Source of the DNA: Bacillota bacterium
Lineage (GTDB): Bacteria > Bacillota > UBA4882 > UBA8346
Assembly (NCBI GenBank): GCA_029776205.1
Contig: JAKOTQ010000065.1
Coordinates: forward strand, 1 to 32,325
Length of the DNA: 32,325 nucleotides
Reading direction: 5' to 3'
A program made the position numbers and the translations under genes. A model generated the notes under the pieces. That model was not told where the DNA came from. It worked only from the letters and a program-made list of their open reading frames with translations, and did no database searches. How positions within the stretch are numbered: the first letter of the stretch is position 1; every line of letters begins with the position of its first letter. Positions 1 through 32,325 of this stretch are shown piece after piece.

Positions 1-564
1 GGAGCGGTCGGACTGGCTGTTGCCGACTCCATCTCCGTCACTGAACGGACCATGCGCATCGCCAAACTCTTGGGGTCCGCATCCATGATCATCGAATCCG
101 CCGTGGCCTTGACCCAGGAGATTCACGACGGCCCCTTTGAACGGTATACCGGCCATGGCGTCTGGGCCGATTGGGAAGGATATTATACTTACAGCTTAGC
201 CAACAAAACCTTGGTCCGGATCGATCTGGACCCCAATCTGGAACTGGCTTGGAAGAAACAACGGGAATCCAATATCGTCCAGGAGGCCATCGCTAAAGGT
301 TTGCCCAAAACCAAGCTCACCGGCGTTCCCTTCCGGATGGAGATGTCCGGTTTCTCCCGTCTCCCCGGCAGTATCCCGGTAATCGCGGATATCGGCGTCA
401 TCTGGCCGATTTTAGCCCTCAAAGTCAGCCAGAACTTAGGAATTAAGCTGGATTTCATCTCTTATCCCCAATCCACCCCCGAAGGCCAGGCCATGCGGGA
501 ATGGATCGTTCAGAACGTCAAATTTGCCAACCGGCAAAAAATGTTCGAAGCATTCAGGAAATAA
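1..564 (+). CDS. 3' part of an unrecognised protein (5' end outside window)
   Basis: The reading frame is open from base 1, so the gene starts before the window; 187 residues are visible, ending in TAA at 562-564. The ATG at 52 is in frame but has no ribosome binding site in front of it and lies in uninterrupted coding sequence, so it is probably an internal methionine. The visible part has no signal peptide or obvious membrane segment. It holds a hydrophobic stretch around IPVIADIGVIWPILALKVS in its second half and a charged C-terminus. I do not recognise the family and assign no function. A strong hairpin terminator follows directly, so this is the last gene of its transcript; it converges on scfB. 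Confidence 0.7.
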   Translation, partial: GAVGLAVADSISVTERTMRIAKLLGSASMIIESAVALTQEIHDGPFERYTGHGVWADWEGYYTYSLANKTLVRIDLDPNLELAWKKQRESNIVQEAIAKGLPKTKLTGVPFRMEMSGFSRLPGSIPVIADIGVIWPILALKVSQNLGIKLDFISYPQSTPEGQAMREWIVQNVKFANRQKMFEAFRK

Positions 565-567
565 AAC

Positions 568-595
568 AAGGGGCGAATACCGTTCGCCCCTTTTT
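568..595. terminator. Bidirectional intrinsic terminator between the first gene and scfB
   Basis: A 10-bp perfect stem (AAGGGGCGAA / TTCGCCCCTT) with a 5-base loop, followed by T's on the plus strand and by TTGTTTTATTT on the minus strand. It lies 4 bases after the stop of the first gene and 6 bases beyond the scfB stop, so it can end both convergent transcripts. Confidence 0.9.
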
Positions 596-600
596 CGTTA

Positions 601-1905
601 TCATTTATTCGCTTCAGCGTCCTGCATCAAAATGCCTTTCAATGCCAGCGCACATTCCAACCGTTTCCGTTGCAACTCACAACCTAAATGATCCGGTTTG
701 TAAATCGAACCGTTGAGGGCCTCCGCGTTGGCGTGGCAACCGCCGCTGCAATAAAACCTGCTCCAGCACTGGGCACAGCCTTCTTTCTTATACAGCGTGG
801 CGGAGCCAAATTCCTGGCGCAGCGCCTCGTTTTGAATCCCTTCGAAGACATTGCCCATTTTAAAGGCAGTCCGGCCCACAAACTGATGGCAGGGATAGAG
901 TTCTCCGCTGGGAGTTACCGCAAAATAGTCGAATCCTGCCCCGCATCCGGTCAAGCGTTTGGGGAGACAAGGCCCATGATCCAGACTCACCTCAAAATGG
1001 AAGAAGGTAAAGGGATCATCGCCCAGCCGTTTCTCAAGATAATACTCGGCCAAACGATCATACTCGGCTTTAATTCGGGCTAAATCTGCCTCAGTCAATC
1101 GATAATCCCCCTCATCGGACACCACCGGTTCCACCGACAATTCCCGGAAGCCCAATGAGTACATATGTTTGACATCTTCAGTAAAGTCCAGATTATGTTT
1201 TGTAAAGGTACCCCGAACGTAATAATTCTGATTTCCCCGTTCTTTAATTAAGGCCAGATAATTAGGGACGATCCGCTCATAACAGGCGCCCCGCATCCGA
1301 TCATTTACCTCCGGCCGGCCATCCAGGGATAATACCACCGCAATTTGCTTTTGATTGAGATATTCCCGGATCTCGGGCGACAATGCGACCCCGTTGGTGG
1401 TTAAGGTAAAATGAATATCCTTTCCATATTGGGGTGCGGTCTTCTCACCATACTCGACGACCTGTTTCACCACATCCCAGTTTAGCAAAGGCTCTCCGCC
1501 GAAAAAGTCCACTTCCAATTGGCGCCGGTTACCCGATTGGGCCAGCAACATATCGATAGCTGCTTTTCCAACTTCAAAGCTCATCTGTTCCCGGGCACCG
1601 CCGAAGGGGCCGGTTCCGGCAAAGCAATAACGACACCTCAGATTGCAGTCATGGGAGATATGGAGGCACAACGCTTTTAACGTTGCATCCCGTTCCAATT
1701 CAACTTCGGCTTCAGGTTCTTCCTTTAAATACCCCATCTGCCGTAATTCGTCCAGATCCGCCTCCACGTCCTTCCGATACTCCTCGGCAATCGGTTGCCC
1801 CTGAAGATATTGATGGACGGTTTCATTAATTTCAAATAATGAGTTGGATAAAACATCAAATAAAAAAAACCGGCCTAATGCCTGAAACGAATGCCAATTA
1901 CTCAT
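601..1905 (-). CDS. scfB: Radical SAM SPASM SCIFF peptide maturase (thioether-forming)
   Basis: Radical SAM enzyme expected to install Cys-to-Thr type thioether (ranthipeptide) links in the SCIFF precursor encoded just upstream. The 434-residue length fits the family. The first ~60 residues resemble the small peptide-binding region seen at the start of such maturases. The radical SAM cluster motif CNLRCRYC has Cys87, Cys91 and Cys94, followed by the FFGGEP motif. The last ~120 residues form a Cys-rich SPASM region, including GCGAGFDYFAVTPSGELYPC, CAQCW and YCSGGCHANAEALNG, that would hold auxiliary 4Fe-4S clusters. ATG at 1905 is preceded by AAAGGAG at 7 bases. A U-tailed hairpin lies between scfA and this gene. 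A T8 run encodes part of RFFLF near the N-terminus and is in frame here. The pairing with scfA makes the call firm. Confidence 0.95.
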   Translation of the reverse strand: MSNWHSFQALGRFFLFDVLSNSLFEINETVHQYLQGQPIAEEYRKDVEADLDELRQMGYLKEEPEAEVELERDATLKALCLHISHDCNLRCRYCFAGTGPFGGAREQMSFEVGKAAIDMLLAQSGNRRQLEVDFFGGEPLLNWDVVKQVVEYGEKTAPQYGKDIHFTLTTNGVALSPEIREYLNQKQIAVVLSLDGRPEVNDRMRGACYERIVPNYLALIKERGNQNYYVRGTFTKHNLDFTEDVKHMYSLGFRELSVEPVVSDEGDYRLTEADLARIKAEYDRLAEYYLEKRLGDDPFTFFHFEVSLDHGPCLPKRLTGCGAGFDYFAVTPSGELYPCHQFVGRTAFKMGNVFEGIQNEALRQEFGSATLYKKEGCAQCWSRFYCSGGCHANAEALNGSIYKPDHLGCELQRKRLECALALKGILMQDAEANK

Positions 1906-1930
1906 ATGACGCTCCTTTAAAGTTACAGAT

Positions 1931-1958
1931 AAAAATTATAGCCATGATTCCATGGCTA
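1931..1958 (-). terminator. Hairpin with U-tract between scfA and scfB (possible attenuator)
   Basis: On the minus strand a perfect 8-bp stem, TAGCCATG / CATGGCTA with loop GAAT, is followed by TAATTTTTATC. It lies after the scfA stop and about 35 bases before the scfB start. This looks like a partial terminator or a 3' RNA-stabilising hairpin that would give more precursor than enzyme message. The structure is seen in the sequence; the role is inferred. Confidence 0.6.
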
Positions 1959-2008
1959 CCCAAAATGTCTGTCGTCTCTATCCTCAATAACCGATCATCT
2001 AGTCTAAC

Positions 2009-2146
2009 TTATTTCTGGCAGACTTGATTGCCAACGGTACAAGAGGTTTTACATGCAGATTGGCACGAATTTTTGCATTCGCCGCAACCGCCGGTTTTAA
2101 CGGTTTCGTTTAATTTACCCTGGCTAATGGTTTTAACAAACTTCAT
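2009..2146 (-). CDS. scfA: SCIFF six-cysteine ranthipeptide precursor
   Basis: A 45-residue peptide with six cysteines (21, 24, 28, 32, 36, 43) in the last 25 residues. The core GGCGECKNSCQSACKTSCTV is the hallmark of the SCIFF family (six cysteines in forty-five), a near-universal peptide of Clostridia whose function is still unclear. Thr and Ser residues lie between the cysteines as thioether acceptors; the residues before Gly19-Gly20 act as leader. The start is the ATG at 2146 with GGAGG 8 bases upstream; the frame is open further upstream but that extension has no family resemblance and contains the promoter. It is followed on the same strand by its maturase. Confidence 0.96.
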   Translation of the reverse strand: MKFVKTISQGKLNETVKTGGCGECKNSCQSACKTSCTVGNQVCQK

Positions 2147-2189
2147 ATGTACATTCCTCCAGTCATTCAACTTTACAATGCTGATAAAT

Positions 2190-2218
2190 AGTATACAACA
2201 ATCACCTTCCAGAGTCAA
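2190..2218 (-). promoter_or_regulatory. SigA-type promoter for scfA-scfB
   Basis: On the minus strand TTGACT (2218-2213) and TATACT (2195-2190) are separated by exactly 17 bases, one base off consensus in each box. Transcription would start near 2183, about 37 bases before the scfA ATG. This suggests strong housekeeping expression. Confidence 0.75.
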
Positions 2219-2270
2219 TTGATGATCATGTACTCCAAAATGCAACCTGGCTTGTCCTCATTTAATTATA

Positions 2271-2306
2271 AAGAAAGGCATGAGGTCCTTGTCAAACCTT
2301 CATGCC
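2271..2306 (-). terminator. Terminator of the HEAGH membrane protein gene
   Basis: Minus-strand hairpin GGCATGAAGG ... CCTCATGCC with one bulged base, followed by TTTCTTTAT. The TGA stop of the upstream gene (2300-2302) lies inside the first arm. Confidence 0.65.
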
Positions 2307-3319
2307 TCCATGCCCATATAGGGAACGGCTATACGGGCTCTCGCCCTTGCCCGCGTAAGCCCTAATAATCCCAATAAAAACAGCCATAACCCCATGATGA
2401 TCACCGGCTGATATTGCCAAAAGGTAAAACCATCCGGTACCCAAGGGGATTGATAATCCACCGATTCTTCTTCTGCCAGTTCCAATACAAACTGTTCAAA
2501 CCTGGATGTTACTCCCGAATCATCCCGGGGATCACCCAAAGCCATATCTCCAAAATAGGGCTGGTCTTCACCGAAAATCATCCGGAAATCTTCGGCAAAT
2601 GTCTCCTCGCTGGATTCGCTCCAAGCTACTGTATTGGCCTTTCCGGCCACTTTCCAACTTCCGCCGCGGAACTGATGATATTCCGCCCAAAGTTCTTTTC
2701 CGCGCTTTGTTCCTGCGGGCATCCGGCCCAACTGAATATGATGTCCGGCTTCATGATAAAGCGTTACCCGCAAGTCCGTCTCCGTCGGTTGAAAAGTATC
2801 AGATATCGCATAAATCAGGCTGAATCCAGGCCCTCCCTGCCCGCTCACCCCGGAGACGGCTAAAGGCGCTAAAAAGATCCGGTAATCCTTGAAGAAATCT
2901 TCCGGAATACGATCAAGCAATGTATCCATGGCTTCCCGGACCTGCTCTACCTGATAGGGATTTTCCAAAGGCTCCGCCGACAATAAATAGTCATCGATCC
3001 CATCACCGACAGCAACCTTCCCGGTATTCAACAGATTAACCCGTTCTTGGGCTTCCCGATACAGGCTCCACAGTTTTCCCGTAGTATCTGCTGAATAAAT
3101 CCGGAATCCGGCAGCTTCCTTCGTACCTGCCGTCGCTTCCAGATCTTCGATCTGTTCAATCAGATCCTGGGTTTCTTCGACCAGCTCCGCCTTACTTTGA
3201 GCCGATAATGGATTATCTCCGGATAGTTGGCTTAAATAAGATAAACTACCGATGAACATCGCCAGCACAGCCACACCCACCGCTATCTCACACGCTCTTT
3301 TCCGAAAAATCTGCACCAC
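2300..3319 (-). CDS. Membrane-anchored protein with HEAGH zinc-metalloprotease signature
   Basis: 339 residues. An N-terminal hydrophobic segment (about 12-30) and a C-terminal one (about 304-324, then an RARARARAR tail) bracket a ~270-residue domain that should lie outside the membrane. Residues 45-65 are acidic and probably helical. The domain contains YHEAGHHIQLG, with His189, Glu190 and His193 forming an HExxH zinc site, and ~46 residues later SSEETFAEDFRMIFG, where Glu239 or Glu243 could be the third ligand. The combination of HExxH with a downstream E-x-F-A-E motif recalls anthrax-lethal-factor/PPEP-type (M34-like) peptidases; this resemblance is by motif only. The start is one of two adjacent GTG codons (3319 or 3316) after AAAGGAGG. 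The substrate is unknown. It lies upstream of scfA on the same strand, but a terminator and a promoter separate them. Confidence 0.6.
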   Translation of the reverse strand: MVQIFRKRACEIAVGVAVLAMFIGSLSYLSQLSGDNPLSAQSKAELVEETQDLIEQIEDLEATAGTKEAAGFRIYSADTTGKLWSLYREAQERVNLLNTGKVAVGDGIDDYLLSAEPLENPYQVEQVREAMDTLLDRIPEDFFKDYRIFLAPLAVSGVSGQGGPGFSLIYAISDTFQPTETDLRVTLYHEAGHHIQLGRMPAGTKRGKELWAEYHQFRGGSWKVAGKANTVAWSESSEETFAEDFRMIFGEDQPYFGDMALGDPRDDSGVTSRFEQFVLELAEEESVDYQSPWVPDGFTFWQYQPVIIMGLWLFLLGLLGLTRARARARIAVPYMGMEA

Positions 3320-3354
3320 AGCCGCCTCCTTTCTTCAATCCATATTCACGCAAT

Positions 3355-3375
3355 AAAAAAAGAGCCTTACGGCTC
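3355..3375 (-). terminator. Intrinsic terminator after the endonuclease III-like gene
   Basis: Minus-strand stem GAGCC / GGCTC closed by a GTAA (GNRA) tetraloop and followed by seven T's. Confidence 0.85.
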
Positions 3376-3409
3376 CCTTATTATATCACGAAATATTACA
3401 TTATGTAAA

Positions 3410-4099
3410 CTAAACTCCGGGACACTCACCGGCCAGCGGACAATGGGCACAATCCGGACGGGTTGGACGGCAATGAGTCCGCCCCAAATTTAACAGTAGA
3501 ATATGAAGGCCACCCATTAGTTGAGCAGGGATCATCTCACCCATCATCCTCTGAATCTCCGCCGGATTCATCTTTGGTGATGCCCATTTCATCCGTTTCA
3601 TGATTCGTTCAATATGGACATCCACCGGGAAAAAAGGATGATTAAATCCGAATAGCAAAGTACAGGCAGCTGTCTTTGGGCCAACTCCCGGTAATGCCGT
3701 CAGGTATTGCCAGGCTCTTTCAGGATCGTCCGCCAGGCTATCCAGGGAATATTCGCCAAAATCCTCTTTAACCTTAGTCAACACCGCCAAAATCGCCCGG
3801 CTCCGTTGTACCGCCATTCCGGCCGGACGAATCACCTCCGCCAGTGCGTCAGCACCAGCCTCAACCACCATTTCCAGCCGGGGATAAGCCTCTTGAAATC
3901 GATGCCACGCGGTCAACGCATTCCGATCAGACGTGGCCTGAGTCAACATAGTCGCCACCAAGATCTCCAGCGAAGAACGGCAATGGGCCAAAGGACTGGA
4001 CTCATGAAGCCCATCCGGTTCGCCCAACGATTGACTTAACAATTGATATACCTTCATAAAATCCGGATAACTCCCGGTTTGATCCCGTTCTTTCATCAT
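3410..4099 (-). CDS. Endonuclease III-like HhH-GPD DNA glycosylase with 4Fe-4S cluster
   Basis: Base-excision repair enzyme, about 229 residues, slightly longer than E. coli Nth. The helix-hairpin-helix LPGVGPKTA holds the catalytic lysine (Lys142), and PVDVHIERI carries the conserved aspartate (Asp160), so both residues of a bifunctional glycosylase/AP lyase are present. The C-terminus has Cys-x6-Cys-x2-Cys-x5-Cys (210, 217, 220, 226), the endonuclease III iron-sulfur loop. The N-terminal TQAT matches the Nth helix region. Within the superfamily it looks more like the Nth-related (HP0602-type) branch than classical Nth, so I leave the symbol empty. TTG and three ATG codons lie in tandem at 4105-4094; the ATG at 4099 has the best spacing from AGTAGG. 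It is transcribed alone and ends in its own terminator. Confidence 0.85.
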   Translation of the reverse strand: MMKERDQTGSYPDFMKVYQLLSQSLGEPDGLHESSPLAHCRSSLEILVATMLTQATSDRNALTAWHRFQEAYPRLEMVVEAGADALAEVIRPAGMAVQRSRAILAVLTKVKEDFGEYSLDSLADDPERAWQYLTALPGVGPKTAACTLLFGFNHPFFPVDVHIERIMKRMKWASPKMNPAEIQRMMGEMIPAQLMGGLHILLLNLGRTHCRPTRPDCAHCPLAGECPGV

Positions 4100-4276
4100 C
4101 ATCAACCTACTTTCAAACCCGGAAAGATTTTTTCAAAAGGTTTATACCATCTAGCATTTTTTTCGTTGATTTAGGGTATTTTCCGATACATTCTGCGACT
4201 TCTCGAGAAAGGATAACTGGGGCTTTCCCAGAATTTTCTATAATACATCCCAAAACCATGACAAGGAGCGTTACCC

Positions 4277-4951
4277 ATGAAAAACATCGCTATCGAACAA
4301 AGCGAACCGGTGGGTCAAGACCATCTTTACCCGCCACCACAAGAGATTAAACGTTTGTACGAAATCGCCCAACACGGAGCATCGGCTTCCCTCAATTCAC
4401 TGCGACAGTTTTTAGGTTCCGACGTAGACATTAACCTCCATTGCCTATCTTTATTGACGCTTCCTGTGCTGATTGACCGCATCCGACTCTTCTACCAAAA
4501 CCACCTTGGGTTCCACCTCCGTTATTCCGGAGAAATCACCGGGGAGATTTATACATTCTTCGCCGGACGGGATGCCAAAACGCTCATCGATAAGATGTTG
4601 GGGCATAAACGCTTCAAATACGGAAAACGGTTCAACCGCATCGAAATTTCGGTCCTCACTGAACTGGTGAATATCGTCACCAATGCATTTTGGAGGGCTT
4701 TAACCGATAAAACCGGAATGAACTGGTATCTGTCTCCCCCCACTCTTATCAATGACCTGAGCCGTACGCTGTTTTATTCATCTAAAATCTATACTGTCGA
4801 CTATTTCCTGGTTCATTTTGAATATGTCATTCCGGTTTTGGATGTTCGCATCCAATGTATCGTCCTGCCCACTCAACAAACCTTGGCCAGAATTTTTTCC
4901 AAATTGACTCCGGACGACTTGCCGGAATTAAGTTGTTCCAGAGCGATTTAA
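4277..4951 (+). CDS. CheC-like protein with one intact phosphatase motif
   Basis: 224 residues, soluble. The region 120-165 reads SVLTELVNIVTNAF followed by SPP, matching the CheC/CheX phosphatase signature Glu-x2-Asn-x22-Pro with Glu129, Asn132 and Pro155. An N-terminal copy (LYEIAQHGASASL, about 27-39) resembles the other CheC half-site, but the catalytic Asn is Gln32. CheC-family proteins dephosphorylate CheY-P or act as scaffolds; here no chemotaxis or flagellar gene is nearby, so the partner is unknown. The start ATG 4277 follows AAGGAGCG. Upstream (4206-4237) lies a small CTGGG/CCCAG hairpin with AATTTTCT after it. The downstream SleB-like gene begins 84 bases on, on the same strand. 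The family call rests on the motif spacing and is moderate. Confidence 0.6.
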   Translation: MKNIAIEQSEPVGQDHLYPPPQEIKRLYEIAQHGASASLNSLRQFLGSDVDINLHCLSLLTLPVLIDRIRLFYQNHLGFHLRYSGEITGEIYTFFAGRDAKTLIDKMLGHKRFKYGKRFNRIEISVLTELVNIVTNAFWRALTDKTGMNWYLSPPTLINDLSRTLFYSSKIYTVDYFLVHFEYVIPVLDVRIQCIVLPTQQTLARIFSKLTPDDLPELSCSRAI

Positions 4952-5035
4952 TCACGGCCAGCCGCTTCCCCTGTATGAATTTTCACTCTGAATGAAATGC
5001 TAAAAGTGATCAATTGATTAACGGGGAAGTGATAA

Positions 5036-5518
5036 GTGAAAATGTTCCATAAAAAACACCTTCGGTATATCGGGCTGATTATGGCAGTTTTCGTTCTGCT
5101 GGCGCCCTTACCTTGCATCAAAAAGTCCTGGGCTGCTACAGGCGGCGGAACCGTTAACCGGAAAACCATCGATATTCAGCTGTTGGCCCGGGTGATCCGT
5201 GCCGAGGCTGAAGCCGAACCCTATATCGGCCAAGTCGCCGTAGGCGCTGTCATTTTAAATCGAATTCAAAGCCCCAAATTCCCGAACACACTAGCGGGTG
5301 TTATCTACCAGCCTAAAGCCTTCGAATCTGTATCAAATGGCTCTATTAATAAAGCTCCGACAGCCTCTACCAGAAAAGCAGCCCAGGATTGCCTCAATGG
5401 CTGGGATCCTTCCGGAGGTGCTCTCTTCTTTTTCAACCCCGCCAAAGTCGGGGCTGGCTCCTATGTATGGACCAGAAAAATCATTCAACGCATCGGTAAA
5501 CATGTCTTTGCCCTATAA
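5036..5518 (+). CDS. SleB-type cell wall hydrolase (Hydrolase_2 family), exported
   Basis: 160 residues: a hydrophobic signal or anchor (about 10-34, ending near SWAA), then a single catalytic domain from residue 46 to the end. LLARVIRAEAEAEPYIGQVAVGAVILNRI is the SleB/CwlJ signature (shown here in part: RAEAEAEPYIGQVAVG), with Glu57 as the likely catalytic acid. These enzymes are lytic transglycosylases acting on spore cortex or peptidoglycan during germination or sporulation. The N-terminal peptidoglycan-binding repeats of SleB are absent, so it is the short catalytic-only form; calling it true SleB or CwlJ is not possible. GTG start at 5036 after GGGGAAGTG is weak; the ATG at 5042 is an alternative. 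It ends 5 bases from the convergent YfbR-like gene with no terminator between. Confidence 0.85.
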   Translation: MKMFHKKHLRYIGLIMAVFVLLAPLPCIKKSWAATGGGTVNRKTIDIQLLARVIRAEAEAEPYIGQVAVGAVILNRIQSPKFPNTLAGVIYQPKAFESVSNGSINKAPTASTRKAAQDCLNGWDPSGGALFFFNPAKVGAGSYVWTRKIIQRIGKHVFAL

Positions 5519-5523
5519 TCCTT

Positions 5524-6111
5524 CTAATTCAGCTCATCCAGAGTCAACCGGTAACTGGGCAGAAACACTTCCATAAAATACTTGAGCTCAGGGACTTCCA
5601 TTTCTTCCAATTGATTTCGAATTGTGACTTCAGCTTTTTCAAATTCCCGGTTGCCCGCTTTCAACTCTTCGAGGCATTTCAGATAAGCACACAGCTTATC
5701 GGCAGCTTTGACCACTTTCCAATGTTCATCGTCGGCCGGGTTTTTTTGCAGAATCAAATCGGCATAATCCGGCTGAAGCTCCGGTGGAAGCATATTAAAC
5801 AACCGTTCCTTGGCAATCTCTTCAATACCCGAATACGCGCTTTTAATCTCCGGATTAAAATATTTAATCGGCGTCGCCAAATCACCGGTAATCACCTCAC
5901 TGATTTCATGAAAGGCTGCCAATACCATCACCCGTTCCGGATCCAAGGTCCCGCCAAACAAACGGTTACGAATAATGGCTAAGGCATGGGCAATCACAGC
6001 AACCTCCAGACTATGCTCTTGAATATTTTCCGTCCGGGTATTTCGCATCAAACCCCAGCGCCGAATATATTTCATCCGGGATAAATAAGCAAAAAAATGG
6101 GTCCGTTTCAT
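5524..6111 (-). CDS. YfbR-like HD-domain 5'-deoxynucleotidase
   Basis: 195 residues. Predicted metal-dependent phosphohydrolase that dephosphorylates deoxynucleoside 5'-monophosphates. With the ATG at 6111 as start, conserved positions fall at the same numbers known for E. coli YfbR: Arg18, Trp19, His33 (in IQEHSLEVA), His68, Glu72 and Asp77, within FHEISEVITGDLATPIKYFN, and an Asp at 138 in AADKLCAY. This agreement supports the start, although GTG at 6123 and TTG codons in between also follow the AGAGGAG site. The HD doublet is His68-Glu69 rather than His-Asp, a conservative change at a metal ligand. It follows the S1-domain gene on the same strand after a terminator and converges on the SleB-like gene. 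Confidence 0.88.
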   Translation of the reverse strand: MKRTHFFAYLSRMKYIRRWGLMRNTRTENIQEHSLEVAVIAHALAIIRNRLFGGTLDPERVMVLAAFHEISEVITGDLATPIKYFNPEIKSAYSGIEEIAKERLFNMLPPELQPDYADLILQKNPADDEHWKVVKAADKLCAYLKCLEELKAGNREFEKAEVTIRNQLEEMEVPELKYFMEVFLPSYRLTLDELN

Positions 6112-6129
6112 CAAAACCAACACTCCTCT

Positions 6130-6157
6130 AAAAACAAGGCCGGCATTATGCCGGCCT
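6130..6157 (-). terminator. Terminator of the S1-domain gene
   Basis: Minus-strand stem AGGCCGGCA / TGCCGGCCT, 9 bp with a 3-base loop, followed by TGTTTTTAG. It lies between the S1-domain gene and the YfbR-like gene. Confidence 0.88.
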
Positions 6158-6169
6158 GATCATTATCAG

Positions 6170-6568
6170 TTAAATATTGTAGTAGGATCTGCCGCCGCCG
6201 CGGCCACCCCGTTTGGATTCGATGCTACGACGGATATCGGTTTGTCTTTCATCCGAATCTTTAATAAATTTGGCAAGCTTATCTTCGAACGACTGCCGAC
6301 TTTGTTTCGGGCCGTTATTCGCAGGACGGTCCGAACCGGCTTGAGCTTGCCTGATCGAAAGACCGATTTTGCCTTTATCCAGAGTCAAAACCTTTACTTT
6401 GACCAGATCTCCTTCCTTGAGGTAATCATTAACGCTCTTCACATATTTGTCCGCAACCTCCGAAATGTGGACCAACCCGGTCTGACCGGTTGTCAACTCG
6501 ATAAAAGCCCCAAAATTGGTAATCCCGGTCACCTTACCTTCTACGATCTGGCCGACCTCTAATGCCAT
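6170..6568 (-). CDS. S1 RNA-binding domain protein (YabR / GSP13-like)
   Basis: 132 residues. One S1 (OB-fold) domain occupies about residues 1-72, with VGQIVEGKVTGITNFGAFIE, GLVHIS and KIGLSIRQA as typical S1 features. A lysine- and arginine-rich helix follows, and the tail RGGRGGGRSYYNI resembles an RGG RNA-binding box. Such proteins bind ribosomes or mRNA; B. subtilis YabR and YugI are relatives. The start is ATG 6568: the S1 fold begins right there, and GAGGAGG lies 12 bases upstream with a second GGAG closer; the 18 residues upstream in frame do not fit the family. YabR usually sits near yabP/yabQ; here it is 24 kb away. Confidence 0.88.
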   Translation of the reverse strand: MALEVGQIVEGKVTGITNFGAFIELTTGQTGLVHISEVADKYVKSVNDYLKEGDLVKVKVLTLDKGKIGLSIRQAQAGSDRPANNGPKQSRQSFEDKLAKFIKDSDERQTDIRRSIESKRGGRGGGRSYYNI

Positions 6569-6707
6569 ACTCCGAAAAATCCTCCTCTTTAAGTCGATAA
6601 ACGTCCGATCGCCATCAAACAATAAGTGATAATCATATTGCTTGCTTTAAACCAGACATTATTATAATTTATTATAGCTTAGCCCAAAAAGTGTTGTCAA
6701 GACAACC

Positions 6708-8726
6708 TTAAATGGTACATTTTTTTAATCGGATCACCCGAACATCCGGTTCCATCTCCAAAAAAGATCCGGTGATTACCCCGGGACCGTCCCAATATAC
6801 TACCTGATAAGCCGGATTCAGTCTCAATAAAATCCGCGATGGATAACGCCTAAACGCCGCCTCAATAGTGATCCGCGTGTTTATTCCTACCGTTTGACAG
6901 CATATGGAAACCTTTCCGAACCGGGTTGGTAACTGTTGCACTGTGATATTCGGCCGCTCCCACATTCGGCTGGTGAAAACTCCCGGTAACAGATAAAGAT
7001 CATCCCCAACATCATGGATAAAAATCAACCGCCACAACAGCATCAGTTGGAATAATACCGCCGGATCATGCCCCTTCGTTCCAATACCTGAACATGTTAC
7101 CGGATGGACCCGGTCCGGCCAACTCCAAGCCGGACCAGCCATCCGCTCAAATAATCGGATAAAATCCCGATATTCATTGCCGCACCATACCAACTGTTGA
7201 CAAAATTTAGCGGTTTGTTCCAAATCAATGCCCGAATACTCTGGCGGTGAGGTGATTCCCCCCTGACGATAAAAGCTTTCCTTCACCAACTCCAGCCAAT
7301 CCTTATGCCCAGTCCAGTGATTATCCGATAGATGTAAAGGATAAACCCATTCCGGCAAAGCCATACAATCACCCACCGTAAAGTGAGACGGGATATCCAT
7401 CGAAGCCGCCAACATCGCCGCACTCCGATGAAATCTTTGTAATAAATGAAGATATCCATTACGAAATGCCGAAACATCATCCGGACGACGGAATAAAAGT
7501 GCCAACTCTCCAAAGGAGCGCAATGAAGCACAATGCCATCCATCAGGAAACCCCGTTATCCCCTCTCCTGCTGTTTCCATCAGGTAAAAAGCAACTTTCT
7601 TCAAAACGGTCCAAAAGCTCTCCAGCCATCGGCTGTCTCCGCCATATCGGAGATAATCCTCCACTGCATAAAGAATCCGATCCGTTCCCAAATATCTGGT
7701 ATCAAGCTTCCCGTTAATCCGGACTCGCCTAAGGCATTCCATCAGATACGCCCTGCTCCGCTCCAACTTTCCGTAACGGTTTAAAACCATCATCTGATAG
7801 ATATCCACTGATTCCGGTTTGTCCGGACAAAATGTATCCAAATAACCTTCGGCTACAGAAAAGAAAGGATCCCACCGAGTCCCTGTCATCATCTTCACAG
7901 GCTCTCCGGTTTGACCCTCTCCGGACCCGGATTTCCCAGACCCCACCAATACCTGCCTTTTTGCTACGCTTCTTCCGCGAATATTCACCGAAACAATTCC
8001 TACTTGACCCGGTAGTCCACGATAACCTAAAGCGCCAGCACACCAACCTAGAGACGATTTAGTTCCCATATTACCAATACCCTGTTGCAATAACGGAATT
8101 AACTCCCCTGTCCTCTCGTTACTAAACACTGTAACGGACGGTTCTTCGGCGACTTCCAGAACCACCCGCTGATCTGCCCACAATTTCCCGTTACGATACG
8201 CTAGACGTCCCGTCGGAACCCAGCCATCATTTCCATAAGGCCGATAAACAACTAAGACAGCGATGGGTCTTAATTGATAGCGGGTGTCCCACTCTTTTAT
8301 AACAACATCCCATCGCACCCCATCCGAACAATCCTGTGGATAACAGAGCAAACCAACCGATAAAGACCCCGTATGTATCTCCGTTTCTACCCCGTTTAAA
8401 TCTTCCCGGAACCATTGGTTAGCGACCCGATAATGCCGCGGGGTGATATATTGATCACCTTCTTCGATCCACAGTTCTATCGAAGCACCACCCGGAATTT
8501 GTAGAACACCGCAACGATCAAGGTAATACTCTTCCGCAGAACCCTTCGGCCGTAAAGTGATCCAATTTCGCTGAGTTCTATTTTTAAATACAGGAATTTC
8601 ACAAAAGCAGGGCGATGATGGCTCGATCTGTTTATAATACCAAACCGGCAAAGACCACTCCCTGAACAAGCCGACGGGCAGCATTTCCTCGTTTCGCTTT
8701 TTTTCCCGAATCATCAGCATTTCCAT
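6708..8726 (-). CDS. Large unrecognised protein, possibly a six-hairpin glycosidase relative
   Basis: 672 residues, no signal peptide or membrane segment. The first ~300 residues are rich in beta-type and aromatic sequence. Residues about 300-580 look helical with evenly spaced aromatic helices (for example RILYAVEDYLRYGGDSRWLE, FWTVLKKVAFYL, SFGELALLFRR), the pattern of an (alpha/alpha)6 toroid, and the last ~80 residues return to beta type (ITVQQLPTRFGKVSI). This order, beta domain, helical toroid, small beta domain, is seen in glycoside hydrolases of the six-hairpin clan and in phosphorylases, but I cannot point to catalytic residues. Start ATG 8726 has TTAGGAGGT 7 bases upstream. It lies 41 bases after the VanW gene on the same strand and is probably co-transcribed. 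Function unknown. Confidence 0.5.
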   Translation of the reverse strand: MEMLMIREKKRNEEMLPVGLFREWSLPVWYYKQIEPSSPCFCEIPVFKNRTQRNWITLRPKGSAEEYYLDRCGVLQIPGGASIELWIEEGDQYITPRHYRVANQWFREDLNGVETEIHTGSLSVGLLCYPQDCSDGVRWDVVIKEWDTRYQLRPIAVLVVYRPYGNDGWVPTGRLAYRNGKLWADQRVVLEVAEEPSVTVFSNERTGELIPLLQQGIGNMGTKSSLGWCAGALGYRGLPGQVGIVSVNIRGRSVAKRQVLVGSGKSGSGEGQTGEPVKMMTGTRWDPFFSVAEGYLDTFCPDKPESVDIYQMMVLNRYGKLERSRAYLMECLRRVRINGKLDTRYLGTDRILYAVEDYLRYGGDSRWLESFWTVLKKVAFYLMETAGEGITGFPDGWHCASLRSFGELALLFRRPDDVSAFRNGYLHLLQRFHRSAAMLAASMDIPSHFTVGDCMALPEWVYPLHLSDNHWTGHKDWLELVKESFYRQGGITSPPEYSGIDLEQTAKFCQQLVWCGNEYRDFIRLFERMAGPAWSWPDRVHPVTCSGIGTKGHDPAVLFQLMLLWRLIFIHDVGDDLYLLPGVFTSRMWERPNITVQQLPTRFGKVSICCQTVGINTRITIEAAFRRYPSRILLRLNPAYQVVYWDGPGVITGSFLEMEPDVRVIRLKKCTI

Positions 8727-8767
8727 GGAGTACCTCCTAAACTTTAGGATACCCCATAGAGGTAATA

Positions 8768-10168
8768 TTATGAACTCCCGGTAATAGTTTCCTCTTTCCC
8801 CGGACGTTTCCCCATTTTATATTTCTCAGGACGGGAGGGATAAACGCTAGTATTCACCAAGTGTTTATCAACTCTGCCGTCCTTATAGGTTACCGTCCGG
8901 TATAAAGCCACCTTAAATCCGTCCCTGCCATCCTGAACCTTAATTCGTTCCTCCGCACCCAATGACGGATCATATTCTTCTTTGACTTGATAAGGATACT
9001 TCTCAAGTATCTGCGTTTCCAAAGAAACCTCTTTCCATCCTTGTTTTTGTCCCAGTACGGCCACCCGCACCGATGAACCCTCCACCATAGCCACAAGTAA
9101 CACCGGAGTCTTTAAATTATTTTCAAAGATAAAATCCACCCCGTCATAAACAACCGTCGCATCCCGGCCCATCGGTACATATGTAATGGGAATTGAGTGA
9201 TTGTAACGGGTAATCACTTTCAAATTAGCCAACAAGACAGCATTATATAAGGTTGAAGTTACCTGGCAGACGCCTCCGCCGATACCCGGAACCAATTCCC
9301 CATAGAGCACCACTGGCGCTTCTTTATATCCGGTTTCTGCCAATCGTGGGCCAACCCAGGTGTTAAAGGAAAAATTTTGCCCGGGATAGAGGATAACATT
9401 GTTAATAGCACCCGAAGCCACTTTCAGGTTATGGACTCTATCGGTCGAATTCGGATCAAACCGAGTGCTATACATCCCCAAAACCGTGTTTAAGCCCCAA
9501 CGTTCCACATCCGATTCAGAAAGCCAAGGCTTAACCACATTCACAGGAATTTCAATATAATCCACCTCAGGCCGGACCAACGCCTCTTCCAATAACCGGG
9601 TTAACCTGTCGCGGTCAATGGCCTTTCCCTCTTTACTCTTGGTATAACTCACCGTTCCGTCAGAATTCACAGAGACCACGGTCCGGACCGGTTCTACCGC
9701 AAAGCTGGCTTCCAAGATACGGTAAAACGAATCCAAAGCCTGTTCATTGTGGGCAAAACTCAATGGAACTTCGACGCCCTTTCGATACACTTGAAACCGC
9801 TCCTGAATCCGGTTCCACAAACTACCGCGGCGGCCAACCTGATAGGCATTGATGGCAGAACGTTGATAATCCGGGCGGATTCCTAACGAACCGAGAACGA
9901 CGCTAAAATTGCGTTTATTATAACCCAAGATAACCTTTTTGGTAAGCAGCGGTTCAAAATGTTCAGCCAACTTTTGGTGAACAACCTGAACCCTCATCCC
10001 GCCAACGGCCATTCCCCCGACCCGTACTCCTTTTAATACTTTACCTCCCATCAGGAGAAAACCGACTACAACTGCTAAAAACAATCCGATGCCTACAATA
10101 AGTCTCAACAGATGGCCGCTTTTGTTCCTGACCGTCAACCTCTCCAGACAATCCCGAAACAATTGCAC
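8768..10168 (-). CDS. VanW-family protein with PG-binding-4 and G5 domains
   Basis: 466 residues. A short cytoplasmic start, one membrane segment (about 22-43), then an extracytoplasmic region. Residues ~50-210 resemble one or two PG_binding_4 domains; ~220-370 is the VanW domain, with NFSFNTWVG, PGIGGGVCQVTSTLYNA and HSIPITYVPMGRDA; the last ~80 residues contain a G5-like domain (TVTYKDGRVDKHLVNTSVYP). Relatives (YoaR) are found in Firmicutes envelopes; their biochemical role is not established, and the name does not imply vancomycin resistance. The GTG at 10168 is preferred because TTGGAGGG lies 6-7 bases upstream; the ATG at 10186 has no good site. It is upstream of and probably co-transcribed with the large unrecognised gene. 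Confidence 0.88.
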   Translation of the reverse strand: MQLFRDCLERLTVRNKSGHLLRLIVGIGLFLAVVVGFLLMGGKVLKGVRVGGMAVGGMRVQVVHQKLAEHFEPLLTKKVILGYNKRNFSVVLGSLGIRPDYQRSAINAYQVGRRGSLWNRIQERFQVYRKGVEVPLSFAHNEQALDSFYRILEASFAVEPVRTVVSVNSDGTVSYTKSKEGKAIDRDRLTRLLEEALVRPEVDYIEIPVNVVKPWLSESDVERWGLNTVLGMYSTRFDPNSTDRVHNLKVASGAINNVILYPGQNFSFNTWVGPRLAETGYKEAPVVLYGELVPGIGGGVCQVTSTLYNAVLLANLKVITRYNHSIPITYVPMGRDATVVYDGVDFIFENNLKTPVLLVAMVEGSSVRVAVLGQKQGWKEVSLETQILEKYPYQVKEEYDPSLGAEERIKVQDGRDGFKVALYRTVTYKDGRVDKHLVNTSVYPSRPEKYKMGKRPGKEETITGSS

Positions 10169-10199
10169 GCTCAACCCTCCAACCATTTCGCCTTATTAT

Positions 10200-10230
10200 T
10201 GAATAACCTGTTAAATAAATACATATAATA
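10200..10230 (+). promoter_or_regulatory. Candidate sporulation-sigma promoter upstream of yyaC
   Basis: TGAATA (10200-10205), 16 bases, then CATATAATA (10222-10230). The -35 matches the SigG/SigF type and the -10 resembles CATACTA/CATACAAT. It lies 80 bases before a forespore-type gene. The match is by eye and one base short of usual spacing. Confidence 0.4.
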
Positions 10231-10309
10231 AACTACTTGGAAATGCACCGTCTTTATTCCTGAAAACGGCAAAAAACTTTGCCAATGTTCGAATACAGGG
10301 GGAAATCAA

Positions 10310-10948
10310 ATGTGGAATCCACTGAATAAATCGAAAGATGAAAAAGGGCCCTCCATCACAAACACCAGAATCCATGTTGATCAGCCTTTAGCCGTCTCGA
10401 CCTTTGCCACCCAAATGAATCTATGTCTCTCCCTTTTGCATCGGCCCAATCAAGAACTGATAATTTTGTGTATTGGCACTGATCGTTCCACCGGCGATAG
10501 TTTAGGGCCTATTACCGGCACGAAATTGATCGAACGCGGTATAGATCCCGATATGGTTTACGGTACGTTAGATAACCCGGTCCATGCCGTAAATCTTCAC
10601 GATACCATTCAAACTATCTCCCGGAAATATCAGGATCCGTTTATTATTGCAATTGATGCATGCTTGGGACGCTCGGAAAGTGTAGGATTTATCAGCATCA
10701 AAGAAGGCCCGCTTCAACCGGGGACTGGAGTCAATAAAGACTTACCAGCTGTTGGCGACCTTCAAGTGATCGGCATCGTCAATGTAGGAGGATTTATGGA
10801 GTATATGGTATTGCAAAACACCCGTTTGAGTTTGGTGATGAAAATGGCGGACATTATCAGCCGCGGATTGTCTCAATGCATTGAAAAACCGTTTCTTTAT
10901 CCGGCCTCGGAAACAGCAGTCAGTTCCATGGAATCATTATCAACTTAA
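10310..10948 (+). CDS. yyaC: YyaC-like sporulation protein (GPR-like fold)
   Basis: 212 residues, soluble. The core LCIGTDRSTGDSLGPITGTK (about 56-75), followed by YGTLDNPVHAVNL, FIIAIDACLGR and PAVGDLQVIGIVNVGG, is the YyaC (DUF1256) signature, a family with the fold of the germination protease GPR but found only in spore formers; the catalytic role is not proven. The start ATG 10310 follows GGGGGAAATCAA. The gene stands alone, divergent from VanW and convergent with the ABC ATPase, with a shared terminator downstream. A sporulation-type promoter candidate lies upstream. Confidence 0.9.
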   Translation: MWNPLNKSKDEKGPSITNTRIHVDQPLAVSTFATQMNLCLSLLHRPNQELIILCIGTDRSTGDSLGPITGTKLIERGIDPDMVYGTLDNPVHAVNLHDTIQTISRKYQDPFIIAIDACLGRSESVGFISIKEGPLQPGTGVNKDLPAVGDLQVIGIVNVGGFMEYMVLQNTRLSLVMKMADIISRGLSQCIEKPFLYPASETAVSSMESLST

Positions 10949-11023
10949 TCAAAACATCTACAAACTGTCAAGTATGTTAAATTATATCATGAAGTTGACC
11001 GTAAAAAAAGTACCTGACCAAAT

Positions 11024-11053
11024 AAAAAAGGCCCCGTTTAACGGGGCCTTTTT
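11024..11053. terminator. Bidirectional terminator between yyaC and the sugar-ABC ATPase
   Basis: An 11-bp perfect stem, AAAGGCCCCGT / ACGGGGCCTTT, with a 3-base loop and T/A runs on both sides. It is well placed for the minus-strand ATPase (6 bases after its stop) and also ends the yyaC transcript. Confidence 0.92.
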
Positions 11054-11058
11054 GGCGA

Positions 11059-12159
11059 TTAGAGAATTGCTTTTTCGGTTTCTTTATCAAAGAGATGCAT
11101 CTTGTTGATATCAAATACCACCCGATGTTGTTCGCCGTCTTTGGCTTTGGAGTGAGAATCCACCCGAGCGATGAAGGAGTGGTTGCCGAGGGACATATAG
11201 AGATAAATCTCGGAACCCATTAATTCGGTTACATCAACGGTGGCAACAACCACATCTTCTTCAGCAACCCGAACGGTTTCAGCTTCCAAAATGGACTCCG
11301 GACGAATACCGAAGATCACCGGTTTGTTGAGATACTGACGGACATTCTTAAACTTGCCTTCCGGAATCCGTACTTTAAAGGCTTCGAAATCTACAACCAA
11401 CTTACCATTGTCATCTTTAACCACGCCGTCCAGGAAGTTCATCGGAGGCGTACCGATAAATCCAGCAACGAACACGTTGTTCGGATGATCATAGATTTCA
11501 AGCGGAGCACCCACTTGTTGAATGATACCGTCTCTCATAACCACAATCCGGTCACCCATGGTCATAGCTTCGACTTGGTCGTGGGTAACATAAATGATGG
11601 TGGTTTGAAGACGATTGTGTAATTTGCTGATCTCAGCACGGGTTTGGACCCGGAGTTTAGCGTCCAAGTTGGAGAGCGGTTCGTCCATCAAGAAGACTTT
11701 CGGTTCGCGAACAATGGCGCGTCCCAAAGCAACCCGCTGTCTCTGACCACCAGAGAGAGCTTTCGGTTTCCGGTCTAACAAGTTTTCAATGCCGAGAATT
11801 TTTGCAGCCTCTTTAACGCGGCGGTCAATCTCGCTTTTCGGGAATTTACGGAGTTTCAACCCGAAAGCCATATTGTTGTAAACATCCATATGAGGATAGA
11901 GAGCGTAGTTTTGGAAAACCATGGCGATATCTCTGTCTTTCGGAGCAACGTTGTTCACGCAGGTTTCTCCGATATAGATATTACCTTCGGAAATTTCCTC
12001 CAAACCGGCAACCATCCGCAACGAAGTGGTTTTTCCGCAACCAGACGGACCGACGAAAACCACAAACTCTTTGTCTTTGATCTCCAAGTTCATGTCATTA
12101 ACAGCAACAACACCGCCGCTAAAGCGTTTATACACGTGTTCAAATACTACTTTAGCCAT
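11059..12159 (-). CDS. Sugar ABC transporter ATP-binding protein (MsmK/UgpC/MalK type)
   Basis: 366 residues. Cytoplasmic ATPase that powers carbohydrate importers. Walker A GPSGCGKTT (37-45), signature LSGGQ (135-139), Walker B VFLMDEP with Asp159-Glu160, D-loop SNLD and switch His193 are all present. After ~240 come the MalK-type C-terminal OB/TOBE domains (FGIRPESI near 280), typical of CUT1-family ATPases. No permease or sugar-binding protein is adjacent, so it fits the shared MsmK type that serves several transporters elsewhere in the genome. ATG 12159 follows AAGGAGGCTTCGTTTA. Codons look more biased than in neighbouring genes, suggesting high expression. A 5-bp inverted repeat, ATCAC-4-GTGAT, lies about 37 bases upstream (12196-12209). 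Confidence 0.93.
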   Translation of the reverse strand: MAKVVFEHVYKRFSGGVVAVNDMNLEIKDKEFVVFVGPSGCGKTTSLRMVAGLEEISEGNIYIGETCVNNVAPKDRDIAMVFQNYALYPHMDVYNNMAFGLKLRKFPKSEIDRRVKEAAKILGIENLLDRKPKALSGGQRQRVALGRAIVREPKVFLMDEPLSNLDAKLRVQTRAEISKLHNRLQTTIIYVTHDQVEAMTMGDRIVVMRDGIIQQVGAPLEIYDHPNNVFVAGFIGTPPMNFLDGVVKDDNGKLVVDFEAFKVRIPEGKFKNVRQYLNKPVIFGIRPESILEAETVRVAEEDVVVATVDVTELMGSEIYLYMSLGNHSFIARVDSHSKAKDGEQHRVVFDINKMHLFDKETEKAIL

Positions 12160-12556
12160 TAAACGAAGCCTCCTTATTTTTTTTAAACTTTATCAATCAC
12201 ATACGTGATCAAAGTCTCCCAAAGTTTAATCTGACAACCCCTCCAAAAAACCACGTTCTCTAATACCACCCCCGCCCGAATATCACCACTTCAAAAAGTC
12301 CATTTTCTATTTTTCGATAATTTTTATTCGACATTTTTCTTCGATTTCCTGCCACGAACCTTGACGCAACCACCATACAATTTTAATGAAAATCCCATTT
12401 CTCCTGATATTCACGGGTTTCGACAACCGTTACAAATGCATTGCTCGTCTATTAATTCTTATGGAATCTCAATGCGGAATATGAATATTTCCTACGTATA
12501 AACCCATGACAAGGCGGGCAATGTAATTTCATAAGGAAAACCGAGGAGGTGATTTT
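12160..12556. other. 397-base divergent intergenic region between the ABC ATPase and coat genes
   Basis: No gene or known RNA seen. It holds the upstream regions of two divergent units. Near the ATPase is ATCAC-ATAC-GTGAT (12196-12209), a possible operator. At 12313-12346 three TTCGAnA-like heptamers are spaced 13-14 bases apart (see separate entry). The right end carries the GAGGAGG site of the first coat-like gene at about 12543-12549. I see no clear SigA promoter. Confidence 0.6.
12313..12346 (-). promoter_or_regulatory. Candidate Spo0A boxes upstream of the ABC ATPase and coat-like genes
   Basis: TTCGACA at 12327-12333 is the exact complement of the 0A box TGTCGAA. TTCGATA (12313-12319) and TTCGATT (12340-12346), with one and two mismatches, flank it at 14- and 13-base spacing. 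Heptamers occur by chance in AT-rich DNA, so this is only a candidate. Confidence 0.3.
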
Positions 12557-12742
12557 ATGGCCAATATAACCCAAATGGAATTAAATACCTTAAAACAGCT
12601 TATCGCCAACGAAGATTTAAATGCCAAAAAATTCAAACTTTATGCCCAGAATTGCAGCGATCCTCAATTGGCCGGTTTTTTTAACGAATGCGCCTTAAAC
12701 GCAGCGACCAACGTTCGCACCCTCATGTCATATTTAATATAA
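12557..12742 (+). CDS. Small CotF-like spore coat protein
   Basis: 61 residues, mostly helical and polar, with NAATNVRTLMSYL at the end. The composition and the helical pattern FFNECALNAATNVRTLM resemble the small CotF-related proteins found in clostridial spores. The start ATG follows GAGGAGGTGATTTT. It is followed 13 bases later by a second protein of the same kind, so the two form an operon ending at a strong terminator. The name is based on resemblance and context; a role in the coat is inferred. Confidence 0.6.
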   Translation: MANITQMELNTLKQLIANEDLNAKKFKLYAQNCSDPQLAGFFNECALNAATNVRTLMSYLI

Positions 12743-12755
12743 AGGAGGCTTATGA

Positions 12756-13046
12756 ATGTATACCGAACGGGAAATGACCCTGGACGCATTGGAAATCGCA
12801 AAGACCAGCGCAGTCATGTTCACTCAGGCTGCCACCGAAACCAGTAACCCGCAGCTTCGCCAAGCTTTGCTGCAAATGCGTTCCCAATGCGAACAAACCC
12901 AGCAACAAATCAGCGAATACGCCCAACAACGGATGTTTTACATGCCGGCACCCCCGGCCCCAATTCAAGACGTCCAAACCGTCGCTCGCTTCCTCAACCA
13001 GTCGGTTGATTCGTCTTCCTTCGCTCCAGAGAACAAATTCTTATAA
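12756..13046 (+). CDS. CotF-like spore coat protein
   Basis: 96 residues. A two-helix, Gln- and Ala-rich protein (DALEIAKTSAVMFTQAATET and QALLQMRSQCEQTQQQIS), then a proline-rich segment YMPAPPAPIQD and a short C-terminal helix. The helical region fits the CotF family (ferritin-like hairpins of spore coat proteins). AAAGGAGG lies 8 bases before the ATG at 12756; an ATG at 12752 is in another frame and leads nowhere. It is the second gene of the pair with the 61-residue protein. Confidence 0.75.
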   Translation: MYTEREMTLDALEIAKTSAVMFTQAATETSNPQLRQALLQMRSQCEQTQQQISEYAQQRMFYMPAPPAPIQDVQTVARFLNQSVDSSSFAPENKFL

Positions 13047-13070
13047 TAAACAGAGCCTATAATCCTATAT

Positions 13071-13099
13071 AACAAAAGAGCTGATCCAGCTCTTTTGTT
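13071..13099. terminator. Bidirectional terminator between coat-like genes and HAD gene
   Basis: A 13-bp perfect stem AACAAAAGAGCTG / CAGCTCTTTTGTT with a 3-base loop. It ends the plus-strand coat pair, and on the minus strand it overlaps the stop codon of the HAD gene. Confidence 0.9.
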
Positions 13100-13892
13100 A
13101 TACTCCTACAACCCGCCGAATTGCCTCGGCAACCCCACAATGGTCGTGATCGGATACCACAAAATCAGCTTCTTTTTTAACGTTCTCCGCAGCATTACCG
13201 ATAGCAACTCCGGTTCCCGCCCATGTAATCATCGACAAATCGTTAGGCGCATCCCCGATAGCCATTACCTCCTCCGGAGAAAATCCCCAGCCGTCAGCCA
13301 ACTCTTGCAAGGCCCGGCCCTTGGAAACTCCCGATGCTAATATCTCCAAATACGTGGGTTTAGATTTTACAAAATAAAGCGTATCACCAAATTGAGATTG
13401 CAATCGCTTCTGTAACGCATCGATCCGCTCAACCTCTCCAACCCCTAACAGTTTATGGGAAGGATGTTTGGCTAGCAAATCAGCCAAATCCGCAACATGG
13501 GGTTTCACCCTTGCATTGGCCGCATACCGCTCTCCCCAAGGAGTTAATTGGTCCATATATAATTGATCGTTGATATATACATTGAGATGAATATCGTTTT
13601 GGCGAAATATCGCCAATACTTCCAACGCTTCCCGAGAAGGAACGGGGCGATGATACAAGATTTCCCCTGACACCGCTTCCTGCACAATAGCCCCGTTATA
13701 AGCGATCAGGGGCACATCCAACCCCAGCTCTTCAGCATAGGGTTTCATCGATTGAACCATCCGTCCCGAAGCAAGTAATACCTTGATACCTTTGGCCACG
13801 GCCCGGGAGATGGCCTCCCGATCCGGTCCGGCTATGGTTAAATCCGTACGCAATAATGTATCATCAAGGTCAATTGCAATACACCGAATCAT
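13098..13892 (-). CDS. Cof-type HAD-superfamily phosphatase
   Basis: 264 residues, cytosolic. Motif I DLDDTLL holds the nucleophile Asp8 and the acid/base Asp10; motif II is LLASGRM; the C-terminal DAPNDLSMI is motif IV with the magnesium ligands, preceded by SKGRALQELADGWG with the motif III lysine. A Cof-type C2 cap occupies about residues 85-190. These enzymes dephosphorylate small metabolites such as sugar phosphates, FMN or PLP; the substrate cannot be told from the sequence. It is transcribed alone, convergent with the coat-like genes. Confidence 0.92.
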   Translation of the reverse strand: MIRCIAIDLDDTLLRTDLTIAGPDREAISRAVAKGIKVLLASGRMVQSMKPYAEELGLDVPLIAYNGAIVQEAVSGEILYHRPVPSREALEVLAIFRQNDIHLNVYINDQLYMDQLTPWGERYAANARVKPHVADLADLLAKHPSHKLLGVGEVERIDALQKRLQSQFGDTLYFVKSKPTYLEILASGVSKGRALQELADGWGFSPEEVMAIGDAPNDLSMITWAGTGVAIGNAAENVKKEADFVVSDHDHCGVAEAIRRVVGV

Positions 13893-14198
13893 CCTATCGC
13901 CCCTTTTTATTTATAGGAATCTTTTTGCATCCATGCCACTATATTAACATGAGAGGATCCTTCAAATCCAGAATATCACATCTCCGGCTTCTCAGAAAAT
14001 TCTCTTTGCACAGAAGCTTCGACTTGACTCTCCAACAAAGCATTTTTTGTCATGTTTGTGTAATTTAATTCGTACTAATTATGTTAAAAATCGTTTAAGT
14101 TCATTTTTTATGTTGATGTCATGTTAGGTTTGTGTTATTATTTTTTCATAAAATTCAAAACTTTACAAGAAGTCCAAATTTAAAAGGAGGTTATTACT
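13893..14198. other. 306-base divergent intergenic region upstream of amt
   Basis: No gene seen. It contains the upstream region of the HAD gene on the left, one TTCGACT heptamer (14022-14028) and, on the right, the AT-rich promoter region of amt with AAAGGAGG at about 14182-14189. I saw no clear TnrA-type or NtrC-type operator. Confidence 0.6.
14113..14141 (+). promoter_or_regulatory. SigA-type promoter of the amt-PII operon
   Basis: TTGATG (14113-14118), 17 bases, TATTAT (14136-14141), leading to a start near 14148, about 50 bases before the amt ATG. Confidence 0.65.
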
Positions 14199-15578
14199 AT
14201 GGAAACAAAAATTATCCTGGATACTATCTGGGTCGTCCTCGCGGCAATGCTCGTTTTCTTCATGAACACAGGATTTGCAATGGTCGAATCCGGTTTTGCC
14301 CGGGCGAAAAACTGTGTCAACATCTTGTCAAAAAACTTCATCGTCTTTGCTGTATCATCATTAGGATTCCTCATTCTAGGCTGGGGACTGATGTGGGGAG
14401 ACGGTAACGGATTCATCGGCCTCAAAGGACTGTTCTTCCTGAACGGAGCCGACAATTCCCCGGCAACCGGAGATGCATATCGGGGTGTTTATTCCGCCAT
14501 CTCCTGGGCAAGCGTACCCCTCATGGCCAAATTCTTCTTCCAGTTAGTCTTCTGTGGTACCGCCGGTACTATTGTATCCGGTGCTGTGGCCGAACGTGTT
14601 AAATATCTGGCATTTATCGTATTTTCATTTATTATGGCAACCATCATTTACCCCATCGTCGGTCACTGGATTTGGGGCGGCGGTTGGTTATCCCAACTGG
14701 GCATGTTTGACTTTGCCGGTTCAACCACCGTTCACTCGGTCGGCGGTTGGGCTGCATTAGCCGGCGCCATGATCTTAGGCCCTCGCTTTGGTAAATATAG
14801 CGATGGCGGAAAAATCAATCCTATCCCCGGCCACAATCTCACCATTGCTACACTCGGTGCCTTTGTTCTCTGGTTGGGTTGGTTCGGATTTAATCCGGGT
14901 TCCACCATGGCCGCTGATCCTCATGCTATTTCCCACATCTTAATGACCACCAATACCGGAGCCATTGCCGGAACTCTCAGTTCTGCTATAGTCTCCTGGC
15001 TTCTTTTGGGTAAACCGGATTTAGGCATGACTATCAACGGTTGTTTAGCCGGCCTGGTTGCCATCACTGCCGGATGCGCCTTTGTCAGCGTTTCCAGCGC
15101 TTTAATAATCGGACTCATCGGAGGCGCCCTGGTTGTCTTCTCCGTTATAGGTTTTGACCGTCTTAAAATCGATGATCCGGTTGGCGCCATCTCCGTCCAC
15201 CTGATCAACGGTATTTTCGGTACCATTGCCGTCGGTCTCTTTGCCCAAGACAACATTACCGGCGTAGCTACCGGTAACGGACTCTTCTTTGGCGGCGGCT
15301 TCACCTTACTTGGCGCTCAAATCGCCGGTATTCTTGCAACAGGAGTCTTCGTATTTAGCATCTCGTCAATCACATGGTTAATCCTCAAATACACCATAGG
15401 CATCCGGGTTAGCCTTCATGAAGAAATTCAAGGCCTGGATATCGGAGAACACGGCAATATGGCCTATCCTGAATTCTTAAGCCGCAAACCCGTATTCTCC
15501 GCATTAGGACAAAACGGAAACGGCGAATCCATCGCTGTCGCTCCCTCTCCAAAACGTGCATTTGAAGGAGGTAAGTAA
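14199..15578 (+). CDS. amt: Ammonium transporter Amt
   Basis: 459 residues, about 11 membrane helices. Ammonium channel of the cytoplasmic membrane, working with PII. FFMNTGFAMVESGFARAKN (about 20-38) is the Amt start. The conserved Asp171 in FDFAGSTTVHS and the twin pore histidines His179 and His334 (VHLINGIFG) are present, as are the FQLVFCGTAGTIVSGAVAER helix and GGGFTLLGAQ. The last ~55 residues are cytoplasmic and would meet the PII T-loop (LHEEIQGLDIGEHG). ATG 14199 follows AAAAGGAGG. The PII gene starts 1 base after the stop, its ribosome binding site lying within the end of amt, so the two are translationally coupled. Confidence 0.97.
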   Translation: METKIILDTIWVVLAAMLVFFMNTGFAMVESGFARAKNCVNILSKNFIVFAVSSLGFLILGWGLMWGDGNGFIGLKGLFFLNGADNSPATGDAYRGVYSAISWASVPLMAKFFFQLVFCGTAGTIVSGAVAERVKYLAFIVFSFIMATIIYPIVGHWIWGGGWLSQLGMFDFAGSTTVHSVGGWAALAGAMILGPRFGKYSDGGKINPIPGHNLTIATLGAFVLWLGWFGFNPGSTMAADPHAISHILMTTNTGAIAGTLSSAIVSWLLLGKPDLGMTINGCLAGLVAITAGCAFVSVSSALIIGLIGGALVVFSVIGFDRLKIDDPVGAISVHLINGIFGTIAVGLFAQDNITGVATGNGLFFGGGFTLLGAQIAGILATGVFVFSISSITWLILKYTIGIRVSLHEEIQGLDIGEHGNMAYPEFLSRKPVFSALGQNGNGESIAVAPSPKRAFEGGK

Positions 15579-15579
15579 G

Positions 15580-15918
15580 ATGAAACACATCATCGCGATT
15601 ATTCGCCCGGAAAAACTGGACGATGTCCGTTCAGCCCTTGAAAACGTCGGTTATTCCGGCCTAATGATTTCCGAAATCGAAGGCCACGGCAAACAAAAAG
15701 GCATCGTGCAACAATGGCGGGGTGAAAAATATAAAGTCGATCTGATCCCCAAAATCAAACTGGAAGTAGTCACCCAAGACGCCGAGGCTCCTTTGATCAT
15801 CAAAACGATTATAGAGTATGCCAGAACCGGTGAAATTGGCGACGGAAAGATCTTCGTCTCTACCATTGACGAAGTGATCCGGATTCGCACCGGAGAAACT
15901 GGAGAAACCGCTTTGTAA
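15580..15918 (+). CDS. glnK: PII nitrogen regulatory protein (GlnB/GlnK type)
   Basis: 112 residues. Trimeric sensor of ATP/ADP and 2-oxoglutarate that blocks or frees Amt. The start MKHIIAIIRPEKLDDV and the T-loop GKQKGIVQQWRGEKYKVDLIPK (positions ~38-58) fit the family. Tyr51, the uridylylation site in enteric proteins, is present, whereas position 46 is Trp. The C-terminal TGEIGDGKIFVSTIDEVIRIRTGE is the nucleotide-binding signature. The ATG at 15580 follows GAAGGAGG and is preferred over an in-frame upstream ATG at 15556 inside amt. Because of the coupling with amt I use the GlnK name; GlnB and GlnK cannot be told apart by sequence alone. Confidence 0.95.
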   Translation: MKHIIAIIRPEKLDDVRSALENVGYSGLMISEIEGHGKQKGIVQQWRGEKYKVDLIPKIKLEVVTQDAEAPLIIKTIIEYARTGEIGDGKIFVSTIDEVIRIRTGETGETAL

Positions 15919-15948
15919 AAAACGGAAGGCAGATGCCTTCCGTTTTTT
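15917..15948. terminator. Bidirectional terminator between PII and rsuA-like genes
   Basis: Perfect inverted repeat AAAAAACGGAAGGCA / TGCCTTCCGTTTTTT with 2 bases between, working in both directions for the convergent genes. Confidence 0.93.
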
Positions 15949-16663
15949 ATTCTTCAATTCTGGTTAACCGTTGAATCTCATCAGGTTCCAACTCACGATA
16001 TTCTCCCAATTGCAATCGGGGATCCAACACCAGTTCTCCCATAGCCACCCGTTTCAAATAGACAACTTGCTTTCCCAGAGCCAAAAACATCCGCTTCACC
16101 TGATGAAATTTTCCCTCGCAGATCATCACTTCCACTTCAGACACAGGCCCTTCCGCCAAAATCGTCAGATCTCCGGGAAGGGTCCGATAGCCGTCATCCA
16201 AAAGGATCCCGTCCCGGAACGCCTCTTGGTCCTCGGCAGTAACCCACCCTTGTATACGGGCATAATAGGTCTTGAATACCTTCTTTTTCGGAGATAATAA
16301 CCGATGCCCCAAAGGGCCGTCATTGGTTAACAACAAAAGCCCTTCCGTGTCTTTATCCAGACGACCAACTGGAAAAATCCCTTTATTATAATATTTAGGA
16401 TCCAACAGGTCCAATACGGTCCGCTCTTTAACATCTTCCGTTGCCGAAATTACCCCAGCAGGCTTATTCAACATCAGGTAGATATATTTACGATACTCAA
16501 CCGCTTGCCCGTCACAAATGATCTGATCCTGTTCCGGAACGATCTGAACCCCGGGATCCCGCAGGATTTTCCCGTTAACGGTCACTTTTCCGGATTTGAC
16601 CAGATGTTTTACTTCACTCCGAGTCCCGCAACCCATATTAGCTAAAAACCGATCTAAACGCAA
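15947..16663 (-). CDS. RsuA/RluB-family pseudouridine synthase
   Basis: About 238 residues. Modifies uridine in rRNA. The N-terminal S4 RNA-binding domain (about 1-58: LDRFLANMGCGTRSEVKHLV) precedes the catalytic domain, where GRLDKDTEGLLLLTNDG holds the catalytic Asp103 and FHQVKRMFLALG is the conserved C-terminal motif. Both RsuA (16S) and RluB/YtzG-like (23S) enzymes share this layout, so the target is open. TTG at 16663 gives the typical MRLDRFLA start at 11 bases from AAAGGAG; the in-frame GTG at 16675 overlaps the ribosome binding site. The PBP gene lies 58 bases upstream on the same strand with no terminator between, so they may be co-transcribed. Confidence 0.92.
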   Translation of the reverse strand: MRLDRFLANMGCGTRSEVKHLVKSGKVTVNGKILRDPGVQIVPEQDQIICDGQAVEYRKYIYLMLNKPAGVISATEDVKERTVLDLLDPKYYNKGIFPVGRLDKDTEGLLLLTNDGPLGHRLLSPKKKVFKTYYARIQGWVTAEDQEAFRDGILLDDGYRTLPGDLTILAEGPVSEVEVMICEGKFHQVKRMFLALGKQVVYLKRVAMGELVLDPRLQLGEYRELEPDEIQRLTRIEE

Positions 16664-16721
16664 TTCCGGATTCACTCCTTTGGACTTTACCTGTTATCTT
16701 CCGAAATGTCCATCATCCCGT

Positions 16722-18788
16722 TTAAAACTGTTCCACATCCGATTCGTGGGATTCTGAACCCTCAGATTTCTTCCGGCTTTCAGAATTCGGCGTTTGCTTA
16801 TCCGGGAAAAACCAGTTCCAAATTTTATAGGAGTTGCTGGCCGGAATATTTTTCCCATTAAATACTTCCTGATAAGTGTCCCGGTTAAAAAATCCCGGAA
16901 CAACCAGTCCAGTTTTGGGATCCACATCCGCCCAAACAATACCCGACGGTTGAGTAAAGTCAAGCACTTGACGCCCAGCCATCGCCGACTTCATATACGT
17001 GCTCCACAACTGAGCCGCGGTGGCACTTCCGATAGTGCGTTCTTTGTACTTCATCGGCGTTCCCTGACGATCGTTTCCGATCCAAACCGCCGTTACAACT
17101 TGTGGCGTATACCCCACAAACCAGGCATTGGTATAATCGCTGGAAGTCCCGGTCTTACCGGCTACAGGATATTGAGAAAGTTTTGCCTTCTGCCCGGTTC
17201 CCTGTTCAACCGCATCCTTCATCAACATGGTCATAATATATGAAGTTTCAGCTGAAAGTACCGCTTTCTTCTCTGCCGTAAACCGTTTCACCGTTTTACC
17301 GTTCCGATCCACCACTTTCCGGACAGCCGTCGGTTCCACATAAACGCCTAAGTTGGGGAAAGGCAAGTAAGCTGCAGCCAGTTCCAGCGGAGTAACACCT
17401 TTCGTTAACCCGCCCAGTGCCAACGGAGCCAAATTGATGTCATTGACCGCGCCTTTCTTCACCAGGCTGGTGATCCCCATCCGTTCCATCTGTTCAGCGA
17501 CAGTCTGGGGACCAATTTCCTGCAACAATTGGACAGCTACCGTATTCACCGAATGACGTAATGCTACCCGTAACGAGATCGGGCCCCGGAAGGTATGATC
17601 ATAATTCTCAGGAGACCACTCAGTCCCGTTGACCAATGAAATCGTCAAAGGTTTATCCTCAAAGATCGACGCTGCAGTATACCCTTTTTCCAGAGCCGTT
17701 GCATAAACAAAGGGCTTCACCGCCGAACCGGGCTGCCGGTATGATTTGACCGCCCGATTATACTGACTGTTGGCATAACTCCTGCCGCCAACCATCGCCA
17801 GAATTTCTCCGGATTTGGCATCCAGAGAGACCAATGCTCCCTGTGGCTGAATCTTCGCCGAAGCAATCGTAGGAAGTTGCGTCGCCATGGTTTGCTCCGC
17901 TGCTTTTTGCGCATTCAAATCCAACGTGGTGTAAATTTTGTATCCGCCAAAGCGCAATTGATCTTCCGTGAACCCTTCTTTAAGCAACTGCTCTTTGACA
18001 TAATCCAGGAAATAACCTCCAACCGTTGCATTATTATTTTGCTTAACAATTTTAATACTGGTAGCCATAGCCGCTTTAGCCTGAGCCTGAGTAATATATT
18101 TATGTTCAGCCATTTTTTTAAGGACTAGATCCCGGCGTTTTTTAGCTGTCGCCATATTTTTTAACGGCGAATAGTTCTCCGGGCTTCGAATCATCCCGGC
18201 AACCAATGCCGCTTCACTCAGATTCAGTTCAGAGGCAGCTTTATTGAACAAATACCGGGAAGCAGCCTCAACCCCGACATTTCCGTGAGCCAGATATACG
18301 CTGTTAAGATATAGCTCCAAAATCTCCTGTTTACTATAGGTTTGTTCAATTTGGAGCGCTAAAGTGATATCCTGCACTTTACGGGAGACTGTTCGTTCCG
18401 ACGACAATAAAGAAATCTTCGCCAACTGCTGGGTAATGGTACTTCCACCCTCCATGGCCCCACCGGGAAGTATGTTATGAACTGCCGCTCTGGCAATCCC
18501 TTTAAAATCAACCCCGTTATGTTTATAAAAACGGGCGTCTTCAATTGCAACAACCGCCTTTTGAAGCATCGGGGAAATTTTGGAGATCGGCGTCCAGACA
18601 CGGCGATAGTAATAAAGATTGCCGATGAGCTTACCGTTTCGATCATAAACCGAAGATGCCGTTCGGATATTCTCCAACTTTTGGCGCATATTTTTGGGCA
18701 ATGTCGCTCCGTAAACGACCGTTGCACCCAACACAAATATTAGGAACACTATCATCAATTTACGTTTCAATTGTTCAATCATCTCCAT
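16722..18788 (-). CDS. Class A penicillin-binding protein (PBP1A type)
   Basis: 688 residues, anchored by one N-terminal helix (about 11-29) with the enzyme domains outside. Glycosyltransferase GT51: AIEDARFYKHNGVDFKGI with catalytic Glu83, then GGSTITQQLAK. Transpeptidase: PGSAVKPF with Ser355 and Lys358, SVN at 413-415, and AGKTGTSS with Lys545-Thr-Gly. The tail is Ser/Glu/Lys rich and disordered. It polymerises and cross-links peptidoglycan. The ATG at 18788 has no good ribosome binding site; the second ATG (18782) has GGAG just upstream, too close. A second protein of the same kind is encoded at 24056-25945. Whether it serves growth or sporulation is not visible. Confidence 0.95.
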   Translation of the reverse strand: MEMIEQLKRKLMIVFLIFVLGATVVYGATLPKNMRQKLENIRTASSVYDRNGKLIGNLYYYRRVWTPISKISPMLQKAVVAIEDARFYKHNGVDFKGIARAAVHNILPGGAMEGGSTITQQLAKISLLSSERTVSRKVQDITLALQIEQTYSKQEILELYLNSVYLAHGNVGVEAASRYLFNKAASELNLSEAALVAGMIRSPENYSPLKNMATAKKRRDLVLKKMAEHKYITQAQAKAAMATSIKIVKQNNNATVGGYFLDYVKEQLLKEGFTEDQLRFGGYKIYTTLDLNAQKAAEQTMATQLPTIASAKIQPQGALVSLDAKSGEILAMVGGRSYANSQYNRAVKSYRQPGSAVKPFVYATALEKGYTAASIFEDKPLTISLVNGTEWSPENYDHTFRGPISLRVALRHSVNTVAVQLLQEIGPQTVAEQMERMGITSLVKKGAVNDINLAPLALGGLTKGVTPLELAAAYLPFPNLGVYVEPTAVRKVVDRNGKTVKRFTAEKKAVLSAETSYIMTMLMKDAVEQGTGQKAKLSQYPVAGKTGTSSDYTNAWFVGYTPQVVTAVWIGNDRQGTPMKYKERTIGSATAAQLWSTYMKSAMAGRQVLDFTQPSGIVWADVDPKTGLVVPGFFNRDTYQEVFNGKNIPASNSYKIWNWFFPDKQTPNSESRKKSEGSESHESDVEQF

Positions 18789-18969
18789 AGTAAATGATAA
18801 GGAGTCTATTTAAACCTACCACAGTCAACAACGATTAACCAGTCTGTTCCGTTGTCATTCCCGATAATTTCTGGAAACTAAGGACGATTGGAACCAATAA
18901 TATCAGTATAGTCCTTTTAAAAATCAACTATCATTTTGTAACGCATTTTTCATAAAAAAATTGCAAATG

Positions 18970-18992
18970 AAAAACCCGGCCTCCGCCGGGTT
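18970..18992 (-). terminator. Terminator of the NitT/TauT-type ABC operon
   Basis: Minus-strand stem AACCCGGC / GCCGGGTT with loop GGAG, followed by a short T run. It lies 11 bases after the permease stop. Confidence 0.88.
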
Positions 18993-19002
18993 AATCAAAA
19001 CA

Positions 19003-19851
19003 TCATTTCCAATGAATCAACCGTTTCTCTAAAAAAGTCACACTATAATACAGCAAAGCAGCAACAATACACAGAATAATAACACTAGCCATCACTAGAC
19101 TCATGTTAAAGACCTGGCCTCCATAGACGATTAAATAGCCAAGTCCTTCTTTGGACACCAGAAATTCCCCAACAATGGTACCAACCAAAGAAAGCCCCAG
19201 ATTAACTTTTAAAGCTGCGATCATCGTCGGAAAAGTCGCCGGTAAAACCACTTTTGCTAAAATCTGTTGCCGGGATGCCCCAAAACTGTGCATCAATTTA
19301 ATGGTATCCGGATTTACCTCGTTAAATCCATTAAAGACCATCATCACCGTGACAATAACCGAAATAGCCAGCGCCATCATTAAAATAGCCGGAGTGCCGC
19401 TACCTAGCCAAACGATGAATACCGGCCCCAAAGCCACCTTCGGCACACTGTTCAAAATAACGATATACGGTTCCAATATATCAGCAACCCATTTAGACCA
19501 CCATAACAGGATGGCAATCAACGAACCGCCAACGGTCCCCAGGAGGAATCCCACCGCTGTCTCCCATACCGTCGTCCAAATATGAATCCACAATTTACCG
19601 GAATTGAATAAACTGACGATGGTTTCCAATACTTTCGAAGGCTGACTGGTGATAAACGGATCGATCCAGCCCATCCGTGCCCCTATTTCCCAAAACACCA
19701 GGAATATTAAACCGATGAGTACCTGATAAGTGACGATCATGATTTCCCGTTTCCGTATCTGCTCCAGATATTCACCATGGATCTCGGAAACCGCACCCCG
19801 CCGTAACCAGCCGGAGTAAAAATGGCTTTTTTTCTTAACGGACTGTTGCAT
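19003..19851 (-). CDS. NitT/TauT-type ABC transporter permease (SsuC/TauC family)
   Basis: 282 residues with six predicted membrane helices. The inner-membrane loop NEVNPDTIKLMHSFGASRQQ ... VVLPATFPTM is the EAA-type coupling motif of binding-protein-dependent permeases. Last gene of a three-gene importer unit. The ATG at 19851 follows TTGGAGGAAGGCC and overlaps the end of the ATPase gene by 17 bases, a sign of translational coupling; a longer in-frame extension upstream is unlikely. Substrates for the family include sulfonates, nitrate, taurine and pyrimidine precursors; none can be chosen from this sequence. Confidence 0.93.
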   Translation of the reverse strand: MQQSVKKKSHFYSGWLRRGAVSEIHGEYLEQIRKREIMIVTYQVLIGLIFLVFWEIGARMGWIDPFITSQPSKVLETIVSLFNSGKLWIHIWTTVWETAVGFLLGTVGGSLIAILLWWSKWVADILEPYIVILNSVPKVALGPVFIVWLGSGTPAILMMALAISVIVTVMMVFNGFNEVNPDTIKLMHSFGASRQQILAKVVLPATFPTMIAALKVNLGLSLVGTIVGEFLVSKEGLGYLIVYGGQVFNMSLVMASVIILCIVAALLYYSVTFLEKRLIHWK

Positions 19852-20611
19852 GGCCTTCCTCCAATACACTCCAGATCTCTTTGAAGTACTCCCGAAACTC
19901 CGGCGCCTGCCTCGCTGCAAAGGGGGAATTGTTCTTACCGCTCAGTTCGATAGTATACTCCGCTTTAACTGTACCGGGCCGTGCCGAAAGAACGATAATC
20001 CGGTCCGACATGGCGATGGCTTCAGCGATATCATGAGTCACCAAAATTACCGTTTTATGTTCCTGTTTTAAAATGGTGGCTACCTCTTCCTCCAATGTTA
20101 ACCGCGTCTGATAATCCAGTGCCGAAAAGGGTTCATCCAACAGCACAACCTCCGGTTCCAACGCCAAAGTACGGACCAACGCCGCCCTCTGGCGCATCCC
20201 TCCGGAAAGTTCCGAAGGATAGCGATTCATAAACCCGCCCAATCCATACCGAATGAGAAGTTCATCGGCATGGCGGCAATGTTCCTTATCAGCCAGCCCA
20301 CGCACTTCCAGTCCAAGGTAAGTATTGCGCCGGATATCCCGCCATTCCAATAAATGATCATGTTGCAACATATAGCCGACTTTTGGCGAGGTTCCAATCA
20401 CCGGTTCGCCGTCAATCAGAATCTGCCCTTTACTCGGTCGAAGCATCCCTGCTATCAGTGACAAAATGGTACTTTTCCCGCAACCGCTGGGGCCAAGCAA
20501 TGAAACAAACTCTTCTGTCTTAATGTTCAAAAAGATATCAACAAGCGCCGGGATCTCTCCGGATTTATTAACATAGGTCATATCAACGCCGGATAGTGTG
20601 ACTTTATTCAC
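19835..20611 (-). CDS. NitT/TauT-type ABC transporter ATP-binding protein
   Basis: 258 residues. Cytoplasmic ATPase of the importer. Walker A GPSGCGKST (40-48), Q-loop MLQHD, signature LSGGM (135-139), Walker B VVLLDEP with Asp159-Glu160, and switch histidine in LVTHDIAEA are all present, close to SsuB/TauB. GTG start at 20611 lies 17 bases after the stop of the binding-protein gene, with a G-rich but imperfect ribosome binding site. Its 3' end overlaps the permease start. Confidence 0.95.
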   Translation of the reverse strand: MNKVTLSGVDMTYVNKSGEIPALVDIFLNIKTEEFVSLLGPSGCGKSTILSLIAGMLRPSKGQILIDGEPVIGTSPKVGYMLQHDHLLEWRDIRRNTYLGLEVRGLADKEHCRHADELLIRYGLGGFMNRYPSELSGGMRQRAALVRTLALEPEVVLLDEPFSALDYQTRLTLEEEVATILKQEHKTVILVTHDIAEAIAMSDRIIVLSARPGTVKAEYTIELSGKNNSPFAARQAPEFREYFKEIWSVLEEGHATVR

Positions 20612-20628
20612 TGATCACCACCTGCTTC

Positions 20629-21627
20629 CTATGGTTGAACCATTTGAATGGCCTTCACCGCGAACTCGGTATTCACCATTTTCTCGTACGGAACCCGCTT
20701 CTCCAACTCCCCGGCTTCCTCGATAATTTGTTGCAAATGTTCGAAAGCAGCTTTGGTCATAATCGGATTTTGCGACCAAGTATCCTGAGCCTGATATCTC
20801 CGCATGGCTTTCACCAGGATATCCATCTCAATATCCGGGAAAAATTCCTTGATGGCCTCTGCAATCTCTTCAGCCGAATGATTTTGGACCCAAATCTGGC
20901 CCTTATAGATGGCATTGGTGAACCGTTGAATCAAATCCGGATTTTTCTTTAAGAAATCCGCTCTGGCATGATAAGCGGTAAAGGGAATCACCCCTCCGGC
21001 CACCCTAAAGGATGCCACCACATGGCCGACACCCTCTTTTTCAAGAACGGAAACCGTCGGTTCAAACAATTGAATAAAATCGCCGGTACCGCTTTGAAAT
21101 GCCCCCGCAGTAGCCGTAAATTGAATATTTTGAATCATATTGAGGTCTTCAAACGGATCAATCCCATATTTTCGCAGGACATATTCCATCACCATTTGGG
21201 GAACGCCGCCCTTGCGCCCGCCGATAATCGTCTTTCCTTTCACGTCTTCCCATTTAAAATCGGGCATTGGTTGCCGTGCCATAAAAAAGGAACCATCACC
21301 CTTGGTCAACTGAGCAAAAGCCACCAAATAGTTTTTGGCCCCCTGATTATAAACATAGACTGCTGCCTCAGGCCCAAAAAAGCCAATGTCTACACTGCCA
21401 GAAACCAGAGCTGCTGCGCCTTTGTCCGCCCCCCAAGCAGTGGACAATTCAATGTCGATCCCATATTCTTTAAAAAACCCCTGACTAATCGCCACATACT
21501 GGGGCGCATAAAAGACGGAACGGACCACTTCCGAAAGACGCACCTTATCGACACTCTGAGTTTCTTTACAGGCCATACCGCTCAGCGCCACTAAAATCAA
21601 CAACAGGAACACTAACGCTTTTCTCAT
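20629..21627 (-). CDS. NitT/TauT-type ABC transporter substrate-binding lipoprotein (NMT1/SsuA-like)
   Basis: 332 residues. The lipoprotein signal MRKALVFLLLILVALSGMAC ends in a lipobox with Cys20. The mature part has the NMT1/SsuA-like fold marks: VFYAPQYVAISQGFFKEYGIDIELS and AALVSGSVDIGFFGPEAAVYV (positions ~35-90), and the GKTIIGGRKGGVPQMVMEYVL region. It captures the substrate outside the cell for the permease and ATPase encoded next. NMT1-like proteins bind thiamine precursors, nitrate, sulfonates or riboflavin; no riboswitch of the TPP or FMN type was seen upstream. ATG 21627 follows GGGAGGGG. First gene of the operon. Confidence 0.93.
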   Translation of the reverse strand: MRKALVFLLLILVALSGMACKETQSVDKVRLSEVVRSVFYAPQYVAISQGFFKEYGIDIELSTAWGADKGAAALVSGSVDIGFFGPEAAVYVYNQGAKNYLVAFAQLTKGDGSFFMARQPMPDFKWEDVKGKTIIGGRKGGVPQMVMEYVLRKYGIDPFEDLNMIQNIQFTATAGAFQSGTGDFIQLFEPTVSVLEKEGVGHVVASFRVAGGVIPFTAYHARADFLKKNPDLIQRFTNAIYKGQIWVQNHSAEEIAEAIKEFFPDIEMDILVKAMRRYQAQDTWSQNPIMTKAAFEHLQQIIEEAGELEKRVPYEKMVNTEFAVKAIQMVQP

Positions 21628-21657
21628 CGTAAACCCCTCCCTTTACCTGCCTTTTTA

Positions 21658-21670
21658 TGCATAGTATGCA
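21658..21670. promoter_or_regulatory. Perfect palindrome TGCATA-G-TATGCA between divergent genes
   Basis: A 13-base perfect inverted repeat centred 37 bases before the binding-protein ATG and 78 bases before the dehydrogenase ATG. It is well placed for an operator acting on the ABC operon, or on both units. The regulator is unknown; no regulator gene is adjacent. Confidence 0.4.
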
Positions 21671-21741
21671 AAAATCCCAAAGGAGGTGATCTGCGATTAA
21701 ATAGCTAATATTATGGAGAAGATAACCAAAGGAGGTTTCCC

Positions 21742-22725
21742 ATGCGTATATCATTCGAAGAAATGCAAAATCAGTTCAACAGAGTCCTCTTAAAAAAGGG
21801 ATTCTCTCCGGAACGCGCCAGCTTGTGTGCACGGCTCTTTGCCGAAGCCAGCCGGGACGGCGTATACTCTCATGGATTAAACCGTTTCCCCCGTTTTATT
21901 TCCTATATTGACCATGGCTATATCGATATTCATGCCGAACCCGTCTTTTTAGAAAAAAGCGGTGTATTGGAACGCTGGGACGGAAAACTCGGTCCAGGTA
22001 ATCTCAATGCCTGGTTTTGCATGAACCGGGCCGTCGAAATTGCCAAAGAACACGGCATCGGTTGTGTAGCCATCCGTAATACCAATCACTGGATGCGTGC
22101 CGGCACCTACGGTTTGCAAGCCATCGAAGCCGGATGTATCGGTATCTGCTGGACAAACACTCTCCCCAATATGCCAGCATGGGGAGGCACCAAACCCCAA
22201 CTTGGTAACAACCCTATCGTCTTCGCGGTTCCCCACCCGAAGGGACCGATATTACTGGATATGGCAGCTTCCATGTTTTCCTACGGCAAACTAGAACAAT
22301 ACGCCATACAAGGCAAATTACTGCCGGTTGACGGCGGATTTGACGCCGAAGGCCAACCCACCCGGGATCCTCAGGCCATTTTGGAAACCCGGCGACTGGT
22401 CCCCATCGGTTACTGGAAAGGTTCCGGCCTCTCCCTGGTTCTGGATTTAATTGCCGTCTTTTTAAGCAACGGCAACTCCACACTGGAAATCGGCAAACTT
22501 CCTAGTGAGATGGGGTTGTCTCAAGTATTTTTAGCCTTCAATCCCGATGCCCTGTCCGGCCGGGAAGCTATTTTGCATTCCATTGAGCAAACTCTGGAGG
22601 ATCTGAAAAGTTCGGGAGATTCTGTCCTATATCCCGGCCAACGTATGATGCAAACCCGAGCCGAAAACCTCGAGCACGGAATTCCGGTCGATCCGGATTA
22701 CTGGAATGCTGTCCTCGCCATGTAA
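21742..22725 (+). CDS. dlgD: 2,3-diketo-L-gulonate reductase-like dehydrogenase (YiaK/DlgD; Ldh2 family)
   Basis: 327 residues. NAD(P)H-dependent 2-hydroxyacid/ketoacid oxidoreductase of the malate/L-lactate dehydrogenase 2 family, with close similarity as recalled to E. coli YiaK: SRDGVYSHGLNRFPRFISYI, HGIGCVAIRNTNHWMRAGTY (catalytic His and cofactor region), GICWTNT, MAASMFSYGKLE, LPVDGGFDAEG and MGYWKGSG (here IGYWKGSGLSLVLD). In E. coli the enzyme acts in L-ascorbate/L-lyxose-type catabolism; here no other sugar-acid gene is near, so the substrate is unsure. ATG 21742 follows AAAGGAGG. It is divergent from the ABC operon; an orphan ribosome binding site (21679-21692) lies upstream of its own. 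A hairpin follows the gene and reaches into the flippase start. Confidence 0.88.
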   Translation: MRISFEEMQNQFNRVLLKKGFSPERASLCARLFAEASRDGVYSHGLNRFPRFISYIDHGYIDIHAEPVFLEKSGVLERWDGKLGPGNLNAWFCMNRAVEIAKEHGIGCVAIRNTNHWMRAGTYGLQAIEAGCIGICWTNTLPNMPAWGGTKPQLGNNPIVFAVPHPKGPILLDMAASMFSYGKLEQYAIQGKLLPVDGGFDAEGQPTRDPQAILETRRLVPIGYWKGSGLSLVLDLIAVFLSNGNSTLEIGKLPSEMGLSQVFLAFNPDALSGREAILHSIEQTLEDLKSSGDSVLYPGQRMMQTRAENLEHGIPVDPDYWNAVLAM

Positions 22726-22764
22726 ACATTGTGCCAAACTTTTCAGAAGCCCATCATAAACCGG

Positions 22765-22802
22765 AACACCCCTCCATATTAATCAACTGGAGGGGTGTTT
22801 TT
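22765..22802 (+). promoter_or_regulatory. Hairpin that ends dlgD and covers the flippase ribosome binding site
   Basis: An 11-bp perfect stem, AACACCCCTCC (22765-22775) and GGAGGGGTGTT (22789-22799), with a 13-base loop, followed by TTTTG. The right arm contains the whole GGAGG site for the TTG at 22801. It may act as terminator for dlgD, as a translational block, or both. Confidence 0.75.
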
Positions 22803-24165
22803 GAAAGCGCGTCCCAATTTACAAAACTTTATATACCTGCTGGGGTCGGGTTTACTCATTCAACTGATGGGAACCGTCTACCGAATCTGGCTGGCCCGAA
22901 AAATTGGCGCTGAAGGGCTGGGTATCTTCCAGATGGCTTATCCTATATACCGCCTACTCAGCAGCATCGCAGCCATCGGATTACCCATGGCATTAACCAA
23001 ATGGGTTGCCGAATATTATACCGTCGGCGACTTTCAAAGCATTACCACTTTGAAAAAATGGTCCCTCAGGGTGGTTACTGTCGGCTCCGTCATCGCCGGA
23101 GGTGCCTTATTTACAACTGCCCCTTTCTTAAGTCACGTCGTATTCGTCGAATCCCGGGTTAAATTGAGCTTAATGGTATTAACCATCGCCATCCCTTTTT
23201 CGGCCCTATCAGCAACCTTACGTGGATATTATCAGGGGTTTTCCCGCATGGCTCCAACGGCAGTTTCCGAATTAACAGAGCAAATCGCAGAAATCGGTTT
23301 TACCGTCTTGGCCTTAACCTTCTTCACCGCCCATATCCCTTTAGCCGGTTACCACTATCCCATCATCGGATTGACCATCGGCGAATTGGTCTGTTTTGTG
23401 ACACTCTGGGCATATCGTCGGGTCGAAAACACCCCAGCTCAATCCTGCCTTCCAACGGTCGAGCTGCCTAAAATCGAAATCCTCAATTATGCTTGGCCAT
23501 TACTGCTCAATCAGATCATCGTTAGTACTGGAGCCGCCGCCGAATCTGCTATTATTCCCAGAATCCTGGTAGGCGTTTATCATACGACCGCCGAAAGCAC
23601 CCAATGGTTCGGTATTTTAAACGGCATGGCTGCACCGGTCGCCTATTTCCCGTTAATTTTCTTAGCGCCTTTAGCAACTGTGCTTTCGCCCCAAGTCAGC
23701 GCCTCGTTAAAAGATCCAAGACCATCGTTTAAAACCAAACTCTTCCGTTACTACAGCGCCGCCTTGATAATGAGCCTGCTTGGTATGATCATCATTTATT
23801 CCCAAGCAGCCTTATTAAGCAACACCCTCTTCCACACCCTTCAACCGGTTTATCTGATCCGTGCTCTGGCTTTGGGACTGCCGTTTGTAGGCTTAGGAAT
23901 GCTAAACCTGACGATCTTAAGCGCAGCCGGCCACTCGGATAAAATCCTTTTACTCAGCTTATGGGCTATCGGTTTGAAAACCGCATTGTTTTTCATATTT
24001 GTCCCCTTACTGGGAGTCAGTGGAGCAGCTTGGTCCATCACCATGACTCAAATCTTCATCTTCCTGTCGAGTTTGACTGAAATTCAGCCTCATCTCGCCC
24101 GCTTTTCCGTAAAAATTCACCCCAAATGGCCGCTGCCGTTCCGCTTCCCAACGAAATTCCGTTAG
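22801..24165 (+). CDS. SpoVB/MurJ-like polysaccharide or lipid II flippase
   Basis: About 454 residues, 13-14 hydrophobic helices, MOP-exporter superfamily. The N-terminal GSGLLIQLMGTVYRIWLARKIGAEGLGIFQMAYPIY and LPMALTKWVAEY are typical of SpoVB proteins, which are needed for spore cortex formation; relatives flip lipid II or other lipid-linked glycans. TTG at 22801 lies 7 bases from GGAGG; a GTG at 22795 is in frame but overlaps that site. The ribosome binding site lies in a stable hairpin. The last 110 bases overlap the 3' end of the opposite-strand PBP gene. The C-terminus is basic and prolines rich (KWPLPFRFPTKFR). True spoVB versus a paralogue cannot be settled here. Confidence 0.88.
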   Translation: MKARPNLQNFIYLLGSGLLIQLMGTVYRIWLARKIGAEGLGIFQMAYPIYRLLSSIAAIGLPMALTKWVAEYYTVGDFQSITTLKKWSLRVVTVGSVIAGGALFTTAPFLSHVVFVESRVKLSLMVLTIAIPFSALSATLRGYYQGFSRMAPTAVSELTEQIAEIGFTVLALTFFTAHIPLAGYHYPIIGLTIGELVCFVTLWAYRRVENTPAQSCLPTVELPKIEILNYAWPLLLNQIIVSTGAAAESAIIPRILVGVYHTTAESTQWFGILNGMAAPVAYFPLIFLAPLATVLSPQVSASLKDPRPSFKTKLFRYYSAALIMSLLGMIIIYSQAALLSNTLFHTLQPVYLIRALALGLPFVGLGMLNLTILSAAGHSDKILLLSLWAIGLKTALFFIFVPLLGVSGAAWSITMTQIFIFLSSLTEIQPHLARFSVKIHPKWPLPFRFPTKFR

Positions 24166-25945
24166 CCACAAGCGGTTCGGAGGCCTGATCATTGCCTATC
24201 CAAACACCTGCTAAAATATTAGAATTATACCCAATGAACCAACCATTCGTATTCCGGTTGGACGTCCCGGTTTTCCCGGCCGCATTGATTACCGGTTTCG
24301 CCCGGATCCCGGTTCCCCGTTCGATCACTCCGGCCATCATAGCTGTCAGCGTTCGGGCGATCTCCGGACGGAGCACCTCTTTTTGTTCCGGTTTGTTTTG
24401 ATAGACCAAACGGCCTTTGGCATCATAAACCCGTTGAACTCCATAAGGGCGATGGTATACACCATCGTTGGCAAAAGCTCCATATGAAGCCGTCAACTCA
24501 AGCAATGTAACACCACGGGTCAAGCCTCCCAAGGCTAACGGCGCCAATCCCATATCGTTTTTCGTGCCTTCCCGAACCAGACTTTTCAATCCCATCCGTT
24601 CTGCCATTTCAAAGACAGTGGAAACCCCCAGCTGTTGCACTAATTGGATAGCAATAGTATTAATCGACTCCTCCAATGCTTCCTGAAGCGTCACCCACCC
24701 CCGGTACTGGTTATCATAATTTTGAGGCCGCCACACTTGATCATTAACCCAAATCTCAAGAGGCTTATCCTCCAGCCGGGTTTGGGGCGTATACCCATTT
24801 TCCAATGCCGCTGCAAATACAAAGGGTTTCACTGCGGAACCCGGTTGACGGTATATCTGGAAACTACGATTGGTCTGAGCCGACGAATACCTTCGGCCGC
24901 CCACCACGGCCAAGATCTCACCGCTATGGGGATCCATAGCTACAAGCGCTCCTTGAGGCTGCATCACACCGTAACGGTCCGGACCGGCTTCCGCCAGTTC
25001 TACAAAGGCCCCCTCTGCCGCCTGCTGTACCCGGCGATCCATCGTCGTATAAATTTTATATCCGCCGGAGCGTAGTTCATCATCAGTCAGGGACAACTCT
25101 TCTTTCAAGGTTTCCAAAATATAATCTACAAAATATGCTCCGGTATAAGCCGTACCCGGCTTTTCCAGAGTTTCAAGAGGTTCTTGAAGAGCCGCCTGAT
25201 AATCCGCTTTCGTCAAATAACCATGCTGGCGCATTAATTTCAGCACCAAGTTTCTCCGTTTGAGCGCTGCTTCCGGATGACGGTATGGCGAATAGAACTC
25301 CGGACTTTTCGCCAGGCCGGCGATCATGGCACATTCCGCCGTTGTCAGTTCCGATACGGATTTCCCGAAATACACTTGGGAAGCCGCATCAACTCCCCAA
25401 CTGCCATGGCCCAGATAGATACTGTTCAGATAAAATTCTAAGATCTTTTCCTTACTATACTGTTGCTCAATTCGAAGAGCATACGCCATCTCCCAGATTT
25501 TTCTGGTAAATCGCTTTTGATGGGTTAAAAATACATTCTTCACCAATTGTTGGGTGATCGTGCTACCGCCCTGTACTTTCTTCCCCGCCTTCACATCTTG
25601 ATACAGAGCTCTTAATATACCCCGGACATCAATGCCTTTATGTTTCATAAACCGGTTATCCTCAGTGGCAATAAAGGCATTTTTTAAGGTCTCCGGAATA
25701 TTTTCCGACGAAACCCAAAGTCTGGTCTTGGCATAAAGATTGACCACCGGCTGATTACCCCGGTCATACACGGTTGTCGCCAATTTACTTTTTTCAAGTT
25801 CTTTTTTGAGATCTAACCGCCAAACCCAGGGATTGAAAAAAATAAAAAGCAACAACCCAAAGCCGGCAATCAACGCAGCTCCCACCATCAACCGCAAAAA
25901 AACATGGGGTTTTTTAGGCTTTTGCTTACGACGCTTTTTAGCCAT
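24056..25945 (-). CDS. Class A penicillin-binding protein (second copy)
   Basis: 629 residues. A lysine-rich start, one membrane helix (about 20-40), then GT51: TEDNRFMKHKGIDVRGI with catalytic Glu95 and GGSTITQQLVKN; then transpeptidase: RQPGSAVKPF with Ser370 and Lys373, ESINTIA and AGKTGTSNRNT. It is alike in order and motifs to the PBP at 16722-18788 and shorter at the C-terminus. ATG 25945 follows CGGAGGG. Its last 110 bases (24056-24165) are also the end of the flippase gene on the other strand, so neither gene has room for an ordinary terminator before entering the other. Role in growth or sporulation unknown. Confidence 0.95.
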   Translation of the reverse strand: MAKKRRKQKPKKPHVFLRLMVGAALIAGFGLLLFIFFNPWVWRLDLKKELEKSKLATTVYDRGNQPVVNLYAKTRLWVSSENIPETLKNAFIATEDNRFMKHKGIDVRGILRALYQDVKAGKKVQGGSTITQQLVKNVFLTHQKRFTRKIWEMAYALRIEQQYSKEKILEFYLNSIYLGHGSWGVDAASQVYFGKSVSELTTAECAMIAGLAKSPEFYSPYRHPEAALKRRNLVLKLMRQHGYLTKADYQAALQEPLETLEKPGTAYTGAYFVDYILETLKEELSLTDDELRSGGYKIYTTMDRRVQQAAEGAFVELAEAGPDRYGVMQPQGALVAMDPHSGEILAVVGGRRYSSAQTNRSFQIYRQPGSAVKPFVFAAALENGYTPQTRLEDKPLEIWVNDQVWRPQNYDNQYRGWVTLQEALEESINTIAIQLVQQLGVSTVFEMAERMGLKSLVREGTKNDMGLAPLALGGLTRGVTLLELTASYGAFANDGVYHRPYGVQRVYDAKGRLVYQNKPEQKEVLRPEIARTLTAMMAGVIERGTGIRAKPVINAAGKTGTSNRNTNGWFIGYNSNILAGVWIGNDQASEPLVANGISLGSGTAAAIWGEFLRKSGRDEAEFQSNSTGR

Positions 25946-26056
25946 TTTTCCCTCCGGATAACATCAATAAAACCTGTCACACTAAAAATGCGCGACAGGT
26001 TTATCATACCCAAAATTACCAACATATTTGCGGATATATGGGGTTATAATCAAGGT

Positions 26057-26248
26057 ATGGCAGCTGAACATTCAATCCCCAAAAAAGATCTGCATATCCG
26101 AATTAGTCCGGAGGTTTATACCAAACTGAAGCAGTTTGCCTTCTATGAACGGCAAACCCTCTCCGAGATCGTCAATCGATCACTGATTGAATTTCTGGAA
26201 GAAAAAGCCATTGACGAACCGGATTTTGTCTCTCCCCCAATCCTATAA
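26057..26248 (+). CDS. Small ribbon-helix-helix (CopG-like) protein
   Basis: 63 residues. DLHIRISPEVYTKLKQFAFYERQTLSEIVNRSLIEFL, seen here as a beta strand (LHIRIS) and two helices, is the RHH DNA-binding fold; the tail ends in acidic and proline residues. It may be a repressor or an antitoxin, but no toxin-like gene is adjacent. The ATG at 26057 has no ribosome binding site; a TATAAT at 26045-26050 lies just 6 bases upstream, so the message may be leaderless. An in-frame extension to 25904 is possible but has no ribosome site and overlaps the upstream end of the PBP gene. Expression is not proven. Confidence 0.6.
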   Translation: MAAEHSIPKKDLHIRISPEVYTKLKQFAFYERQTLSEIVNRSLIEFLEEKAIDEPDFVSPPIL

Positions 26249-26252
26249 AAAA

Positions 26253-26274
26253 CCCCTCTTACGAGGGGGATTTT
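26253..26274. terminator. Bidirectional hairpin between RHH gene and ferredoxin
   Basis: Stem CCCCTC / GAGGGG with loop TTAC, A's before and GATTTT after; it serves both convergent genes. Confidence 0.7.
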
Positions 26275-26275
26275 A

Positions 26276-26446
26276 TCATTCCGGTTGCGGAGCGTTAACC
26301 GGGCAGACATTGGCACATGCGCCACAATCGATGCATTTTCCGGCATCGATGACATATTTGTCAGCCCCTTCGCTGATAGCTTCGACAGGGCATTCCGGTT
26401 GGCAAGCACCGCAGCTGATACAGTCATCACTGATTTTGTAGCTCAT
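26276..26446 (-). CDS. Clostridial-type 2[4Fe-4S] ferredoxin
   Basis: 56 residues. Low-potential electron carrier for anaerobic metabolism. Two cluster motifs, CISCGACQPECP (Cys9, 12, 15, 19) and CIDCGACANVCP (Cys38, 41, 44, 48), show the full CxxCxxCxxxCP pattern and the internal pseudo-two-fold repeat. The start ATG 26446 lies after TGGAGGTGTCCCA. Single gene, convergent with the RHH gene. Length and motifs match clostridial ferredoxins, so the call is firm. Confidence 0.97.
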   Translation of the reverse strand: MSYKISDDCISCGACQPECPVEAISEGADKYVIDAGKCIDCGACANVCPVNAPQPE

Positions 26447-26572
26447 TGGGACACCTCCAGATTTTATTATGCATCTGTTATTCGACCCTGCCCATGAAAT
26501 TCCTTCATTGATTCCATGCTTTTTTATTTTTTAACATTTCATCCCTCTACATATTTTCCATAATAAAGATTA

Positions 26573-26601
26573 TTGCAATTTACAGCTTATTTGGTTATAA
26601 T
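26573..26601 (+). promoter_or_regulatory. Promoter of the tRNA-Gly/tRNA-Thr unit
   Basis: TTGCAA (26573-26578), 17 bases, TATAAT (26596-26601). Transcription would begin near 26608, 6 bases before tRNA-Gly. Confidence 0.8.
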
Positions 26602-26613
26602 ATTATGTGCAAT

Positions 26614-26688
26614 GCGGGTGTGGCTCAGTGGTAGAGCATCGGCTTCCCAAGCCGAGGACCGCGGGTTCGAATCCCGTCACCCGCTCCA
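26614..26688 (+). tRNA. tRNA-Gly (anticodon CCC)
   Basis: 75 bases including an encoded CCA. Acceptor stem GCGGGTG / CACCCGC, discriminator T, anticodon stem TCGGC / GCCGA with loop TTCCCAA, giving anticodon CCC, which reads GGG. The T arm has GTTCGAATC. Nine bases separate it from the next tRNA. Confidence 0.97.
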
Positions 26689-26697
26689 TCAATATAT

Positions 26698-26772
26698 GCT
26701 GGCGTAGCTCAACGGCAGAGCAGCGGTATCGTAAACCGCAGGTTGCGGGTTCAAATCCCATCGCCAGCTCCA
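26698..26772 (+). tRNA. tRNA-Thr (anticodon CGT)
   Basis: 75 bases including CCA. Acceptor stem GCTGGCG / CGCCAGC, discriminator T, anticodon stem GCGGT / ACCGC with loop ATCGTAA, giving anticodon CGT, which reads ACG. Co-transcribed with tRNA-Gly. Confidence 0.96.
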
Positions 26773-26784
26773 GTTAAACCAATC

Positions 26785-26810
26785 AACTCCCGATATTGGG
26801 GGTTTTATTT
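26785..26810 (+). terminator. Terminator of the tRNA pair
   Basis: Stem AACTCCC / GGGGGTT (one T-G pair), loop GATATT, followed by TTTATTTTT. Confidence 0.8.
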
Positions 26811-26870
26811 TTAAAAAATTTGTCCACTATTGTTCAAAAATTATCGATATTTGAGTTATGGATAAACAGC

Positions 26871-26901
26871 AAAAAAACCAACCGTCGAACAACGGTTGGT
26901 T
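26871..26901 (-). terminator. Terminator of the small membrane peptide gene
   Basis: Minus-strand 10-bp perfect stem AACCAACCGT / ACGGTTGGTT with a 6-base loop, followed by T's (seven, counting those paired at the stem base). It is about 50 bases beyond the stop of the 29-residue peptide. Confidence 0.88.
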
Positions 26902-26953
26902 CCATATTTATGTTGATTGATATTCTTTATAACTCTCTGAAGATTCAAAGAGG

Positions 26954-27043
26954 CTAGAAAATACCACCGAACAGGAAGAGCAATATCAAGAGAATGATCC
27001 ACGATAAATTCCCGTCGCCGCGGGGTCCACTCCTTTTACCCAT
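26954..27043 (-). CDS. 29-residue membrane peptide, probably sporulation-related
   Basis: Sequence: a basic start (MGKRSGPRGDGN), then one hydrophobic helix (LSWIILLILLFLFGGIF) to the end. It has a very good ribosome binding site (GAAAGGAGAG, 7-10 bases before the ATG) and its own terminator. On the minus strand upstream there is a CATACTTTA that matches the SigK -10 pattern CATAnnnTA. In layout it resembles the small single-helix sporulation peptides (YjcZ type) of Bacillus, but homology cannot be shown by eye. Function unknown. Confidence 0.65.
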   Translation of the reverse strand: MGKRSGPRGDGNLSWIILLILLFLFGGIF

Positions 27044-27095
27044 AAACTTTCTCTCCTTTCACTCCCAAATGTCCTGATGACTTACTGTCTTGGTA

Positions 27096-27104
27096 TAAAG
27101 TATG
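27096..27104 (-). promoter_or_regulatory. Candidate SigK -10 element for the small membrane peptide
   Basis: CATACTTTA on the minus strand fits CATAnnnTA. An AC lies 18 bases upstream, slightly farther than usual. The start would fall around 27088, 45 bases before the ATG. Confidence 0.4.
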
Positions 27105-27163
27105 AATCCCGTAAAGCAAAGGGTCTATATCTTTTGGAACAAATCATGGGGCCGCTAGCACAA

Positions 27164-27541
27164 TTATAAAGCCAACATCTTCCGAACGATCACCCATCCG
27201 GCTGCAGCCAACAGCAACCCTCCAATATTATTAAGAAACAGATTCACCAATGCCCGGGCGAACATCCCGTCATGCATATAACGGACACTCTCCCAAGCAT
27301 AGGCTGAAAACGTGGTAAATCCCCCCAGAAAACCGGTTATCGCAAAAAATCGAACCGACTCCGGTATTGACCCTCTTTCAATCAGAGCTGTTAATGCTCC
27401 AATAAACAAACACCCGAGCAGGTTGACCCCCAAAGTTCCCCAAGCCATACCCTCGCCACATAGCCTGGAAACGAAAGCCGATAAACCAAACCGGCAGATG
27501 GAACCCAAACCGCCACCAATGATAATTGCCAACCATTGCAT
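27164..27541 (-). CDS. crcB: Fluoride ion channel CrcB/Fluc
   Basis: 125 residues, four membrane helices. Exports fluoride. The signature GGGLGSICRFGLS lies at the start (about 8-20), and GCLFIGALTAL, then FFAITGFLGGFTTFSAYAWE holds the conserved Gly-Phe-x-Gly-Gly-(Phe/Leu)-Thr-Thr-Phe-Ser motif. ATG 27541 follows GAGGTTATTTTA. It is 26 bases after the NlpC/P60 gene on the same strand, so probably in its operon. Many bacteria have tandem crcB genes; only one is present here, and no fluoride riboswitch was found upstream. Confidence 0.95.
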   Translation of the reverse strand: MQWLAIIIGGGLGSICRFGLSAFVSRLCGEGMAWGTLGVNLLGCLFIGALTALIERGSIPESVRFFAITGFLGGFTTFSAYAWESVRYMHDGMFARALVNLFLNNIGGLLLAAAGWVIVRKMLAL

Positions 27542-27567
27542 TAAAATAACCTCTTTATTTGATTGAT

Positions 27568-28005
27568 TCACTCTTTTTTTCTTTCGACACCCGCCTCCAC
27601 AAACCTTCTGGCTCCGACCAATCGCCGCCGCCATTTAAAATTTAACGTACTGATATGAACTGTAGTCCCTTCCAGTACATGTATAAAAGAGTTATCATCC
27701 ACCATAACCCCGGTATGAGTAACTACCGGCCCCATTTTAAAATAAACAAGATCCAACGGCTGCAAAGAATCTAGGGGAACTTCAACACCATAACTGCGAA
27801 TGCCTTTCAAATACCGGTCCGGTTCCGTTTTAAACCAGTCTTTCGCATAATCCCGGCCATCATTATCCGGAATATTAATCCCGCAGTCTTTGTAAATCAG
27901 ATAAACTAACCCCAGACAGTCCAAACCATGTATATCTCTTCCCCCATGACGGTAAGGGATCCCCAAATATTTATCAAAAATGACCGCTAATTCTTTCTCT
28001 TTCAT
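27568..28005 (-). CDS. NlpC/P60-family cysteine peptidase
   Basis: 145 residues, single catalytic domain. HGGRDIHGLDCLGLVYLIYKD contains the nucleophile Cys30; VVTHTGVMVDDNSFIHV has the His97; a third polar residue (His/Asn, around 109) lies in the last strand. There is no signal peptide or wall-binding domain, unlike secreted autolysins; it resembles stand-alone or phage-tail-type NlpC enzymes that cut gamma-D-Glu-meso-DAP links. ATG 28005 follows GAGGTTGGCG; a TTG at 28011 is in frame. It leads the operon with crcB. Confidence 0.88.
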   Translation of the reverse strand: MKEKELAVIFDKYLGIPYRHGGRDIHGLDCLGLVYLIYKDCGINIPDNDGRDYAKDWFKTEPDRYLKGIRSYGVEVPLDSLQPLDLVYFKMGPVVTHTGVMVDDNSFIHVLEGTTVHISTLNFKWRRRLVGARRFVEAGVERKKE

Positions 28006-28074
28006 CGCCAACCTCTTTTCAACTGGATCTTAAACATAATACATGATATGCCGCCTTCCCTATGATAGTCATAG

Positions 28075-28105
28075 AAAAAACCGTCTGCACAATCGCAAAC
28101 GGTTT
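28075..28105 (-). terminator. Terminator after the HD-GYP gene
   Basis: Minus-strand AAACCGT / ACGGTTT stem with a 14-base loop, followed by TTTTTTC. Confidence 0.75.
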
Positions 28106-28124
28106 ACTATATCAAGTTATTCGA

Positions 28125-29031
28125 TTAACCGACTTTATCCTGTTCAGGAAACCATACGATTTCCCGGGGTAAATCATAATAATACTCGCTATGCTTTGCC
28201 CTTTCTTGAATCGTAAGGATTTGATCTTTGCCCACTGCAAGTAAGGCATTGACACATTCCGGACAAAACTGTTTACCAGATTGTGCCAAAATCTCCTCCA
28301 GCGCTTTCTCGATCGAGGACCCTTCCCGATAGGGTCGGTCACTAGTGATGGCATCCAAAGCATCAGCCACAGCAAAAATTCTTGCCAATAAAGGGATATC
28401 CAGTCCCCGCCTTCCGTAAGGATAGCCGTTTCCATCATACCGTTCATGATGTAAAAGAATAATATCCGCAGCCCCTTCCAGGAATTCGATTCCGCTGACA
28501 ATAACATATCCCAATCCGGGGTGGAGCTGAATGATCTCCAGTTCTTCATCAGTCAAAGCTGAAGTTTTCAATAAAATCGCATCTGGAATCCCAATCTTAC
28601 CGATATCATGGAGAAAACCACCCCAGGCCAGTTGATTCAGCTGTGCTTCACTTAACCCCATCTTCTCCCCAATGGCCAGCGCATACCCGACAACCCGGCC
28701 CGAATGACCCCATGTGGCATGATCCCGAAGCTCTAAAGCTCTGGTAAGGGCCTGAAGCGTTCCTTCATAAGTTTGCTTCATTTGTTGATGCATCTCTTGC
28801 AAATGCGCCCACCGTTCTACTTCTGCGCGGAAGGAAAGGATAGTTTGACGCAAAAAAAAGAACTGACAACATCATTATCAGAAAGAATGCCAATACATAT
28901 AAAACCAGGTCTGACCCACTTCTGCCCGGCCAATGTAAATAAACACCAACACCCCACACAATCATCAGGGTCATCGTAAGACAAAATAGAACAATCGGCC
29001 CCCGGGGAAACATAGATTTCACCATTTTCAC
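28125..29031 (-). pseudogene. Membrane HD-GYP domain phosphodiesterase, interrupted by a frameshift at a T8 run
   Basis: Two frames together make one normal protein of about 301 residues. The first (from GTG 29031) encodes two membrane helices (about 12-34 and 42-60) and runs through SVLFF into the T8 run (minus strand, 28859-28852). The second frame, entered by skipping one base, continues with LRQTILSFRAEVERWAHLQEMH (a coiled linker) and an HD-GYP domain: HSGRVVGYA, FLHDIGKIGIP, HHERYDGNGYPYGRRG, VADALDAITSDRPYR. The metal-binding HD and the GYP motif (as GYPYG) are intact, so the intact protein should cleave cyclic di-GMP. With seven T's the frames would join. It could be a pseudogene, a slippage-dependent gene, or a sequencing error. 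Two Spo0A-box-like sites lie upstream. Confidence 0.8.
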
Positions 29032-29130
29032 TTCTCTATTATGTATTTTATCGTTGATACTATCTCAGCCGTGTCTTTTAGGATCAGCCTGAAGATAGAA
29101 ATATTATCTCTAATGATATAAAATATATCG

Positions 29131-29199
29131 TTCGACTCAAAAATTTTTTAATTATTTTCAAACAAATAGTTTATTATGTTTTGTTATTTTAATTCGACA
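29131..29199 (-). promoter_or_regulatory. Candidate Spo0A boxes upstream of the HD-GYP gene
   Basis: TTCGACA (29193-29199) complements the 0A box TGTCGAA exactly; TTCGACT (29131-29137) has one mismatch. They are 162 and 100 bases before the HD-GYP start, in very AT-rich DNA, so chance is possible. Confidence 0.3.
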
Positions 29200-29238
29200 T
29201 TTTCATGAAAAAACCTTCTAGCCTTAAGAATTGAGCAA

Positions 29239-29275
29239 AAAATCCATATCAGCTACTTTTGCTGATATGGATTTT
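29239..29275 (-). terminator. Terminator overlapping the 3' end of the XRE regulator gene
   Basis: Minus-strand 15-bp perfect stem, AAAATCCATATCAGC / GCTGATATGGATTTT, with a 7-base loop and a T run. The last codons (NPYQQ) lie in the first arm and the stop codon lies at the loop. Confidence 0.92.
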
Positions 29276-29579
29276 CACCTAATTTATCCACCAATTTATG
29301 AACAGCCTCAATTTCCCTTTCCGATAATTGTGCAGCTTTTCTGGCAACGGTAGCAATTTCTGCTGAAACCAACGGACACGTCCAGTCTTCACGGATCAAC
29401 TGATCCACACAAACCTGAAAGAAATCAGCCAACCGGACCACTACTTCAAGAGATGGCTCATTCACCCCATTTTCATATTTTTGGATCTTCTCCCGAGTGG
29501 ACCCGATGACCTCTGCCAAACCCGCCTGAGTCAGTCCTTTTTCCAACCTGAACTGTTTAATTTTCTCTCCGAATTTCAT
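29253..29579 (-). CDS. XRE-family helix-turn-helix regulator
   Basis: 108 residues. The N-terminal HTH_3 domain (about 1-58) shows GLTQAGLAEVIGSTREKIQKYENG, given in part here as LTQAGLAEVIGSTREKIQKY, and a conserved NEPSLEVVVRLADFF. The C-terminal half holds a helical region (SEREIEAVHKLVDKLGEN) that may give dimerisation. It is a DNA-binding repressor or activator of unknown target. It lies divergent from the secreted CAP-domain gene, which may be a target. The ATG at 29579 is preferred since GAGG is 9 bases upstream; the ATG at 29585 is too close. Confidence 0.88.
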   Translation of the reverse strand: MKFGEKIKQFRLEKGLTQAGLAEVIGSTREKIQKYENGVNEPSLEVVVRLADFFQVCVDQLIREDWTCPLVSAEIATVARKAAQLSEREIEAVHKLVDKLGENPYQQK

Positions 29580-29805
29580 TACCATACACCTCGGTTGGAA
29601 GAATTACTCTTTTTTTAATAATCGACATTCCATCCGACGATCTTTAGGCGTTTCAAAGTTTTTGATTCATCCCCCACTGTATTGGTTGTACTTTCCTAAA
29701 GGTTTTGAACTGCTACCAACGAAATCTTGTACATCCAAAAAGTTGAGGGAATGGAAAACTGGGGGATAATTGGAAGAAAACTTAAAAACCGAAAGGAGAG
29801 ACCCT

Positions 29806-30471
29806 ATGAAACGCTCAAATAAGATTTTTGCATCTTTGACAGTAACATTAGGTTTACTCGTTTCCTGTATGATTCCGGCTTTCGCGGCTACCGTATATTC
29901 CACCAAATACTCAACGAAAACCATTTATTCCGGTTATACTGGTCGGACGATCTACTACTACACCCCGTCGAAAACAACGGTAACTACTCCAACCCAGTCT
30001 ACTACACCAAGTACGAAACCCTCAACTCCAACCACAACGACTCCATCAACCTCCAGCCCGACAACGCCAACTCCTTCAACTACTGGATTGGCTGCTGAAG
30101 AATCTAAAATGATCAGTTTGGTCAATCAGGCTCGAATGGGTCAAGGGCTTTCCCCATTAAGCGTAAATTCTCAATTAACCACCTTAGCCCGGCAAAAAAG
30201 CCAAGACATGGTCAAAAATAACTACTTTAGCCATACATCTCCAACTTACGGATCACCGTTCCAAATGATGAAGAATGCCGGAATCACTTACAGTACCGCC
30301 GGGGAAAACATCGCTGGAGCTCAAACCACCGAAGCCGCTCATCAAAACCTGATGAACAGTGAAGGCCACCGGGCCAATATTCTCAATCCTAAATTTACCG
30401 AAATCGGTATCGGTATTGCTTCCGGCAGCGTCTACGGGAATATCTTTACCCAAATGTTTATCGGACGCTAA
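29806..30471 (+). CDS. Secreted CAP/SCP-domain protein (YkwD-like)
   Basis: 221 residues. A signal peptide MKRSNKIFASLTVTLGLLVS ending at AFA-A (about residue 28), a Tyr/Ser/Thr-rich segment (ATVYSTKYSTKTIYSGYTGR), a Thr/Pro/Ser linker (about 60-95; T-T-P-S-T repeats), then the CAP domain (about 100-221): MISLVNQARMGQGLSPL, NYFSHTSP, GENIAGAQTTEAAHQNLMNS, GHRANILNPKFTEIGIG. The two CAP-site histidines (in FSH and GHR) and the glutamates of the cavity are present. Function in Firmicutes is unsettled; SafA/YkwD relatives occur in spores. ATG 29806 follows GAAAGGAGAG. Divergent from the XRE gene. Confidence 0.93.
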   Translation: MKRSNKIFASLTVTLGLLVSCMIPAFAATVYSTKYSTKTIYSGYTGRTIYYYTPSKTTVTTPTQSTTPSTKPSTPTTTTPSTSSPTTPTPSTTGLAAEESKMISLVNQARMGQGLSPLSVNSQLTTLARQKSQDMVKNNYFSHTSPTYGSPFQMMKNAGITYSTAGENIAGAQTTEAAHQNLMNSEGHRANILNPKFTEIGIGIASGSVYGNIFTQMFIGR

Positions 30472-30506
30472 AAGCTTTCACAAATTAGAACCTGGATGTA
30501 AAATGG

Positions 30507-30537
30507 ACAAGGGGGAATTATCCCCCTTGTTTTTTAT
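30507..30537 (+). terminator. Terminator of the CAP-domain gene
   Basis: Stem ACAAGGGGGA / TCCCCCTTGT, loop ATTA, followed by TTTTTATTT. The yabQ stop codon on the other strand (30518-30520) lies in the loop region. Confidence 0.9.
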
Positions 30538-30934
30538 TTCGCCGCCATCGAAACCGGCGGGTCATACGCTTTCCGGAACGGGCCATACAACTGAAACCCC
30601 ATTTAAACTGACGCGGCCACCAGAAAAACATCCGCCAAAATTTGATCCAGACCGCAATCAACGCCCGGCTAAAGAAAACATAATATCCGATAAGCCCGGC
30701 GCCTATCGCCAACCACACATAAAGCCGGAGTTCCAACCAGGTACTCCAATACATAAGCGGAATCATCACTACGGTCGCCAACACCCAGAATAGCAGATCT
30801 CCACTATAGGTCATCCACCCTTTTGCTTTAATCATACCCCGAAATACTCGGTATAAATCGAAAAATCCTCCTAACACGATTCCGGTTAAGAGGAGAAGCA
30901 GACAGGAACTTAGTTGGGAATGTACATATTCCAT
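30518..30934 (-). CDS. yabQ: Spore cortex biosynthesis protein YabQ
   Basis: 138 residues, with three or four membrane helices in the first ~90 and a strongly basic tail (RSGKRMTRRFRWRRNKKQGG). LSSCLLLLLTGIVLGGFFDLYRVFR near the start and SGDLLFWVLATVVMIPLMYW fit the YabQ family, a mother-cell membrane protein needed for spore cortex formation. ATG 30934 follows AGGAGGGGGATCG. In most spore formers yabQ follows yabP directly; here a lytic transglycosylase gene is in between. It is the last gene of the group. Confidence 0.9.
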   Translation of the reverse strand: MEYVHSQLSSCLLLLLTGIVLGGFFDLYRVFRGMIKAKGWMTYSGDLLFWVLATVVMIPLMYWSTWLELRLYVWLAIGAGLIGYYVFFSRALIAVWIKFWRMFFWWPRQFKWGFSCMARSGKRMTRRFRWRRNKKQGG

Positions 30935-31024
30935 CGATCCCCCTCCTGTTATATCAACCATATGCGCCAACAGGAGGATTTAACACCACGTCTTCTTTCG
31001 ATCTTTTTCAACAGTCATCAACGA

Positions 31025-31867
31025 TTACTTAGAAAGGATCTTCCGATTGACCCAACCGAAGAAGACTAACCACATAATGAAAGTGATCCCCAACAGCCAT
31101 TTAATTCCCCGATGCATATAGAGGGATGTTTGCAACTGAACCGCAATAGCCTTCTGACGTAATTCCTGCCAATAGGTTAGCGTCTTCTGAATATAACTCC
31201 GCGTCTCTTTAAATTTAGGCTCCGAATCAGACTGAACGTTGGAAAGCCCTGCATTATAAGCCTCCAATGCCAAATCAATCCGTCCGTCATAACGATCCAG
31301 CAGCTTCCGAAAATATTTGACGCCCACCTCAATATTGGGTGCTATCTCATAAATACAATCCTCGGAACACACTTTCAGATTGCTATGAGTGCCGGTACAC
31401 TGGGATTTGCTATATTCCTGCCATACTGACGGCATAATCTGCATCAATCCCCGTGCTCCGGCCTTAGATACCGCCCGGGGATTAAAATTGCTCTCGGCTT
31501 TGATAATGGCAAAGACCAACATCGGATCGAGTTTTTCTTTTAATGCATAGCGGTTAATCTCCCGAATAATCGGCTGCACATCTCCGGTAAGTTGGTGAGA
31601 CTGCATATGAGCACTACTTAAAACGGTCATCGCCCGTTCAGCCGGACCGCCAGCCACCCAAAAACTCAAACCAGCCAAAGCAAGCATCACCGTGATCAAT
31701 AGCAATAACGAAAAAACCCATGAAGGATCCAAATTTCGCTTTTGGCGAAATGTATCCCAAAGAATCACGGCAGGGCTGAGAATAAATCTCATGATATGTG
31801 AAAAATAACGCTGTACAATACCGGTATGACGTTTACGTCTTCTGGTTCGATTTTTGGAAGATGGCAT
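31025..31867 (-). CDS. Membrane-anchored lytic transglycosylase (SLT domain)
   Basis: 280 residues. A basic N-terminus (SSKNRTRRRKRHTG), one membrane helix (about 51-73), a ~170-residue outside domain, and a second helix near the C-terminus (about 254-274). The SLT domain starts at about 100: VFAIIKAESNFNPRAVSKAGARGLMQIMP, given here in parts, with catalytic Glu125, then EAYNAGLSNV. The segment CTGTHSNLKVCSEDC has three cysteines. It cuts peptidoglycan glycan strands. ATG 31867 lies 6 bases from GGAG. It lies between yabP and yabQ, so it is probably co-expressed in the mother cell; a second membrane helix at the C-terminus is unusual for this family. Confidence 0.9.
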   Translation of the reverse strand: MPSSKNRTRRRKRHTGIVQRYFSHIMRFILSPAVILWDTFRQKRNLDPSWVFSLLLLITVMLALAGLSFWVAGGPAERAMTVLSSAHMQSHQLTGDVQPIIREINRYALKEKLDPMLVFAIIKAESNFNPRAVSKAGARGLMQIMPSVWQEYSKSQCTGTHSNLKVCSEDCIYEIAPNIEVGVKYFRKLLDRYDGRIDLALEAYNAGLSNVQSDSEPKFKETRSYIQKTLTYWQELRQKAIAVQLQTSLYMHRGIKWLLGITFIMWLVFFGWVNRKILSK

Positions 31868-31970
31868 GGATATCTCCAATCAGCTAATCATGCTGATAAA
31901 ATTCGCGGATCGACCGAAAATTCCTGCCATTCTTCCTACCGATCCAAAAATCCAAAATTCCCCTGCATCG

Positions 31971-32261
31971 TTACTTAGCTAATTTACTGAAAAATCCTTT
32001 ACCTTTTTTGCCCAGATTATCATCAGCGTAAACCAACGAATTAACCGTTCCTTCGATCATCACCTTTCCCTGCTCTAAATTCAACTGCTGAATGTGAAGT
32101 TGTTCCCCCTTGATCTCCAAAATTCCGGAACTGGTCTCCAAAATCACCCGCTCTTGATCATAACTATCCAAATTGGTTACACCTTCGATGCCCAGTAACC
32201 GGCGTCCATTCATATTCACATTATGCATTAATTCATGATTGGATTTGCTTTGTGCTTCCAC
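31971..32261 (-). CDS. yabP: Sporulation protein YabP
   Basis: 96 residues. HNVNMNGRRLLGIEGVTNLDSYDQERVILETSSGILEIKGEQL and LNLEQGKVMIEGTVNSLVYAD (quoted in part: LLGIEGVTNLDSYD, GQVMIEG-type) match the YabP/YqfC family, a beta-rich protein that works with YabQ in cortex assembly. The start is GTG at 32261, 7-8 bases after AAAGGAGGAG; upstream in-frame codons extend to 32315 but lack a ribosome site. A basic, Gly/Lys-rich tail (GKKGKGFFSKLAK) follows. The region 32262-32325 holds the end of a preceding unit that I could not identify (usually an RqcP/YabO-type S4 protein precedes yabP). Confidence 0.9.
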   Translation of the reverse strand: MEAQSKSNHELMHNVNMNGRRLLGIEGVTNLDSYDQERVILETSSGILEIKGEQLHIQQLNLEQGKVMIEGTVNSLVYADDNLGKKGKGFFSKLAK

Positions 32262-32325
32262 GCCGACTCCTCCTTTTAATTCATCATATTCCCGGAGCCG
32301 ACGGGATAGAAGCATTCTTCAGCGT

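Follow-up and report, generated by a model that had tools for sequence, protein, structure and literature searches.

Is the HD-GYP gene at this locus split by a mechanism that the cell uses, or by a chance change of one base? The window, a 32,325-nucleotide stretch of a Bacillota genome (contig JAKOTQ010000065.1), carries two overlapping minus-strand frames that together resemble a single protein. In the upstream frame, reading begins at GTG 29031 (though ATG 29025 is the more probable start) and ends with a stop at 28765. One base out of register with it (+1), the downstream frame spans 28853 to 28125. A run of eight Ts (T8; 28859-28852, minus strand) lies where the upstream frame passes to the downstream one. 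The initial annotation left four options for this break: a sequencing or assembly error, a recent mutation, phase variation, or transcriptional slippage.

A predicted HD-GYP enzyme in two frames

The upstream frame (28765-29031) encodes two hydrophobic segments and the N-terminal half of an HD-GYP protein; its codons past the T run are an out-of-frame reading of the linker. The downstream frame (28125-28853) holds the linker and a complete HD-GYP domain, with the catalytic motifs HDIGK, HHERYDGNGYP, and VADALDA all intact, as had been noted from the sequence. Pfam places the HD_5 (HD-GYP) domain at 28266-28748 (residues 36 to 196 of the downstream frame), and the product scores 128 bits against HD_5 and 74 bits against HD. 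The match lies above the curated cutoff and includes the HD and HHExxDGxGYP motifs that define the family. Residues 21 to 217 align with the solved HD-GYP enzyme 4mcw. The gene is thus predicted to be an ordinary two-helix, membrane-anchored HD-GYP gene of the c-di-GMP phosphodiesterase type. The downstream domain retains 61 of 65 positions that are invariant among relatives, which is within the relatives' own range. No relaxation of selection on this domain could be distinguished from what the relatives show. Intact motifs do not separate a sequence error from a recent mutation.

We sought relatives in 60 related genomes and among GTDB representatives. In 15 full-length relatives of the same class (50 to 59% identity), both parts lie in one frame, with stop-to-stop frames of ~295 to 313 codons comprising two hydrophobic segments followed by the HD-GYP domain. 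The relatives bear out the initial annotation in that the frame break is present in the sequence and the two halves belong to one HD-GYP protein, which in the relatives is encoded by an unbroken frame. Every possible junction was then scored against a profile built from these 15 relatives. The best junction, at 28860-28848, scores 359 bits, compared with 344 bits for the downstream part alone and 346 to 355 bits for shuffled N termini joined to the downstream part. Homology in the N-terminal part thus appears modest, as membrane segments would give, and its support comes mainly from position and hydrophobic pattern. The nearest local match at the junction, VLFLRQS in one relative (L015), corresponds to VLF plus LRQT in the window. 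Taken with the relatives, the reading of the two frames as one joined gene is right.

Shortly before the T run, the downstream frame is blocked by three stops (TGA TAA TGA); the length change is therefore confined to the interval from roughly 28872 to the stop of the upstream frame at 28765. Junctions from ~28872 to 28839 score within about 2 to 3 bits of the best, which makes the T run (28852-28859) the likely but not proven site of a one-base change. Skipping one T restores the frame, as initially proposed; it is not the sole restoring reading, since an opposite slip by two also works and scores ~1 bit lower. The second T8 that had been pointed out, at 1869-1862 in an scfB-like gene (601-1905), is indeed in frame.

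At the site of the break, the T runs of relatives are 2 to 8 long, and one relative has T8 in frame. None of the relatives compared is broken at this position. Together, these two observations leave conserved programmed frameshifting unsupported: conservation would be the chief mark of programmed use, and the break is not conserved at the same site. What we find is a singleton, with a single protein of the relatives matching the two halves and one genome showing the break. Elsewhere in the gene, the HD-GYP frame of one relative (L037, genome G019) ends early, at 238 codons, after ...GYPHAL; this may be another independent frame break.

Gene loss and other split genes

The HD-GYP gene and an HTH regulator gene form a block at 28106-29679. 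The regulator gene, the upstream neighbor, is of the HTH_3 (Xre) type and lies at 29253-29585 (minus strand). In the single congener compared (G001, ~80% DNA identity), the flanks corresponding to 26955-28105 and 29680-32325 are just 44 bases apart, showing that the HD-GYP gene and the adjoining regulator are missing there. A genome of another genus in the family (G002) keeps an intact HD-GYP gene, flanked as in the window by the CAP-domain and NlpC/P60 genes; the HTH regulator was not found at the corresponding locus of that genome. The simplest history is that an old family gene stood here; of the two species compared within the genus, one has lost it outright and the other, in its sequenced form, carries it with a broken frame. 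The HD-GYP gene, intact in G002 and gone with its block from G001, is dispensable in this genus. The genome under study holds eight further HD-type matches, so the loss of one HD-GYP gene is unlikely to be severe.

We also looked for other split genes in 911 kb of this genome (about one third) and 492 kb of the congener. Gene ends gave noise when the two genomes were aligned as nucleotides, so the rate of breaks was taken from a protein-level comparison, which covered the 208 congener frames that found a match at 65% identity or more. Three of these 208 genes are clearly split inside the gene here, at A7, G5, and G6. At A7, rlmN is split in two frames (L142, ~16878-17947, minus strand; contig C35, ~196890-197902), as confirmed by NCBIfam (profile positions 42/44), and no other full-length rlmN was found in the whole genome. 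At G5, the split gene encodes a hybrid histidine kinase of ~1200 codons (L148, ~11799-15241, plus strand), and at G6, a small membrane protein whose sequence suggests an ECF-type transporter component (L141, ~11147-11705, minus strand). The congener copies of all three are open. At least one comparable break occurs in the congener itself: a membrane protein gene judged from its sequence to be ECF T-component-like (L187, around 3455, minus strand) is broken there at T9, while its counterpart in the genome of the window is open.

Homopolymers of at least 5 cover only ~1.5% of coding bases, as estimated from run counts, so three of three splits at such runs is far from chance. Splits of this kind are expected from sequencing or assembly errors and also, at a lower rate, from natural slippage mutations. 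A mutator state through loss of MutS or MutL was rejected, both being intact. Codon- and hexamer-based scans for breaks around homopolymers mostly reported normal gene boundaries, and 16 scan candidates proved on reexamination to be apparently ordinary neighboring genes; the scans did catch one real break, the G6 split in L141.

What could have caused the break

We infer the cause from four observations: the frame break itself, the one-frame relatives, the congener's lack of the gene, and the other homopolymer breaks. With good confidence, we attribute the split to a non-programmed single-base indel at a homopolymer in the HD-GYP gene. Among the options listed initially, the congener's gene loss and the other short-homopolymer breaks favor two, an error of sequencing or assembly and a recent mutation; phase variation and programmed slippage gained no positive support, as no relative is broken at the site. 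An assembly or consensus error has close to an even chance of being the cause, and it stands slightly ahead because the core gene rlmN is split likewise. A real recent indel is a serious possibility at somewhat less than even, close behind because the congener has lost the gene. In that case, replication slippage would have struck T8 in a gene dispensable to this lineage. The main product would then be a useless short membrane peptide, and some full-length protein might leak through slippage of RNA polymerase.

How much such slippage might contribute depends on run length. In the sampled 911 kb, coding A/T runs of at least 9 are absent, against ~30 expected by codon reshuffling; coding A8 is depleted (17 observed versus 42 expected), and coding T8 mildly so (18 versus 25). 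T8 is near the upper end of this genome's run lengths, where slippage is likeliest. That longer runs are nearly absent because of a technical collapse was rejected as an explanation, since other genomes have the same cutoff beyond length 8. Baranov and colleagues give nine as the usual length for selection against slippage (PMC1088944). In an E. coli RNA polymerase reporter, slippage begins at T7, and deletion at T8 gives ~10% rescue (PMC6260861), from which a real T8 would probably leak some full-length protein here.

That such leakage is selected, with T8 fixed and RNA polymerase leaving one U out of some transcripts to yield a short membrane peptide and a little full-length HD-GYP protein, is nevertheless very unlikely. 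The rescue in the reporter, the intact catalytic domain, and the missing runs of nine and longer, as though slippage had consequences here, speak for it, but T8 itself is only mildly depleted, no relative is broken at the site, and slippage known to be functional occurs at longer A runs (A11 in tssM, PMC4256274; A9 in dnaX, PMC1088944). We give still less credence to phase variation, in which slipped-strand pairing during replication would alter the length of the T run and switch the gene on and off. A homopolymer does sit within the coding sequence at the break, and a C. difficile c-di-GMP phosphodiesterase is known to phase-vary, though by DNA inversion (PMC9286219). Yet a run this short is common here (~0.65 A/T runs of 8 per 10 kb), the genome's other breaks fall in rlmN and similar genes rather than in surface genes, and the congener has deleted the HD-GYP gene. 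Least credible is that two genes are present, one for a small membrane protein and the other for a soluble HD-GYP enzyme that starts inside the linker and is coupled to the upstream stop. In-frame ATGs at 28793 and 28781 do lie shortly ahead of the stop at 28765, but neither they nor TTG 28853 has a convincing ribosome-binding site, and the membrane part is fused in one frame in all relatives.

Implications and comparison with known systems

With a non-programmed homopolymer indel as the preferred reading, the locus mainly carries a caution: genes split at short homopolymers in draft genomes need comparison with relatives and with the rest of the assembly before a mechanism is proposed. The split at A7 of this genome's only rlmN illustrates the point. 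If T8 is real and leaky, the gene would offer a simple test of slippage at T8 outside E. coli. Slippage that had been kept by selection would amount to a built-in dial-down of a signaling enzyme, with a low set level of the full-length membrane phosphodiesterase.

Like membrane-anchored HD-GYP phosphodiesterases (Pfam HD_5; 4mcw), the product has a complete domain and motifs behind two hydrophobic segments; it differs in that the frame is broken between the membrane part and the domain, and its activity is a prediction from sequence. The break also resembles that in tssM of Citrobacter rodentium (A11; PMC4256274), a homopolymer break at which slippage would restore the frame. Here, however, the run is shorter, consists of T rather than A, and is unconserved. 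The GeneTack survey assigns singletons flanked on either side by conserved sequence to sequencing errors or indels (PMC3711429). All the findings at this locus agree with that class, and the HD-GYP gene resembles these singleton frameshift genes in that its halves match one protein, its relatives are intact, and a single genome shows the break.
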